A stretch of 64,000 nucleotides of DNA, taken from assembly GCF_001183865.1 (NCBI RefSeq), contig NZ_CP012020.1, forward strand, positions 2,413,839 through 2,477,838, in the 5' to 3' direction. Below the pieces are notes generated by a model. It made no database searches, had not been told where the DNA came from, and was given only the letters and a program-made list of their open reading frames with translations. Position 1 is the first letter of the stretch; each line of letters starts with the position of its first letter. The translations under genes and the position numbers were made by a program. Below, piece by piece: positions 1-64,000 of this stretch. Source of the DNA: Methylophilus sp. TWE2 (GTDB lineage Bacteria; Pseudomonadota; Gammaproteobacteria; Burkholderiales; Methylophilaceae).

Positions 1-526
1 TGGATCGCGTGTCAGTGTCTGAGTCACTGACGATACTTTGCTGAGCTTCGCTTTTGGCTTCGGCTTCCCGTTGCCTTTCCACCATCTTGGCATAGGCAGT
101 CTCAAGCTCATCCAACGTAATCACGCCATTGTTATCAAGATCAACATAGGAAAAATGGCGGGCGACCTGCGGCAAACACAGCGTGGCCTCTTCACGGTCC
201 AACGAATCATCATTATCGCGGTTACATTCATTAAAACGCTGCGAAATGCTGTCATGCATGGCCTTGCGTTTTTGCAACATGAGTTGATGGTCAGGGTCTG
301 TATTACGTGCGTAATCAGACAATGCCTTGCGCAAGCGTGCGCGGTCCTCCGGACTGAAATTATGCTCCAGAGTTTTGGAGAGGCCGACATCATCATTTTC
401 GATAACGCGATTATCCGTGAGCCGGATAGGTAATTTGAGATCTGCAAATACAGGGAATGCCAGCAACATGGGTGTTGTCAGCAAAAACACATGCTTCAAA
501 TGTCTGATCGCTCTAAATATCCACAT
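1..526 (-). CDS. Exported EF-hand calcium-binding protein (3' end missing)
   Basis: The reading frame runs off the left edge, so only about 175 residues are visible. The start is ATG at 526. Residues 1-34 look like a signal peptide: a basic start (MWIFRAIRHLKH), a hydrophobic stretch (VFLLTTPMLLAFPVF) and an ADL junction. Two EF-hand loops follow. One reads NRDNDDSLDREE and the other DLDNNGVITLDE, with acidic or Asn ligands at positions 1, 3, 5 and 12. The tail is charged and coil-like (KMVERQREAEAKSEAQQ). The protein probably binds Ca2+ in the periplasm or outside the cell; no enzymatic domain is visible in this part. It is divergent from ompR. Confidence 0.8.
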   Translation of the reverse strand, partial: MWIFRAIRHLKHVFLLTTPMLLAFPVFADLKLPIRLTDNRVIENDDVGLSKTLEHNFSPEDRARLRKALSDYARNTDPDHQLMLQKRKAMHDSISQRFNECNRDNDDSLDREEATLCLPQVARHFSYVDLDNNGVITLDELETAYAKMVERQREAEAKSEAQQSIVSDSDTDTRS

Positions 527-776
527 CCAAACGTAATACCTTACTGCCGTTTCACCAGGACTTCTTTTTAAACAACCGTTTTTAAAAGTGAAACAAGCAT
601 GATTAACATGGCTGATATTGCCTGAGTTTGTCTCAGGCGGCTTACCATAGCGCAAATATGGCCGCTCAATCCACTTATTTAACACAAAATAGCACTTTGT
701 TCAAAGCGGTTTCGCGATTTTGAGCAAAGCATCTTGCCTCATGATTGTAACTGCAATATTTCATCGCTGACGCTAT

Positions 777-832
777 TTGTAACCAAGTTGTAACTGCTCC
801 CACTTCATGCCCGTCAGAGCTTAGAGTATAAT
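777..832 (+). promoter_or_regulatory. Candidate ompR promoter with OmpR-type direct repeats
   Basis: The 417-bp gap between the EF-hand gene and ompR holds TTGTAAC at 777-783 and again at 788-794, an exact 11-bp period, which is the spacing of tandem half-sites for the OmpR/PhoB winged-helix family. A third TTGTAAC lies at 745-751. Downstream is TATAAT at 827-832 with a weak TTCATG 17 bp before it. I infer autoregulation or control by a paralogous regulator. Nothing else recognisable was seen in this gap. Confidence 0.45.
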
Positions 833-943
833 TATTAACGATAAGTTTACGGCCCCGCCGTTTTCCCTGTCTAATGTCAGGTCAGCCTGATAGCAATCTA
901 GTGCGTTAACAAGCACGCCCGCTTCTGTGTAAAAAGGTACGTA

Positions 944-1669
944 ATGGCAGAACAGTTAAAAAAAATCTTGATGGTCGATGATGATTTGCGTATGCGAGAG
1001 CTATTACAGCGCTACCTCACAGAACAAGGATTCAATATCAAATCGGTTTCTGATGGCAAGGAAATGGACAAGGCCATGTCTGCCGAGAGTTTTGATTTAT
1101 TGATTCTCGACCTCATGCTGCCGGGTGAAGATGGCCTGGCGATTTGCCGACGCCTGCGTGGTTCTAACCATCTCACACCCATCATCATGCTTACCGCGCG
1201 TGGCGACGAAGTTGACCGTATCGTTGGCCTGGAAATGGGGGCAGATGATTACCTGCCAAAACCGTTTAACCCACGTGAACTGCTTGCCCGTATCAACGCT
1301 GTGTTACGTCGTCACGAAATCACGCCCAAGACCACGACAGAAGAAAAGACGTCAGCCTTCCAGTTCGGCGACTTTGTGTTTGATACCAATACCCGCAGCC
1401 TCACCAAAAATGGCGCACCCATTACGATTACCAGTGGTGAATTCACCCTATTAAAAGTGTTTACCGAACACCCGCGCCAGCCACTGTCACGAGACCGTCT
1501 GATGCAACTGGCACGCGGGCGCGAACTGGATGTATTTGATCGAAGCATAGATGTACAAGTGTCGCGCCTGCGCCGCATTATTGAGCCGGATCCAGCACAC
1601 CCTCGTTATCTGCAAACCATGTGGGGCTTTGGTTATGTGTTTATCCCGGATGGCGAAGCGCCACAATAA
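944..1669 (+). CDS. ompR: OmpR-family response regulator
   Basis: This 241-residue two-component regulator has a receiver domain (about residues 7-122) and a winged-helix DNA-binding domain (about 140-235). Acidic-pocket residues lie in MVDDD near residue 12. The phospho-acceptor is D56 in LLILDLMLPG, with T84 and K106 (YLPKPF) at the usual places. The C-terminus carries the typical SxDVQVSRLRR-IEPDP and GxGYVF pattern. The sensor kinase gene follows 24 bp later, so this is an OmpR-EnvZ pair that would control porins or envelope genes in response to osmotic or envelope conditions. The family call is firm; the regulon is unknown. Confidence 0.93.
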   Translation: MAEQLKKILMVDDDLRMRELLQRYLTEQGFNIKSVSDGKEMDKAMSAESFDLLILDLMLPGEDGLAICRRLRGSNHLTPIIMLTARGDEVDRIVGLEMGADDYLPKPFNPRELLARINAVLRRHEITPKTTTEEKTSAFQFGDFVFDTNTRSLTKNGAPITITSGEFTLLKVFTEHPRQPLSRDRLMQLARGRELDVFDRSIDVQVSRLRRIIEPDPAHPRYLQTMWGFGYVFIPDGEAPQ

Positions 1670-1693
1670 CCCTCTGTCTCCGCTCTAGCCCCA

Positions 1694-3007
1694 GTGCGCT
1701 TACTGCCCCGCAGACTGCTGTCCAGAATCATGTTACTGATTGCCATTTTGCTGGCCGTCAGTATTTACGCATCGCTTAAAATCTTTGATTACTTTGATCG
1801 CGAACCGCGTGCTACGGCGGCAGCCCTGCAGGCCGTCACCATTGTCAACTATACCCGCGCATCGCTGATTGCCTCACATGAAAACCGTCGCCTGGCCTTG
1901 CTATCAGAGCTGTCCGGGCGTGAAGGCGTACGTGTGTATGCTGCAGACTTTTTGGAAGATATTGAGCCCTTACCGGCAGACCCTTTCATTAACCTGGTGG
2001 CGCTCAAAATCCGTGAACGGCTGGGCGAAGAAACCATCATCACAGTCAATCATTACGATATCCCTGGCTTGTGGATCAGCTTTAATCTCGGCCAGGATGA
2101 TTTCTGGGTTGTGATCCCAAAAATTCAGGTGGATCGCCCCTTTCCCTGGCATTGGCTGGGATGGGCGGCCGTGGTCGGCTTGCTGTCATTAGTAGGGGGC
2201 TATTTGCTGACCGCCCGCATCAACCGGCCGCTGACCATGCTGGTACATGCCGCAGAACGGCTTCGTAATGGCGAGCCCGCGCCCAAACTGCCAGTGGATA
2301 GTGTGGAAGAACTACGCGAAGTGACGCACACCTTTAATGAAATGGCGGAATCGCTGGCACGGCTGGATGCAGAACGTACTTTGCTGCTGGCAGGTGTATC
2401 TCACGATATCCGCACGCCGCTAGCACGCTTGCGGCTGGCAGTAGAAATGCTGCCGCAAGAAGCCGACTATATGAAACAGGGCATGATTGAAGATATTTCC
2501 GATATGGACAATATCATCCACCAGTTTCTGGATTTTGTTCGCGGCGTTGAAGGCGAGCCCACCCGCATGATGGATATTAACGATTTGCTCAATGCCCTGG
2601 CAGAACGGCAACGTCGTGCCGGCCGTGAGCTTAAAATCTCATTAGGACCCAAATACTTTATCCCCATTCGGCCGCTGGCCATGCAACGTCTGCTCGACAA
2701 CCTGGTGGGCAACGCCTACAACTATGGTAAAGGCAAGGTCGAGGTGCGTAGTCAGGTCATGGCCGACAAGATTGTCATCAGCGTGCTCGACAATGGACCC
2801 GGCATTCCTCCCGAACACGCAGAGCGCTTATTGCGTCCATTTGAGCGTATGGACAGCGCACGAAACAAATATGAAGGAGGCAGCGGCTTAGGATTAGCCA
2901 TCTGTAACCGCATTGCCGCCTTGCACGGCGGCCAGCTGGCGCTGCTTAACCGGCCAGAAGGCGGCCTGGAAGCCAGACTTTCGCTACCTATCCTGCCGAA
3001 TACCTGA
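1694..3007 (+). CDS. envZ: EnvZ-like sensor histidine kinase
   Basis: This 437-residue inner-membrane kinase has TM1 at about 11-28, a periplasmic loop, TM2 at about 154-172, HAMP, a dimerisation domain with phospho-accepting H237 (GVSHDIRTPLARL), and a HATPase domain. The HATPase shows an N box (LLDNLVGNAYNYG), a G1 box (DNGPGIP) and a G2 box (GGSGLGLAI). The only sensible start is GTG at 1694, with no clear Shine-Dalgarno sequence, which fits translation coupled to ompR. It would phosphorylate D56 of the upstream regulator. It ends 3 bp before the convergent cysG. Confidence 0.92.
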   Translation: MRLLPRRLLSRIMLLIAILLAVSIYASLKIFDYFDREPRATAAALQAVTIVNYTRASLIASHENRRLALLSELSGREGVRVYAADFLEDIEPLPADPFINLVALKIRERLGEETIITVNHYDIPGLWISFNLGQDDFWVVIPKIQVDRPFPWHWLGWAAVVGLLSLVGGYLLTARINRPLTMLVHAAERLRNGEPAPKLPVDSVEELREVTHTFNEMAESLARLDAERTLLLAGVSHDIRTPLARLRLAVEMLPQEADYMKQGMIEDISDMDNIIHQFLDFVRGVEGEPTRMMDINDLLNALAERQRRAGRELKISLGPKYFIPIRPLAMQRLLDNLVGNAYNYGKGKVEVRSQVMADKIVISVLDNGPGIPPEHAERLLRPFERMDSARNKYEGGSGLGLAICNRIAALHGGQLALLNRPEGGLEARLSLPILPNT

Positions 3008-3010
3008 TCT

Positions 3011-4399
<1,389 letters not shown>

Positions 4400-4510
4400 G
4401 CAGAGAAGACTTCGACAAGAAAAGTGTATTTTACCGCAGTCCGTTGTCTTGGCTGGGGTTTCCCCTGCAAATACGCTAAAATACTGTTTTTGTGAGAAAT
4501 TTAACGTTCG

Positions 4511-5848
4511 ATGAAGCAGGACAGCGGAAAAAAGATATTCATTAAGTCGTTTGGTTGCCAGATGAATGAATACGATGCTTCACGCATGGTGGACTTAATG
4601 CGTGAGCACGATGGCATGACCCAGACTGACAAGATGGAAGAAGCGGATGTCATTCTGCTCAACACCTGCTCGGTGCGCGAAAAAGCCGAAGAAAAAGTCT
4701 TCAGCCATCTCGGCCGCATGATTCCACTCAAAGAAAAAAATCCCAACCTTGTGATTGGGGTTGGCGGCTGCGTGGCCAGCCAGGAAGGCGAAGCCATCAT
4801 AGCGCGTGCGCCTTATGTCGATGTGGTGTTCGGCCCGCAAACCCTGCACCGCCTGCCCGAGCTGATTAAAGCCAAACAAGCGGCAGACAAACCACAAGTG
4901 GACATTGCCTTCCCCGAGATTGAGAAGTTTGACCATTTACCGCCGCCCCGCGTCGAAGGCGCCACCGCATTCTTAAGCATTATGGAAGGCTGCAGCAAAT
5001 ATTGCAGCTTCTGCGTGGTGCCCTACACCCGCGGCGAAGAGTTCTCGCGTCCGTTTGAAGACATCATTACCGAAGCCATCCAGTTGGCTGAACAAGGCGT
5101 CAAAGAGATCACGTTGCTTGGTCAAAACGTCAATGCCTACCGCGTGCCATATCAAGGTATAGAAGCCGATTTAGCACTGTTGATTGAAACGATTGCAGAA
5201 CTGCCGCAAATTGAGCGCATCCGCTACACCACCAGCCACCCGAATGAAATGAGCGAGCGTTTGATTGCCTGTCACGCTAATGTCCCTAAACTGGCGAATC
5301 AATTGCACCTACCGGTACAAGCTGGCAGCGACCGCATTTTAATGGCGATGAAACGCAACTACACGGCCTTGCAATACAAAGGCCTGATCCGCAAATTGAA
5401 AGCGGCAAACCCGCTATTAACAATTACCAGCGACATCATTGTCGGCTTTCCTGGCGAAACTGAAAAAGACTTTCAGGCCACACTAAAACTCATGCGCGAT
5501 GTGGGCTTTGATTACAGTTTCAGCTTTTTATACAGCCCACGCCCTGGTACCCCGGCCAGCTATTTGCCGGATGAAACACCGCAAGCCGACAAGGCGGCGT
5601 GGCTTAAGCAATTGCAAACCGAAAACGAAGCGAATGGTGACGCCATTAGCCGCGCCATGCTGGGCACGGTGCAACGCGTACTGATTGATGGCCCGTCGTG
5701 GAAAGACCCTAACCTGCTGGCAGGTAAAACCGACAATGGCCGTGTTGTCGATATTGCCGCCAATGCAAGTTGTATCCACCAAATGGTGCAAGTGAAAATT
5801 ACCGACGTCTACAACCCCAAACGCCTGGTCGGCGAAATAGTGAATTAA
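4511..5848 (+). CDS. miaB: tRNA-2-methylthio-N6-isopentenyladenosine synthase MiaB
   Basis: This 445-residue radical-SAM methylthiotransferase methylthiolates i6A37 of tRNAs that read UNN codons. The N-terminal UPF0004 domain carries the auxiliary-cluster cysteines C16 (FGCQMNEYD), C53 ([12 protein letters not shown]) and C87 ([11 protein letters not shown]). The radical-SAM motif CSKYCSFC gives C161, C165 and C168. A TRAM domain closes the protein. It is complete, and phoH starts 3 bp after its stop. Confidence 0.97.
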
Positions 5849-5850
5849 GC

Positions 5851-6801
5851 ATGGAAATCACCCTCAGCCCTGAAGACAACCTGATGCTGGCCAACTTATG
5901 CGGCCCGCTCGATGAAAATATCCGTCAACTGGCCAACGGCCTGGATATCGACATCAACCGCCGCGGCAGCACGTTTTACTTGAGCGGCAACCAAACCAAT
6001 ATGCGGCTGGGCGCGCAAATGCTGGAAAACTTCTACGCCCGCTCAAAAAAACCGATTGAGCTCGAAGATATTCAACTCGGTCTGGTAGAAATCGACAAAC
6101 TCAAGCCAGAAGAAGTCAGCAGCAGCGCCATGCCAACGCTAATGACGCGCCGCGGCGACTTGCACGGCCGCACGCCGCGCCAGGTCAGCTACCTGCAACA
6201 GATACAAGACCACGACATCACCTTTGGCATCGGCCCCGCAGGCACCGGCAAAACCTACCTGGCCGTCGCCAGTGCAGTGGATGCCATGACGCGTGACCGC
6301 GTGAAAAGAATCGTGTTAGTCCGTCCGGCAGTGGAAGCCGGTGAACGCCTGGGCTTCTTGCCAGGCGATTTAAATCAAAAGGTTGACCCCTACCTGCGCC
6401 CGTTATATGACGCCTTGTATGACCTGGCGGGTTACGACACGGTGAACAAAATGTTCGAACGTGGCGCCATTGAAGTCGCGCCGCTGGCCTATATGCGTGG
6501 ACGCACGCTGAATCAGAGTTTTATTATTCTGGACGAAGCGCAAAACACCACACCGGAACAAATGAAAATGTTCTTAACCCGTATCGGCTTTGGCACCAAA
6601 GCCGTGATTACCGGCGACGTCACGCAGATTGACTTGCAACGCCACCAGAAAAGCGGCCTGGTAGAAGCACAGAAAATCCTCAAGGAAGTCAAAGGCATAG
6701 CCTTTACCCAATTTATGTCGCAAGACGTGGTACGGCATCCGTTGGTGCAGAAAATTATTAATGCTTATGAGAAATTTGAGCAGCACGCAGAAAAGAGCTA
6801 A
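5851..6801 (+). CDS. phoH: PhoH-like ATPase (PhoH/YbeZ)
   Basis: This 316-residue P-loop ATPase of the PhoH family has Walker A GPAGTGKT at 128-135 and Walker B FIILDEAQN. The start is ATG at 5851, two bases after the miaB stop; a longer frame would overlap miaB for no reason. The family partners YbeY and acts in RNA metabolism and ribosome maturation. The usual order is miaB-phoH-ybeY-corC, but here the next gene is convergent and no ybeY follows. Confidence 0.94.
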   Translation: MEITLSPEDNLMLANLCGPLDENIRQLANGLDIDINRRGSTFYLSGNQTNMRLGAQMLENFYARSKKPIELEDIQLGLVEIDKLKPEEVSSSAMPTLMTRRGDLHGRTPRQVSYLQQIQDHDITFGIGPAGTGKTYLAVASAVDAMTRDRVKRIVLVRPAVEAGERLGFLPGDLNQKVDPYLRPLYDALYDLAGYDTVNKMFERGAIEVAPLAYMRGRTLNQSFIILDEAQNTTPEQMKMFLTRIGFGTKAVITGDVTQIDLQRHQKSGLVEAQKILKEVKGIAFTQFMSQDVVRHPLVQKIINAYEKFEQHAEKS

Positions 6802-6838
6802 CTTACCAGCAGTGCATGGGGGTGACCATAATCACCAT

Positions 6839-9202
6839 TTATAAAGGTGTATTGGTCTTTACGCGGTTAATTTCCTGCAACCAGAGATCAACCGGTTGCG
6901 GTCTGGAAAACAAATATCCCTGTTGCACGATTTCAGCTTTTGCGTTTAACAGGACAGACTGTGCCTCTGTCTCTACCCCTTCGGCGACAACCCTCAAGCC
7001 TAACTTTTGGGCGACGGCGAGGATGGCGTCAATTAACACTTCATCACTCTGATTGGTCGGTGCATCCTGCACAAAAGTTTTGTCTATTTTAAGTTCGTGG
7101 ACGGGTAGTTTTTTAAGGTAAGCTAAAGATGAAAAGCCGGTCCCAAAATCATCTATCGAAAAATGGATACCCAGACTACTGAGCATCTTCATTTTCTGGA
7201 CAACCTCTTCAAGATTATTTAACACCATACCTTCAGTGACTTCCAGCATAATTCTGTCTCCACTCAAGCCATAGATTGAGAGCATCTGCTTGATTGAATC
7301 GGTAAACGTGTGCTGCCTGAATGTTCGTGGGCTGATATTAACCGAGATCCTGTGCTGGAATGTTTGCAAGTGGGGAGAGACCAGAAGCTTGCATACTTCG
7401 TGCAGGACAAAATGATCAATTTGCGTAATCAAATCCGAGTCTTCGGCCACAGGAATGAAAATGTTGGGTGGGATAAATCCTTGCTCCGGATGCTCCCACC
7501 TTAGTAACGCTTCTGCTCCAACGACCTCGGCCGAGGCATTGACCTGAGACTGAAGATACAACTGTAGCTCTTGACCAAGCAAGGCATCGTGCAAGTCACG
7601 CTCCACCTGATAATACCTTTCAACAGCCTGTGCCATGGGCGACTCAAAAAATACGGTTTGATTGCCTCCTCGCTGTTTGGCAATATGCAGCGCCGTATCT
7701 GCATTTTTTAACACCGTCAGCGCCGTATCATTATTGGCCTCAGGAAAAAGGATCACGCCGATACTGGCTGTAATATGCAGTGGTGTCCCCTGAATGCTAA
7801 ACGGCTGCATGATCACTTTGGAAACGTTGCCCACAATCGTGGCGGCATGATGCGCCATGGTCCCTTCGTACGACAAAGGGTGATGGATATGAATGGCAAA
7901 CTCATCTCCACCATAACGGGCGATCATGGCTTGATCAAAATTCAAATCCATTAAACTTTGCGCTACACTTTTAAGCACATCGTCGCCAAATCGATGACCA
8001 CGCGCATCATTCAAATGCTTGAAATGATCAATATTGATCAGCATCAGAATGTCATTCTGCATTTGACGCTGAGCGGAAGATAAATGCTGGCTTAAATGGC
8101 TGATCAGCAAATTGCGATTAGCCAACCCGGTGAGTGTGTCGTAATTGGCTAATCGATAAGCCTCCTCTTCCGCTTTTCTTTGCAGGGTGATGTCCTGCTG
8201 CACAGATAGATAATGCGTGATGTCGCCTTTATCGTCCCGCACCGGTGCAACCACAGCCTGCTCTACATATTCAGTACCATCTTTACGAAGGTTGATAAAG
8301 CTACCGTGCCAGACCTTGCCTTGCAGCAGGCTATTCCATAAGGCCTCTATAGATGATTTGGGGGTCTTATGAGACGCCCTGAACCCCGGATTTTTTCCTA
8401 ACACCTCAGCAGCGGTATAACCGCTATTAATTTCGAAGGCTTTATTCACGTACTCAATGTTGCCGTCGAGATTGGTGATAATTGTATTCACAGGCGACTG
8501 TTCTATGGCCTGTGACAATTGACGCATGCGGGACTCAAGCGCTTTTCGCTCTGTAATATCCCACATAATCCCCTGCAGGTAGCTAATGTGATTGTGCTCA
8601 TCTTCTATATAAACGGCTTCATCATGAAAGATTCGCCACTCGCCATTTTTCGTCCTAAGCCTGTACTCACAGGAGAAGCCCGTTTTGTTCTGATGGGCGA
8701 TCTCCAAGGCCTTGATGGCAATCGGTCTGTCTTCTGGATGTATCTTCTCCATCCATGCCTCAGGGGAGGCCAGCCATTCTTCCAAGGTATATCCAAGCTC
8801 GCGTATTTTAGGGCTGACGTAGACATTTGAACTCGCATCATTGATATTGGCGCGATAGATAATCGCCGGCACCTGCTCAGTCAGGGAGCGATAAATCGCC
8901 TCGCTTTTAGACAGCTCTTCCAGGGCTTTGTGCTCGGCCGCTTGTGAAACCAACACTCTGTGCAACAGTCTCTTGACCAGCACGTACAACAAAAGCGTGG
9001 TCAGCCCAACAAACAGCCAGCCTTTTAAAATACTGACCTGGGTGATTTTTCCCGGCTCTTTGAACAACAAGCTGACAAAGGAGTCTGACAGCCAGATATA
9101 TAAAGCCGATACGACCGCATAGACAAAAACCACTTTAAGCACCCCTTGCTCAAAGTTGCCATGCTTAAAAAGTGCTTTTGCTCTACTTGCTAAAGACTCC
9201 AT
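6839..9202 (-). CDS. Membrane PAS-PAS-GGDEF-EAL cyclic-di-GMP protein
   Basis: About 787 residues. Two membrane segments near the N-terminus (VLKVVFVYAVVSALYIWL and GWLFVGLTTLLLYVLV) are followed by a PAS/PAC pair (about 85-335), a GGDEF domain with intact RYGGDEFAIH, and an EAL domain. The EAL domain keeps its catalytic signature: EALLRW, SVNISPRTF, LEVTEG, DDFGTGFSS, K in ELKIDKTF, and EGVE. Both halves could be active, so the protein may make or degrade c-di-GMP according to the PAS signal. ATG at 9202 is preferred (CAGGGAATGGG just upstream) over an in-frame TTG at 9229. It is a single gene, convergent with phoH. Confidence 0.92.
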   Translation of the reverse strand: MESLASRAKALFKHGNFEQGVLKVVFVYAVVSALYIWLSDSFVSLLFKEPGKITQVSILKGWLFVGLTTLLLYVLVKRLLHRVLVSQAAEHKALEELSKSEAIYRSLTEQVPAIIYRANINDASSNVYVSPKIRELGYTLEEWLASPEAWMEKIHPEDRPIAIKALEIAHQNKTGFSCEYRLRTKNGEWRIFHDEAVYIEDEHNHISYLQGIMWDITERKALESRMRQLSQAIEQSPVNTIITNLDGNIEYVNKAFEINSGYTAAEVLGKNPGFRASHKTPKSSIEALWNSLLQGKVWHGSFINLRKDGTEYVEQAVVAPVRDDKGDITHYLSVQQDITLQRKAEEEAYRLANYDTLTGLANRNLLISHLSQHLSSAQRQMQNDILMLINIDHFKHLNDARGHRFGDDVLKSVAQSLMDLNFDQAMIARYGGDEFAIHIHHPLSYEGTMAHHAATIVGNVSKVIMQPFSIQGTPLHITASIGVILFPEANNDTALTVLKNADTALHIAKQRGGNQTVFFESPMAQAVERYYQVERDLHDALLGQELQLYLQSQVNASAEVVGAEALLRWEHPEQGFIPPNIFIPVAEDSDLITQIDHFVLHEVCKLLVSPHLQTFQHRISVNISPRTFRQHTFTDSIKQMLSIYGLSGDRIMLEVTEGMVLNNLEEVVQKMKMLSSLGIHFSIDDFGTGFSSLAYLKKLPVHELKIDKTFVQDAPTNQSDEVLIDAILAVAQKLGLRVVAEGVETEAQSVLLNAKAEIVQQGYLFSRPQPVDLWLQEINRVKTNTPL

Positions 9203-9359
9203 CCCATTCCCTGGCCTAGGTAATTGCAAAGTGTATTTATGGAAAATTTATTAGGCTATTAATTATCGCGCAGTCTAACACAAGGATTCACACTAACACT
9301 GAAGCCTAGAGTCAAACATGGGCTGAATATGCTGCATTAAACACTTCGTGCAAAATCGC

Positions 9360-9992
9360 TCAGGACAACCTCTCGCTGGCGGTCATAGCAAAGACAGGAA
9401 ATTTTTGCATGATTTCTGCAAACAAGGCACTCTCCACCCAAGTCGCCAGCCACACACGTAACCTGGAATATGGACTCATTACGAACCATTCCGTATCCAC
9501 CGCTGCAAATTGCCGAATAAACGGGAATATGGCGACATCAGCCATGCTGGGTTTATCACCAAGCAAATAGTCATGCTGCGCTAACGCGGCTTCCAGCCTT
9601 TGCAAAAAATGCTCACCTTGCTCACGGTAATAAGCTTGCGTATGTTCAGGGTAACGGTCAGGATATTTATAGCGATCTAACGCTTTTTTGAAGTCACCGT
9701 CGTTGATGGTAATCAGCGCGTTTACTGCTTCAGGCGCTGCATTCAGCCAGCCCTGCGGATCATTCTGGGCAAGTGCCCACTGCATGATATCCAGGCTTTG
9801 TTCAAGCACGGTGCCATCAGGCAGTTGCATTACCGGCACGGTGCCTTTGGGGGAAATCTGCAGTAAATGTACAGGTTTTTCACGTAGGGAAATCTCGCGT
9901 ACTTCTACCTGAATATTCGCCGCCCAGATCGCCATACGGGCGCGCATGGCGTAGGGACAACGGCGGTAGGAGTAAAGTATAGGTAGCGCCAT
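9360..9992 (-). CDS. Glutathione S-transferase-like protein
   Basis: About 210 residues, with a thioredoxin-like N-terminal GST domain (YSYRRCPYAMRAR, cis-Pro in KGTVPVM, DGTVLEQSLDIMQW) and an all-helical C-terminal domain (GDKPSMADVAIFPFIRQF). The CPYA motif near the start resembles glutaredoxin-like or Omega-class GSTs, in which Cys rather than Tyr or Ser is the working residue. The ATG at 9992 overlaps the pyrD stop as TGATG, suggesting translational coupling; an in-frame TTG at 10013 would add seven residues. The substrate is unknown. Confidence 0.85.
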   Translation of the reverse strand: MALPILYSYRRCPYAMRARMAIWAANIQVEVREISLREKPVHLLQISPKGTVPVMQLPDGTVLEQSLDIMQWALAQNDPQGWLNAAPEAVNALITINDGDFKKALDRYKYPDRYPEHTQAYYREQGEHFLQRLEAALAQHDYLLGDKPSMADVAIFPFIRQFAAVDTEWFVMSPYSRLRVWLATWVESALFAEIMQKFPVFAMTASERLS

Positions 9993-11008
9993 CAGAGGAG
10001 TGCGCGACGACAATCTTTAATCAGTTGCGGCCCTTTATAAATCAGGCCACTGTATAGCTGGACCAAACTGGCGCCTGCGGCCATTTTTTCTTTGGCATCG
10101 TCGCCGTTCAAAATACCGCCCACACCAATAATCGGCAGACTGCCCTGCAAACTGGCCGCGAGTGTTTGAATGACACGTGTTGAACCGGCTTTTACCGGTG
10201 CGCCAGACAACCCACCTGCTTCTTCTGCATTCGGCAATCCAGCCACGGCATCGCGTGACAAGGTGGTGTTAGTGGCAATCACGCCGTCCATGCGGTGCTG
10301 CATCAGCAGTTCAGCGATTTCTTGCACTTGCTCGGTGGTTAAATCGGGAGCGATTTTGAGCACAACTGGCACATATTTGCCATGCAATTGCGAGAGGATT
10401 TTTTGCTCGGCTTTGAGTGTCGCCAGCAGCTGGCCCAGCGCTTCTTTTTCTTGTAACGCACGCAGGTTTTTGGTGTTGGGTGAGGAAATATTCACCGTGA
10501 TATAACTGGCATGGTTATACACTTTGCGCATGCAGGTGAGGTAGTCTTCAGCAGCGCGATCGTTCGGGGTATCGAAATTTTTACCAATATTAATGCCCAA
10601 GATGCCTTTGAATTTGGCTGCTTTGACATTCTGGATCAGCTGATCGACACCCAGGTTATTAAATCCAAAACGGTTAATAATGGCTTCGGCTTGTGGCAAA
10701 CGGAACAACCGTGGTTTTGGATTACCTGGTTGAGCGCGTGGCGTGACCGTCCCCACTTCAATAAAGCCAAAACCGAGCGCGGCCATGCCGTCGATGACCG
10801 CCGCATTTTTATCTAGCCCTGCAGCAAGACCGACCGGGTTAGGGAATGTCAGCCCCATCACTTCGATGGGTTGATCGGGCAAACGTGGAGCAACCAATTT
10901 CAGCAGTCCCATTCTTTCTGCACGGTTGAGCGATTGCAAGGTAATATCGTGTGCTTGCTCTGCATCAAGTTGGAACAGCAGAGGTTTAAGCAGGGGGTAG
11001 ATATTCAT
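9992..11008 (-). CDS. pyrD: Dihydroorotate dehydrogenase (quinone), class 2
   Basis: This 338-residue class 2, membrane-associated enzyme oxidises dihydroorotate with ubiquinone in pyrimidine synthesis. The family signature is clear: [38 protein letters not shown], catalytic S175 in [14 protein letters not shown], and GVGGI near the end. The N-terminal [16 protein letters not shown] helix is the membrane and quinone-tunnel segment typical of class 2. It ends in a TGATG overlap with the GST-like gene. Confidence 0.97.
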
Positions 11009-11162
11009 ACTTCAATTTCCTGAACAGGGTTTGCAACTTTACAGCCTATGACAATATTTGCTGCTTACATCACTTTTGCGTTACATCAAAAACCATATTG
11101 ATAATAGGGTTCAAAATAATCCTCAGATGGCTTGCAAGATTATCTGACAGGAGGAACCCAAT

Positions 11163-11288
11163 ATGAAAATTTTGATTGATTTGTTATCAACTGACTATGG
11201 TTTGATGAGCTTTATTGTGATCGCGGCGATTCTAATCGCGATGACTTGGGCGGGCATTTACGTGTATATCCGCGCACGCAAGCAATAA
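11163..11288 (+). CDS. 41-residue membrane protein (DUF3149 type)
   Basis: This short gene was read directly. ATG at 11163 has a strong site (GACAGGAGGAACC) seven bases upstream. The product starts MKILIDLLSTDYGLMS, continues with one hydrophobic segment (FIVIAAILIAMTWAGIYVYI) and ends in a basic tail (RARKQ). Size, N-terminus and the single helix match the DUF3149 family of tiny inner-membrane proteins of unknown function. A rho-independent terminator follows 19 bp after the stop. It is divergent from pyrD. Confidence 0.8.
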   Translation: MKILIDLLSTDYGLMSFIVIAAILIAMTWAGIYVYIRARKQ

Positions 11289-11306
11289 CTCATCCACCAG
11301 CCAGTA

Positions 11307-11335
11307 GAACAAACCCCGCTTGCGCGGGGTTGTTC
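11307..11335. terminator. Bidirectional hairpin terminator
   Basis: An almost perfect stem (GAACAA-ACCCCGC pairing with GCGGGGT-TGTTC, one bulged A, 4-nt loop) lies between the small plus-strand gene and the minus-strand oxidase, whose stop is 3 bp away. It can serve both strands, although neither side has a long T tract. Confidence 0.7.
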
Positions 11336-11337
11336 AT

Positions 11338-14300
11338 TTACAGCAGCACTTTCTCAATGCCGCCGTTATTGGCTTTCTGGATGTAGTTTTCCATCCAGTT
11401 TTCACCGAGCACGTGCTTGGCCATTTCCACCACAATGTAGTCAGCCTCAATGCCAGTGTCGTCACCGTAACGTGACAAGCCTTGCAAGCAGCTTGGGCAA
11501 GAGGTGAGAATTTTCACCGGCTGCTCAGGTGCGCCTACGGTCAGGCCAATTTTTGCCATACCTTTTTCGAGCTCTTCCTGCTTGCGGAATTTGACCTGGG
11601 TGGCAATGTCAGGACGCGCTGCAGCAAACGTACCGGACTCACCGCAGCAACGGTCATTCAGCGCCACATCGGTACCCATGAGCTTGTTGGTGACTTCCAG
11701 CGGTTTGTAAGTCTTCATCGGCGTATGGCAAGGGTCATGGTACATATAGCGTGTGCCAGTGACGCCTTGCAGGCGCATGTCTTTTTCCATCAGGTATTCG
11801 TGGATATCGAGCAGACGGCAGCCAGGGAAGATCTTCTCAAACTCGTATTTCTGCAACTGATCCATACACGTACCGCAAGACACGATGACGGTCTTGATAT
11901 CCAGGTAATTTAGTGTATTGGCCACGCGGTGGAACAACACGCGGTTATCGGCCGTGATTTCCTGGCCTTTGTCATGATTACCTGCAGCAGTTTGCGGGTA
12001 GCCGCAGCACAGGTAGCCTGGTGGCAACACCGTAATCGCACCGACTTCGTACAACATGGCTTGCGTCGCCAGACCCACATTAGAGAACAGGCGCTCGGAG
12101 CCACAACCCGGGAAGTAGAACACGGCTTCTGAATCCTCTGTGACCTTTTGCGGATTACGGATGACCGGAATCATGGTGTCATCTTCCAGCCCCATCATGG
12201 CACGTGAGGTTTTGGATTGCATCTTTTTAGGCATTGGGCGATTGATAAAATGAATCACCTGTGCCTTGATTTCTGCTCTGCCCACAGTGGCTGGCGGTGC
12301 TTTCTTGTCTTTTAGCAAGCCAAATTTTTTGGCCAGGCTGTTGGCGATGTTAATGGCTTTATAGCCCATTTGTATCATGGTACCGCGCAGCAACTTGATG
12401 GTCGCCGGGTCTTTGACATTGAGGAACATCATGCCTGCGGCAGTGCCAGGGTTGAATTTCTTTTTACCCTGCTCGCGCAGGAAGTTGCGCATCTTAACCG
12501 ACACATCACCAAAGTCAATATTGACCGGGCACGGCTTCTCGCAACGGTGGCAGACCGTACAATGGTCAGCCACGTCGTTAAACTCGTCAAAATGCTTGAG
12601 CGAAATACCGCGGCGTGTCTGCTCTTCGTAGAGGAAGGCTTCAATCAGCAGCGAAGTCCCCAGAATCTTGTTACGTGGCGAGTACAGCAAGTTGGCGCGT
12701 GGCACATGGGTAGAACACACAGGCTTACACTTGCCGCAACGCAAGCAGTCTGAAATATCATCCGCAATCTCGCCAATGGCAGACTGTTCCATGATAATAG
12801 ACTCTTGTTCCAGCAGGCCAAAGCTTGGTGTATAGGCATTTTCCAGCCCAGAACCCATCATCAGCTTACCTTTATTGAAGCGGCCTTCAGGGTCTACCTT
12901 GGCTTTGTATTTGGCAAAGGTATCAATGGTCGCCTGATCCAGAAACTCCATTTTGGTAATTCCGATGCCGTGCTCACCGGAGATCACACCGTTGAGGCCG
13001 CGCGCCAGGTCCATCACGCGCGCCACCGCAGCATGCGCATCTTGCATCATGCCGTAGTCATCGGAGTTAACCGGTATATTGGTATGCACGTTACCGTCAC
13101 CGGCGTGCATATGCAGCGCAATAAACACGCGGCTCTTCAGGACTGTTTTCTGGATCTCATCCAGCTTGTCGAGAATCTTCTGGTATTCGCGGCCAGCAAA
13201 AATATCTGCCATTGGGCGCTTGAGCTCACGCTTCCAAGAGATACGCAGATCATAAGACTGCACGGCGCGGAACACATTGTCATACTGTGCAAATGATTTA
13301 CCCATTTCGCCCAGTACAGAGACAGGTTCATCCAATGTGTTGAGGATCAGACGCCATCTGGCGCGCACATCACGCAACAACTGCAATGCAATATTTTGCT
13401 TGGATTTCACGCCTTCTGGGTCAGCGTTACCGTCTTCATCTGGCTGCAATGGCAAGTCACCCGAAACAAACGCTTCCAGCTCGTCGACCAGTCGCAGTTT
13501 GTTATTGATAGACAGCTCAATATTGATCCGCTCAATGCCGTCTGAGTATTCACCCAGACGTGGCAGCGGAATCACTACGTCTTCGTTAATCTTAAAGGCG
13601 TTGGTATGGCGGGCAATTGCTGCTGTGCGTGAACGGTCCAGCCAGAATTTTTTACGCGCCTCAGCCGACACGGCAATAAAGCCTTCACCGTTACGGGCGT
13701 TACACATGCGCACCACGGCAGAAGCCACTTCGCCCACTGCGTTTTCATCGTCAGACGCGATATCGCACAACAACACCATTTTCGGGCGTTGCTGGCGCGC
13801 AGCCTTGGTCGCATAGCCAACCGCTTTCACATAGCGCTCGTCCATGTGCTCCAGGCCAGCCATAATCACCGCTGGGTCGTTTTTAGCCGTCGCATCCAGA
13901 TAGTCTTTGATCTCAACAATCGCAGGCACCGCGTGCGACACGTTGCCAAAAAACTCCAGCGCAATGGTGCGCACATGCTTGGGCATGCGATGAAGGATAA
14001 AAGTGGCCGAAGTGATGAGGCCATCACAACCTTCTTTTTGCACGCCTGGCAGACCAGACAAAAACTTGTCAGTCACATCTTTACCCAGGCCTACTTTACG
14101 GAAGCTTGGACCGGGGATTTCCAGGATTTCCGGCTCTGACAACAGATTTTTGAAGTCAATATCGTAACGGCTGATTTTGAAACGCGCCGTTTCAATATCG
14201 TGAATCTTGCCCAGGTTATGGTCGAGACGCTCGACTTCGAGCCAGGTCGCATCTGGCGTCACCATACGCCAGGAGGCCAGGTTATCCAGCGCCGTGCCCC

Positions 14301-15207
14301 ACAAGACTGCTTTTTTACCACCGGCGTTCATGGCAACGTTACCACCAATGCAACACGCATCAGCAGAAGTTGGGTCACAGGCAAACTCCAGCCCGGCCGC
14401 AGTGGCAGCATCCATGGCACGGCGTGTCACCACACCGGCACCGCACTCAATGGTGGCCACTTGGCGTGAAACGCCTGGCAAGGTACGCATTTGCACGCCG
14501 GTATGCTGGTCCAGTTTTTCGGTGTTAATGACGGCAGACAAAGGCGTCAAAGGCACGGCACCACCGGTATAGCCGGTACCACCGCCACGCGGGATAATGG
14601 TTAAACCAAGCTCGATACAGGCGCGCACCAGGTAGGAAATCTCAGCTTCAGTATCCGGGTTAATCACCACAAACGGATACTCAACTCGCCAATCGGTCGC
14701 GTCCGTGACATGTGAAACACGTGCCAGGCCATCAAACTGCACATTGTCCTTGCGAGTATATTTGGTCAGTTTGGCCAGGGCTTTTTTACGCAGCTCAGCC
14801 GTTTGCTTGAAGTCATCAGCAAACTTTTCCACCGCCTTGGTGGCGGCACTCACCAGCTTTTGTACTTTATCGTTGCCACCGCTACGCTCGTTAATGGCAG
14901 AAATACGGTGGTACAAAGCCTCGATCAATGCTTTGCGACGTTTGGGATTTTCCAGCAAGTCATCTTGCAGATAAGGATTACGTGACACCACCCACAAATC
15001 GCCCAATACCTCAAACAGCATGCGTGCACTACGACCTGTTTTGCGCTCTGCGCGCAAGACATTCAGGATTTCCCAGATTTCTTCGCCCAGAAACCGAATG
15101 ACAATTTCGCGGTCTGAGAAGGAGGTATAGTTGTACGGGATTTCACGTAAACGCGTGAGAGGAGTAGAATCGTGCTTTAACAAATCTGCGTTGACAGGTG
15201 CGTTCAT
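11338..15207 (-). CDS. DUF3683-FAD oxidase-[4Fe-4S]-CCG oxidoreductase (D-lactate/glycolate-type dehydrogenase)
   Basis: This 1289-residue protein combines functions often split over three genes. An N-terminal DUF3683-type region (about 1-150) precedes an FAD-binding type 4 domain with the flavin loop [14 protein letters not shown] and GEHGIG near the end of the oxidase part. Next is a two-cluster ferredoxin module ([11 protein letters not shown] and [12 protein letters not shown]). Two CCG domains follow (FYFPGCG, CCGYPQ, SCGTCM, then HDPCHTP, CCGESG, SCPSC), as in glycolate and lactate oxidases and heterodisulfide reductases. It probably oxidises a 2-hydroxyacid and passes electrons to the quinone pool or cytochromes. 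The exact substrate cannot be read from the sequence. Confidence 0.88.
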
Positions 15208-15301
15208 TGATAATTTATCAAAACCAAAAGCTAATTATAACACGCCGGATACGGCACAAACACGTTAAACGGTCTAGGGTTTTTGAGTAAGCAGGTTTAG
15301 G

Positions 15302-15808
15302 ATGTCGATATTAAATACTAAGTTCAAAAAATGGCTGGTTCCGCTGATTGCGCTGTTATTGTTTGTCGGCCTGGCTGTGGCTGTGATGCAAAAACCGCAG
15401 GCGCCCGAAGTGACTTTCACCACCTTAGACGGTCAAAAAATCAGCATGCAGGACCTGCGTGGAAAAACGGTATTGGTGAATTTCTGGGCCACTGACTGCC
15501 CGGGCTGCATCAAAGAGATGCCCGATCTGATAGACACCTACCAGCAATACAAAGACAAAAATTTTGTTGTGATTGCGGTAGCCATGCCCTATGACCCGCC
15601 GGCACAGGTCGCCAATTACACCAAAGAAAAAAACCTGCCCTTTGCCGTCATGCACGATGGCTATGGCGAAATGGTCAAGGCATTTGGTGATGTCAACCTG
15701 ACCCCCACCACCTTTATTTTTGACGCGCAAGGCAACCGCCTGCAAAAAATCATCGGTGAACTTAACTTCGCTGAGTTGCGCAAACTACTTAACCAGAAAG
15801 CCAGCTAA
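15302..15808 (+). CDS. TlpA-like membrane-anchored thioredoxin
   Basis: 168 residues. A hydrophobic signal anchor (LVPLIALLLFVGLAVAVM, about 12-29) tethers a periplasmic thioredoxin fold of the AhpC/TSA-TlpA group. The redox pair is C66/C69 in WATDCPGC, and the cis-Pro lies in LTPTTFIF. Such proteins reduce periplasmic disulfides, often for cytochrome c or copper-site maturation. Its stop overlaps the hemJ start (TAATG), so the two are probably co-translated; the link to heme supply is inference. Confidence 0.9.
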   Translation: MSILNTKFKKWLVPLIALLLFVGLAVAVMQKPQAPEVTFTTLDGQKISMQDLRGKTVLVNFWATDCPGCIKEMPDLIDTYQQYKDKNFVVIAVAMPYDPPAQVANYTKEKNLPFAVMHDGYGEMVKAFGDVNLTPTTFIFDAQGNRLQKIIGELNFAELRKLLNQKAS

Positions 15809-16218
15809 TGCTTTGGGTTAAGGCGCTTCACATCATCTTTGTGACAAGCTGGTTTGCCGGCTTGTTTTACCTGCCACGCATTTACGTCAACCTGGCAATG
15901 GAGCAGGACCCACAGGCCCATGCCCGGCTGATCCTGATGGCCAACAAATTGTACCGCTTTATGCAGCCACTGATGTTGCTGGCACTGGTATTTGGCATTT
16001 GGTTATGGCTGGGCTATGGGTTTACAGGCGGCTGGCTACACGCCAAGCTAACACTGGTTGTGCTATTGATCGGTTACCACCACTACTGTGGCAGGCTGCT
16101 TAAACAATTCAAAGCCCAGCAAAACCGCCATAGCCATGTCTGGTTCCGCTGGTTTAACGAGATACCGGTGCTGATTTTGTTTGCCGTTGTGATCCTGGTT
16201 GTGATCAAACCCTTCTGA
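15808..16218 (+). CDS. hemJ: Protoporphyrinogen IX oxidase HemJ
   Basis: 136 residues with four membrane helices. HemJ (UPF0093) oxidises protoporphyrinogen IX in the late heme pathway. The conserved His is H8 (KALHIIFVTSWFAGLFYLPR) with R24 nearby, and the conserved Lys is in GWLHAKL before HHYCG. It is slightly shorter than the usual 140-150 residues but complete. The start overlaps the upstream stop by one base. Confidence 0.88.
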   Translation: MLWVKALHIIFVTSWFAGLFYLPRIYVNLAMEQDPQAHARLILMANKLYRFMQPLMLLALVFGIWLWLGYGFTGGWLHAKLTLVVLLIGYHHYCGRLLKQFKAQQNRHSHVWFRWFNEIPVLILFAVVILVVIKPF

Positions 16219-16222
16219 TCAC

Positions 16223-16978
16223 ATGCTCACCGCCCTGCTGCAATCCGAATGGCTGATACGCATGCTGGACAAGTCCGGCAAGCAAGCCTCCCATAAGCTC
16301 CTGGGCCTGTTTAACATTTTGGACGACCTGCTATCCAGCCCGCTATATAGCGAAAATGCACCGCAAACATTTGAGTCAGCCCCTGAGACCAACACCCCGG
16401 AAAGGCTGCAAAACTATCTTGCTACCCAGGCGCAACTGGCTGGCGCCAGGCTGCCTGACATGCTGGCCAACCAGTTGTACTTTATGGCATTGAGCGCCTG
16501 CCAGGAAAAATTGCGCAACAAGCAATCCAGCGCGCTGCAACATGCCAGGCACGCAGCTCAGGCGCTGATTGATGAACAAACAAACCGCGAAATCAATTGG
16601 CTGGCGATCCGCAACTACAGCATTGTCATCATGGCATTATTCAGCGGCGTCATGGGCGGTTATTACTGGCACATGCAACTGACCACTAAACCGCCGATAC
16701 AAACAGCTGAAGCACCACAGCCACCACCAAAGCCCCTCTCGCTTGAAGCCAGCCCGTCGGAAACTGCCGCTATTTACAGCCGCCTGGAAACCATGAAGCA
16801 TGGTGATTGCCGCCTGCTGGAGGCACTTCAATTGCCCGACCGCGTCAAGAGCGTCTACATCGAAAATATCATTAACGGCCACGTCACCACCAACCGCGAC
16901 GAACAAATACTTGTGAATCAGCTGTTAGACCAGGTGCAATGCAATTACACACCCAAACTAATGGCAAACTCAAAATAA
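16223..16978 (+). CDS. Unknown single-pass membrane protein
   Basis: 251 residues; I do not recognise a family. The first 120 residues are helical and soluble-looking. A membrane segment (SIVIMALFSGVMGGYYW, about 133-150) is followed by a Pro-rich linker (EAPQPPPKPL) and a C-terminal domain with two cysteines (GDCRLLEAL and VQCNY). If the N-terminus is cytoplasmic, the C-terminal domain would face the periplasm. It is third in the tlpA-like/hemJ operon, 4 bp after hemJ, which suggests but does not prove a redox or heme-linked role. The stop lies in the start of a terminator. Confidence 0.7.
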   Translation: MLTALLQSEWLIRMLDKSGKQASHKLLGLFNILDDLLSSPLYSENAPQTFESAPETNTPERLQNYLATQAQLAGARLPDMLANQLYFMALSACQEKLRNKQSSALQHARHAAQALIDEQTNREINWLAIRNYSIVIMALFSGVMGGYYWHMQLTTKPPIQTAEAPQPPPKPLSLEASPSETAAIYSRLETMKHGDCRLLEALQLPDRVKSVYIENIINGHVTTNRDEQILVNQLLDQVQCNYTPKLMANSK

Positions 16979-17007
16979 AAAAGCCGTCGCGGTAACGACG
17001 GCTTTTT
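16978..17007 (+). terminator. Rho-independent terminator
   Basis: Stem AAAAAGCCGTCG / CGACGGCTTTTT with a 6-nt loop and a built-in T run, immediately after the unknown gene. Because the arms are A- and T-rich at their ends, it can also stop the convergent SRPBCC gene. Confidence 0.9.
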
Positions 17008-17022
17008 GATGGATGCAGCGAC

Positions 17023-17520
17023 CTACTGGAACAATGTTTTCAACTGGTTCAAGCCACCATCATAAACACCTTTGATCGTGTCTGAAGCGGCCTTTTCATC
17101 CGCGGGTGCTTTAGGCAAAAAGTGGCTTTCCCAAACCACCACTGACTTACCCTCACCATTGCTGTGCACACTCACGGTTGAGGCATACTCATTGACTGGC
17201 AACACCCCCTCTGTGATTTTATAAGAGTAGCTTTTAGACTTCGGGTTGTAAGCTGTCAATGTTTCATTGATTTTGCCGCCGTCTTGGAGGGTTAACACTC
17301 GCTTCGCTCCTGCGCTGTTGTTTTTACCGGACACAATTTCTGTTTTTGCCACGGCAGGATGCCAAGCGCCCAAATTGCCAAAATCAGACACCTTCTTCCA
17401 CACCACATCCGCTGATTGATTGAGCTCTACAGACTTCACCACAAACAGCGGCTCCGCAGCAAAAGCACTGCCTGCCACTGCCAATAATGTTGCCAATACT
17501 AAAGATGATACTTTACGCAT
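17023..17520 (-). CDS. Exported SRPBCC (polyketide cyclase/START-like) protein
   Basis: 165 residues from ATG at 17520, which has AGGAGA seven bases upstream; a longer frame lacks a site. The signal peptide is MRKVSSLVLATLLAVAGSAFA. The mature part looks like a helix-grip SRPBCC fold: SADVVWKKVSDFGNLGAWHP near the start and VVWESHF in a late strand, typical of ligand-binding Polyketide_cyc2 proteins. The ligand is unknown. It is divergent from a tetR gene with a palindromic operator between them, so TetR probably controls it. Confidence 0.8.
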   Translation of the reverse strand: MRKVSSLVLATLLAVAGSAFAAEPLFVVKSVELNQSADVVWKKVSDFGNLGAWHPAVAKTEIVSGKNNSAGAKRVLTLQDGGKINETLTAYNPKSKSYSYKITEGVLPVNEYASTVSVHSNGEGKSVVVWESHFLPKAPADEKAASDTIKGVYDGGLNQLKTLFQ

Positions 17521-17556
17521 GATTTTCTCCTGGTTAAGTTTTAACGCACTACTAAG

Positions 17557-17655
17557 CATATACTATACAGTATAGTATATGTAACACAACATAAAGCGTC
17601 AATCAATAGGAGTTAATCCTTTAAAGAGGGCTTTAGGCTATACAAGATGGTATAG
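17557..17655. promoter_or_regulatory. TetR-type operators in the SRPBCC/tetR intergenic region
   Basis: 17557-17581 is a perfect 25-bp palindrome: two 12-bp arms (CATATACTATAC and its complement) around a single A. Its core is CTATAC-A-GTATAG. A second copy of the same half-sites, CTATAC-N6-GTATAG, lies at 17638-17655, just before the tetR -10 box. Both would be bound by a dimeric repressor. Control by the adjacent TetR gene product is inference. Confidence 0.7.
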
Positions 17656-17660
17656 AGTGC

Positions 17661-17666
17661 TATAAT
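17661..17666 (+). promoter_or_regulatory. tetR -10 box at leaderless distance
   Basis: Consensus TATAAT ends only six bases before the tetR ATG at 17673. The transcript would therefore begin at or next to the start codon. No Shine-Dalgarno sequence is present between them, consistent with a leaderless mRNA. Confidence 0.5.
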
Positions 17667-17672
17667 AAAGTC

Positions 17673-18239
17673 ATGAATACTTTAAAGCAGAAGATTCTGC
17701 AGGTATCCACAGACCTGTTTCAGACGCGCGGCATCAACTCCACCGGCGTGGATACCATCGTGGCTGTCGCCGGCACCACCAAAATGACGCTTTACAAATA
17801 TTTTGAAACCAAGGAAGAACTGATACTGGCCGTATTACAGCAAAGTCATCAGGATTTCCAGAACTGGATGAATGAGAAACTGGGCGGCCTTGGTAGCAAC
17901 CCAAATGAGAAAATTCAGAAACTGTTTGATTTTATTGAGGAATGGGTGACCTCCCCTTCTTTTACCGGCATTGCCTTTATCAAGGCTTCGGCAGAATTCC
18001 CCAATGAAGAAAACCGCATCCACCAGCTGTCTTTCCAGCAATCGCGCGAATTCCGCCAATTCATTTCCAAACTGGCACAAGACGCTAATATCAAGGATGC
18101 AGAGGGTCTGGCCCTGCAACTTTCCATTCTGTTTGAAGGTGCCGTTCAGGCCGAACAAATCAAACGCGGTTCAGGGGCGATCAAATCGGCCAAAAAAGCA
18201 GCCAAAGCGCTCATTGACCTTGCCATTAAGCAATCCTGA
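17673..18239 (+). CDS. TetR/AcrR-family transcriptional regulator
   Basis: 188 residues. The N-terminal helix-turn-helix is plain (ILQVSTDLFQTRGINSTGV, TTKMTLYKYFETKEELI), and the C-terminal helical domain resembles TetR_C proteins that sense small organic ligands. It is divergent from the exported SRPBCC gene, with two inverted-repeat operators between them, so it probably represses that gene and itself. The start is fixed by the HTH position and by TATAAT six bases upstream, which suggests a leaderless transcript. The pfkB-like gene follows 84 bp later. Confidence 0.9.
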   Translation: MNTLKQKILQVSTDLFQTRGINSTGVDTIVAVAGTTKMTLYKYFETKEELILAVLQQSHQDFQNWMNEKLGGLGSNPNEKIQKLFDFIEEWVTSPSFTGIAFIKASAEFPNEENRIHQLSFQQSREFRQFISKLAQDANIKDAEGLALQLSILFEGAVQAEQIKRGSGAIKSAKKAAKALIDLAIKQS

Positions 18240-18323
18240 CCATCTTCGGGACCTGCGCCTCTTGCCAGCATGCTGGCTGACAGCAATAATAGCCCTACTT
18301 TACTTAAAAACCTGACTTCATTC

Positions 18324-19292
18324 ATGAAAATTCTTATCTGTGGCTCACTGGCCTACGACACCATCATGGTGTTTCCTGACCAATTTAAAAATCATATCTT
18401 GGCAGACAAAATTCATAAGCTAAGCGTGGCATTTCTGGTGCCGGAAATGCGACGCGAATTTGGCGGGACCGCCGGCAATATTGCCTATAACCTGCAATTG
18501 CTGGAAGGCCAGCCACAGATCATGGCAACAGTGGGCGATGACTTTTCGCCTTACCAATCGTGGCTGGAGCAAAACAACATAGACCCCCAGCACATCAAGG
18601 CCATTGCCGGGACTTACACGGCACAGGCATTTATCACCACCGATATGGACGATAACCAGATTACGGCCTTTCACCCTGGCGCGATGCAATATGCGCACGC
18701 CAATAGCGTGAATGATGCGCGTGACATTGCGCTGGCGATTATTGCACCGGATGGCCGCGATGCCATGTTCCAGCACGCCAAAGAATGCCATGATGCTAAC
18801 ATTCCGTTTATGTTTGACCCTGGCCAGGGCTTACCCATGTTCAACGGCGAAGAACTCATGTATTTTATTGAGATGGCCGATTACCTGGCAGTGAACGATT
18901 ACGAGTCACAAGTCATCCAAGACAAGACAGGCCTGACACTTGAGCAATTAGCCGCTAAAGTAAAAGCTTTGATTGTGACCCTGGGCAGTGAGGGTTCACA
19001 TATTTACGCGGATGGTCAACGCCATGACATTCCATGCGTTAGAGCAGAGCAAGTGGTTGATCCGACAGGATGTGGCGACGCATATCGTGCAGGTTTATTG
19101 TACGGCATTGTGCGTGGCTGGGACTGGAAAGCCTGTGGCCGACTGGCATCCACCATGGGGGCGATCAAGATTGCCAGCCGGGGTGGGCAGAATCACAAAC
19201 CAAGCAGAACAGAGATTGAAAACATTTACAGTCATGCGCTGGTCCAGGATGCACTGAAAGAAGATCCTACCCTGCGCCAGACTGCTAGCTGA
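18324..19292 (+). CDS. PfkB-family carbohydrate/nucleoside kinase
   Basis: 322 residues from ATG at 18324, which gives the canonical MKILICGSLAYDTI start; an upstream frame to 18270 adds nothing family-like. PfkB signatures are EFGGTAGNIAYNL near residue 45 and the anion-hole and catalytic motif VDPTGCGDAYRAG. This group is often annotated as adenosine kinase or ribokinase-like. The real substrate cannot be told here. It sits between tetR and a lipoprotein gene on the same strand. Confidence 0.9.
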   Translation: MKILICGSLAYDTIMVFPDQFKNHILADKIHKLSVAFLVPEMRREFGGTAGNIAYNLQLLEGQPQIMATVGDDFSPYQSWLEQNNIDPQHIKAIAGTYTAQAFITTDMDDNQITAFHPGAMQYAHANSVNDARDIALAIIAPDGRDAMFQHAKECHDANIPFMFDPGQGLPMFNGEELMYFIEMADYLAVNDYESQVIQDKTGLTLEQLAAKVKALIVTLGSEGSHIYADGQRHDIPCVRAEQVVDPTGCGDAYRAGLLYGIVRGWDWKACGRLASTMGAIKIASRGGQNHKPSRTEIENIYSHALVQDALKEDPTLRQTAS

Positions 19293-19308
19293 TTAACAGG
19301 AGAGAACA

Positions 19309-19767
19309 ATGAAAACACGTGTATTGCAATGGGTTGCAGTGGCATTGATCACAGGGATGCTGGGCGCATGCGCCAGCTCAAATTCCGGCAGCGTTTACTC
19401 ACGCGATGAAGCGCGCAAAGCCCAGACTGTCAAAACTGGCGTCGTCGAGAGCGTACGCGCAGTCAAACTGGAAGGGACGAAATCTCCAGTCGGCACGATT
19501 GCTGGTGGGGCAGTCGGCGGCATTGCTGGCAGTACCATTGGTGGGGGGAGAGGTAGCGCCATCGCTGCCGTGATCGGCGCAGTCGCAGGTGGTCTGGCAG
19601 GCTCCGCGGCCGAAGAGGCTGTCACCCGCAAGAACGCGCTGGAAATCACCGTCAAACTGGATGGCGGCGGCCTGGTAGCGATCGTGCAAGAGGCTGACGA
19701 GCAATTCAACGCCGGTGACCGTGTGCGTATTGTTGAGAATGGCGGTACTTCCCGCGTTTCACACTAA
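19309..19767 (+). CDS. Glycine-zipper 2TM outer-membrane lipoprotein (SlyB/PcpA type)
   Basis: 152 residues with a lipoprotein signal ending GMLGAC; C21 is the lipidated residue. A glycine-zipper membrane hairpin follows (GTIAGGAVGGIAGSTIGGGRGS ... AAVIGAVAGGLAGSA, about 63-100), then a short beta-rich tail (ALEITVKLDGGG ... GDRVRIVENGG). This is the SlyB/17-kDa antigen layout, associated with outer-membrane integrity. The start has AGGAGAG eight bases upstream. A strong terminator follows. Confidence 0.88.
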   Translation: MKTRVLQWVAVALITGMLGACASSNSGSVYSRDEARKAQTVKTGVVESVRAVKLEGTKSPVGTIAGGAVGGIAGSTIGGGRGSAIAAVIGAVAGGLAGSAAEEAVTRKNALEITVKLDGGGLVAIVQEADEQFNAGDRVRIVENGGTSRVSH

Positions 19768-19783
19768 GCCGCAGACTATCTAA

Positions 19784-19810
19784 AAAAGAGCGACCAATGG
19801 TCGCTCTTTT
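19784..19810 (+). terminator. Rho-independent terminator
   Basis: Perfect stem AAAAGAGCGACC / GGTCGCTCTTTT around a 3-nt loop, ending in T4. It isolates the lipoprotein gene from the olsBA promoter that follows. Confidence 0.92.
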
Positions 19811-19828
19811 CGTTTTTCGCTACCGACA

Positions 19829-19884
19829 CCGTCACACAACTGTCACGTCAGCGTCACCAATCGTTCATGTGACACTCCTAATAT
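19829..19884 (+). promoter_or_regulatory. PHO-box-like array and -10 box upstream of olsBA
   Basis: Four 7-bp repeats at an exact 11-bp period: CCGTCAC (19829), CTGTCAC (19840), GCGTCAC (19851) and CGTTCAT (19862), each separated by 4 bp. This is the architecture of PhoB sites (CTGTCAT-N4-CTGTCAT). The last repeat ends 10 bp before TAATAT at 19879-19884, the usual distance when PhoB replaces the -35 element. I infer phosphate-starvation control of ornithine-lipid synthesis. Confidence 0.7.
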
Positions 19885-19914
19885 CACGCTAACCCTCAAT
19901 CAAGGAGCCGCGTG

Positions 19915-20697
19915 ATGTTAGAACGCAATCTGCAAGAACATGGCTTATACCAGCCAGAGATTCAATCACCCACCACTAGCGCCCGCCAGTCTACCTTAAG
20001 TGTCGCACTGGCCACCAGCGCAGAAGAAATCACGGAAGCACAGCGTTTGCGCTACCAGGTATTTGCCGAAGAAATGGGCGCACAAATCAAGAGTCAGAAT
20101 GGCCTGGATGTGGATGGCTTTGATGCATTTTGTGATCATTTGCTGGTACGTGACGATGCTACGCAACAAGTCGTTGGCACCTACCGCATTTTAAACCCCA
20201 TGCAGGCCATGCTGGCTGGTGGTTACTATTCAGCCGGTGAGTTTGACTTAAGCCGCCTGGCACCGTTATCTGACCGGATGGTAGAGGTAGGCCGTGCCTG
20301 TGTGCATGCCGACTACCGGACCGGCGGCACCATCACCATGCTATGGGCAGGCCTGGCCAAATACATGATGGCGCGTCAGTACGAATACATGATCGGTTGC
20401 GCCAGCATCTCCATGCATGATGGCGGCCATACTGCCGCTTCGCTGTTTAACAATTTGCGTGAGGATTATTTATCCCCGGCAGAATACCGTGTGTTCCCAC
20501 ACCATCCTTTACCCATAGAAGCGCTGGACCAATCATTGCCAGTGACCTGCCCGCCGCTGGTCAAAGGCTATCTGCGTCTGGGTGCCTACATTTGCGGCGA
20601 ACCCGCCTGGGACCCGGCTTTTAATACCGCAGATATGCTGGTATTGTTACCTTTATCCAGAATCAATCCCAGATATGCTGCGCATTTCTTGAAATAA
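19915..20697 (+). CDS. olsB: L-ornithine N-alpha-acyltransferase OlsB (GNAT)
   Basis: 260 residues of the OlsB/Acetyltransf_5 type. The enzyme transfers a 3-hydroxyacyl chain from acyl-ACP to ornithine, giving lyso-ornithine lipid. Recognisable segments are EAQRLRYQVFAEEMGA, DVDGFDAFCDHLLVRD, VGTYRIL, EVGRACVHADYR and a C-terminal KGYLRLGAYICGEPAWDP. ATG at 19915 is seven bases after AGGAG; the GTG at 19912 is too close. It is followed two bases after its stop by olsA. The upstream PHO-box array points to induction when phosphate is low. Confidence 0.87.
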   Translation: MLERNLQEHGLYQPEIQSPTTSARQSTLSVALATSAEEITEAQRLRYQVFAEEMGAQIKSQNGLDVDGFDAFCDHLLVRDDATQQVVGTYRILNPMQAMLAGGYYSAGEFDLSRLAPLSDRMVEVGRACVHADYRTGGTITMLWAGLAKYMMARQYEYMIGCASISMHDGGHTAASLFNNLREDYLSPAEYRVFPHHPLPIEALDQSLPVTCPPLVKGYLRLGAYICGEPAWDPAFNTADMLVLLPLSRINPRYAAHFLK

Positions 20698-20698
20698 C

Positions 20699-21499
20699 TT
20701 GCCAAAAACAAACTTTCTTACTCGCTATTGGCGCATCGCCCGCATTTTTCTCCACACCCTGACCGGACTCACATTGGCAACACTCGTGTTGCCTGTGTGT
20801 GGCCGCCGTGGCCGCGAGCAAATCATCCGCTGGTGGTGTGCAAAACTCCTGCGCTGCTTTAACTTACAGGTATCGGTCAGTGGTCAACGCCCTGCACCTC
20901 AGACACAGCATACCCTGTTTGTTGCCAACCACATTTCCTGGTCAGATATCCATGCCCTGAATAGCCTGATTCCGGTACGCTTTGTCGCAAAACTTGAGAT
21001 CAAGGATTGGCCAGTGTTTGGATACCTGGTGAAAAAATCAGGGACGATCTTTATTAACCGGACACGTCAACGCGATGCGGCACGCGTGCTTAAAGTCGTC
21101 ACACAAGCAATGAAACTGGGGGACAATCTGTGCGTGTTTCCCGAAGGTACGACGACCGATGGACAACAGGTGCTACCGTTTAAAAGCAGCCTGATCCAGG
21201 CGTCTATTGATGCTGAGGCAACGGTGATCCCGATTGCAATCCATTACCCTCTACCTGACGGTAGCCCCAATCTGGCGGCTGCTTATGCAGGGGAAACGAC
21301 CATGATCGAGTCCATGCTGTCTTTTTTAAACATGCAATCCCCACGCGTGCATTTACATTTTTGTACGCCGATAGAAGCGCGCCTGTTGGACCGGCAAACG
21401 CTCACCAGCCAGGCAAGAAATGAAATCATTGCACACTTGCCATGGACGACAGCCTCTGAGGTCGTCAGCCAGCCATCACTACAAAGACAACAAGCGTGA
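20699..21499 (+). CDS. olsA: Lyso-ornithine lipid O-acyltransferase OlsA (PlsC family)
   Basis: 266 residues of the PlsC acyltransferase family. The N-terminal membrane anchor is IFLHTLTGLTLATLVL. The catalytic HX4D motif is H78-D83 (NHISWSD), and the FPEG block is at 147-150 (VFPEGTTTDG). In an operon with olsB it most likely adds the second acyl chain to lyso-ornithine lipid. It could instead be a lysophosphatidate acyltransferase, but the coupling to olsB favours OlsA. The start is TTG at 20699, one base after the olsB stop, with no strong ribosome site. Confidence 0.85.
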   Translation: MPKTNFLTRYWRIARIFLHTLTGLTLATLVLPVCGRRGREQIIRWWCAKLLRCFNLQVSVSGQRPAPQTQHTLFVANHISWSDIHALNSLIPVRFVAKLEIKDWPVFGYLVKKSGTIFINRTRQRDAARVLKVVTQAMKLGDNLCVFPEGTTTDGQQVLPFKSSLIQASIDAEATVIPIAIHYPLPDGSPNLAAAYAGETTMIESMLSFLNMQSPRVHLHFCTPIEARLLDRQTLTSQARNEIIAHLPWTTASEVVSQPSLQRQQA

Positions 21500-21505
21500 T
21501 CGCAA

Positions 21506-22264
21506 TTAAAAATAGGCCTGCCAGGCCGTCCTGATAATCAGCACCGCAACCACCAGCATAAATACACGCCGCACTAGCTGGGCACCATGCTTGAGCGCCA
21601 GCGCCGTACCCAGCAAACTGCCGGCTACATTGGCCGCCGCCATCATCAGGCCCACCTGCCACCAGACATGCCCGGTCGCTGCCAGCATTAGCAAGGCGGC
21701 CAGGTTAGTCGTCGCGTTCAATACTTTTGCTGACGCCGAAGCATGGAGGAAGTCCTGCCCCAGCCAGCGCACCAGCAAGAAAATAAAAAAGCTACCGGTG
21801 CCCGGCCCAAAAAAGCCGTCATACCATCCAATCGAGGCACCTATCGCAACAGCGATCAGGAAACGTTGCCGCACACTATGCGAAGTCGTGATGCGTGTTA
21901 AACCGAATTGCGGATACTTGAAGGTATAGAACAATACCAGCAGTAACACCCAGGGCAATAATTTGCGCAGGAATTCAGGATCCGTCCAGGTCAGCGTCCA
22001 TGCTCCCAGGCCGGACCCTATCAATGCCGCCAGTGCAGCAGGCGCCAGCCACGCCCAGTCTAAGCGGACATGCCGACCATAACGCCATGCTGCCACGGCA
22101 GTCCCAAACACGCTGGAGCACTTGTTAGTTCCGAGCAACAACGCTGGCGCAGTATTCGCATAAGTTGTCAGCAAGGCCGGAACCGTGACCAGCCCACCGC
22201 CACCGACCATGGCATCCACAATGCCGGCCAAGAAAGCTGCCGAGATGACCAGCCATAACTCCAT
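21506..22264 (-). CDS. TauE/SafE-family (TSUP) membrane exporter
   Basis: 252 residues with about eight membrane segments. The N-terminal repeat is typical: AGIVDAMVGGGGLVTVPALL and LLGTNKCSSVFGTAVAAWRY, mirrored by GFFGPGTGSFFIFLLVRWLG in the second half. The family exports sulfite, sulfonates or other small anions, and the substrate here is not evident. It is convergent with olsA (6 bp gap) and lies 15 bp downstream of apaH on the same strand. Confidence 0.88.
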   Translation of the reverse strand: MELWLVISAAFLAGIVDAMVGGGGLVTVPALLTTYANTAPALLLGTNKCSSVFGTAVAAWRYGRHVRLDWAWLAPAALAALIGSGLGAWTLTWTDPEFLRKLLPWVLLLVLFYTFKYPQFGLTRITTSHSVRQRFLIAVAIGASIGWYDGFFGPGTGSFFIFLLVRWLGQDFLHASASAKVLNATTNLAALLMLAATGHVWWQVGLMMAAANVAGSLLGTALALKHGAQLVRRVFMLVVAVLIIRTAWQAYF

Positions 22265-22279
22265 ATCGTTTGCCTTCTG

Positions 22280-23119
22280 CTAATCGCTGGCCAAATCGGA
22301 TGGGCGGTCACGCAAATCTAACGGCACCTGGCTGATCTGCCCGGTCTCCAGCGCATACGCCGTCAACTGACGCCCCCACAGGCAACCGGTATCCAGCCCA
22401 ATCACACCGTGCCCTTGGTACAACCCTAAGGCAGACCAATGCCCAAACAGAATTTTCTGCGCTGTGTTGGAAGATTGACGGTCAGGGGCGAGAAACCATG
22501 GCATATAGCCTGCAGGGGTATCTGGCAACTCGCCTTTGAAAGAAAACTCCATGACCCCTTCAGCATCCAGCAGGCGCATGCGTGTAAAGGCATTGGTAAT
22601 CGCGCGCAAGCGATCCATCCCTGCCAGATCATCCTGCCAGGCAGCGGGCTGATTGCCATACATTTGCTGTAAAAAGCCAAGGTATTCCGGAGACTGTAAA
22701 ACGGCTTCGACCTCAGCCGCCATTGCCCTGGCCTCGGCTAATGTCCATTGTGGATAGAGCCCGGCATGCAGCATGGCAAAATCGTCTTCAAGCACCATGA
22801 GGGGTTGCTGACGTAACCAGTGCAATAAGTCATCCCCATCTGCAGCAGAAAGGAGTTCAGACAGCGTATCAAAACGATGCGGCGGCTTGATATGATGTGC
22901 CACCGCGATGGCGTGCAAATCGTGATTACCCAACACGACCCTGACGTGGGATTGATGCTCAAACACCCAGCGCAGCACTGCTAGCGAACCCGTACCGCGA
23001 TTGATCAGGTCGCCCACTAGCCACAAGGTGTCATAGCCTGGCTGAAAATCCAGCTGCTCAAGTAAATGCATCAGGGAGTGATAACAACCCTGGATATCAC
23101 CAATTGCGTATCTCGCCAT
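22280..23119 (-). CDS. apaH: Symmetrical diadenosine tetraphosphatase ApaH
   Basis: 279 residues from ATG at 23119, close to the E. coli length of 280; a longer frame to 23173 would run into the preceding terminator. Metallophosphoesterase motifs are GDIQGC, GDLINRG and LGNHDLH. The enzyme hydrolyses Ap4A to two ADP and can decap NpnN-RNA. It is followed by the TSUP exporter gene on the same strand. Confidence 0.95.
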   Translation of the reverse strand: MARYAIGDIQGCYHSLMHLLEQLDFQPGYDTLWLVGDLINRGTGSLAVLRWVFEHQSHVRVVLGNHDLHAIAVAHHIKPPHRFDTLSELLSAADGDDLLHWLRQQPLMVLEDDFAMLHAGLYPQWTLAEARAMAAEVEAVLQSPEYLGFLQQMYGNQPAAWQDDLAGMDRLRAITNAFTRMRLLDAEGVMEFSFKGELPDTPAGYMPWFLAPDRQSSNTAQKILFGHWSALGLYQGHGVIGLDTGCLWGRQLTAYALETGQISQVPLDLRDRPSDLASD

Positions 23120-23154
23120 GGGTTCAATGTGTTCCGGAAACAGATTTACCAATA

Positions 23155-23182
23155 AAAAAGCCGCTTGATTCAAGCGGCTTTT
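23155..23182 (-). terminator. Rho-independent terminator of the cytochrome c gene
   Basis: Stem AAAAGCCGCTTGA / TCAAGCGGCTTTT with a 2-nt loop. Read on the minus strand it ends in a T6 run, 14 bp after the cytochrome stop at 23197. It sits in the apaH upstream region. Confidence 0.9.
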
Positions 23183-23196
23183 AACGTGTTACTTCA

Positions 23197-23700
23197 TTAT
23201 TTTTTCAAGCTGGCAGCGTCAAATTTTGCACCCGCCTGATTCGCCATATAAGCGACGGCATCTGCCACTTCATGGTCGGTCAACTCAGCGTTGCCACCAC
23301 GGGCAGGCATGCTACGAATGCCTTCAATCGCATGCTTGACCAGGGTTTCATACCCTTGCGCGATACGTGGACCCCAATCGCCAGCGTCGCCCACTTTAGG
23401 CGCACCCAGGGCACCAACGCCATGACAGGCAATACACACGCCTTTAACGATTTCCTCGCCGCTTTTCTCAACGTGCTCACCAGCGGCCTCAGCCACTTCC
23501 ACCGTTGCCACTGGCTGGATATTGGCGACCACTTTCTGTTCTGCTGCCTCAGTGGCTTCTTTAGAAGGCTCCGCCTTTTCGCCACCCACCACGCCAAAAA
23601 GATAAGCCAGTAACGAGACTAGCAAAGTGAAACCAATGATGGCCCCTGGAATCGCAATAATTAATTCTTTAATGCTTGAACCCTGATTGTTACCCGACAT
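23197..23700 (-). CDS. Membrane-anchored class I cytochrome c (c5 type)
   Basis: About 167 residues from ATG at 23700. One N-terminal membrane helix (IIAIPGAIIGFTLLVSLLAYLFGV, about 15-38) anchors an acidic Ala/Glu-rich linker and a single-heme domain with CIACHG as the CXXCH site and Met ligand in IRSMPARGG. The layout matches cytochrome c5/CycB-like electron carriers, periplasmic and tethered. An upstream in-frame extension to 23841 would put the signal anchor in the middle, so it is rejected. Confidence 0.88.
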   Translation of the reverse strand: MSGNNQGSSIKELIIAIPGAIIGFTLLVSLLAYLFGVVGGEKAEPSKEATEAAEQKVVANIQPVATVEVAEAAGEHVEKSGEEIVKGVCIACHGVGALGAPKVGDAGDWGPRIAQGYETLVKHAIEGIRSMPARGGNAELTDHEVADAVAYMANQAGAKFDAASLKK

Positions 23701-23803
23701 ATCCGTATCCCGTTGCGTTAGAAAAAATATCCACGCGATTATAACGCAGAACGTCAGGACAGGAAACGCACGCACGGCTTTTGTGCCGGAGTAAAAAAAC
23801 AAA

Positions 23804-23830
23804 CAGCCAGGCATTGCGGATGCCTGGCTG
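23804..23830 (-). terminator. Rho-independent terminator of the PEP-CTERM gene
   Basis: Stem CAGCCAGGCAT / ATGCCTGGCTG with a 5-nt loop. On the minus strand it is followed by a T-rich run. It lies 18 bp after the stop of the PEP-CTERM protein gene. Confidence 0.9.
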
Positions 23831-23848
23831 CAATTAATCACTTAAAGA

Positions 23849-25333
23849 TTATTGCTGACGACGACGCATCGCAGCGATAGCAACCAAGCCCAAGCCCAAC
23901 ATTGCGGCAGAACCAGGCTCAGGCACTGCGCTGATGCTGAACAGCGACGTGGTATTAGAGCCTTCGTTGGCAAACGCCAGGTAAGATTTACCCCCTATGT
24001 CAAACGCCACCAGACCTTCTGGTGCCAAGTCACCATCAGAGACAATCATATCGATAAAACTGACTTTAGTTGGGTCTGTGATATCAAACAGGGCAACAGC
24101 GCCTTTGAGTGTTCTTTCCAGGCCCACCGCAGCAATGGTGCGGCCACCCAGGGTGAACAGGTCAACCCCCTCAGGCTCTACGCCTTTGTCACGGCTGCGG
24201 CCATCATCGTAAATGCCACGTGCAAACGCCTCTTTATCAAGAATGTCCCCACTGTCATACACAAGGTTACCATCGGCATCCCGGATACTGAAAGAACGAG
24301 CCCCGGCAGCGTATAAATCCCCTGCGGAAGAATCTGTATTGGAGATACGGATATTTGCCAGATCACCGGTTGCGCCCAGAGAACTGGCAGCGGAACGGTC
24401 GCCGTCATCCTCACGGAAATCACCTTCATTTGCCGTCACCAGATAGGTCTTGCCAGCCACGTCATAAGTGGCAATGCCATCCGGCATATACAAGCCTTTG
24501 ACATTGGCATTGATGAAGTTGACGTTACCATTGTTGAGCGGATCAATCGTATTGCCCGGCAAGCTAAAGTCTTTCGCACCCAGGCCAACCACATTGGTAA
24601 AGGTATTGGTTTGCAGGTCAAGAATACCGATGGCATTCGCTTCTTGCAGCGTGACATAAGCCTTGCTGCCATCCGCGCTCACTGCAATATATTCTGGTTC
24701 AAAATCCATGCCGGTATTGGTACGGATATGAGTACCAGACGTAGGCACACCAGCCAGCGTGGCTGTCGCCGCTACCGTGCGGTTTGCGACATCAATAATC
24801 GTGACGCTACCGACTGGGTCATTCGCGGCCGAGCCATACACGCGCGGTACGCTAGACCCAATCCGTTTGCCGTATGCATCTGGCGTGCCTTCGTTAGCCA
24901 CCAGTATTTTCTTGCCGTCTGGGGTAAAAGTCACCATATCCGGCAATGCACCAACGTTAAAAGTATTGGTCCCTGCGGCCAGGCTGCGACTGGAAGTGTT
25001 ATATAACTGGACAATGCCCGCATTGGTACGCGTCGAGTTTTCAATGGCAAATGCCGCCATGCCATTGCTGATGCTCACGCTGTTGATACTGCCGTAAGCA
25101 CTGGTATCAATATGCTGCAGAAAGCCACCTGTCGTGGCATCCAGCACATCCACGCCCTTCACGCCAGCCACCCATAAAGTATTGGTCACCGCATCAAACG
25201 CCGGAATTTCAGACAAATAACCACTGCCGCTATGCGTAAATGTCCACTCTTTGCTGATGTTATAAGTGCTTGCGGCCTGGGCTGAGCTTAGTGTGCCCAG
25301 CGCCAATGCCAACATGATGGTCAGTTTTTTCAT
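23849..25333 (-). CDS. Choice-of-anchor I-like beta-propeller protein with PEP-CTERM tail
   Basis: 494 residues. A clear signal peptide (MKKLTIMLALALGTLSSAQA) leads into a secreted repeat domain with blocks typical of the choice-of-anchor I family: FTPDGKKILVANEGTPDAYG, EPEYIAVSADGSKAYVTLQE, TANEGDFRED, GVEPEGVDLF and DLAPEGLVAF. The C-terminus is a PEP-CTERM sorting signal: VPEPGS, a hydrophobic helix (MLGLGLVAIAAM) and a basic end (RRRQQ). Exosortase would cut and re-anchor it, often with exopolysaccharide. The enzymatic function, if any, is unknown. Start at 25333 has GAGAGAGG upstream. Confidence 0.88.
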   Translation of the reverse strand: MKKLTIMLALALGTLSSAQAASTYNISKEWTFTHSGSGYLSEIPAFDAVTNTLWVAGVKGVDVLDATTGGFLQHIDTSAYGSINSVSISNGMAAFAIENSTRTNAGIVQLYNTSSRSLAAGTNTFNVGALPDMVTFTPDGKKILVANEGTPDAYGKRIGSSVPRVYGSAANDPVGSVTIIDVANRTVAATATLAGVPTSGTHIRTNTGMDFEPEYIAVSADGSKAYVTLQEANAIGILDLQTNTFTNVVGLGAKDFSLPGNTIDPLNNGNVNFINANVKGLYMPDGIATYDVAGKTYLVTANEGDFREDDGDRSAASSLGATGDLANIRISNTDSSAGDLYAAGARSFSIRDADGNLVYDSGDILDKEAFARGIYDDGRSRDKGVEPEGVDLFTLGGRTIAAVGLERTLKGAVALFDITDPTKVSFIDMIVSDGDLAPEGLVAFDIGGKSYLAFANEGSNTTSLFSISAVPEPGSAAMLGLGLVAIAAMRRRQQ

Positions 25334-25482
25334 TTTGGTATCCTCTCTCAAAAGTGCTTTAGAGGATACTTAGCGAATATGACATATCCTTGAAACTGGC
25401 ATGTCTGCCATGTTTCAACGGACTAGTGGAGCTTGAGAATCAAGCAACTTTGCTCAATCAATTATGTAAGTACACACTTACA

Positions 25483-26622
25483 CTACAATCTTGTATAGGC
25501 GTAATTCTGAGGATAAACCACTTTTTCGCGTGCATCGGTCCAGATAATATCGCAATTGTCATCATCGATATGCACCATACGCCCCTTGCGATCCACGCAA
25601 TAATCACCGCAAACAATGCGCTCTTCAATTTCATAGCCTTGCGCAATCCGCGTGTAATCAAACAGGATAGAGCGGATCACCGTACTGTCGCGCTGAACAT
25701 GACAACCAGAGCTGATCCAGGTTGGGCCAATAATGCGGGCGTTTTTATCAATACGTGAACCAGAGCCGATATACACCGGCCCTTCAATCTGCGTATGTTC
25801 CCAGTCGATATGCACATTCAACCCCACCCAAACACCGGGTTTGATCTGCTTGCCTGGAATCGGCATAGAGGGGAAAAATCCCTGCATCATTTGCTGCATC
25901 ACCAGCCAATAATCGGTGACCACGCCGATATCAATCCAGTTAAACGGATGCTGAATCGCATAAAACGGCATGCCGCGTTGTACCAACAAAGGGAACAAAT
26001 CCGAGCCGATATCAAACTCGCTGCCTGAAGGAATCAGGTCCAGCACCTCAGGTTCAAAAATATAAATCCCCGTACTCGCCCAGTTGGAGCGCGCCTCCTG
26101 CTGACTAGGCTTCTCCTGAAAAGAAATAATGCGACCCTCTTTATTGGTGACCACAATCCCGTAACCAGAGACCTTATCCATAGGCACCTGCATGGTCACC
26201 AGGCTCGCCAGCGCGCCTTTCTCCTTGTGCTCTTTCACCGCTCGCGTGATGTCCAGGTCAATAATCGCATCCCCGCACAAAACAATGGTCGTCTCATCAA
26301 AAAATCCGCTAAAGTCCTGAATCTTGCGCATCCCGCCAGCAGAACCCACCGCATGTGGCACCACTTGCCCATCCACAATATCGCCTTCAAACGAATAGCC
26401 GATATTCACCCCAAAGCGGTGACCATCCTCAAAGTAATCCTGAATCTTTTTGTGCAGGTAACTCACATTGATCATGATATCGGCCACCCCATGCATGGCC
26501 AAATGCTCAATCAGGTAAGCCATCACAGGTTTACCTAACACAGGGATCATAGGCTTGGGTAATTCATAAGTGAGTGGTCGCACACGTGTGCCCTTACCTG
26601 CAGCAAGAATCATGGCTTTCAT
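25483..26622 (-). CDS. Sugar-1-phosphate nucleotidyltransferase with left-handed beta-helix
   Basis: 379 residues. The N-terminal nucleotidyltransferase domain carries the signature ILAAGKGTRVRPLTYELPKP, with CGDAIIDLD and NWIDIGVVTDYW further on. The C-terminal part (about 265-360) reads as hexapeptide repeats of a beta-helix (VWVGLNVHI, GPVYIGSGSRI, ARIIGPTWISSGCHV). Best guesses are mannose-1-phosphate guanylyltransferase or glucose-1-phosphate thymidylyl/uridylyltransferase-like activity in cell-surface sugar supply. The neighbouring PEP-CTERM gene makes an exopolysaccharide link plausible. Confidence 0.85.
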   Translation of the reverse strand: MKAMILAAGKGTRVRPLTYELPKPMIPVLGKPVMAYLIEHLAMHGVADIMINVSYLHKKIQDYFEDGHRFGVNIGYSFEGDIVDGQVVPHAVGSAGGMRKIQDFSGFFDETTIVLCGDAIIDLDITRAVKEHKEKGALASLVTMQVPMDKVSGYGIVVTNKEGRIISFQEKPSQQEARSNWASTGIYIFEPEVLDLIPSGSEFDIGSDLFPLLVQRGMPFYAIQHPFNWIDIGVVTDYWLVMQQMMQGFFPSMPIPGKQIKPGVWVGLNVHIDWEHTQIEGPVYIGSGSRIDKNARIIGPTWISSGCHVQRDSTVIRSILFDYTRIAQGYEIEERIVCGDYCVDRKGRMVHIDDDNCDIIWTDAREKVVYPQNYAYTRL

Positions 26623-26761
26623 AACGCAACACCCTTAAATAACTTAACGTTTAGCGGGTAAGCATAGTCAGCCATGATGACAAGATTATTTCACAAGAGT
26701 AGTGCTGGATAAGCTTAAGAGAAAATTGACAGCGCTCGCGCCAAGCCAGCGCGGACTTATT

Positions 26762-26770
26762 TGCTATAAT
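26762..26770 (+). promoter_or_regulatory. Extended -10 promoter of tRNA-Arg
   Basis: TGCTATAAT is a perfect extended -10 (TGN-TATAAT), ending 9 bp before the mature tRNA start. TTGACA at 26726 is too far (33 bp) to be its -35 partner. Confidence 0.6.
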
Positions 26771-26779
26771 GGCGGGATT

Positions 26780-26856
26780 GCGCCCGTAGCTCAGCTGGAT
26801 AGAGTATTGGTTTCCGAAGCCAAGGGTCGTGGGTTCGACTCCCGCCGGGCGCACCA
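26780..26856 (+). tRNA. tRNA-Arg (anticodon CCG)
   Basis: 77 nt with encoded CCA. The acceptor arms GCGCCCG and CGGGCGC pair perfectly. The D arm begins with AGCTCAGCTGGATAGAG. The anticodon stem TTGGT/GCCAA closes the loop TTCCGAA, giving anticodon CCG (reads CGG). The T arm is GTGGG-TTCGACT-CCCGC. It is preceded by an extended -10 box. It lies alone between the nucleotidyltransferase and a tetR gene; no integrase or att-like duplication of its 3' end was seen nearby. Confidence 0.97.
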
Positions 26857-26897
26857 TTGACAAATGATTATCACAAACGAGTGAATTTCACCGCATG

Positions 26898-27512
26898 TCA
26901 CTGCTGAACTGTTTCTAAATGATCTCTCAGCCCAGAAAGAGATATTTCAACCACTTTAGATAGTTGATTTAAAGTGGACCCATCTTTGGCTCTTAATGCC
27001 ATTCCGTGGATAACCGTCAAATAGTACTCCGCCAAATCAGATGTATCCGAGTGATTTCTAATTTGCTTCTCAAGAAGCGCAAGCTCGAATCGCTTTACCA
27101 ATCTCTCTTTGTAGTCATCTCGGTATGTGCGGACAAAATTCACAAGATCAGTATGCTCAGGCGTCGCATTAATGGCTGACGTCATGATCAAGCAGCCTCT
27201 AGGGTTGGCTGAATTCATAAAAAACTCCAAGTTAGCCTGCAAGAGTTTTTTTATGGACTGATAAATATCAGGCTCTTCAGTCAGCGCCTTAAGTGGGCCA
27301 CTCAGCATCATTTCAGAATATTCTTTGACGGCTTCTACAAAAATTGCATCCTTATTACCAAAAGCGGCATAGACACTGGGGCCTTTCACTCCGATAGCCT
27401 CAACAAGATCCGACATCGTTGTGCCCTCATAGCCTTTGGCCCAAAACACATGCATGGCATTTCTTAGCGCTAAAGATTTATCAAAGGTTCTTGGTCTTCC
27501 TGCTGGTGCCAT
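26898..27512 (-). CDS. TetR/AcrR-family transcriptional regulator
   Basis: 204 residues. The N-terminal HTH (GRPRTFDKSLALRNAMHVFWAKGYEGTTMSDLVEAIGVKG, SVYAAFGNKDAIF) has the Gly-Arg-Pro-Arg start of the AcrR/YxaF-like subgroup, and the C-terminal domain carries NPRGCLIMTSAIN. ATG at 27512 follows GGGGAAT; a TTG at 27515 is in frame. It is divergent from a small secreted protein gene, with two matched operators in the 160-bp gap. Confidence 0.9.
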   Translation of the reverse strand: MAPAGRPRTFDKSLALRNAMHVFWAKGYEGTTMSDLVEAIGVKGPSVYAAFGNKDAIFVEAVKEYSEMMLSGPLKALTEEPDIYQSIKKLLQANLEFFMNSANPRGCLIMTSAINATPEHTDLVNFVRTYRDDYKERLVKRFELALLEKQIRNHSDTSDLAEYYLTVIHGMALRAKDGSTLNQLSKVVEISLSGLRDHLETVQQ

Positions 27513-27556
27513 CAATATTCCCCTTAAAACTGATTTATTGTCGTCATAAAATAATT

Positions 27557-27626
27557 ATATAACGTAGATTACATAATTATGTTGACAAAGGCAACTCCTT
27601 GGCAAATAATGTAATCCAGGTTACAT
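27557..27626. promoter_or_regulatory. Two TetR operators and the promoter of the small secreted protein
   Basis: Operator 2 is ATGTAA-N6-TTACAT at 27609-27626. Operator 1 has the same geometry with one mismatch, ATATAA-N6-TTACAT, at 27557-27574. Between them is TTGACA (27582-27587), 17 bp before AATAAT (27605-27610). Operator 2 overlaps the -10 and start region of the plus-strand promoter, while operator 1 faces tetR. Binding by the adjacent TetR is inference. Confidence 0.65.
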
Positions 27627-27672
27627 AATTAATGTGACTATCAATATCTTGTCAACGTGAAAGGAAATAAAA

Positions 27673-27981
27673 ATGTCTTATTCAAAAATTTTGGTGTCAG
27701 CTGTGATTGGTCTTGCAATGGTGAATGTATCCGTGGCATTTGCAGACAACTTGAAATCCGAGTCAGAATTTATCAATAAAACTTTGTTGGGAAATTGGAA
27801 AGCGCAGACCGTATCCAAGAATGATGAAGTGCGTAATGTAGATATCTCTAAAGACCGCTTTATGGACAATATTCTGGGTAAATTCAAAATCGTGACTAAA
27901 GAAAACCAGCTTGCAGAGAGAAATGTTGATAGCTCTTTAAAAAGATATACAGAGCAGTTCGGGCATGCGAAGAAGTCTTAA
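27673..27981 (+). CDS. Small exported protein of unknown function
   Basis: 102 residues, no family recognised. The signal peptide is about residues 1-24 (KILVSAVIGLAMVNVSVAFA). The mature part is short, charged and probably helical, with no cysteine. The start has AAGGAA eight bases upstream. Its promoter (TTGACA-N17-AATAAT) is overlapped by a TetR-type operator, so it appears to be the main target of the divergent TetR. The AT-rich base composition of this gene and its promoter stands out slightly from neighbours. Confidence 0.75.
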   Translation: MSYSKILVSAVIGLAMVNVSVAFADNLKSESEFINKTLLGNWKAQTVSKNDEVRNVDISKDRFMDNILGKFKIVTKENQLAERNVDSSLKRYTEQFGHAKKS

Positions 27982-28038
27982 ATGACTGAGGCATCGTATA
28001 AAACACGATGCCTGCTTATGATCTCTGGCGGTTTATGC

Positions 28039-28068
28039 AAAGTCCATTGCGAAAGCAATGGACTTTTT
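28039..28068. terminator. Bidirectional rho-independent terminator
   Basis: Stem AAAGTCCATTGC / GCAATGGACTTT with a GAAA tetraloop and T5 on the plus strand. It ends the small secreted protein gene. Its A-rich left side also allows use by the minus-strand efflux/SDR operon, which stops at 28132. Confidence 0.85.
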
Positions 28069-28131
28069 AATGGCATCAAGTGGCTGTCATCATAAACAGC
28101 CACGCAGCTATGGCCGGTTTGCGAATCAGAG

Positions 28132-28938
28132 TCAGGCAAGCCCAAAGGTTTTTCTCAAGCCCTTTTCGACGGGACCCGCGGGCATAAAACGCCGGAGTAT
28201 CGCAAGCAGACTGGCTTCGCCTTTAGGCGTGTGTCGCATTTTCCAAGTGTTCAGTGCTGCTCGTACAATCGTGTCCGCCACCTCATCCGGCAAAGGCGCT
28301 TTTTGCACATTTTGTTGGATTGCCTTTGAAACCACAGCAAGCTCTTTTTGATAATCAGCAATCTTGGTCGCGGTCTCGGGTGCATTCATATCTAAATTGG
28401 TCTTGGTGAAGGATGGCTCAACCAGTGAGACACGAATACCAAACTGGCGAACTTCATGATCCAAAGACTCAGACAGCCCTTCAATCGCGTGCTTGGAAGC
28501 CGAGTACAGTGACATGTAAGGCGCAGGCAGAAAGCCTAATACCGAGCTTACATTGATGATACGACCAGAGCGCTGCTCGCGCATGTAGGGCAAGACGGCC
28601 TTGATCAATCGCAAGTGACCGAATACATTGGTTTCAAACAGATGTTTGGCTTCGTCTATGGACGCTTCTTCAGTCGCCCCAAGTAAAGTAACGCCTGCGT
28701 TGTTGACCAATACATCGATGCGTTTAGTCTGTGAAACTATTGTTTGCACGCCCGCCGCAATCGACCCCTCGTCGCGAATATCCATTTGAATCAGAACCAC
28801 ACCTTTGATCGCTTGGGCGCTTTCGGGATTGCGGACCGTGCCAAATACGCGACAGCCCTGCGCGACAAACTTTTCTGCAACTGTACGTCCTATGCCTGAT
28901 GAGACACCCGTGATCAGGACCACTTCAGAGTTTGACAT
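28132..28938 (-). CDS. Short-chain dehydrogenase/reductase
   Basis: 268 residues from ATG at 28938 (AAAGGAA upstream); an in-frame extension to 29103 would enter the RND permease gene and is rejected. Classical SDR motifs are TGVSSGIG for NAD(P), NNAG, and the catalytic S-Y-K in INVSS and YSASKHAIEG. It is the last gene of an adaptor-permease-SDR operon, 53 bp after the permease. The substrate is unknown; the context suggests modification of a compound that the pump handles. Confidence 0.9.
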   Translation of the reverse strand: MSNSEVVLITGVSSGIGRTVAEKFVAQGCRVFGTVRNPESAQAIKGVVLIQMDIRDEGSIAAGVQTIVSQTKRIDVLVNNAGVTLLGATEEASIDEAKHLFETNVFGHLRLIKAVLPYMREQRSGRIINVSSVLGFLPAPYMSLYSASKHAIEGLSESLDHEVRQFGIRVSLVEPSFTKTNLDMNAPETATKIADYQKELAVVSKAIQQNVQKAPLPDEVADTIVRAALNTWKMRHTPKGEASLLAILRRFMPAGPVEKGLRKTFGLA

Positions 28939-28991
28939 GACGAATTCCTTTAAATATTCATGTTGTGATAAGAGAAAATATAGAGATACCG

Positions 28992-31900
28992 TTATGCAGG
29001 CTTGATCTTGAACCAGATGGCATACATGGCTGGTAAAAACACCAGGGTAAGCACAGTGCCGGCAAAGGTGCCGCCAATCAGCGTGTATGCCAGCGTGCCC
29101 CAAAACACGGAATGCGTGAGTGGAATAAAGGCAAGGATGGCCGCCAGCGCGGTCAAGATCACAGGCCTTGCGCGTTGCACCGTGGCTTCAACCACAGCCC
29201 GGAAAGGATCTAACCCAGCCTGTTCATTCTCATGGATTTGGCCAATCAGAATCAGGGTGTTCCGCATCAGGATGCCGGATAAGGCAATCAAGCCAACCAG
29301 CGCATTAATACCAAACGGCTGCTGGAATAGAATGAGTGTTGGCACCACCCCGATCAGGCCAAGCGGACTGGTCAAAAACACCATGACCATGGCAGCCATA
29401 GACCGCACTTGCAGTACAAGTATCAGCAACGTGATGGCAAGCATGATGGGGAAGATGGGCAGCATCGCCACGCTTGCTTTGCCTGACTCTTCAATCGACC
29501 CCGCTTCAGTGATCCGGTATCCAGGCGGGAGCTTGCTGATCAGCGGCTGAAGCTGTTTTGTGATTTCTGTTGAAACATCCGGTGGTTGCAGTTCTTCTGC
29601 AATATCACCTCGCACCGTGATGGTAGGCACCCGGTCACGACGACGCATGATGGGTTCTTCCATACGGATATCGACCGTACCCACTTGTGATAAAGGGATG
29701 CGCTGACCGTTAGCACCAGCTAATGTAAAGTCACCCACTTTGGCAGGATCCAGCCGCTTGTCTCCAGACGAACGGGCAATGACCTGTACGGTACGAATAT
29801 CTTCACGCACCTCTGTCACCGGGATACCTGTCAGCAGAAACTGTAGTTGTTGCGCGACTGAAGTAGAACTCAGGCCCACAGCTTGCAAACGATCCTGATC
29901 TAAGGTCAGGTGAAGCGCGGGGACGCGCACCCCCCAGTCAGTATTGACGGTGCGCATCAATGGGCTGGCATCCATTATCTGCTGCACCTGCTTCGCTATG
30001 TCGCGCAAAGTGTTGATGTCCGGCCCTGAAACGCGATAGGCCACAGGGAACGGCGAGTATGGGCCGAACACCAGTTGCGTCACGCGCAAGCGGGCTTCTG
30101 GCGCCAGGCCGTCAGCAATCACTTGCCGCAATCTTAACTTTAAGGCTTCGCGCTCCACCTGGTTATCGGTACGCACCACGATTTTGGCGAAGGATGAATC
30201 AGGAAGCTCAGGCCCCACCGAGAAAAAGAACCGTGGCGCACCCTGGCCGACATAGGCGGTGACGATTTTGGCTTCTTTTTGTTTGGATAACCAGGCCTCG
30301 ACCTTGCTGGCCGCCAGGCTGGTTTGAGCGATAGAGGTGCCATACGGCATCTGTACCTCGACCAGGACTTCTGGCCGATCTGAAATCGGGAAAAACTGTT
30401 TTTTGACCACGGCCATCCCCAATACTGACATCACGAAAAGCCCAATGACGGTGGCGGCGACGAGCCACTTGCGCGCAATAATCCGCCCTAATAAGCGACG
30501 GAAACGGTTGTAACTGGGCTTGTCATAAATCGCATGGTGCCCACCTTCAACTTTTTTAAAGTCAGGCAACAGCTTGACCCCAATATAAGGTGTGAACACC
30601 ACGGCAACCACCCAAGAGGCGATCAGGGCGATACCAACGATCCAGAACATATTACTGGTATATTCACCTGCGCTTGAACGCGCGAAGCCATTGGGCATAA
30701 AGCCCACGGCAGTGACCAGCGTGCCTGATAGCATAGGGGCAGCCGTATGGCTCCAGGCGTAGGCAGAAGCCGTCAGGCGGTCATAGCCCTCTTCCATCTT
30801 CACTACCATCATCTCAATGGCGATGATGGCATCGTCAACCAGCAAGCCTAGTGCGAGGATTAAAGAGCCCAAGGTGATGCGATCAAAGTTTTTACCCGTA
30901 GCCAGCATGACGGCAAACACCACTGCCAGTGTCAACGGCACCGCAGCGGCAACCACCACCCCAACACGCCAACCCATGCTCAAGAAACTGACCAACAGCA
31001 CCACCAGCACAGCGGCAAAAAACTTGACCATAAACTCATCGACGGAAGCACTAATATTCACCGCCTGGTCAGTCACTTTCACCAATTGCATGCCCAATGG
31101 CTGTTGCGCATTGATGTCAGAAACTTCCTGATCCAGGGCTTTGCCCAAGTCCAGTCCGTTCCACCCTTCACGCATCACCACACCCAGCAATATTGCGGGT
31201 TCACCGCCATTGCGTATCATAAAGGTGGCAGGATCTTCATACCCGCGTGCCACTTTTGCAATATCCGATAATTTAAGGGTGCGCCCCTTGGTCACGATGG
31301 GCGTATTGCGTATTTTCTCCAATTCATCAAACGCGCCATCGACGCGAATGACGACTGCTGAGCCTTTAGTTTCAACAGTCCCTGCTGGCGTTAACGCATT
31401 CTGGTTATTGAGTGCAGCGAATACATCCTGTGGCGTGATGCCTAACGTGGCAAGGCGGTCATGCGAAATTTCAACGAAAATACGCTCCGCCTGCTCGCCG
31501 ATGATATTGACCTTTTTAACACCAGGCACATGCAGCATGCGCTGACGCAATCGTTCGGCATCGCGTATCAGGGTGCGTTGCGTCAGTCCTTTCGCTTTCA
31601 GTGCAAACAAAGCAAAGGTGACATCAGAATACTCGTCATTGAGAAAAGGCCCGATTACGCCAGCGGGGAGCTGACGCACTTCATCGCCTACCTTTTTACG
31701 CGCCTGGTAGAACTCATCCTGCACTTCAGAGGGGGGCGTGCTATCAAGCAGGGTCAGCGTAGTAAACGCCAGACCAGGACGGGTGTAGGTCTCACTTCGT
31801 TCATACCAGCGCAACTCTTGCAGGCGCTTTTCAATTTTCTCCGCCACCTGGTCCTGCATCTCTTGTGCAGTGGCACCGGGCCAGGCGGTGATAATGGTCA

Positions 31901-32042
31901 TGACTTTGATCGTAAATGAAGGATCTTCAGCGCGACCCAGCTTGAAAAACGCCATCACACCACTGATGGAGATGAGAATAATCAGGAACAGTGTGATGGC
32001 ACGTTCACGTACTGCCAGTGCCGACAAATTAAAGCCGCTCAT
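28992..32042 (-). CDS. RND multidrug efflux permease (AcrB/HAE1 family)
   Basis: 1016 residues, full length for an RND permease: 12 membrane helices with two large periplasmic loops. TM4 keeps the proton-relay pair in GLLVDDAIIAIE, and the N-terminus shows the usual amphipathic start and ALAVRERAITLFLIILI helix. It is translationally coupled to the adaptor (TAATG overlap at 32042-32044). Together with the outer-membrane factor at 33935 it would form a tripartite drug/proton antiporter. The substrate spectrum cannot be read from the sequence. Confidence 0.93.
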   Translation of the reverse strand: MSGFNLSALAVRERAITLFLIILISISGVMAFFKLGRAEDPSFTIKVMTIITAWPGATAQEMQDQVAEKIEKRLQELRWYERSETYTRPGLAFTTLTLLDSTPPSEVQDEFYQARKKVGDEVRQLPAGVIGPFLNDEYSDVTFALFALKAKGLTQRTLIRDAERLRQRMLHVPGVKKVNIIGEQAERIFVEISHDRLATLGITPQDVFAALNNQNALTPAGTVETKGSAVVIRVDGAFDELEKIRNTPIVTKGRTLKLSDIAKVARGYEDPATFMIRNGGEPAILLGVVMREGWNGLDLGKALDQEVSDINAQQPLGMQLVKVTDQAVNISASVDEFMVKFFAAVLVVLLVSFLSMGWRVGVVVAAAVPLTLAVVFAVMLATGKNFDRITLGSLILALGLLVDDAIIAIEMMVVKMEEGYDRLTASAYAWSHTAAPMLSGTLVTAVGFMPNGFARSSAGEYTSNMFWIVGIALIASWVVAVVFTPYIGVKLLPDFKKVEGGHHAIYDKPSYNRFRRLLGRIIARKWLVAATVIGLFVMSVLGMAVVKKQFFPISDRPEVLVEVQMPYGTSIAQTSLAASKVEAWLSKQKEAKIVTAYVGQGAPRFFFSVGPELPDSSFAKIVVRTDNQVEREALKLRLRQVIADGLAPEARLRVTQLVFGPYSPFPVAYRVSGPDINTLRDIAKQVQQIMDASPLMRTVNTDWGVRVPALHLTLDQDRLQAVGLSSTSVAQQLQFLLTGIPVTEVREDIRTVQVIARSSGDKRLDPAKVGDFTLAGANGQRIPLSQVGTVDIRMEEPIMRRRDRVPTITVRGDIAEELQPPDVSTEITKQLQPLISKLPPGYRITEAGSIEESGKASVAMLPIFPIMLAITLLILVLQVRSMAAMVMVFLTSPLGLIGVVPTLILFQQPFGINALVGLIALSGILMRNTLILIGQIHENEQAGLDPFRAVVEATVQRARPVILTALAAILAFIPLTHSVFWGTLAYTLIGGTFAGTVLTLVFLPAMYAIWFKIKPA

Positions 32043-33160
32043 TATTGTGCTCCACGGCTAGATGCGGCATCAGGCTTGCCTGCTTTGAGCACCCTGACCT
32101 TTTCGCCATCCCGTAAAAGATGCGCCCCCAACGCCACGATCTCATCACTCGTCTTCAGGTTGCCTTTAACGATTACAGATTCTTCACCAACATTCACCAG
32201 CTGAATTGGGCGCCAATTGACCTGGCTGGATGTTCGATTCACCACCCACACCCCGGTTGCACTGCCTGTATCCAATATCGCACCGACAGGCACCTCTAAA
32301 AGATCGCTTTGATTAGCCTCATCCTCTTTCATCTGGATAATGACGGTTGCCCCCAGTCGTGCATTCACCAAGGCATCGGTCAACGTAAATCGGGCTTCAT
32401 ACGTGCGCGTCAGGGGGTCAGCTGACTCTGAGAGCTGCCTCAGTTTGGCGTTCGATGTCTGATCTTGTTTGCCGTATAGGGTGGCAGTTGCCTTTATGCC
32501 AAGCGGAGGATGCATGGTTTCAGGCAGATTCACAATGGCTTCACGCTCGCCTGCATGGGCAATGCGAATGACGGTTTGACCGGCATTAACGACTTGCCCG
32601 GGTTCAGCCAGGGTTTCAACAACGACGCCATCTGAGTCTGCCAACAGCATGGCGTAGCCGGAAGCATTTTTGGCGACACCGGCTTGTGACTCAGTCGCTT
32701 TGAGCTGGGCCTGGGCAGCATCGGCTGCCGCTTTAATCTGATCATAGGTGGAAGAAGAAATAGCCCCCGCTTCAACCAACCCCCGGTGCCTGAGTTCTTC
32801 TTGTGCGGTTTGGTCTGCCCTCGCCTTGGCAGCCAGAACTGTTTCTTGTTGCCCCTTAACGCCCAGCAATAAGTCATTTGCGTCAATACGCAGCAGGGGT
32901 TGACCACGTTTCACTTTTTGTCCGGCGTCTACATATCGCTCAAGGACTTTACCGGAGACACGAAATGCCAGGTCACTTTGCACTCTTGCCGCGACCGTAC
33001 CCGTAAAAGCGCGTGATGCTGTAGAGGCAAACTTGACCGTTGCCGTTTTCACCAATGGCACAGCCGTACGCGGATCCTGTAGTGGCTTCTCGCTGCAAGC
33101 GACTAACGATAGTGAACCGAGCAAGATGAGGCTTGCAAGAATGGATGTACGCTGAGGCAT
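32042..33160 (-). CDS. RND efflux periplasmic adaptor lipoprotein
   Basis: 372 residues. The lipoprotein signal ends LSLVAC with C22 as the lipidated residue. The membrane-fusion-protein architecture follows: a barrel-sandwich half (VSGKVLERYVDAGQKVKRGQ), a coiled-coil hairpin (about 95-165), the second lipoyl half (DGVVVETLAEPGQVV) and a beta-barrel. ATG at 33160 is preceded by GGGAGAA. Its promoter region carries one of two matching TAGTGACT-type operators. Confidence 0.92.
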   Translation of the reverse strand: MPQRTSILASLILLGSLSLVACSEKPLQDPRTAVPLVKTATVKFASTASRAFTGTVAARVQSDLAFRVSGKVLERYVDAGQKVKRGQPLLRIDANDLLLGVKGQQETVLAAKARADQTAQEELRHRGLVEAGAISSSTYDQIKAAADAAQAQLKATESQAGVAKNASGYAMLLADSDGVVVETLAEPGQVVNAGQTVIRIAHAGEREAIVNLPETMHPPLGIKATATLYGKQDQTSNAKLRQLSESADPLTRTYEARFTLTDALVNARLGATVIIQMKEDEANQSDLLEVPVGAILDTGSATGVWVVNRTSSQVNWRPIQLVNVGEESVIVKGNLKTSDEIVALGAHLLRDGEKVRVLKAGKPDAASSRGAQ

Positions 33161-33199
33161 GCGAGTTTCTCCCAAATATAGACACTCGCATTCTGAGAC

Positions 33200-33227
33200 T
33201 AGTGACTAATTATGTCAATAGTCACTA
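33200..33227. promoter_or_regulatory. TetR operator 1, adaptor promoter
   Basis: TAGTGACT-N12-AGTCACTA is a perfect 8+8 inverted repeat in the 72-bp gap between the tetR stop and the adaptor start. On the minus strand TTGACA lies inside it, so bound repressor would cover the -35 region of the adaptor-permease-SDR operon. The same element recurs at 33881-33908. Confidence 0.75.
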
Positions 33228-33232
33228 AATAT

Positions 33233-33850
33233 TTAGGGGGCTAAACTTCTCAATATTAAATTCGAGAGCACCATAGGGGCTTGATCAGCAATATTCAGAT
33301 TGTGTTGCAGCAGCAAGGGATTGCAATAAGGAAGCATCACAAAAAAGATCGCATTGACGGTTTCATCAATGGGAGTTTTACGCTCAAACTCGCCAGCCTC
33401 GCGCCCCTCGCGCACAATATCAAGGATGATTTTTTTGATACTCTCCTGGTAATCAGTGCAGGATTGCCACTGCTCAGTGGCGGCGGATGCCGCAATGTCA
33501 TATAGCTTGCGGTCTTCAAAAAACAACTGTGAACTGGTCTCAACAACCACCCTAAAAACCCTCCTAAGGCGCTCTGATGCTGAATTTGCATCAGACATCC
33601 CGGCTTCTACCGCTTGTAAAATAGCGCTTAAGGTGTTCGCGCAGATCACTTCTCCAATGGCTTGTTTGGTAGAAAAAAACTTATATATATAGGCCTTGGA
33701 AAAGCCTATCGCTTTAGCAAGATCAGAAACGGTGGTTTTTTCATAGCCATAGCGGCTGAAGTATTCCGCCGCCGCATTGACGATCTGGTCACGGACATTA
33801 TGTTCAGAGGGTCCGCGTACATTTGGCTCTGGTTTTTTCATCATATTCAT
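33233..33850 (-). CDS. TetR-family repressor of the RND efflux locus
   Basis: About 205 residues. The HTH is clear (IVNAAAEYFSRYGYEKTTVSDLAKAIGFSKAYIYKFFSTKQAIG), and the C-terminal domain is that of RND-linked TetR proteins. The start is ambiguous: several in-frame ATGs lie at 33859, 33850, 33844 and 33841, and I chose 33850 because GGA lies eight bases upstream. It sits between the efflux operon and the divergent outer-membrane-factor operon, and near-identical operators occur at both, so it probably represses both arms and itself. Confidence 0.88.
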   Translation of the reverse strand: MNMMKKPEPNVRGPSEHNVRDQIVNAAAEYFSRYGYEKTTVSDLAKAIGFSKAYIYKFFSTKQAIGEVICANTLSAILQAVEAGMSDANSASERLRRVFRVVVETSSQLFFEDRKLYDIAASAATEQWQSCTDYQESIKKIILDIVREGREAGEFERKTPIDETVNAIFFVMLPYCNPLLLQHNLNIADQAPMVLSNLILRSLAP

Positions 33851-33872
33851 AGCATACATCCACAATGGGGGA

Positions 33873-33908
33873 TTGACAACTAGTGACTATATTGTAATAT
33901 GGTCACTA
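33873..33908 (+). promoter_or_regulatory. Outer-membrane-factor promoter with TetR operator 2
   Basis: TTGACA (33873-33878) is 16 bp from TAATAT (33895-33900). TAGTGACT-N12-GGTCACTA (33881-33908) fills the spacer and covers the -10 box; it differs from operator 1 by one base in the right arm and has the same 12-bp spacing. This is a textbook repression geometry. Confidence 0.75.
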
Positions 33909-33934
33909 TCCAACTTGAACAAGCAAAGGTTATT

Positions 33935-35431
33935 ATGCCTTTTAAACGACTGATTCTGACATTGCTGAGCGCTGGCCTATTGAGCAACTGTGCGGTGGGG
34001 CCAGAGTATAAAAAAGCAGAGATGCCCCTTCCTGACAGCTTTATGGGACAGTCGACACTTGCGCATCGGAAGGCGACCGCCGATACCGATATCACCAAGT
34101 GGTGGGAAGCTTTCGGTGACCCGCAGTTGACCCAGCTTATTGCAATCGCGCTGGAGCAAAACCTGGATATTGCCCAGGCACAAGCACGCATCACCCAAGC
34201 CAGATCCGGCTTGAGCTCAGCAAATGCGGCGTTATTACCTTCAGGCAATATCAACAGCCAGGTCACCAGAAACCATCAGTCTCTCGAATCGCCATTAGGC
34301 CAGCTGCTGAACGCAGTCCCTGGTTACGATAGGAATGCGACGCTTTACGAGGCAAACCTGAATGCCAGTTGGGAGCTGGATATCTTTGGTGGATTAAAAC
34401 ACCAGCAACAGGCCGCTTTTGCCGAATATCAAGCCACGCAAGCCGGTGCGATTGCAACAAGATTGGCGATTGCTGCGAATACCGCAGACCTTTATGTCAC
34501 TGTGCGCGGATTGCAATCTCGGCTGGAGATTGCAAGAAAGCAACTTTCAACGCAACAACAACTGGCAGACAAGATACGCCTCCTCCATTCGCGAGGGCTC
34601 GCCCCCAAGCTGCAAGTGGAGCAATCAGAGGCAGCCGTGGCGCAAGTTGCCGCCACTATTCCCGTATTAGAAGCGGGGTTGGTGGCGGCCATGAATGCGA
34701 TAGATGTGATGTTAGGCCAAGCGCCGGGTAAATATCGCGCCGAATTAAATGTGGTGAGACCGATTCCAGCAGCCCCACAAATGACCTCATTGGGCGCCCC
34801 GGGCGAGTTGCTCAAACGCAGACCAGACCTGATTGTCGCCGAGCGGCGTCTGGCAATGGCCAATGCCAACATTGGCCAAGCCATCGCGGAATATTATCCA
34901 AAAGTTGGGCTTAGCTTGTTAGTCGGTAGTGCGACTGCTATTTCTGGCGGCAATCTGTTTAGCAACGCTGCCAATCAGGCCGCAGCCGTGGCAGGCTTGC
35001 GCTGGCGACTGTTCGACTTTGGCAGGATTGACGCACAAATCCACCGCGCAAAAGGACAAGAAGCTGAGTTGTTAGCGGCTTACAGACAATCTGCGCTCCG
35101 TGCGACCGAAGATGTAGAAAATGCCATTTCAGCCTTAGTCAAGCGAGAAGAGCAATCCATTTACCTACGGCAAGGAGAGCAGGCATTGGCGCAGGCACGG
35201 GATACATCTTTTATCGCCTATCAGCGAGGCGTCGTCAGCTTGATTGAAGTGTTACATGCAGATGAAAACTTACTCAGGGTATCGGATGCAAAAGCGCAAT
35301 CGCAAACAGAAGCCGCCAGATCGGCCATCGCGGCGTTTAAAGCCTTGGGCGGCGGATGGGATCCAAACAGCACGCAAGCGGCATCTCTGACTCAAGCAGG
35401 CATTGAACATAGCAGCAGCGCAAATCCCTGA
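33935..35431 (+). CDS. Outer-membrane efflux factor lipoprotein (NodT/OprM family)
   Basis: 498 residues. The signal ends in lipobox SAGLLSNC with C19 lipidated, then CAVGPEYKKAEMPLPDSF, the usual OprM/NodT start. Two OEP repeats of long helices follow (ALEQNLDIAQAQARITQAR and LLKRRPDLIVAERRLAMANANIGQAIAEYYPKV split by a beta segment). It is the trimeric outer-membrane exit duct for the divergent RND adaptor and permease. ATG at 33935 has AAAGG upstream; a frame start at 33899 would lie inside the operator. Confidence 0.92.
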   Translation: MPFKRLILTLLSAGLLSNCAVGPEYKKAEMPLPDSFMGQSTLAHRKATADTDITKWWEAFGDPQLTQLIAIALEQNLDIAQAQARITQARSGLSSANAALLPSGNINSQVTRNHQSLESPLGQLLNAVPGYDRNATLYEANLNASWELDIFGGLKHQQQAAFAEYQATQAGAIATRLAIAANTADLYVTVRGLQSRLEIARKQLSTQQQLADKIRLLHSRGLAPKLQVEQSEAAVAQVAATIPVLEAGLVAAMNAIDVMLGQAPGKYRAELNVVRPIPAAPQMTSLGAPGELLKRRPDLIVAERRLAMANANIGQAIAEYYPKVGLSLLVGSATAISGGNLFSNAANQAAAVAGLRWRLFDFGRIDAQIHRAKGQEAELLAAYRQSALRATEDVENAISALVKREEQSIYLRQGEQALAQARDTSFIAYQRGVVSLIEVLHADENLLRVSDAKAQSQTEAARSAIAAFKALGGGWDPNSTQAASLTQAGIEHSSSANP

Positions 35432-35489
35432 TTGAACCGCAGGCTGCAGCAAACAGTTAAACCTTAACGCAATTAACAGGGAGTAAAAG

Positions 35490-36398
35490 ATGAAAAAAAT
35501 ATTGCTGATGATAGGCGTTGTCTTCAGCCTGTTTCTGACAGGCTGCTCAACTATCAGCCACGGTGAATATACGCAAAACTGGACGCAAAGCGCGCCTGAA
35601 CTTTTAACCCTGGAGGGGGGAGTCACGGTCAGGTACATGCGCACCGGCAATGGCCCGCCACTTGTTCTGTTACACACCATCCGCACCCAGCTCGACTATT
35701 TTGAAAAATTAGTCCCGTTGTTGAGCAGTCAATACGAGGTGATCGTGCTGGATTTACCCGGCCATGGCCAGTCCAGCATTGATGACATTGCCTACACTGA
35801 AGAATTTTTCAGGCGAACAACAAAAGAGTTCATCACCAGGCTGGATTTAAAGGAGGTGACGCTCGCAGGCGAATCCATTGGTGGTGTGTTAGCGCTGACT
35901 GTCTCTACTGAACTTCCAGATAGGGTGACGCGCGTTTTTTCCCTGAACCCGTACGATTATGGTGAACAATTTGGCGGTGGCATACGCCGTAGTAAAAACG
36001 GCTGGATGGTGGGTTTATTCAACATTTTTGGAAGCTACACGCTAGAGCCGCGTTTTGTAACAGCGGCAGTGATGCACGGCGGTTTTTATGATGTGCAGAA
36101 ATTGCCTGAAGATCTACTGACCGAGTTTTCTAATACGGGCAAGCGAGAGGGGTATCGTGGTGCCGAATACACTGTGTTCAGACACTGGAAAACATGGATA
36201 GCCGCCCGGCAGTTATATCCGCGTGTGAGCGCACCCGTCACCCTTATTTACGGTAGCGATGACTGGTCCAATCCCAGCGAACGTATCCGGAACCAAAAAG
36301 AGATTGCCCACGCAAACCTAATCACGATTGAAAAATCAGGGCACTTCACAGCGCTGGAAAGCCCAGAAAAAGTGGCTGAGATTATTCTCGGAAAATAA
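35490..36398 (+). CDS. Lipoprotein alpha/beta-hydrolase
   Basis: 302 residues. The lipoprotein signal is MKKILLMIGVVFSLFLTGC with C19 lipidated. An alpha/beta-hydrolase domain follows: oxyanion segment LVLLHTIRTQ (HT in place of the common HG), DLPGHGQS, nucleophile elbow AGESIGG (S129), acid in YGSDDWSNP and His in KSGHFTALESP. It lies 58 bp after the outer-membrane factor on the same strand, hence probably in the same TetR-controlled transcript. A periplasmic esterase or lactonase acting on an efflux substrate is a reasonable guess, not shown. Confidence 0.85.
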   Translation: MKKILLMIGVVFSLFLTGCSTISHGEYTQNWTQSAPELLTLEGGVTVRYMRTGNGPPLVLLHTIRTQLDYFEKLVPLLSSQYEVIVLDLPGHGQSSIDDIAYTEEFFRRTTKEFITRLDLKEVTLAGESIGGVLALTVSTELPDRVTRVFSLNPYDYGEQFGGGIRRSKNGWMVGLFNIFGSYTLEPRFVTAAVMHGGFYDVQKLPEDLLTEFSNTGKREGYRGAEYTVFRHWKTWIAARQLYPRVSAPVTLIYGSDDWSNPSERIRNQKEIAHANLITIEKSGHFTALESPEKVAEIILGK

Positions 36399-36535
36399 CA
36401 CGCGCTTGCATCTCTTTTACTGCCCTATAGATAAAGTAAATATATAACTTTTAAATCACCTGACCATAAGAGCAATCTATTTAATAGAGGTGGCTTCGAT
36501 TAGAAACCTATCGCACATAGCGGAAGTTTGATAAA

Positions 36536-36566
36536 AAAAATCAACGGCCAGATGCGTTTGATTTTT
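36536..36566. terminator. Possible terminator in the 300-bp gap after the hydrolase
   Basis: AAAAATCAA pairs with TTGATTTTT around a 13-nt loop, ending in T5. The stem is short and AU-rich, so strength is doubtful. The rest of 36399-36699 shows no gene or clear promoter. Confidence 0.4.
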
Positions 36567-36699
36567 ATAGACCAGTGCCTACGTTCACCCACTCGGACAC
36601 CCCTCATAAAAGAAAAACCAAGGTCGTGATGACCAACTTGTGTCCACCTTTAATCGCATGATCAATTAAGTTGAATAATTAACCTGCCTCGCCACTTAC

Positions 36700-37491
36700 T
36701 TAAAGACGTTTAAACCATAATGGGGTTAAACATAACGCTATCCAAATCACTGCTTCTAAAAATGCTGCCAGCACATCGCTCAAGTAATGAGCGCCCAGAT
36801 ACATGCGGCTAAACGCAACCAGAAAGACCATCGCAATCGCTATCGGCAAAATATAAACAGCCCTGCAAAGGGCAGACTTTTGTGAAATCAGCAATACGGC
36901 CAAAGTGCCATAAAAAACCGTACTGGCAACGACATGCCCGCTTGGAAAACTGTAGGTGACAAGAGTGACAAGCGGATCATCAAAGGTCGGGCGTGCTCGC
37001 TGAAACATATGCTTTGCCAGCAGATTAAGCAACATTGCACCTTGCACTATGAGCAAGACGGACAATGCCGCATACCAGCGTTTTTTCCCAATGTAATATA
37101 GCGTGATCATCCCGGCCACGGAACTCAGGATCCAAGGGTCATGCAGGTGGGTGATGACGAGCAGGCATTGTGTGAGCATCGTCGTGCTATGCGCATGCAG
37201 CCATTGGGCAACCTCCAGATCGACGAGCGTCAACGCGACTTCGTTAATGACATTTTCAGCAATCAACGCAAACAGCGTACCTGCACTGGCCAGTACGATC
37301 AGGCCTAACCTTCGCAGCCGTTGGTAATCAGGCGATGAATGTCTCTCTTCACTGTGAGTGAATAGAGGGGCATGGGAGATGACTGGTTGATAGAGGGTGA
37401 TCATTCGCCCTACCCAAACCAGCATTAGAATCATGATACCCGCAACTGCCAGGAAAATACTGCCCGCAATGAGCCAGGGTGCTGTTACCAT
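36700..37491 (-). CDS. PAP2-family membrane phosphatase
   Basis: 263 residues with about six membrane helices. The three phosphatase motifs are intact: KHMFQRARP (KX6RP), FPSGHVVAS (PSGH) and SRMYLGAHYLSDV (SRX5HX3D). PAP2 enzymes remove phosphate from phosphatidate, undecaprenyl pyrophosphate or related lipids at the periplasmic face. It is third in a kinase-phosphoesterase-PAP2 operon, 19 bp after the phosphoesterase. Confidence 0.9.
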   Translation of the reverse strand: MVTAPWLIAGSIFLAVAGIMILMLVWVGRMITLYQPVISHAPLFTHSEERHSSPDYQRLRRLGLIVLASAGTLFALIAENVINEVALTLVDLEVAQWLHAHSTTMLTQCLLVITHLHDPWILSSVAGMITLYYIGKKRWYAALSVLLIVQGAMLLNLLAKHMFQRARPTFDDPLVTLVTYSFPSGHVVASTVFYGTLAVLLISQKSALCRAVYILPIAIAMVFLVAFSRMYLGAHYLSDVLAAFLEAVIWIALCLTPLWFKRL

Positions 37492-37510
37492 TTAACGAGA
37501 TATCCTATCT

Positions 37511-38317
37511 TTATGAAAGCGCCAGCACCTGGGTGTGTGCTGTGATGAACCGGGAGGTCACGGCATCAAAATCCAGCCGTTCAACATGGCAGTAACGCGA
37601 CGATGTTGTCGGCTCATAGCGGATAAGGTTCACGGAATTCGGCTTGCCTTCGCGTATACGGCTGGAGATGGCCGTTCCCGCGGAGAGGGTCCAGACCGAG
37701 CGTGTCAGGCCATCCATTTTTTCTGCAAGATTACGGATATAAGCCAGATGGATGTGCCCACTTAAAATCAAGTCTGCGCCTGCCGCTGCCCAGGCTTTAA
37801 CAGCTTGTTGGTGACCATGTAGCAGGTTCTCGAGATCACTTTCCCGCTCAACGTACACAGGCTGGTGGACTGCCACGATACGTAACTGCGCTGGCAAAGC
37901 ACCTCGTAACTGCTGCGCTACCCGTTCAATCTGTTGCGCCGAGACTTCGCCATCGGCGTGGCGCCATGGTCGGGTGGCATTAACGCCTATCACCAGCGCA
38001 TCCTGACTGGAAAATTGCGGCTCAAGCTGTTTCCCGAATACGCGACGGTAGTTACCATAAGGATTAAAAACACGTGCAAATAGATTAAACAGCGGAATAT
38101 CGTGGTTACCGGGAATCACCAGCTTCACCGGAGCTGCCAAGGCATCCATAAAACTGCGCGCGGCAGCGAATTGTCCGCGTTTTGCCCGCTGGGTGATATC
38201 GCCTGACAGGATAGCGATATCAGGGCGCAACTCCTGGGCAAGCTGCAATAGCGCAGCCGTCACGTGCGGCTTTTCAGTGCCAAAATGCGGGTCGGAAAGA
38301 TGCAGGATCACGCTCAC
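37511..38317 (-). CDS. Calcineurin-like metallophosphoesterase
   Basis: 268 residues. Metal-binding motifs in order are LSDPHFG (D and H), SGDITQ, PGNHDIP, and SGHIHLAY with HQPV before it. The group includes cAMP phosphodiesterase CpdA-like and UDP-diacylglucosamine hydrolase-like enzymes; the class III phosphodiesterase pattern fits. The start is GTG at 38317, overlapping the lipid-kinase stop as GTGA, so the two are translationally coupled. Confidence 0.88.
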   Translation of the reverse strand: MSVILHLSDPHFGTEKPHVTAALLQLAQELRPDIAILSGDITQRAKRGQFAAARSFMDALAAPVKLVIPGNHDIPLFNLFARVFNPYGNYRRVFGKQLEPQFSSQDALVIGVNATRPWRHADGEVSAQQIERVAQQLRGALPAQLRIVAVHQPVYVERESDLENLLHGHQQAVKAWAAAGADLILSGHIHLAYIRNLAEKMDGLTRSVWTLSAGTAISSRIREGKPNSVNLIRYEPTTSSRYCHVERLDFDAVTSRFITAHTQVLALS

Positions 38318-39327
38318 TGTTCGGTCCCTGACTGCTCACTGGCCGACTTGGGCACGACCAGGCGCAAACACTGTGGACCCACGCGGAATGTTAAAGGTGG
38401 ACGCATCTGGGACACCTCGCCATCCATAGCAACTTTTACGTAAGGCTTACGCAGCCGCAGCGGCTCCACCACCAGCTGACGACAGGCAAAATGTGTCAAC
38501 TCAGGCGCTTTGCGCAGCAGCCCCAGCATGCCTCTAAAGGCAAAGGCGATGCGTTTGAACACTGTCATCGGCGGCAGCGCAATAATGGCAAGCTGGCCAT
38601 TTTTCACATGTTGCGATTCGGAAGCAAGGCCGACATCATGCAGCTGGATAGAGTTGTTACCGACGAATATGGTGGAAGCAGGAATGACACTTTCTTCACC
38701 CTTTTGCTCTCCCCCGCTATGCGCAATACGTAACAGCATTTTGATATCGCGTTTTAATATGGTGATCAAGGCCGCCCATTTCGCCACCAGGCGGCTACGT
38801 CCGTGCTGTTTTTTAAATACCTCTCGGTCTGCCAGCAATTGCGGATAAAGACCCAGGCTGGCATTCACCAGAAAGACCTCATCATTCAACTGCCCCACCT
38901 GCACCTGGCGTTCGTTGCCTTCGCGCATGCCTGTGATCAAGGCCTCCGCCGCCAATTCCACCTCCTGTGGCACACCCTGGTCACGCGCAAAATAGTTGAA
39001 GGTCCCCAACGGCACGATGCCGAATGGCAGGCCAGCAGTCAGCGCTGCCTGCGCGATATACCGAATCGTGCCATCCCCGCCTGCAGCAACCACCACGCCA
39101 TGGCGATGGCTTGCCAGCTCGACAGCCTGCTTGGTCATATCGGAAATATCTCCCGGCCGACGGCATAGGAACAGCTCATAAGGCTGTTTAGCCGCATAAA
39201 ATATTTCCGCAAGTTTATTTGCAACTGTCTCTGCATTTTTATCGCCGGAACCCGCGTTCAGGACAATGAATAATAGCGTGTATGTCTCGCGCTCTGCGGG
39301 ATGCGTCGATTGTGTCAGTGTGTCCAT
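38314..39327 (-). CDS. Diacylglycerol/sphingosine-kinase-fold lipid kinase
   Basis: 337 residues of the DAGK catalytic (YegS/LCB5) family. It has NAGSGDKN near residue 26, the nucleotide-binding AAGGDGTIRYIA near residue 82, and LPFGIVPLGTFNYFARD. The C-terminal beta domain contains ASTIFVGNN and KVAMDGE. It would phosphorylate diacylglycerol or a related lipid. It is the first gene of the operon with a metallophosphoesterase and a PAP2 phosphatase, so lipid phosphorylation and dephosphorylation are encoded side by side. Confidence 0.87.
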   Translation of the reverse strand: MDTLTQSTHPAERETYTLLFIVLNAGSGDKNAETVANKLAEIFYAAKQPYELFLCRRPGDISDMTKQAVELASHRHGVVVAAGGDGTIRYIAQAALTAGLPFGIVPLGTFNYFARDQGVPQEVELAAEALITGMREGNERQVQVGQLNDEVFLVNASLGLYPQLLADREVFKKQHGRSRLVAKWAALITILKRDIKMLLRIAHSGGEQKGEESVIPASTIFVGNNSIQLHDVGLASESQHVKNGQLAIIALPPMTVFKRIAFAFRGMLGLLRKAPELTHFACRQLVVEPLRLRKPYVKVAMDGEVSQMRPPLTFRVGPQCLRLVVPKSASEQSGTEQ

Positions 39328-39736
39328 ATAATGAATACAGAAATTTCTTCTTAGAGTTCTCTATAAATTCATTGTAGATGAAATCCGGGTAAACGACGAA
39401 GGCGTCAATCATTCTCGCATTACGCAAGATCACTGCAAGAAATGAACGATCAAAATGTGGGCTCGGTCATGTTGCCAGGTGGCTGCCAGCGTAGTCACTA
39501 GGGGAGAAGGTCGAGCGGAGAGGAATAACTAGAGGAAAAGCAGACCAGATGACAATCATCCTTTCGCGGATAAGCTGCGTGCGCCGATGACGACAGTCAA
39601 CGTGGTCAGTCCGCCTGTGGTATGAACCAAAGCTCATATTCCTCAACGGCTTGCACACCCATGCGTCATCCGACACGATTTTCACCTGACAAAGATAATC
39701 TCAACACAAATCTTGTGTCACGACAATCATTTTATT
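39328..39736. other. Intergenic region without a supported gene
   Basis: The space between the lipid-kinase operon and the TonB receptor gene holds only short open frames with poor starts and no family-like content. Apart from the Fur-box-like site at 39737 nothing was recognised. Confidence 0.6.
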
Positions 39737-39755
39737 GATAATGGTTCTCATTAGC
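39737..39755 (+). promoter_or_regulatory. Fur-box-like operator upstream of the TonB receptor
   Basis: GATAATGGTTCTCATTAGC matches the 19-bp Fur consensus (GATAATGATAATCATTATC) at about 14 positions by eye, with both outer arms conserved. It lies 50 bp upstream of the receptor start. Iron repression of the receptor follows by inference. Confidence 0.65.
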
Positions 39756-39805
39756 AATATGAATTACAATCCCGTCCCCAGAATACTAATAACTAGGAAG
39801 AGGAT

Positions 39806-41995
39806 ATGCCGAACCATCAAATTGTTTCTATTCAACTCAAACGAACGACATTAGGTTCTTTGATTGCTGCGATGTTTGCTACATCAGCATTACATGCCGG
39901 TGAGATCACCCAAACAGTTGAAAAGAGTGAATCCAAAAGTGCTTCAGAAACCCAAACTTTAGAGGCGGTGACTGTAAAAGCCATTAAAGAAACCCGTGGG
40001 AAGCCTATGCCAGCGTATGCGGGTGGCCAAGTAGCCTCAGGTGGCCGGGTGGGTTTATTGGGGAACAAGTCTGTGATGGATACGCCGTATAGCATGACCA
40101 GCTACACCCAGGAGCTGATTCAAAATCAGCAGGCGACGACTGTCGCTGATGTGGTGGCTAATGATCCGTCTGTGCGCAATATCAATCCACGATTTGGCCG
40201 TTTCGATCAATTCACCATTCGTGGGTTTAGCTTATCGAATAGCGAAATTGCGTTTAACGGTTTATATGGCCTGGTCCCGACCTATACCGTTCCCGTTGAG
40301 TCTGCTGAACGTGTAGAAATTTTCAAAGGACCAAATACTTTGTTGAACGGCATGTCGCCTAGCGGCGCTGTGGGAGGAAGCATCAACATTGCTCCTAAGC
40401 GTGCAACTGATAAAGACATCACCCAATTCACCGCAAGTTATGCCACTGAATCAGTGTTAGGCGGACATCTGGATGTGGGTAGGCGCTTTGGTAGCGATGG
40501 TCAATTCGGTGCCAGAGTCAATGCTGTTCACCAGGATGGAGACACCGCATTCTCAAACGATCAATCCATAAAACGGAGCTTGGTCTCTTTAGGGCTGGAT
40601 TTACGCGGTGAGAAATTACGACTGTCGAGTGACATGTACCATTATGAAAACCGTGGCACAGCCCCTTTAGAACGCGTGGCTTTACTCGGGACTGCCGTGA
40701 CTCCGGATGCCGACCGAATCAGCCGCAATTTTGCTCAAAAATGGTCGTATGCGGACACCACAGACAGCGCCGTCCTGTTAAGGGGTGAATACGACATCAC
40801 CGCACTGACAACGGCTTATGCCGCTTGGGGCGCCAGAAGAGGCCGTTATGATTTTCTGCGTGTATCGCCAATCAATGTGAATTCAGCGGGTAACTTCACT
40901 GCAGATACCAATAAATTTCTACGTGATGAAGACACGATCTCTAATGAAGCAGGCTTAAGAACTGCGTTTTCAACCGGATTTATAGATCATGCAGTCAACT
41001 TCAATGCCAGCTTGTTCCGCATTGACTTCGCAAACGCTGAAACCACTGTAGGTAGCATCACTTCCAATATTTATGACCCGGTGAACCGGGCACAACCCAA
41101 TACGCCAGGCACGCCTGAACGCCCAACCGGGAAAACACAGCTTGAAAGTTTTGCGATCACCGACACTTTATCCATGCTGGATGAACGGATTCAGCTGACA
41201 TTGGGCGTCAGAAAGCAGCGTGCGATTGGTATCAGCACTCCGGCTAATCGCCCCAGAACCGAATACGATAAAGATGCCTACACCCCAACCGCAGCGATTG
41301 TGATTAAACCTTACGACCACGTCTCCATTTTCGGCAATTATATTGAGGCGCTGACGCAAACACCGATAGCTCCTTCCAATGGCGTTGCTAACCCCGGCGC
41401 GATGTTCCCACCTGCCAAGACCAAACAAATAGAAGCCGGGGTAAAAGTAGACCTGGGGACATTTACAACGACGATGAGTGTTTTCAGGATAGAGCGGCCA
41501 AACGCCTTCACCGATCCAGTCACCAATGTTTTTGGCTTAAACGGCGAGCAGCGCAATACCGGACTAGAGGTCAATGTTTTTGGAGAACCGATGACTGGTG
41601 TCCGCCTATTAGGCGGCCTCATGCTTTTGGATGCAGAACTCACAAAAACGAATGGCGGTGTCAATGAAGGTAACACTGCCATCGGTGTGGCTAAATTAAA
41701 TGCGAATCTCGGCGCTGAATGGGATGTTGGTGGGGTTCCAGGCTTGACGTTTACCGCGCGCGCCATACACACGGGTGAACAATACATCAATGAAGCCAAT
41801 ACCCGCGAAATACCCGATTGGACGCGTTTTGATCTCGGCAGCCGCTATGTATTCAAGACACAAGGCAAAACCGTGACCTTGCGGGCAAGCGTTGAGAATG
41901 TGTCTGATAAACGTTACTGGAGCACCGCCTCGCAATTTGGCTTAACTTTCGGGACGCCAAGAACGGCCATTCTCTCAGCCACTGTAGATTTTTAA
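39806..41995 (+). CDS. TonB-dependent siderophore receptor
   Basis: 729 residues. After a signal peptide (cleavage near SALHAGE) comes a TonB box-like TLEAVTVKA, the plug domain (about 80-190, with TTVADVVANDPSVRN, FTIRGF, VERVEIFKGPNTLLNG and PSGAVGGSINI), and a 22-strand barrel ending in the aromatic ILSATVDF. The TonB-siderophore subgroup fits the plug best. ATG at 39806 has AGGAAGAGG upstream. No transporter, TonB/ExbB or sigma/anti-sigma gene lies beside it; control looks to be through the Fur-like site. Confidence 0.93.
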   Translation: MPNHQIVSIQLKRTTLGSLIAAMFATSALHAGEITQTVEKSESKSASETQTLEAVTVKAIKETRGKPMPAYAGGQVASGGRVGLLGNKSVMDTPYSMTSYTQELIQNQQATTVADVVANDPSVRNINPRFGRFDQFTIRGFSLSNSEIAFNGLYGLVPTYTVPVESAERVEIFKGPNTLLNGMSPSGAVGGSINIAPKRATDKDITQFTASYATESVLGGHLDVGRRFGSDGQFGARVNAVHQDGDTAFSNDQSIKRSLVSLGLDLRGEKLRLSSDMYHYENRGTAPLERVALLGTAVTPDADRISRNFAQKWSYADTTDSAVLLRGEYDITALTTAYAAWGARRGRYDFLRVSPINVNSAGNFTADTNKFLRDEDTISNEAGLRTAFSTGFIDHAVNFNASLFRIDFANAETTVGSITSNIYDPVNRAQPNTPGTPERPTGKTQLESFAITDTLSMLDERIQLTLGVRKQRAIGISTPANRPRTEYDKDAYTPTAAIVIKPYDHVSIFGNYIEALTQTPIAPSNGVANPGAMFPPAKTKQIEAGVKVDLGTFTTTMSVFRIERPNAFTDPVTNVFGLNGEQRNTGLEVNVFGEPMTGVRLLGGLMLLDAELTKTNGGVNEGNTAIGVAKLNANLGAEWDVGGVPGLTFTARAIHTGEQYINEANTREIPDWTRFDLGSRYVFKTQGKTVTLRASVENVSDKRYWSTASQFGLTFGTPRTAILSATVDF

Positions 41996-42045
41996 AATGG
42001 ATTAATAAGTAAAAGTATCCAACGAAATACTTAATCCGCCCAAAG

Positions 42046-42076
42046 AAAAAGTCCATTTAGAAATAAATGGACTTTT
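42046..42076 (+). terminator. Rho-independent terminator of the receptor gene
   Basis: Stem AAAAAGTCCATTTA / TAAATGGACTTTTT with a 3-nt loop. It closely resembles the terminator at 28039 in its AAAGTCCATT arm. Confidence 0.88.
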
Positions 42077-42198
42077 TTAACGCTTGCCGAAACGAGATAT
42101 AAAGCATAGTGCTCATAACGATGGCTCAACAACTACTCTTCTGTCATCAATAAGAATCGAGCCACCGGCTTCTGTGTCTGCTTTTATCAATAAAGTGT

Positions 42199-44325
42199 TC
42201 AAACAAGTTCGACTTCAACCAGATTGTCACTAAACGTATTTGAGTGGCCCATGTCGCCATACTCGGCAGAACTGATACAGTTAACCGTCCCCTTGTTGAG
42301 TTGGCGCCAATAGCCCAACGTGGCAACCACGATGCCGGGATTCACGTCTGTGGTGACACGGGCGACTGCTTCAAAACCGCCTCTCTCGTTATAGGTTTTG
42401 ACCATCATGCCATCCTGAACATTGCGCGCGAGTGCATCCACCGGGTTGATCATCAGGTATTGCTCGCCTTGCACACGGAGTTTGGATTCCATATTTGCGT
42501 AGGAAGAGTTGATGAAGCCATGGCTTTTGGGAGAGATGATGTTTAAAGGAAACCTGGCGGCCAGCGCTGCGTTGGAGTCCGCCGTTTCACGACTGGGCAC
42601 ATAGGCCGGCAATGGGTCTAAATCTTCGCCTGGCTGAAAACCGTCATACATCTGCCTGAAGGGGCCTGCGACAAAGTTTTTGGCGCCTTCTACCATGAAC
42701 ATACATTTACCGGTCGGGGTGGGGAAATTGCCCTCGCGATGCGGGGCGCGGTCGTCTTTGGTGCCTACATTGAGCCTGACAAACCCATGCTCGCGCATAT
42801 AGTTGAGGTCTATGCCTTTGCAGGCGGGTGAGTTCCAGTCGACATAATTTTCAAGACATTCGCTATCACTCCATTTGAAGTTATCTTCTTCAAACCCTAA
42901 CCGTTTCGCCAAGCGGCGGAATATTTCATTGTTGGGTAAGGCTTCGCCGGGCGGCTCTATGCATTTGGTGTTGTAGGTGAGGTATAAATGGCCCCAGGAT
43001 AAGATCATGTCTTCCTGTTCCGCACCCATGGCGGCGGGCAAGACAATATCTGCATACGACGCCGTATCTGAAATGAAATGGTCAGCCACAATGGTGAACA
43101 GGTCTTCACGCTTCAGACCCTCAATCACCTTATCGGTTTCGGGGGATTGGGTCACGGGGTTGGTGTTCCACACCATGATCGATTGAATCGGCACCTCAAG
43201 CGGCGTTTCGCCAAGCAGCGCCCGGCCTAATTGCAGGATATTCACCACCGGCGTGCCTTCAGGGATCAAGTCCGGCCTGCAAATCACATCGAACTTGTAA
43301 GGATGCTCCCAGACCGGGAATTGCAGCGCACCGCCGCCTACGTGGCGCCAGGCACCAATCAAGGCTGGCAATGAGGTGACAGCGCGTATTGCCTGACTTC
43401 CGCCATAACTGCGTTCCAGCGCGACGCCAATGCGGATGGCGGCTGGAGGCGTGGTCGCATATTCGCGGGCAAACAGGCGAATCTGGTCGGCGGGGATGCC
43501 TGTGATGTCAGCTGCCCATTCAGGTGTACAGGGTTTAGCTCTTTCCGCCAGCTCGGCATAGCCGACGGTATATTTCTCAACATAGTCATGGTCAACCAAG
43601 TCTTCTGCAATGATCACGTGCATCATCGCCATGGCCAGCGCACCATCGGTACCCGGCTTGGGGGCGAGATGCCAATCGGCTTCCTTGGCGGTTTTAGAGG
43701 CGAACGAATCCACCACCACAACCTTCGCGCCGCGTTTTTGCGCGTCTTTAATAATGTGCCAGTGATGCAAATTGGTGGAGACAGAGTTACAGGCCCAGAT
43801 CACAATAAAATTGGCATGGATAAAGCTTTCGGGATCCACCCCGGCTGTCGGCCCGACGGTTAGCAACCACGCCGTACAGGAGCCTTCACCACAAAAGGTT
43901 CTTTCACAAACGGTGGCGCCCAGCCTGTTGAAAAAAGCATCGCCGCCATTGAGGCCATGCACCAGCCCCTGATTACCCAAATAACTAACGGGCAATATGG
44001 CGCGGGGACCGGTATCTTTGATCAATGCCTGCCATCGATCGACAATGGTATCCAGTGCTTCATCCCAAGTGATGCGCTCAAACTGATTGGTGCCTTTGGG
44101 CCCTACCCGCTTCATGGGGTATAACAGACGATTGGGGTGATAATGTCGCTTTTCGTAATCTTTTAATTTCACGCATAAGCCACCACGCGTCATCGGATGA
44201 TCAGGGTTGCCTGATACCGAGACCAACTCACCGTTTTTGACATGAAACTGCATCGCACAAGTATCGGGACAATCATGCGGACAACCACCATGAAAGGTTT
44301 GAACTACATCTGCAACATCATTCAT
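42199..44325 (-). CDS. Molybdopterin oxidoreductase (DMSO-reductase superfamily)
   Basis: 708 residues. The N-terminus carries the [4Fe-4S] motif GGCPHDCPDTCAM with the fourth Cys in GGLCVK, followed by the molybdopterin domain (RITWDEALDTIV, SYLGNQGLVHG, DGALAMAMMHVI, VLPAAMGAEQEDMILSWG) and the C-terminal dinucleotide-binding domain. There is no Tat signal, so it is probably cytoplasmic. The family includes formate dehydrogenases, assimilatory nitrate reductase-like and unassigned enzymes. No partner subunit or cofactor gene lies alongside. ATG at 44325 has GGAG upstream. Confidence 0.88.
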   Translation of the reverse strand: MNDVADVVQTFHGGCPHDCPDTCAMQFHVKNGELVSVSGNPDHPMTRGGLCVKLKDYEKRHYHPNRLLYPMKRVGPKGTNQFERITWDEALDTIVDRWQALIKDTGPRAILPVSYLGNQGLVHGLNGGDAFFNRLGATVCERTFCGEGSCTAWLLTVGPTAGVDPESFIHANFIVIWACNSVSTNLHHWHIIKDAQKRGAKVVVVDSFASKTAKEADWHLAPKPGTDGALAMAMMHVIIAEDLVDHDYVEKYTVGYAELAERAKPCTPEWAADITGIPADQIRLFAREYATTPPAAIRIGVALERSYGGSQAIRAVTSLPALIGAWRHVGGGALQFPVWEHPYKFDVICRPDLIPEGTPVVNILQLGRALLGETPLEVPIQSIMVWNTNPVTQSPETDKVIEGLKREDLFTIVADHFISDTASYADIVLPAAMGAEQEDMILSWGHLYLTYNTKCIEPPGEALPNNEIFRRLAKRLGFEEDNFKWSDSECLENYVDWNSPACKGIDLNYMREHGFVRLNVGTKDDRAPHREGNFPTPTGKCMFMVEGAKNFVAGPFRQMYDGFQPGEDLDPLPAYVPSRETADSNAALAARFPLNIISPKSHGFINSSYANMESKLRVQGEQYLMINPVDALARNVQDGMMVKTYNERGGFEAVARVTTDVNPGIVVATLGYWRQLNKGTVNCISSAEYGDMGHSNTFSDNLVEVELV

Positions 44326-44488
44326 ATTTCACTCCAAGCGCACGATTAAATGCCGTCAAGTTTTAAAAAGAATCAATGCAAGACAGGTCTGTCTATTCCG
44401 AATACTATACTCCTTGCCCCGGAAATACAATGCTACTGGATAGGCTTTATTTTTGTTATATTCATTGTTTCATCTACGGTAACAAACT

Positions 44489-44869
44489 ATGTGGAAATCT
44501 GTGATTGCAATTAGCGTGGGAGCCTCTCTCGGGGCTTTGCTCCGTTGGCAATTAGGCCTCAAGCTGAATAGCCTGCTTCCTGCGCTACCGCTCGGAACCC
44601 TGTCCGCCAACTTAATCGGCGCCTATATTATCGGCTTTGCAATTGCCTATTTCTCGCAGCTACCGCAACTTTCCCCAGAAGCACGTTTATTGATTATCAC
44701 TGGATTTTGTGGCGGATTAACTACTTTTTCCACCTTTTCTGCTGAAGTATTTACCCAACTGCAAAACAGCCAGATACTCTGGGCACTCAGAACCACGCTG
44801 GTGCACATCGTCGGCTCAGTATTACTGACCTTTTTGGGATTTGTTTCTTTTCAGTTGTCCCGCCACTAA
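44489..44869 (+). CDS. crcB: Fluoride channel CrcB/FluC
   Basis: 126 residues with four helices. Family marks are the N-terminal [30 protein letters not shown] and the signature [15 protein letters not shown]. The dual-topology dimer exports fluoride. A DUF190 gene follows 30 bp later, a common partner. No fluoride riboswitch was recognised in the 163 bp upstream. Confidence 0.95.
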
Positions 44870-44899
44870 CGTAGTTGTCACGTATCGAATGGAGCCGTT

Positions 44900-45214
44900 A
44901 TGCAAGGTTTTCAAATCACCTTTTTTACTCGCCTGGACCAAAAGCATGGCAACCAAATGTTGAGTGAATGGTTGATGCTTACGGCAAGAGAGTTAGGCAT
45001 CCAAGGTGCAACCATTTTTGCGGCGAGTGAAGGATTCGGGCGGGATAAGAAAATTCATGCCGGACATTTTTTTGAACTGGGTGATCAGCCACAAGAAATT
45101 GTAGTCACGGCCAGTGAAGAACAGACCGCAAAACTATTTAGCCTGTTGAAAACTGAAAAGATCGATATTTCTTATATCAAAACACCTGTTGAGTTTGGTA
45201 CCACTGGCGAATAA
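44900..45214 (+). CDS. DUF190-family protein
   Basis: 104 residues of a PII-like fold often linked to crcB. Recognisable parts are ITFFTRLDQKHG, LMLTARELGIQGATIFAASEGFG and IVVTASEEQTAKLF. GGAG precedes the start by six bases. Its role in fluoride tolerance is suspected from neighbourhood, not known. Confidence 0.87.
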   Translation: MQGFQITFFTRLDQKHGNQMLSEWLMLTARELGIQGATIFAASEGFGRDKKIHAGHFFELGDQPQEIVVTASEEQTAKLFSLLKTEKIDISYIKTPVEFGTTGE

Positions 45215-45379
45215 TCCTCTGCCACAAAGCCTCCCTTTTGCCGTGATGGACATCGAAAAAGTGAACACGCCGGCCTAGATTAAACGCGTCATCTAGAGAC
45301 AATACAGACCGCTCCAACCCATTAAAATGCATGAAATATTGATGCGTTATAATGCATTTTTGTCTAAAAAATAAATGAC

Positions 45380-46603
45380 ATGAGTACGTCAGACCAGTCA
45401 TCAAGTAGCGAGAATGCCCAAAGCTCTCTTGTTCATATTTTTATCATCTTCCTCAAGCTTGGCCTGACAAGTTTTGGTGGCCCCATCGCGCACCTGGCTT
45501 ACTTTCGGGAGGAGTTTGTGACTAAGCGTCGATGGCTCACTGAGCATGCTTATGCCGACCTGGTGGCTCTTTGCCAGTTTTTGCCCGGGCCAGCTTCCAG
45601 CCAAGTAGGCATTGCCATCGGATTATCACGCGGCGGGATCGCTGGCGCTTTTGCATCGTGGCTGGGCTTTACGTTACCTTCGTTTATCGCGTTGGTGATG
45701 TTTGCCGGATTGCTCACCCATGTCAGCGGTCTCTCCGAAGGACCATGGCTGCATGGCTTAAAAGTTGTGGCAGTGGCCGTGGTTGCGCAAGCCATCTGGG
45801 GAATGAGCAAGACGCTTTGCCCGGACGCCAGAAGAGCCACGCTGGCGATCATTTCAGCAATGATTGTGGCTTGTGCCCCGGGCTTATACTCGCAACTCGG
45901 TGTGATCATCCTGTCAGGAATCGTCGGCTGCTTTTGGCTAAAACATCACCATGGCTTACCTCATCAACCCATGCAAGTGCCCATCAGCAAGGCAAGCGGA
46001 ATCATCATACTTTCGGTTTTTATATCATTACTGTTATTCATTCCGATCATGCATGATGGCTATGACAGCCATCTGCTCGCAATGTTTGATAGCTATTTCA
46101 GGGCCGGTTCACTGGTATTTGGTGGCGGACATGTCGTCTTGCCACTTTTACAGGCAGAAACGGTGTCACAAGGATGGGTGTCGAATGATTTATTTCTGGC
46201 AGGCTATGGTGCCGCCCAGGCTGTGCCAGGCCCTTTATTCACGTTCGCTGGATACCTGGGCGCGGTGTCAAATGCACAACCCAACGGCTTGCTCGGGGGG
46301 GGAGTTGCGTTGGCAGCGATATTCTTACCGGCATTTTTGCTTGTCTTGGGTGCGCTGCCACTTTGGGAATCCATTCGTCAATATCCCTCGATCCAACATG
46401 CGATGCTGGGAATCAACGCTGCGGTGGTCGGGTTGTTGATCGCTGCCTTCTACAACCCGGTCTGGACAAGTGCGATTCTCAGCTCACAAGATTTCGGTTT
46501 GGCATTACTGGCTTTTTTAATGCTGATGTTCTGGAAGCTGCCGCCCTGGCTGGTTGTGATGATTGGTGCCCTCGCCGCTACGTTATTAACCTCAGCTTTA
46601 TAA
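45380..46603 (+). CDS. chrA: Chromate transporter ChrA (two-domain, long form)
   Basis: 407 residues with about 12 helices in two homologous CHR halves. The N-terminal half starts FLKLGLTSFGGPIAHLAYFR and carries QFLPGPASSQVGIAIG; the C-terminal half repeats the pattern with AGSLVFGGGHVVLPLLQAE and GAAQAVPGPLFTFAGYLG. It expels chromate by a proton-linked mechanism. The MOSC gene follows 36 bp later, perhaps co-transcribed. Confidence 0.94.
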   Translation: MSTSDQSSSSENAQSSLVHIFIIFLKLGLTSFGGPIAHLAYFREEFVTKRRWLTEHAYADLVALCQFLPGPASSQVGIAIGLSRGGIAGAFASWLGFTLPSFIALVMFAGLLTHVSGLSEGPWLHGLKVVAVAVVAQAIWGMSKTLCPDARRATLAIISAMIVACAPGLYSQLGVIILSGIVGCFWLKHHHGLPHQPMQVPISKASGIIILSVFISLLLFIPIMHDGYDSHLLAMFDSYFRAGSLVFGGGHVVLPLLQAETVSQGWVSNDLFLAGYGAAQAVPGPLFTFAGYLGAVSNAQPNGLLGGGVALAAIFLPAFLLVLGALPLWESIRQYPSIQHAMLGINAAVVGLLIAAFYNPVWTSAILSSQDFGLALLAFLMLMFWKLPPWLVVMIGALAATLLTSAL

Positions 46604-46639
46604 CTGAATCGCCGCTCACTTTACGATACCGTTCAGCCC

Positions 46640-47203
46640 ATGCAAACCACCAACCTGCGTCAATTGATGCAACACTTTAGTCAAGCCGGACAACTGGAGG
46701 CCATTTACCTGCGTCCAGAGCGTGGTCAGCCTTGTTTGTCAGCAAATCAAGTCCTGGCCCTTGCCAACCTTGGCCTGCAAGGGGATCGCGCCAGTTTGCG
46801 CGCTTCATCGCAGCCAAATGGCAGCAAACGGCAAGTGACCTTATTGCAAGCAGAGCATTTACCCGTGATTGCAGCGCTGACTGGTCACGCAGCCATTGAT
46901 CCGGCATTACTCAGGCGCAACCTGATTGTCTCCGGCCTCAACCTGCTGGCGGCCAAAGCATTGTTTAAAGATCAGCCCATGCACCTGGTGATAGGCGATG
47001 TCGTCATGGAAGTGACCGGGCCATGTGAGCCCTGCTCACGTATGGAGCAGGTGCTGGGTGCAGGTGGCTATAATGCCATGCGGGGACATGGCGGCGTCAC
47101 AGCACGCCTTGTGAGCGGTGGTCTGTTGCGTGCTGGAGACACGGTACAAGTGGTGACAGGGACGACTCCTGGTCACCCGCTGCAATCTTCACTCCCGCTT
47201 TAG
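46640..47203 (+). CDS. MOSC-domain protein
   Basis: 187 residues of the MOSC family (C-terminal domain of molybdenum cofactor sulfurases). The key block is TGPCEPCSRMEQVLGAGGYNAMRGHGGVTARLVSGG, split here as CEPCSRM and MRGHGGVTA, with the conserved Cys. Members bind Moco or carry sulfur and help reduce N-hydroxylated compounds. The molybdopterin oxidoreductase 2 kb away is a possible but unproven link. Confidence 0.88.
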   Translation: MQTTNLRQLMQHFSQAGQLEAIYLRPERGQPCLSANQVLALANLGLQGDRASLRASSQPNGSKRQVTLLQAEHLPVIAALTGHAAIDPALLRRNLIVSGLNLLAAKALFKDQPMHLVIGDVVMEVTGPCEPCSRMEQVLGAGGYNAMRGHGGVTARLVSGGLLRAGDTVQVVTGTTPGHPLQSSLPL

Positions 47204-47294
47204 CAGCAGGAACACGCAAAGCTGGCGACTGACACACCCACCATACGTACACAGACAGACATCATTAACGAATGGGTTGGTCTGCTAAGCGATA

Positions 47295-48257
47295 TTACCT
47301 GGGATTTAATTTTGTATGACTACGCAGGACATCAACAATATTGTCTATGAAACTCCGGACCTTGGAAGAACCTAACTTGTCTTCCCGGTGGACGACATGC
47401 ACTGGCCATGGCTCTTCTTCGTACGCTTCCAGTATTAATCGCAAAGAACCCTTCTCAACCTCGCTCCATACTTGATAGGAAAGTAAGCGCGCGATGCCTA
47501 ATCCACTCACGGCGGCCGAGAGTGCCGCATCATTGCTGGTGACCGTCAATCGTGGACCCAGCCTGACCAATAACGCTTCTTTTTCAGCGTTGAATCGCCA
47601 CTCGGTGTGTGGCGAAACATGGCTGGAGGAGATAATCGAATGCTTAGCCAGCTCAGCTGGGTGTTCAGGTGACCCAAACTTATCTAGATAGTCTGGCGAT
47701 GCGCACAAAACCCGCCGCACGTGACCCACTTTAATGGCGCGCAAGCCGGAATCAGGCAGGTGACCAATACGGATCGCCACATCCATACCTTCATCCACCA
47801 GGTTGGTCACGCGGTCGACTAAATGCGCAATCAACTTCACCTGCGGATAACGTTGCATGTAGTCAATCACACTGGGCATGACAAACATGCGCCCAAACAT
47901 CACAGGCGCCGTGATCGAGAGCGTACCGCGCGGCGTCGCATTACTTTCTGCCACGGCCTCATTGGCCTCTGCAATGCTTATCAGGATGGCCCGCACATTT
48001 TCGTAGTACTGACGGCCTGCATCCGTAAAACGCACATTGCGCGTGGTTCTCTGCAACAACCTGGCGCCCAATTGCTCTTCGAGCGCCACCACGGCACGCG
48101 TCACTGCCGCTGGGGAAAGGTCCAGCTTGCGTGAGGCCGCGGCAAACCCGCCTTCTTCAGCGACGCTGGCAAACACCCGCATTAAGTGAAACTGATCGAT
48201 CGTATTTCTCCTGATGAAATAATGTATTGCGGCTAGCCACGATTTTCTCGCCACCAT
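47295..48257 (-). CDS. LysR-family transcriptional regulator
   Basis: The HTH is DQFHLMRVFASVAEEGGFAAASRKLDLSPAAVTRAVVALEEQLGARLLQRTTR, split by obvious helix breaks, followed by a substrate-binding domain (about 90-300). The longest canonical frame starts with ATG at 48257 (320 residues) but has no ribosome site and a 19-residue extension. The conserved family start (xDQFHLMRVF) aligns with an ATC codon at 48200, six bases after AGGAGA, giving 301 residues. It is divergent from the PNPOx-like gene and probably controls it. Confidence 0.88.
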   Translation of the reverse strand: MVARKSWLAAIHYFIRRNTIDQFHLMRVFASVAEEGGFAAASRKLDLSPAAVTRAVVALEEQLGARLLQRTTRNVRFTDAGRQYYENVRAILISIAEANEAVAESNATPRGTLSITAPVMFGRMFVMPSVIDYMQRYPQVKLIAHLVDRVTNLVDEGMDVAIRIGHLPDSGLRAIKVGHVRRVLCASPDYLDKFGSPEHPAELAKHSIISSSHVSPHTEWRFNAEKEALLVRLGPRLTVTSNDAALSAAVSGLGIARLLSYQVWSEVEKGSLRLILEAYEEEPWPVHVVHREDKLGSSKVRSFIDNIVDVLRSHTKLNPR

Positions 48258-48303
48258 TATTGACTAAAATTTGGTCATGCGTAAACAAACCAAGGAGAAA
48301 ATC

Positions 48304-48939
48304 ATGACTGCCAGACTGGTTTCAACTTTAGCGTCACCGAGTGATGTGGTATTCACACCGTCAGTCAAAGCCAGGCAAGAGGAAAATGGCTCCAGGGCAG
48401 GTTATGCAAACTTTGAAGCTTCACGCGGCTGGGAGTCACGGGTCACGCCGATACTGGCAGAGTTTATTGCAGCGCAGACCAGCTTTTACATGGCCACCGC
48501 CAATGCTCAAGGTCAGCCGTATATGCAGCATCGCGGCGGCCCTCGTGGATTTTTGCATGTGCTTGACGAGCAAACCCTGGCCTTTGCCGACTATGCCGGC
48601 AACAAGCAATACATCACGGCCGGTAACCTGGATGAGAATCCCAAAGCACAGCTATTCTTGATGGACTATGCCAATGCGCAACGCGTCAAAATCTGGGGAG
48701 AAGCCAAAGTGGTCACAGGTGACCAGGAACTGACCGCCCGCGTATCCTCGCCAGACTATGCAGCAAAAGTCGAGCGCGTGATTGTGTTTACCCTCAAAGC
48801 CTGGGATGCAAATTGCCCCAAGCATATTCCTCAACTGCTTAAGGCAGAGGATGTCATCCCGGTGATCAGGGAGCGTGATCAGAAGATTGCAGCGCTGGAA
48901 AGCCGGTTGAAAGCGCTGGAAGAAAAACTAATGAGTTAA
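48304..48939 (+). CDS. Pyridoxamine 5'-phosphate oxidase-like flavin protein
   Basis: 211 residues from ATG at 48304 with AAGGAG seven bases upstream. The split beta-barrel FMN fold shows in AEFIAAQTSFYMATANAQGQPYMQHRGGPRGFL, YAGNKQYITAGNL and VKIWGEAKVV. A helical C-terminus (ERDQKIAALESRLKALEEKL) looks like a short coiled coil. The family binds FMN or F420-like cofactors; the substrate is unknown. LysR control is inferred from the divergent arrangement. Confidence 0.87.
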   Translation: MTARLVSTLASPSDVVFTPSVKARQEENGSRAGYANFEASRGWESRVTPILAEFIAAQTSFYMATANAQGQPYMQHRGGPRGFLHVLDEQTLAFADYAGNKQYITAGNLDENPKAQLFLMDYANAQRVKIWGEAKVVTGDQELTARVSSPDYAAKVERVIVFTLKAWDANCPKHIPQLLKAEDVIPVIRERDQKIAALESRLKALEEKLMS

Positions 48940-48967
48940 GGGTTAGGCGCTAACCCCCTGAAGATTA

Positions 48968-48996
48968 AATGGCTGCCCTAAGTGGCAGCCATTTTG
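48968..48996 (+). terminator. Rho-independent terminator
   Basis: Stem AATGGCTGCC / GGCAGCCATT with a 6-nt loop followed by TT. It lies between the PNPOx-like gene and the convergent unknown gene, and could serve both. Confidence 0.8.
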
Positions 48997-49047
48997 ATGA
49001 TCGTGACGGTCTGGACATATTCATGCGCAGCCATGAAAGGCAGCTTT

Positions 49048-49671
49048 TTACAGATAGCTGAACACGCCATTAGACGATTGCGCTTTGAGGCGCTCGACCA
49101 GCAACGAGGCCAATTGCGGATTATTTTTCACCTGTTGTGCTAACTGCGTATATAACTCTACATTTTCTGTCGAAGCAGAATTCCCTAGTGAAACTTTAGC
49201 ACTGGCACTGCTGTTATTAATTTGTGATAACACCTGATTAATAATCCCCGATGTATAGCTGGTGCTATTGTTATTGGCACCAGTATCGCCCGCAGACAAA
49301 TAATTAAGCAGGCTGGAAAGCTTGTTGTTTACTGACACGGCGCTATTGGTATCAACCCCAGAGGCCAGCTTGGTCAGCTGTTGCCAGGCTAGAGGCGTGG
49401 TCAGATCACTTGACCCGGTTTGCGCTGGATTCACCACCTGCCAGGCAGACTGAATATCGTCTTTTTGCAACGCCTGGCCTATCTTGAAAAGAGGACTATG
49501 ACTATCGATAGTCTTCAACTGGCTTAGCTTTGAGAACGCGTCTTTAGCCGCCTTCAGGTCGCCTGATTTCAAAGCGCTATCGAGAGAAACGATGGTCTGC
49601 TTGGCTTGCTGCCAGTTGGTTGCAGTTTGAACCTGATTGGCACTGTATGCACTCACACCATTTACCGCCAT
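49048..49671 (-). CDS. Unknown Ala/Ser/Asn-rich protein
   Basis: 207 residues, no family recognised. There is no signal peptide and no cysteine. The N-terminal half is helical (QAKQTIVSLDSALKSGDLKAAKDAFSKLSQL), and the middle is low complexity, rich in Ser, Thr and Asn (GDTGANNNSTSYTSG). Helices return at the end (LYTQLAQQVKNNPQLASLLVERL). The start MAVNGVSAYSANQVQ and helical repeat recall flagellar or secreted structural proteins, but this is only a resemblance. A very strong ribosome site (TAGGAGGCG) precedes ATG at 49671. Confidence 0.7.
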   Translation of the reverse strand: MAVNGVSAYSANQVQTATNWQQAKQTIVSLDSALKSGDLKAAKDAFSKLSQLKTIDSHSPLFKIGQALQKDDIQSAWQVVNPAQTGSSDLTTPLAWQQLTKLASGVDTNSAVSVNNKLSSLLNYLSAGDTGANNNSTSYTSGIINQVLSQINNSSASAKVSLGNSASTENVELYTQLAQQVKNNPQLASLLVERLKAQSSNGVFSYL

Positions 49672-49786
49672 GACGCCTCCTATCTCAATTGGGCTTGATA
49701 TTTGCCATCAATATAAAGCGAACGCCATGATTTTATTATTTGAATTAGCCACATGAATGCCGGCTAATTACAGAGTTAAAGCGCTG

Positions 49787-51607
49787 TCATTGATCCTGCG
49801 AATAAATCAGGCAAGCATAGGCACCGATGGTGATAGTTGCAGAGAAGTCATAACCGTCGCGCCCTTCTTCATTGGCTGTGATATCCCCGGAAGGAGTCTG
49901 GTCCAGCTGTTCGTTATATAGGCCGGCATCGTTATTGAAACGTAGCTTCCATTCTCCGCCACGAGGCAGACCAATCACATAATTCTCTTTACGACCTTCG
50001 GCAAAATTGAATATGACGATGACATCGTCACCCACACCGCCTTCTTTCCAGCGGTGCATGGCAATCAATTTATCATGGTCATTCACATGATAAACAGCGG
50101 TATGTTGCCCCGTGAGTCCCGCAGAGTATCCTGCCTTATTCAGCCGCAAATTAATCAGGTCACGATACATGGTGGTAATGTCGGCATATTCTTCCGCCCG
50201 ATGCCAGTCAATAGGACGGTCATCACGGAACCATTGGTCACGTAAGAACTCCTGCCCCTGGAACAGCATGGGAATCCCCGGCGCGGTCATGACCAGCGCG
50301 GCCCCCAGGCATGAGCGCTTGATAGCGTAGCGGCCTGGCTGTTCGCTTGGGTCAATTTCTGAAACAAGGCGTTGCTTACCATTGGCAACTTCGTCATGCG
50401 ATTCAGTATAGATCACGCGCTGAAAAGCATCGTGGTTATATTGGTTAAGTATGGCATCGCGCACAGCCGCCATGGAGCGGTTGGCGTCATTCATTTCAAC
50501 CAGGGCAGCACGGACAGGATGCACAAACCCGGCATCCCACTGGCTACCAAAATGGGCGCCACCATCATCACGTTTCAGCGTCAGCTCTGCGCTATTTTGC
50601 AGGTCTTCGGCAATGGTGATTTTGCCAGGATGTCGTGCTTCCACTTCGCTGTTAATCCATTGCAGCAGGCTCCAGCCTTCAGCAATCAGGTTTTGTGCGC
50701 TGGCTTCTACACTGCGGATATATAGCGTCATGTCATAACGCAGCCCATCAGCGTTGTAATCGTCCAGCCACATCATGGCATTATCAAAAATATATTTGCG
50801 CACTTCACCACGGCCATAATCCGGGCGTGTATCTCCCCAAGGCGTAGCCGAACGCCAGTCGTTATAAAAATAAATGCCACCTTTGTTATTTTCGTGCCAG
50901 CCATCAAACTGCCACAGGCTGATATCAGAAGGGCCAAAGTGGTTGTATACCACATCGACAATCACTGCGATGCCCATCTCATGTGCTGCGGCGACAAAGC
51001 GCTTAAACGCCTCTGGCCCACCGTAAGCGCTCTCCACCGCATAAGGATGTGCCGGGTTATAACCCCAGGAGTAATCGCCGGCAAATTCAGCGATTGGCAT
51101 GACCTCAACGGCATTAATGCCTAAGGCCTTCAGATGTGGCAACCGCTCAATGGCGGTATCGAATGTGCCGACATGCCCGTCTTTGGCGTTAAAGGTCCCA
51201 ATATGCAACTCGTAAATCACCAACTCATTCCAGGCAGGCATTTCAAATGGAGAAGATGGCTGCACAAAGAAATCCCCCGCCGGGATCACGCCGTTGCCAA
51301 CCGAATTGGTAACGATTCTGGCGTAAGGGTCTATGCGCTCCATTTGCTGCTCGCCATTCACCAGGTGAAATTTGTATTCATCTCCCGGTTGTGCATTGTT
51401 GATATTGATATACCAATAGCCGTTGTCTTCGCTGATACACTCATCGACTCCGGCTTGCCAATCATTGAATGAGCCAATCACAGATACTTTTTGTGCATTG
51501 GGCGCCCAAACGCGGAAAGCGACCCCATCGGCATGCGGGATAGCCCCCATACCGGGCAGTGGGTCGGTCACGGGAGGATTGAGTGGTTGTGCGCTGGCAG
51601 TGGGCAT
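49787..51607 (-). CDS. GH13 branching-enzyme-like alpha-glucan protein
   Basis: 606 residues. An N-terminal CBM48-type domain (VAFRVWAPNAQKVSVIGSFNDW) precedes a TIM barrel with the four GH13 regions: DVVYNHFGP, DGLRYDMT (nucleophile Asp), TIAEDLQN (acid Glu) and YTESHDEV. ESHDE is characteristic of 1,4-alpha-glucan branching enzymes. A beta-sandwich C-terminus follows. It probably forms alpha-1,6 branches in glycogen or acts on alpha-glucans. No other glycogen gene lies in the window. Confidence 0.87.
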   Translation of the reverse strand: MPTASAQPLNPPVTDPLPGMGAIPHADGVAFRVWAPNAQKVSVIGSFNDWQAGVDECISEDNGYWYININNAQPGDEYKFHLVNGEQQMERIDPYARIVTNSVGNGVIPAGDFFVQPSSPFEMPAWNELVIYELHIGTFNAKDGHVGTFDTAIERLPHLKALGINAVEVMPIAEFAGDYSWGYNPAHPYAVESAYGGPEAFKRFVAAAHEMGIAVIVDVVYNHFGPSDISLWQFDGWHENNKGGIYFYNDWRSATPWGDTRPDYGRGEVRKYIFDNAMMWLDDYNADGLRYDMTLYIRSVEASAQNLIAEGWSLLQWINSEVEARHPGKITIAEDLQNSAELTLKRDDGGAHFGSQWDAGFVHPVRAALVEMNDANRSMAAVRDAILNQYNHDAFQRVIYTESHDEVANGKQRLVSEIDPSEQPGRYAIKRSCLGAALVMTAPGIPMLFQGQEFLRDQWFRDDRPIDWHRAEEYADITTMYRDLINLRLNKAGYSAGLTGQHTAVYHVNDHDKLIAMHRWKEGGVGDDVIVIFNFAEGRKENYVIGLPRGGEWKLRFNNDAGLYNEQLDQTPSGDITANEEGRDGYDFSATITIGAYACLIYSQDQ

Positions 51608-51820
51608 AAGGGCTTATCTCCGGGATAGGTGATTAATGGCGTCGCATCATGAAATATCGTGCAAATGCCAAGAATGTATATAAAGCGCAACCGCGAAAAA
51701 AGGCGTTCAATTCTGATATTTTTGTCAGTATTTTCTGTCAAAACGGGTCGTATGAAAGATCAAGTAAAACCAGCCTGTAGAGAAACTTAAAGAGACATAA
51801 GCACTGGCAAGAAACTCGTA

Positions 51821-51848
51821 AAAAAACCCTCTCGCTTTCGCAAGAGGG
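51821..51848 (-). terminator. Rho-independent terminator of the DUF6232-like gene A
   Basis: Stem CCCTCT(TGC) / (GCG)AGAGGG with a small loop, followed on the minus strand by T6. It lies 43 bp after the gene A stop. Confidence 0.85.
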
Positions 51849-51890
51849 GCAAGGTACCTTTGGAGATCCCTCAAAGGTTCAATGCGTGCA

Positions 51891-52334
51891 CTATTCCATG
51901 GCAGGGGGCGTCAGAGGATTGAAGTGATTGCCTTGATCTGCTGGCCTGACTGGCTCAGCACCTTGCGTGTCATGCATCCCCCTGGAAGTATTCAAGGCCT
52001 GGATCACTCTTTCCACATGTGGCAAATCTGTGCTGACTAACGCCTGGACTTCACCCTCAGGCATGGTCAGCATCACAGCATATTGAGGTTTGGCGGCTAC
52101 CCATGCCACAATGCCCAATAAAATCAAACAACCGCCAAAGGCGAATAAATCGCCTTCATCCAGCACCAGCAATACACCAATCGCCATGCATGCCATTGCA
52201 AACCAGCGATTAGGTTTTAATCGTTGATAAGTCAGGAAGGAAATCTTATTGATCTCGTAAAGTTGTCCCCTGACGATAAAGCGCGTTTTAGACACCGTCA
52301 CGCCATACTGATTAAAGAAAACCTTTTTATCCAT
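51891..52334 (-). CDS. DUF6232-like membrane protein, paralogue A
   Basis: 147 residues from ATG at 52334, where the family start MDKKVFFNQYGVTVSKTRFI begins; a longer frame upstream is not conserved. Beta-rich N-terminus, two adjoining membrane segments (FAMACMAIGVLLVLDE and FAFGGCLILLGIVAWVAA) and a C-terminal domain with HVERVIQALN. The second copy at 53162 has the same length and layout, down to EPVR near the end. Function unknown. Confidence 0.78.
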   Translation of the reverse strand: MDKKVFFNQYGVTVSKTRFIVRGQLYEINKISFLTYQRLKPNRWFAMACMAIGVLLVLDEGDLFAFGGCLILLGIVAWVAAKPQYAVMLTMPEGEVQALVSTDLPHVERVIQALNTSRGMHDTQGAEPVRPADQGNHFNPLTPPAME

Positions 52335-52401
52335 TCTTGGTAAATCCTTGGTAACCAAAGCGAAGCGAAGAATGGATGAATAAATCACAACCACTATAAC
52401 G

Positions 52402-52483
52402 CCCACGCATTGCATGTTAGGCTTTAAAACTATGATGCAAAAATATGCGACGAAAGTGGAAGTGTACGCACTCAGGAAGCACG
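52402..52483. repeat. Duplicated upstream region of paralogue A
   Basis: This block aligns by eye with 53670-53750 upstream of paralogue B. The best piece is ACTCAGGAAGCACG, identical at 52470-52483 and 53737-53750, 136 and 132 bp before the respective start codons. Weaker matches are CCCACGCATTGCAT with CCCGTGCTTATTGCGT, CTTTAAAAC with TTTTAAAAC, and GGAAGT. The gene was duplicated with its promoter region. Confidence 0.65.
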
Positions 52484-52702
52484 GGGGGGTATTAAACAAG
52501 TACCGGAAAGCTTAAGGCCCGAAGACTGCAGGAGGGGACTTTATTAAAGAATGATAAAACCCACTATACGCGCAATTACATGATATGGAACTGAATTTTC
52601 AAATGTTAAGACCTACACACACGAATGAGTCACAGGAGACGTCTGTTTAAGGCGCTATACTACGTTTAAAGGAAGTTGAATCAATTGATAGAAAGGACGC
52701 CC

Positions 52703-53092
52703 ATGCATCAAAAAACATTTGTCGCAAAAGATGGTCAGGTCTATCTAATCCGAATAGATGACACCGGGGAGGAAATCCTGGTTTTGAGAGAAGAAGATCC
52801 GCTTGGGGTGATAGATTTAAAGCGCCTTCATGAGACAAAAGGCGCGGAAAGCTTCCTGGTCAGCGTATTGGATCTTGAAAAATGCAAAAGAATTGGCATA
52901 GGCGAAGCGGCACTGTGCTATCACAAAGAGGTGTTTCATAAACCGCTGCGGGCTAACGGGAATGTTCGCGAAGGTAGGCAGTCCGGAGAAAACCTAATGA
53001 CGCGTGAAGGCATTGCTTTCATTGGCAATATGCGCAGAAAAGGCGTGATTGAGCTGATTGACTTTCATGATGCCTTCAGTGAGGATGAGTAA
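52703..53092 (+). CDS. Unknown small soluble protein
   Basis: 129 residues from ATG at 52703 with GAAAGGA upstream; an in-frame TTG at 52676 is less likely. Not recognised. It reads as a compact alpha/beta protein (TFVAKDGQVYLIRIDDTGEEILVL ... GVIDLKRLHETKG ... GVIELIDFHDAFSEDE), with two cysteines and no membrane segment. It lies on the opposite strand between the two DUF6232-like paralogues, so it may have been carried with the duplication. Confidence 0.65.
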   Translation: MHQKTFVAKDGQVYLIRIDDTGEEILVLREEDPLGVIDLKRLHETKGAESFLVSVLDLEKCKRIGIGEAALCYHKEVFHKPLRANGNVREGRQSGENLMTREGIAFIGNMRRKGVIELIDFHDAFSEDE

Positions 53093-53161
53093 AATGACAG
53101 ACACTCAACCGCACTGGCAATCAGTTAGCGCAATGTAGCGCCTATCATCCACCGCTCTCAT

Positions 53162-53605
53162 TCAATGAGTGGGAATACCGGTGGCAAGTGTACCAAAATG
53201 ATCCTGCATCTGTCTGACCGGCTCTATTCTTGATGGCGTACCCCGATTGATCATCGCAGCATCCAGCGCATACACTACCTGTGCGATGTAGTCCGAATTT
53301 TTGTCCTGCAATACCTTATGTTCACCTGTCTTCGCCCTGAGAATGACAGCGTACCGGGTCTTCGCAAACAACCCGGCCATAATACCGAGCACAATCAGGA
53401 AACCACCGACCACAAAGAATGCCCCCTCTGTGAGCAAGAGTACCACACCTAATCCAATGCTATACATGGCTAACCAGCGCGGCGGTTTGATCACGCCTAA
53501 TCTGACCGAGCTAAGGTCTGCAATGTTATATATGTAGCCGCTAGCTATAAACCGGCTGTCGCTAATGATGACTCCCCTGTCACTGAAAAACACTTTTTTA
53601 TCCAT
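53162..53605 (-). CDS. DUF6232-like membrane protein, paralogue B
   Basis: 147 residues, paralogous to the gene at 51891. It starts MDKKVFFSDRGVIISDSRFI, has two hydrophobic segments (LAMYSIGLGVVLLLTE and FFVVGGFLIVLGIMAGLFA) and ends with EPVRQMQDHFGTL. AAGGAGCAGG precedes ATG at 53605. The upstream DNA is also shared with paralogue A. Function unknown. Confidence 0.8.
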   Translation of the reverse strand: MDKKVFFSDRGVIISDSRFIASGYIYNIADLSSVRLGVIKPPRWLAMYSIGLGVVLLLTEGAFFVVGGFLIVLGIMAGLFAKTRYAVILRAKTGEHKVLQDKNSDYIAQVVYALDAAMINRGTPSRIEPVRQMQDHFGTLATGIPTH

Positions 53606-53785
53606 GACCTGCTCCTTTGAATGGGTTGAAGCGGGCGAAAAAGGATGAAATAGTAGCTTCCAGGATGCCCGTGCTTATTGCGTATTACGTTTTAAAACCA
53701 AACGTCTACAAACGCATGCCGCGGAAGTAAAGGACTACTCAGGAAGCACGAGAGAGTTTTGAAGCGATTACTAAAGAGATGTGAA

Positions 53786-53821
53786 ACAGCCTCATACGAT
53801 CATTTAATTCAATGAGGCTGT
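53786..53821. other. Hairpin ACAGCCTCAT / ATGAGGCTGT
   Basis: A perfect 10-bp stem with a 16-nt AT-rich loop lies upstream of paralogue B. There is no T tract on either strand. It may be a relic terminator or part of the paralogue B leader. Confidence 0.4.
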
Positions 53822-53966
53822 ATAAATGAATAAAAACACTATACGCTCATATCCAGGTAGTGTGCATTATTTGCATATGTAAACCACTTCATCACAAAAC
53901 ACATCCGGCCACCTGAACAACCCTTGCAGGACGCATTGGCCAGCATTTGCGAAAGGGACTGAAGTT

Positions 53967-54118
53967 CCAGGGATACCCGGAATAAGTGGCTATGCGGGCA
54001 AATTGCTGCGTTGCGCGGTACTCGCAACCTCGCTGTACACAGCGTACTATCTCGGTTTCTGCGTTCCGTGCGCCTTGCACTTCATCCCGCTCGCTCACTT
54101 ATTCCGGCTATCCCTAGG
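53967..54118. mobile_element. 152-bp inverted-repeat element (MITE- or REP-like)
   Basis: The ends are imperfect inverted repeats of about 32 bp. The left end begins CCAGGGATACCCGGAATAAG and the right end, read inward, begins CCTAGGGATAGCCGGAATAA. A small palindrome, CGCTGT-AC-ACAGCG, marks the middle, and the two halves are loosely complementary along most of their length. The element carries no gene of its own. The open frames across it look like readings of a structured repeat. Its right end supplies the stop codon of the gene at 54114. Confidence 0.6.
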
Positions 54119-54605
54119 TTTTGATTTTACGGGCCGGACGTACGGGCGCCTGATCAGCATACATATTAATCAAACTACGCTGACTGCCATCGCCACATAG
54201 TTGAAAATGAATCAGGTAACGCTTGCCGACTTTGATAAATTGATGCGCGGCCTGGATTTCTTCCATTGACAACACCGGATTCTCACCGACATTGGTAGCA
54301 ATATGAAATTTGCTTCCGCGCCAGTCGACCTCGAATTTTTCTGGGGTCAAACCGCTTTCACTGTAAAGCACTGTTTTCACCTTTGCCATCGTTACTTGTT
54401 GCTGGCAGTCCGGCAAGACTTCATCCATATTGAGCAACGCCACCACTTTTTGCCTGGTCTCGGCTTTGTTGATGTTTTTCTGCACCGGCGTGCTGATCAC
54501 TTTAGCGCTATCGCTGGAAGCAAAGACTGACAACGGCATCCATAGACTCAGCGCTAATATGGATAATGGGCGCCCGAATAGATGCAACCGATGAACCAAC
54601 GACAT
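54114..54605 (-). CDS. Unknown exported protein whose stop lies in an inverted-repeat element
   Basis: 163 residues from ATG at 54605, preceded by a very strong AGGAGGAGG; an upstream frame to 54833 has no site. The signal peptide is about residues 1-30 (LHLFGRPLSILALSLWMPLSVFA). The mature part is basic-acidic mixed with two cysteines (LPDCQQQV and FQLCGDGSQR), possibly a disulfide. The last residues (ARKIKT) and the TAG lie at the edge of the repeat element, so the C-terminus may have been altered by insertion. No family recognised. Confidence 0.7.
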   Translation of the reverse strand: MSLVHRLHLFGRPLSILALSLWMPLSVFASSDSAKVISTPVQKNINKAETRQKVVALLNMDEVLPDCQQQVTMAKVKTVLYSESGLTPEKFEVDWRGSKFHIATNVGENPVLSMEEIQAAHQFIKVGKRYLIHFQLCGDGSQRSLINMYADQAPVRPARKIKT

Positions 54606-54924
54606 AAGCCTCCTCCTTTCAAATCCTTCAACGTCAACATGAATAAACGCGGCTATATTCCAACTCAACAGTGAGCGCACACTCACATATGTACTCCTAG
54701 TGATGTTAGCCACGCTATTAAAAATTATTATTAATATACCCGCATTTCCGCTTTGGGCGTAAGGGGGGCAGTCATTTTTGATATGGTGATCATCCATTGA
54801 ATCATCGCAATAATAGACATCGCGTAGGTACATTCTGACCTTTCATCTAGTCAAAATCCGATATGGCAAAGCGCACCGACCTTTTATGATGTCAACATCA
54901 CCGTAATCAACGAAGGACTCACTG

Positions 54925-55098
54925 ATGCTTTACTACGCGCTGCTGTTTCTTGTCATTTCTTTTATCGCCGGTTTGCTGGGATTTAGAGGTATTGAGTCTG
55001 GCGCCGCCACGATTTCAAAAGTGTTTTTCTTTATTTTCCTGCTGTTAGCGATAGGCATCGCCTTGGCAGCCGTGTTGGGTATTAGCCTTTTTGTCTAA
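54925..55098 (+). CDS. 57-residue membrane protein (DUF1328/YtjA type)
   Basis: Read directly. The product has two hydrophobic helices ([17 protein letters not shown] and [19 protein letters not shown]) joined by [13 protein letters not shown], which is the DUF1328 pattern (FRGI...AA.IAK). GAAGGA lies eight bases before ATG at 54925. A terminator follows. Function unknown; the family is common in stress-induced gene sets. Confidence 0.82.
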
Positions 55099-55142
55099 AC
55101 TGACGCTGTAGTATCCGAATCTTAGTTTGATTCATTTTTGTC

Positions 55143-55175
55143 ACGCATCCTGATAGCTGAGTCAGGATGCGTTTT
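55143..55175 (+). terminator. Rho-independent terminator
   Basis: Stem ACGCATCCTGA / TCAGGATGCGT with an 8-nt loop and T4, between the small membrane protein gene and relA. Confidence 0.88.
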
Positions 55176-55213
55176 ATCTTTACGCTGACTCGGAATCGCG
55201 GCGATAATAGGGC

Positions 55214-57448
55214 ATGGTTTCTGGTCACCGCTCTGCACAAGCTCCAACTGCTACTGATCCGCAAACATTGTGTTTGTGGGTTGAGTCTTTGCCTCAACGG
55301 TTTACTCCCAGCGAGCTGGCGCAGATTCGTGAGGCGGGAGAGCTGGCTGCCCCCCTCTATGCCCAACACCACGCCATTAACAGCCAGCCTCTGTTACAAC
55401 ATGCACTCGGGACAGCGTCTATCCTGTCTGACATGAACCTGGATGCAGACAGCCTGATTGCCTGCATTCTGTATGCCGTGCCAGACTTTATGGATGACTG
55501 GTCTATCACCTTACCCACCCGCTTCAATCCCACCGTTGTGAGCCTGATAGATGGCATTTCGCGTATGTCACATATCCAGGCCTTGAGTGAAATGGATGGC
55601 TCGCACCCTGCGGATTCCAAGGCGGACCACAAACACGGTGACCGCGCACAACAATTGGAAGCGCTGCGCAAAATGCTATTAGCCATGGTGCAGGATATCC
55701 GGGTCGTGTTGATCAAGCTGGCTGAGCGCACCCAGTTATTACGTCATTTGGCTGGCGCCAGCCCAGCGCAACAAGTGCAGATTGCGCGCGAGAACCAGAA
55801 TATTTTTGCCCCGCTGGCCAACCGTCTCGGTGTATGGCAGTTGAAATGGGAGCTCGAAGATTTATCCTTACGCTACCTCGAACCACAGCTTTATAAAGAA
55901 GTCGCCAAAATGCTGGACGAACGGCGAGTCGACCGGGAACAGTATATTGCGGAGGTAGTGAAGCAGTTGCAGCAGGAGCTGGCCCAAGCTGGCATTGAGG
56001 GCGAAGTGAGCGGGCGGCCCAAGCATATTTACAGCATCGTCAAAAAGATGAAGAGCAAGCATCTGCAATTTAACCAGCTGTATGATGTGCGTGCGGTACG
56101 CATCATGGTACAAGATGTCAAGGATTGCTATACCGCGCTGGGCCTGGTGCATCACTTGTGGCAACCGATTCCGGGTGAGTTTGATGACTATATTGCCCGT
56201 CCTAAAAGCAACAACTACCGCTCACTGCACACGGCTGTCAGCGGGCCTCGTGGCCTCGCCCTAGAGGTACAGATCCGCACCTTTGAAATGCACCAGCATT
56301 CTGAGCTGGGCGTGGCAGCGCATTGGCGTTATAAGGAGGGCGGCAAGTCTGATGCAAAATTTGACGAAAAAATTGCCTGGTTGCGCCAGATCCTTTCCTG
56401 GAAGGATGAAGTCGCTGATCAGGGTGACCTGCTGGAGCAATTCAACAATGAGTTATTCCAGGACAAAGTGTATGTGCTGACACCTCAAGGCAAAGTCATT
56501 GATTTGCCCGCAGGCGCCACCCCCATAGACTTTGCCTATGCTTTACATACAGACCTGGGGCATCGCACCCGCGGCGCGAAAATCGACGGACATATCGTCC
56601 CCTTGCATGCCAAGCTGGAGAATGGCCAGCGGGTGGAAATCCTGACCGCCAAACATGGTGCACCCAGCCGTGACTGGCTGAACCCGTCCCTCGGCTTTTT
56701 GCAAAGTGCCAGCGCACGTGCCAAGGTGCGGCACTGGTTTAAATACCAGCATTTTGAAGAAAACGTCGCCCAAGGCCGGGCCAAGCTGGATAAAGAGTTA
56801 CACCGCGCCGGTGCCAGCAGCCTGCCACTCGAGAAAGTCGCGCAAAAGCTGCAGTTCCACAAACTGGAGGATTGCCTGGCGGCCATCGGCCGTGGCGATA
56901 TCAGCGAGCACCAGATTGCCATCACCATTCAGGGGGAGTTGACACCGGTTGCACAAGACAACTCGCCAGCGATGATCAAGCGCCCCAGCGCCTCCCAGGT
57001 GAACCATGCGGGCATCATGATTGAAGGCATAGGCAATGTGCAAACCACCATGGCCAAATGCTGCAAGCCGGTGTCACCAGAACCGATTGTCGCCTATCTG
57101 ACGCGTCACCACAGCGTGACCATCCACCGCCAGGCCTGCTCGTTTATTACGCGCCTGGACAGTGCACGCCACAACCGCCTGCTCAATGCGCAATGGGGTA
57201 ACAAACAGTCTGGGGTATATGAAGTCGATATCGTTCTGGAAGCGAATGACCGTCAGGGATTGTTGCGTGATATCAGCGAGCTGTTTGCGCGTGAAAAAAT
57301 CAATACCACAAAAGCTAACACCCTTAGCCGCAACCATGTTGCTCTCATGCATTTTACGGTCGAGCTGGTTGACCTGGACCAGCTAGCGCATTTGCTAGGA
57401 AGATTAAAGCAAGTGCCAGGGGTGATCACAGCCCAGCGGCAGACTTAA
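55214..57448 (+). CDS. relA: GTP pyrophosphokinase RelA (monofunctional synthetase)
   Basis: 744 residues. Order: degenerate HD domain (about 50-200), synthetase domain, TGS domain (VYVLTPQGKVIDLPAGATPIDFAYALH), zinc-finger-like region (TTMAKCCKPVSPEPIVAYL) and ACT domain. The HD domain has LYAVPDF where bifunctional Rel/SpoT proteins have the catalytic HD dyad, so hydrolase activity is probably lost. The synthetase carries EFDDYIARPK, the EXDD signature of RelA. It makes (p)ppGpp on amino-acid-starved ribosomes. Confidence 0.95.
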   Translation: MVSGHRSAQAPTATDPQTLCLWVESLPQRFTPSELAQIREAGELAAPLYAQHHAINSQPLLQHALGTASILSDMNLDADSLIACILYAVPDFMDDWSITLPTRFNPTVVSLIDGISRMSHIQALSEMDGSHPADSKADHKHGDRAQQLEALRKMLLAMVQDIRVVLIKLAERTQLLRHLAGASPAQQVQIARENQNIFAPLANRLGVWQLKWELEDLSLRYLEPQLYKEVAKMLDERRVDREQYIAEVVKQLQQELAQAGIEGEVSGRPKHIYSIVKKMKSKHLQFNQLYDVRAVRIMVQDVKDCYTALGLVHHLWQPIPGEFDDYIARPKSNNYRSLHTAVSGPRGLALEVQIRTFEMHQHSELGVAAHWRYKEGGKSDAKFDEKIAWLRQILSWKDEVADQGDLLEQFNNELFQDKVYVLTPQGKVIDLPAGATPIDFAYALHTDLGHRTRGAKIDGHIVPLHAKLENGQRVEILTAKHGAPSRDWLNPSLGFLQSASARAKVRHWFKYQHFEENVAQGRAKLDKELHRAGASSLPLEKVAQKLQFHKLEDCLAAIGRGDISEHQIAITIQGELTPVAQDNSPAMIKRPSASQVNHAGIMIEGIGNVQTTMAKCCKPVSPEPIVAYLTRHHSVTIHRQACSFITRLDSARHNRLLNAQWGNKQSGVYEVDIVLEANDRQGLLRDISELFAREKINTTKANTLSRNHVALMHFTVELVDLDQLAHLLGRLKQVPGVITAQRQT

Positions 57449-57482
57449 ACAGTGGCAACAATTTCAGGAGCGTGCGCACATT

Positions 57483-57854
57483 ATGTCTTACCTTGATGAC
57501 CCTCGCGTTTACTTTGCAGCCGAACGCACTTTACTGGCCTGGCAACGTTCAGCCATTGCCCTGATGGGGCTGGGGTTTGTGATTGAGCGTTTTGGCTTGT
57601 TTATACAGCTCATGGCACAGGGTCACCCAGCGTCGCAATCACAAACCACCTTGTCGCTGTATATCGGGGTAGGGTTTATTCTTATTGGTGCCTGTACGGC
57701 AATCTTTTCTGCTATCCAATTTCTGGTGTTTTATCAATCACTCAGCACACAGGAAAAACCACGCGGCCATGTTTACTGGCTGCCACCGGCGGTCAATTTA
57801 TTCCTGGCCGTATCCGCTGCAGCATTAAGCGGATGGTTAGTGCTTACTCGCTAG
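57483..57854 (+). CDS. DUF202-family membrane protein (YidH type)
   Basis: 123 residues with three membrane helices. The start DPRVYFAAERTLLAWQRSAIALMGLGFVIERFG is the DUF202 signature. Function unknown. It lies 34 bp after relA and may share its transcript; AGGAG is 12 bases before ATG. Confidence 0.88.
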   Translation: MSYLDDPRVYFAAERTLLAWQRSAIALMGLGFVIERFGLFIQLMAQGHPASQSQTTLSLYIGVGFILIGACTAIFSAIQFLVFYQSLSTQEKPRGHVYWLPPAVNLFLAVSAAALSGWLVLTR

Positions 57855-57899
57855 TTTTGCCAAGCAGGGATAGACTGCATTTGCAGGCTTAAGCGAGCT

Positions 57900-59063
57900 T
57901 TATTTTGCCGATGCTGCACTACTTGCAATATTGACCCGGTCACCATCGCTGACGCCATCTGGTGGATTCTCTATCACCAGGTCAGTGGCGGTCAAACCGG
58001 ATTGCACTTCCAGTGTTTTTCCCAGATCACGCGCAATGGTGATCGTTTTCAAGGTCACCTTATGATCCTTGCCAACGGTAGCCACCTTGAGGCCATTCTG
58101 GTCAAAAATAAGTGCGCTGGCAGGAATGCTCAGGCGCTCGACGGCATCATTGAATAACAGATTGACATTGGCAAAACCCCCAGGCAAAAAACGGCCCGAC
58201 GCATTATCCACCAGTAACTGTACAAGGGTTGTACCAGAAGACGCATTGATCGCACCTGAAGTAGACTGTATCGTGGCCTCGAATTCGGCACCCGGTGCTT
58301 CCGGCACGGTAAACTTTGCTTTGCCACCCGGCTTGATCTGGCCGACATAGTTTTGTGGCACATTGATGTATAAGCGCAACTTGCGCGTGTTGGAGACTTC
58401 AAACAGCGGCAATACTGTCGCACTGCTGCTACCGGCATTGATCAGGGCGCCAGTGTCGGTATTGCGCGCGGTCACTGAGCCATCAAATGGCGCCAGGATA
58501 TGGGCAAAGCTTTTTAGCGCAAGCAGCCGGTTCACATTGGCCTCAGCCGCTTTGACTATCGCTTGTTTGCTTTGGTAATCCCCGACTTTCTCATCGACTT
58601 CCTGCCTAGCAATCGATTGGGTTTTCAACATATCCTGCCAGCGCTTGGCGGTGGTCTCAGCCAGGGCAACATTTGCCTGGGCGCTGGCCAGGTCAGCCCT
58701 GGCCTGCAACAACTCCTGGTCCAGGTCAGGCGTTTCAATCTCTGCCAGCAATTGGCCGCTTTTTACGCTGCCGCCAATATCCACTTTCCAACTTTTCAAA
58801 TAACCACTGACGCGGGCATAAATAGGGGCACGAGCATAAGCTTCAAACCGGCCGGGCAGAACCAAACTACCTGCTGCTGCACCATGTTCAGGCAGGTCGA
58901 CTCTGACTGTCGCCACCGCCTGTTTCTCTGTCCAGGCCTTGAGTTTGTCTTGATGACTGGCGCGGCTGCTGACGCCCACAATCACGATGCCCATTGCTAC
59001 CAGCGCAAGTAGCAAGCCGCTCAACTTGAATCCGCGGGACATGCCCGCTTTATCATTACGCAT
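57900..59063 (-). CDS. RND efflux periplasmic adaptor
   Basis: 387 residues with an N-terminal membrane anchor (LSGLLLALVAMGIVIVGV). The membrane-fusion architecture is clear: biotinyl-lipoyl half ARVSGYLKSWKVDIGGSVKSGQ, a coiled-coil hairpin (about 115-190), second half FDGSVTARNTDTGALI, and a beta-barrel. The start overlaps the permease stop by 8 bp, so it is the downstream member of a coupled permease-adaptor pair. No outer-membrane factor lies beside it. Confidence 0.92.
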   Translation of the reverse strand: MRNDKAGMSRGFKLSGLLLALVAMGIVIVGVSSRASHQDKLKAWTEKQAVATVRVDLPEHGAAAGSLVLPGRFEAYARAPIYARVSGYLKSWKVDIGGSVKSGQLLAEIETPDLDQELLQARADLASAQANVALAETTAKRWQDMLKTQSIARQEVDEKVGDYQSKQAIVKAAEANVNRLLALKSFAHILAPFDGSVTARNTDTGALINAGSSSATVLPLFEVSNTRKLRLYINVPQNYVGQIKPGGKAKFTVPEAPGAEFEATIQSTSGAINASSGTTLVQLLVDNASGRFLPGGFANVNLLFNDAVERLSIPASALIFDQNGLKVATVGKDHKVTLKTITIARDLGKTLEVQSGLTATDLVIENPPDGVSDGDRVNIASSAASAK

Positions 59064-62000
59064 TTAATTCTCCGCTAGAAGTACTCTCAGGGCCAGGGTA
59101 GGTTTTACGGTGGATGGCACTGAAGACCACAGGTATAAACAATAAGGTCGCCACGGTGGCAAACAACAGTCCGCCAATCACGGCCCGGCCCAGAGGCGCA
59201 TTCTGCTCACCGCCCTCGCCTAATCCCAGGGCCATGGGTGTCATGCCGATCACCATCGCCAGCGCCGTCATCAGCACCGGACGAAAGCGAACAAAACCAG
59301 CATCGATAGCCGCAGCCGTCGCATCCTGCAACTCAACCAAACGCTCACGCGCAAAGCTGATCACCAGCACACTGTTCGCCGTTGCCACGCCCATACACAT
59401 GATGGCACCGGTCAATGCAGGCACGGATAAGGGCGTATAGGTTGCAAACAGCATCCAGACAATACCTGCCAGCGCGGCAGGTAACGCCGTAATAATGACA
59501 AAAGGATCGGTCCACGATTGCAGGTTGACCACAATCAGCAAATACACCAGCACAATGGCTCCCAACAGGCCAAAGAACAGGCCAGTGAATGCGCGGTCCA
59601 TGGTGTAAGCCTGCCCCAGCATGACGACAGTGGTCGCCTTAGGGACTTGATCCTTGGTTTCTTCGAGAATTTGACGGATGTCTTTAGCGACCGCACCCAA
59701 GTCCCTATCTTGCGTACTGGCATGGATTTGCACCATGGGCTGGATATCATACTGGCTGACTACCGCATTACCGACATTACGCTGAAAGGTCGCCAAGCCA
59801 CCCAGGGTCTGTACCTGGCCGTTACTGCCGCTAATGGGCAAATTAGCCAGCGCATTCAAGCTATTCAGATGATATTGCGGCGTTTGCAGGACGATGGAAT
59901 AGGTGACCCCATTCGTTGGGTTTAGCCAGTAAGTCGGAGACACCTGCGAACTGCCTGCCATGTTAATCACCATGCTGTTGGTCACATCACGCGTACTGAT
60001 GCCGATTTCCTGCGCCCGGGTTTTATCCACATTGATATCAAACGCTGGCCGGTTGCGCGACTGCTGGATACGGGCATCGACCACGCCAGGCACGGTGCGC
60101 ACTTTTGACAGCAAACGGTTGGCATATTCAAAGTTGTCTGCCAGCTTGCCGCCGCGAATCTGGATATCAATCGGTGCCGGGGAGCCAAAGTTGAGGATCT
60201 GGCTGACGATATCCGCTGGCGGGAACGAGAAGATGGTATCCGGGAACTGTTTGGGCAAGACTTCGCGCAAAGTACGCACATATTCTGCGGTCGGGGCATG
60301 ATGCGGCTTGAGCGCAATCTGGATATCACCATCCTGCGAGCCCATGACCCCGGTGTTGTTATAGGTCAAGTTAATACTACTGATTGGCATGCCGATGTTA
60401 TCAACAATGGTCAGGATTTCGTCAGCAGGAATGACCTTTTTGATGGCTGCCTGGATATTGGCAAAACGGCTGGCCGTCTCTTCGATACGCGTTCCCACTG
60501 GCACACGCGCATGCATGAGGATTTGCCCGCTATCCACCGATGGGAAAAAGTTTTGCCCCAGCAAAGGCACCAGCAAGAACGACAACAGCACTACCCCCAT
60601 AAAACCAGCCATGAATAGGCGGCTATGATTCACGGCCATCGTCAGTATGTTTTTATAACTCGCGCGGAAACGCTCAAACCGGGCCTCAAACCCCTGCTGG
60701 AAGTGCACCAGCGGATTGCGGCTCACGGTATGCTCACCCTCAACATGCGGCTTGAGGAAGTAGTTAGCCATGGTAGGCACCAGCGTCCGCGACAAAATAA
60801 ACGAGCTGATCATGGCGAACATCACGGCTTCCGCCATGGGCACAAACAGGAAGCGTGACACGCCTTCCAGGAAGAACATGGGCACAAACACGATACAGAT
60901 ACACAACAAGGAGACAAACGCCGGTGTCACAATCTGTGCTGCGCCATCCAGAATGGCCTGCTCTACCGGTTTGCCCTGCTCCAGGTGCCAGTTGATGTTT
61001 TCTATGGTCACAGTCGCTTCATCCACCAGCAAACCGACAGCCAGTGCCAGTCCGCCCAAGGTCATGATATTGAGTGTCTCACCAATCATTGAAAGGCCCA
61101 TGATGGCGCCCAGCACCGAGAGGGGAATAGAGGTGGCAATAATCAATGACGAGCGCCAGCTGCCCAAAAACAGTAAGATCATCAAACTGGTCAATATGGC
61201 GGCCAATACGCCCTCAAACACCACGCCTTCAATGGCTGCACGCACAAACAGCGACTGATCATTGATCGGGGTCGCCACCAATGCATCTGGCAGGCTGGGC
61301 TTGATTTCTTCGAGCTTGTTCTTAATGCCTTCTACAATCGCCAGGGTAGAAATGGCCCCATTCTTCAAGATGGTCATAAGGACAGAACGGTTGCCATCCA
61401 CATGGACCACATTCGTCTGCGGCGCGCTGCCATCGTGCACTTGCGAGATATCCCGCATATACACCGTGGCGCCGTTGACCACCTTGATCGGGATACTGGC
61501 CAGATCATCAATCGCAGTTGCCGCGTTATTGAGGTTAAGCGTGTATTCAATACTGCCGATTTTCTGCGTGCCTACAGGCACAATCATATTATGTGCCGCC
61601 AGCGCATTGGAAATGTCCTGCGCAGACAAACCACGCGCCTGTAGTGCCCCCGGATTCAGGTCGATCTGGATTTGCCGGCTTTTGCCGCCATACGGGAAAG
61701 GTACGCCCGCGCCAGGCACGGTGACCAGCCGCAAACGTACGGCATTGAGGCCCAGGTCGGCCAGATTTTGCTCGGTCAGGCCCTTACCTGACAATGCAAT
61801 CTGCAAAATGGGCACCGTAGACGCGTTGTAATTCAGGATCAACGGTGGTGTGGTGCCGGGCGGCATTTGCCTGGTCACTGTTTGCGAAATCGCTGACACC
61901 TGGGCATTGGCCGTCGCAATATTGACGCCTGGATGGAAGAAGATTTTAACAATGGCAAAACCGATATAGGAGTTGGCTTCGATATGCTCAATATCATTCA

Positions 62001-62226
62001 CGGTCGTGGTCAGGCTGCGCTGGTATAGCGTCGTAATACGCCCTGCCATATCGTCTGGCGGCAAGCCGGTATATTGCCAGGCCACTGCCACAATCGGGAT
62101 CCGGATTTCGGGAAAAATATCGACCGGGCTACGGAACGCAGACAAGGTGCCAACAATTAAAATCAGCAGAGCCATGACCACAAAGGTGTACGGGCGCTTG
62201 AGCGCGATGCCAACGACGTTAAACAT
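59056..62226 (-). CDS. RND efflux permease
   Basis: 1056 residues with the 12-helix RND plan and two periplasmic loops. TM4 reads GLLVDEATVTIENINWH; the second acidic residue is Glu where most HAE1 pumps have Asp (DD). The upstream end overlaps the DedA-rhodanese stop by 8 bp and the downstream end overlaps the adaptor start by 8 bp. Substrates are unknown; it differs clearly in sequence from the permease at 28992. Confidence 0.92.
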   Translation of the reverse strand: MFNVVGIALKRPYTFVVMALLILIVGTLSAFRSPVDIFPEIRIPIVAVAWQYTGLPPDDMAGRITTLYQRSLTTTVNDIEHIEANSYIGFAIVKIFFHPGVNIATANAQVSAISQTVTRQMPPGTTPPLILNYNASTVPILQIALSGKGLTEQNLADLGLNAVRLRLVTVPGAGVPFPYGGKSRQIQIDLNPGALQARGLSAQDISNALAAHNMIVPVGTQKIGSIEYTLNLNNAATAIDDLASIPIKVVNGATVYMRDISQVHDGSAPQTNVVHVDGNRSVLMTILKNGAISTLAIVEGIKNKLEEIKPSLPDALVATPINDQSLFVRAAIEGVVFEGVLAAILTSLMILLFLGSWRSSLIIATSIPLSVLGAIMGLSMIGETLNIMTLGGLALAVGLLVDEATVTIENINWHLEQGKPVEQAILDGAAQIVTPAFVSLLCICIVFVPMFFLEGVSRFLFVPMAEAVMFAMISSFILSRTLVPTMANYFLKPHVEGEHTVSRNPLVHFQQGFEARFERFRASYKNILTMAVNHSRLFMAGFMGVVLLSFLLVPLLGQNFFPSVDSGQILMHARVPVGTRIEETASRFANIQAAIKKVIPADEILTIVDNIGMPISSINLTYNNTGVMGSQDGDIQIALKPHHAPTAEYVRTLREVLPKQFPDTIFSFPPADIVSQILNFGSPAPIDIQIRGGKLADNFEYANRLLSKVRTVPGVVDARIQQSRNRPAFDINVDKTRAQEIGISTRDVTNSMVINMAGSSQVSPTYWLNPTNGVTYSIVLQTPQYHLNSLNALANLPISGSNGQVQTLGGLATFQRNVGNAVVSQYDIQPMVQIHASTQDRDLGAVAKDIRQILEETKDQVPKATTVVMLGQAYTMDRAFTGLFFGLLGAIVLVYLLIVVNLQSWTDPFVIITALPAALAGIVWMLFATYTPLSVPALTGAIMCMGVATANSVLVISFARERLVELQDATAAAIDAGFVRFRPVLMTALAMVIGMTPMALGLGEGGEQNAPLGRAVIGGLLFATVATLLFIPVVFSAIHRKTYPGPESTSSGELNA

Positions 62227-63178
62227 GTATTTCTCTCGCCATGCGTTCTTTTTCCAGCGTCGTCACTTCAAATCCGGCGTCGCGCCAGGCATCAATCCCG
62301 CCCGTCAAGGGACGGATATTGCGATAGCCTCGGCCAATGAGTTTTTTGGCCACCTTGGCCGCCGTCACTTCATTAGGGCAGGAACAATACAACACCACTG
62401 GGGCATCTTCATCAATCTCCAGCACCAACTGGTCAACATCTTCCAGCGTCACAAACTGGGCACCAGGAATCCAGCCATCATCAATCAGGTGTTTTGCCCG
62501 CGTATCAAGGATCACTGGTGCAGCGCCGTTATTAAGCATGGCATTTAATTCGTCGACACTGATGCGTGCCATGCGCAGACTTTTGATAAAACGCTGCCTG
62601 TCCCACCACTTGGAAGCAATAAATGCAGCTAGCAAGACCAGCACCAGCAGCGTGCCCCATTTACCCATTTCAACCAGCGTGAGCATCAGCTCATCAATGG
62701 CTGAACTGAACAAATTACCTAGCCATAGCGCCGACCCTGCCCATAGTAAGGCACCCAGACCATCCATCAAGGCAAACAGCCAGTAACGTGTGCCTGAAGA
62801 ACCTGCCAAAGCGCTGGAAATCGATGCGAAGCCTGGAATAAACTTACAGACCAATAAAGCGGGCGGGCCAAATTTCAGGTACAAGGCCTCGGTTTGCCGT
62901 ACACAGGTATCAGGTGATAAAGAAATTTTGCATAGCTTGCCCATGACACGTTTGCCATATTTGCGCCCGGCTCTATACCAAACGGAATCTGCAGCCAGCG
63001 CAGCAATCATGGCTACCAGCAACATGGTCTCCCAGGAATATTGGCCATTACCGATGAGCACGCCTGCCAGCAATAAGGTGGGATAAGCCGGTAAGGGTAA
63101 GCCCATTTGTTCCAGAAACACGCTGGCAAACACAATCAGCAAGCCATATTGCTGTATCAACTCAAGAACGGTATGCAT
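62219..63178 (-). CDS. DedA-family membrane protein fused to a rhodanese domain
   Basis: 319 residues. The N-terminal half is a DedA/SNARE-associated membrane domain (LPLPAYPTLLLAGVLIG, YRAGRKYGKRVMGKL, KFIPGFASISSALAGSSG, the last being the conserved G-F block). The C-terminal part is a rhodanese domain (VDELNAMLNNGAAPVILDTR) with active-loop Cys in VVLYCSCPNEVTA. DedA proteins flip or position lipids and carriers; the rhodanese fusion suggests sulfur or redox handling at the membrane. It starts the operon with the RND permease. Confidence 0.9.
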   Translation of the reverse strand: MHTVLELIQQYGLLIVFASVFLEQMGLPLPAYPTLLLAGVLIGNGQYSWETMLLVAMIAALAADSVWYRAGRKYGKRVMGKLCKISLSPDTCVRQTEALYLKFGPPALLVCKFIPGFASISSALAGSSGTRYWLFALMDGLGALLWAGSALWLGNLFSSAIDELMLTLVEMGKWGTLLVLVLLAAFIASKWWDRQRFIKSLRMARISVDELNAMLNNGAAPVILDTRAKHLIDDGWIPGAQFVTLEDVDQLVLEIDEDAPVVLYCSCPNEVTAAKVAKKLIGRGYRNIRPLTGGIDAWRDAGFEVTTLEKERMAREIHV

Positions 63179-63206
63179 AACAAGGTTATTTCATTTCAAA
63201 AAATCA

Positions 63207-64000
63207 TTACATGCCCAATGCGGCCAGCATGGCAAATGCCATAAACAATACAAAATGCGTCATGCCTTCAATCGCATTGGTTTCGCCATCATGCAAATTA
63301 ATCGTGGCAACGATCAGGGTCAGGAACGTCATCACCATCTGTGTCGGCGACAAGCCCACAATCAACGGCCTGTCCTCAATCAGTGCAATCGCCTCAATCA
63401 CCGGCACCGTCAAGATCACGGTAGACAAGGTGGCGCCCAGCGCAATATTGACCACCGTTTGCATGCGGTCATTGACTGCAGCCTTCAAGGCTGTCAGCAC
63501 TTCCGGGCTGGCAGCAATAATGGCAACCACAATGGCAGCGACGATTGGTGGCACCCCGCTGCCGGTTAATCCCGCATCCATATGCTTGCTCATTTCCTCG
63601 GACAGGAAACCAATCGTAATGATGCCAGCCAGTATGTAAAGAATGGAAAATTTAACATTGGCACTGATAGCCTTGGGCATGCCGACAGATGTGTGAGACT
63701 GATGCTGGTCACGGTAACTAAAATAATTACGATGGCGCCCGGTTTGCATCTTTAAAAACAGGGCATAAAACACACTCATGGTAACGATGGTGAACATCGA
63801 ATACAAACGCCAGTGTTCTTGCGGCAAGAAGGCAGGCAAGGCCATGGAAATCCCCAGGGCCGTCATGATCATGACAATATAGGTATTGCCAGAGTTAACG
63901 TTGTACTCCACCTCACCATATTTGATGCCGCCCACAATCGCGCACAGTCCAAGAATGCCGTTGATATCCAGCATCACTGCCGAATAAATCGCGTCCCTGG
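63207..64000 (-). CDS. CaCA-family cation/proton antiporter (ChaA type), 5' end missing
   Basis: The frame continues past the right edge; about 264 C-terminal residues are visible, from RDAIYSAVMLDINGILGLC onward. The second CaCA alpha-repeat carries AASPEVLTALKAAVNDRMQTVVNIALGATLSTV, with the conserved P-E and N-x-x-L-G patterns. It would exchange Ca2+ or Na+/K+ for protons. It lies 28 bp upstream of the DedA-rhodanese gene on the same strand and may belong to the same operon. Confidence 0.88.
   Translation of the reverse strand, partial: RDAIYSAVMLDINGILGLCAIVGGIKYGEVEYNVNSGNTYIVMIMTALGISMALPAFLPQEHWRLYSMFTIVTMSVFYALFLKMQTGRHRNYFSYRDQHQSHTSVGMPKAISANVKFSILYILAGIITIGFLSEEMSKHMDAGLTGSGVPPIVAAIVVAIIAASPEVLTALKAAVNDRMQTVVNIALGATLSTVILTVPVIEAIALIEDRPLIVGLSPTQMVMTFLTLIVATINLHDGETNAIEGMTHFVLFMAFAMLAALGM

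Follow-up and report, generated by a model that had tools for sequence, protein, structure and literature searches.

Does the olsB-olsA gene pair of Methylophilus sp. TWE2 answer to phosphate, and if so through which promoter? The question is raised by a row of short repeats just upstream of olsB in the stretch of DNA analysed here, a 64-kb segment of the chromosome contig (64,000 nucleotides, hereafter the window, whose coordinates are used unless the chromosome is named). A sequence-only reading of this DNA had described the repeats as four heptamers at exact 11-bp steps and had interpreted them as two tandem boxes of a promoter that PhoB activates. We examined the array in its window, in relatives within Methylophilaceae, and in other families of the order.

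The putative promoter region and the genes it faces

The four heptamers are there letter for letter, starting at 19829, 19840, 19851 and 19862, and the further claim that the last repeat ends 10 bp before TAATAT agrees with the coordinates of the two elements (19868 and 19879-19884). The region, all on the plus strand, is laid out as follows.

19784..19810, +, terminator-like hairpin and T-rich stretch (12-pair stem; perfect 13-nt arms) closing the upstream glycine-zipper gene
19829..19846, +, putative distal Pho box, CCGTCAC (19829-19835) and CTGTCAC (19840-19846), 11-bp step
19851..19868, +, putative proximal Pho box, GCGTCAC (19851-19857) and CGTTCAT (19862-19868), 11-bp step, occupying the -35 place
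19869-19878, +, 10-bp gap GTGACACTCC between array and -10 element, read from the sequence
19879..19884, +, predicted -10 element TAATAT, 10 bp downstream of the fourth unit
19902..19907, +, probable ribosome-binding sequence AAGGAG, 7 nt ahead of the ATG at 19915
19915..20697, +, olsB, OlsB-like N-acyltransferase of 260 aa, ATG at 19915 (GTG at 19912 possible)
20699..21499, +, olsA, OlsA-like O-acyltransferase, TTG start 1 nt past the olsB stop

Because the hairpin separates the array from the upstream gene, and because olsA begins 1 nt past olsB, the promoter should serve olsB-olsA; the position of the olsA TTG one base past the olsB stop (20695-20701) also suggests translational coupling. 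A promoter scan of 19700-20000 returned no sigma-70 -35/-10 pair, and Rfam gave no match at the gathering threshold in 17000-23000.

The olsB product matches Acetyltransf_5 (PF13444) at 127.5 bits against a cut-off of 22.4. Its best NCBIfam matches are OlsB models, at 197.2 and 179.9 bits, which fall short of their cut-offs of 320 and 350; judging by their names, these two models describe single lineages. The olsA product matches PF01553 (Acyltransferase) at 96.7 bits and TIGR00530 at 111.3 bits, over its cut-off of 102.95, and scores 131.9 and 131.6 bits with the OlsA models, under a cut-off of 300. In 78 of 80 family loci (the exceptions being L128 and L139) olsB is followed, on its own strand, by an OlsA-like gene; the extrapolated gaps between the two range from 0 to 369 nt and equal 1 nt in 22 of the 78. 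Ornithine is the likeliest head group of the lipid that these enzymes would make.

Inverted repeats were also considered. An RNA switch on the start codon, formed by the repeat 19878-19889/19910-19921, was set aside: the left arm shares bases with the -10 element and would precede the presumed transcription start. By eye, about 9 of the 12 pairs of this repeat are kept in relatives such as L049 and L050, and no compensating change was seen in these. The repeat 19841-19853/19862-19874 was rejected as a palindromic operator because, by eye, L049-L056 lack GTGACA after unit 4 while the direct repeats stay.

The array within the window

The array agrees at 23 of 28 positions with a model of four CTGTCA[TC] copies set at 11-bp steps. 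It is the sole site with at least 23 matches on either strand of the window, and among 300 dinucleotide-shuffled versions of the window one reached this level. The distal box is the top two-unit site in the window.

The array was also scored with a PhoB matrix that did not include olsB. This matrix was made from phoB and pstS sites of the genus, that is from 13 distinct 18-mers and ten third-unit heptamers picked by eye, and its rows are related sequences; the L084 phoB site was left out, L057 has no upstream DNA, and L188, L189 and L193-L200 were not taken as pstS promoters. Such scoring, which the sequence-only reading had proposed, places the array as the highest four-unit site of the window, with a score reached in 1 of 200 shuffles. 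Its three-unit score was reached by 36 of 200 shuffles, so that three units alone are not rare, and unit 3 (GCGTCAC) scores only 0.56 against 9.1 for unit 2. GTCA triplets with 2 mismatches allowed were found 6 times against 4.0 expected, and a strict four-unit pattern with 3 mismatches gave no matches in the window. The window by itself is moderate evidence for the array; it is the relatives that make the evidence strong.

Conservation in Methylophilaceae

The family set comprised the best 80 of 245 stretches encoding OlsB. The nearest named relative among these 80 is Methylophilus methylotrophus DSM 46235, whose OlsB is 97% identical, although very near records may be absent from the set. 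Within the genus, olsB is present in 21 of 22 genomes, and the genome without it is 80% complete.

The sequence-only reading would be refuted if relatives with olsB had lost the repeats; this was checked, and the outcome does not refute it. With the olsB-blind matrix, a strong array (four-unit score of at least 8) precedes olsB in 75 of the 80 loci and in none of 800 control segments taken from the same 80 loci; the other five (L143, L146, L156, L159 and L171) have weaker or partial arrays. At a score of at least 0 the figures are 80/80 and 5/800. Of 76 distinct family arrays, 71 have TAnnnT at a distance of exactly 10 bp on the downstream side. A count that uses no matrix gives the same periodicity: pairs of [GT]TCA are most frequent at spacings of 11, 22 and 33 bp (188, 122 and 61 pairs respectively), whereas each of the other spacings from 4 to 50 bp holds 2 to 15 pairs. 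In 78 aligned promoters the most conserved columns are the units, those of the proximal box among them, and the -10 element, whereas the sequence upstream of them is almost random; the family rows are relatives and not independent events, and the argument rests on this contrast with the flank.

Exact GTCA triplets at 11-bp steps number 26 in the 22 genus genomes against 10 in the control, and by their coordinates 13 lie at olsB, 5 at phoB and 8 elsewhere. A looser three-unit pattern with 3 mismatches gave 105 matches in the whole TWE2 genome against 68 in the control, and was rejected as a regulon list for being too noisy.

PhoB, PhoR and the Pho promoters of the genus

TWE2 encodes both PhoB (354.6 bits against a curated cut-off of 296.2) and PhoR (429.5 bits against 334.2), and its pst genes likewise pass the corresponding NCBIfam models. 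The TWE2 PhoB shares 61% identity with its E. coli counterpart and carries the segment VEDRTVDVHIRRLR unchanged; we take this segment to be the DNA-reading part of the protein. Of 50 genomes, from 50 of the 80 family loci, 48 have a PhoB that exceeds the cut-off; G048 and G071 carry an olsB array with no PhoB over the cut-off, and both are MAG contigs whose completeness is not stated. The phoB and phoR genes (2542574-2543248 and 2409215-2410207) are not adjacent and lie about 132 kb apart on the chromosome contig; a PMT_2-like membrane protein and a GT2 glycosyltransferase are encoded downstream of phoB.

In the genus, the promoters of phoB and pstS consist of 11-bp units of the same kind, with three in place of the four at olsB (L060, L174); the third unit is weak at pstS. 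The number of units, three at phoB and pstS and four at olsB, may set the threshold of the response.

Recurrence across the order

Of 299 genomes in the order, 217 contain an OlsB match. From the listed matches among these 217 we took 36 upstream regions for reading, and 30 other families account for 31 of these regions; families f4, f12, f17, f18, f35, f37, f43 and f47 were left out, the listed gene of f37 having an in-frame stop. Scored with a matrix of 75 family olsB promoters restricted to the units and the -10 element, each of the 31 regions outscored all 200 dinucleotide-shuffled copies of itself. The opposite-strand control reached p 0.01 in 2 of 31 and p 0.05 in 6 of 31, and the order-wide test is therefore slightly generous. 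G101, G103 and G125 fit poorly. By our own count TAnnnT occupies the -10 place in 27 of the 31 regions, a proportion to be read with the fact that the score itself favours TAnnnT. The recurrence of the four-unit grid and its fixed 10-bp gap in 30 more families suggests that ornithine lipid came under phosphate control early in the history of the order.

Proposed mechanism and alternatives

The E. coli pstS promoter consists of CTGTCAT, CTGTCAT, CTTACAT and CTGTCAC at 11-bp steps, then 10 bp and TATTTT, and the phoA promoter of two units, 10 bp and TATAGT. The TWE2 array resembles pstS of E. coli K-12 in its four heptamers at 11-bp steps, its 10-bp gap, its -10 hexamer and the lack of a separate -35, and differs in the units themselves, CCGTCAC/CTGTCAC/GCGTCAC/CGTTCAT rather than CTGTCAT, and in its target, which is lipid synthesis and not phosphate uptake. 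The layout of two tandem boxes activated by PhoB, as the sequence-only reading had it, is supported at the level of sequence: it matches the pstS geometry, the same motif recurs at phoB and pstS of the genus, and TWE2 encodes PhoB and PhoR. We consider it very probable that the array is a sigma-70 promoter of the pstS type, activated by PhoB and driving an olsB-olsA operon.

Under phosphate shortage PhoR phosphorylates PhoB. Two PhoB dimers would then bind head to tail, one to each 22-bp box (units 1-2 and 3-4), and because the step is 11 bp both would lie on one face of the DNA. The proximal box would substitute for the absent -35, PhoB holding sigma-70 over TAATAT, 10 bp downstream, and transcription would start about 7 bp past TAATAT. 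As the transcript would cover both olsB and olsA, a phosphate-free ornithine-type lipid could replace phospholipid. In its excerpted text, PMC4971064 describes a PhoB dimer bound to a 22-bp box made up of two 7-bp repeats with 4 bp after each, and an E. coli Pho box that replaces the -35; by this rule, four units should accommodate two dimers, with sigma-70 recruited over TAATAT.

That the repeats are no more than a chance run of GTCA words is scarcely credible: comparable three-unit scores do arise in 36 of 200 shuffles, but in relatives the repeats persist, at an unchanging distance from the -10 element and beside an upstream flank that is almost random, and the data from both family and order contradict such a run. 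Another response regulator of the OmpR/PhoB family might instead read the array, in which case olsBA would answer to some other stress. At E 0.001 the PhoB model matches forty stretches of the genome, among which are several full-length OmpR-type regulators, and this reading would accommodate the two array-bearing genomes with no PhoB over the cut-off. We nevertheless judge it very unlikely, given that the same units stand at phoB and pstS of the genus, that a matrix made from those two finds olsB, and that PhoB retains the segment presumed to read DNA in E. coli.

It is also unlikely, in our estimation, that the Pho boxes are real but merely additive to a largely constitutive promoter, with ornithine lipid made at all phosphate levels. 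TAATAT alone is a fair -10 element, and according to the excerpted text of PMC7814305 Burkholderia sensu stricto makes ornithine lipid constitutively despite a predicted olsB Pho box in five species. In TWE2, however, the scan of 19700-20000 found no -35/-10 pair, and the boxes sit in the -35 place, as they do at E. coli pstS and phoA.

The preferred reading, a PhoB-activated promoter of the pstS type, puts forward, for the synthesis of phosphorus-saving lipids in methylotrophs, an exact promoter that can be tested, and predicts where ornithine lipids should change with phosphorus supply.

Relation to earlier reports

That phosphate or PhoB controls olsB has been reported or predicted before in other bacteria (PMC7814305, PMC11828411, both in excerpt), and the kind of control is thus known. 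In Burkholderia sensu lato, which belongs to the same order and likewise has a Pho box upstream of olsB, an alphaproteobacterial matrix predicted that box in 21 of 43 genomes and a refined matrix, per the authors, in 43 of 43; the excerpt also cites PhoB-regulated ornithine lipid in other genera (PMC7814305). The matrix of that study, as excerpted, spans 18 bp, whereas Methylophilaceae and the 30 further families show four units and a fixed 10-bp gap. In Acinetobacter, the passages available state that low phosphate induces olsB, which has a predicted Pho box, and that the aminolipids, named as OL and LL, require PhoR (PMC11828411). Acinetobacter olsA is unresponsive in the same account, whereas olsA of TWE2, 1 nt past olsB, should be co-transcribed. 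What is added here is a member from Methylophilus, the family-wide four-unit grid and its recurrence in 30 more families. Among the matches listed in the open-licence literature, as seen in part, there was no report on ornithine lipid, olsB control or this promoter in Methylophilaceae; one paper that was listed deals, in its excerpts, with other bacteria.

A predicted phospholipase C and other Pho-like sites

The matrix derived from olsB points to further Pho genes, for example one for a predicted phospholipase C. A gene for a PF00882 phospholipase C-like protein and a divergent GT4 glycosyltransferase gene adjoin the pst operon (TWE2 chromosome 1174723-1176926; L201:2224-4427). The first product scores 48.7 bits with PF00882 against a cut-off of 26.8; by eye, it appears to bear a signal peptide and would start with Trp after cleavage. 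The best model of the GT4 protein is alpha-monoglucosyldiacylglycerol synthase, at 147.7 bits and below the cut-off of 400. On the phospholipase side, the TWE2 promoter region has four units, 10 bp and CAAAGT, and with the olsB-trained matrix this array scored above all 300 shuffles in 15 of 15 genomes, all of one genus (TWE2 itself and 14 of 15 fetched stretches that hold the gene pair; L251 lacks it). An array on the glycosyltransferase side was rejected, p 0.01 being reached in 0 of 15 with the four-unit matrix; two units and the 10-bp gap are visible there by eye.

PlcP is a calcineurin-like enzyme, while the predicted phospholipase C beside pst in TWE2 belongs to PF00882. Remodelling by plcP/agt resembles what we propose for olsBA in that a Pho-linked, phosphate-free lipid takes the place of phospholipid (PMC4796936, PMC9239053, both in excerpt), and differs in that olsBA yields an aminolipid by acylation; the excerpted PMC9239053 also records Methylotenera plcP transcripts in lake sediment. 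A tentative possibility, which we hold to be rather doubtful, is that in Methylophilus and its kin the Pho regulon runs a complete programme for saving membrane phosphorus, in which olsBA would provide aminolipid and a secreted PF00882 phospholipase C, not PlcP, would strip head groups from phospholipid to give diacylglycerol for glycolipid, with olsB and the phospholipase gene sharing a four-unit PhoB promoter with a 10-bp gap.

Pho-like units TTTCAT, TTGTCAT and ATGTCAC at 11-bp steps occur at chromosome 2034340-2034377 (L203:3841-3878), between MltF-like and seryl-tRNA-synthetase-like genes, where they face no assignable gene. Several minus-strand Pho-like units lie at the start of a gene for an EpsA-type LuxR regulator (209 bits against a cut-off of 170) at chromosome 2333741-2333894 (L204:4242-4395), a hint that the control of exopolysaccharide may take phosphate into account.
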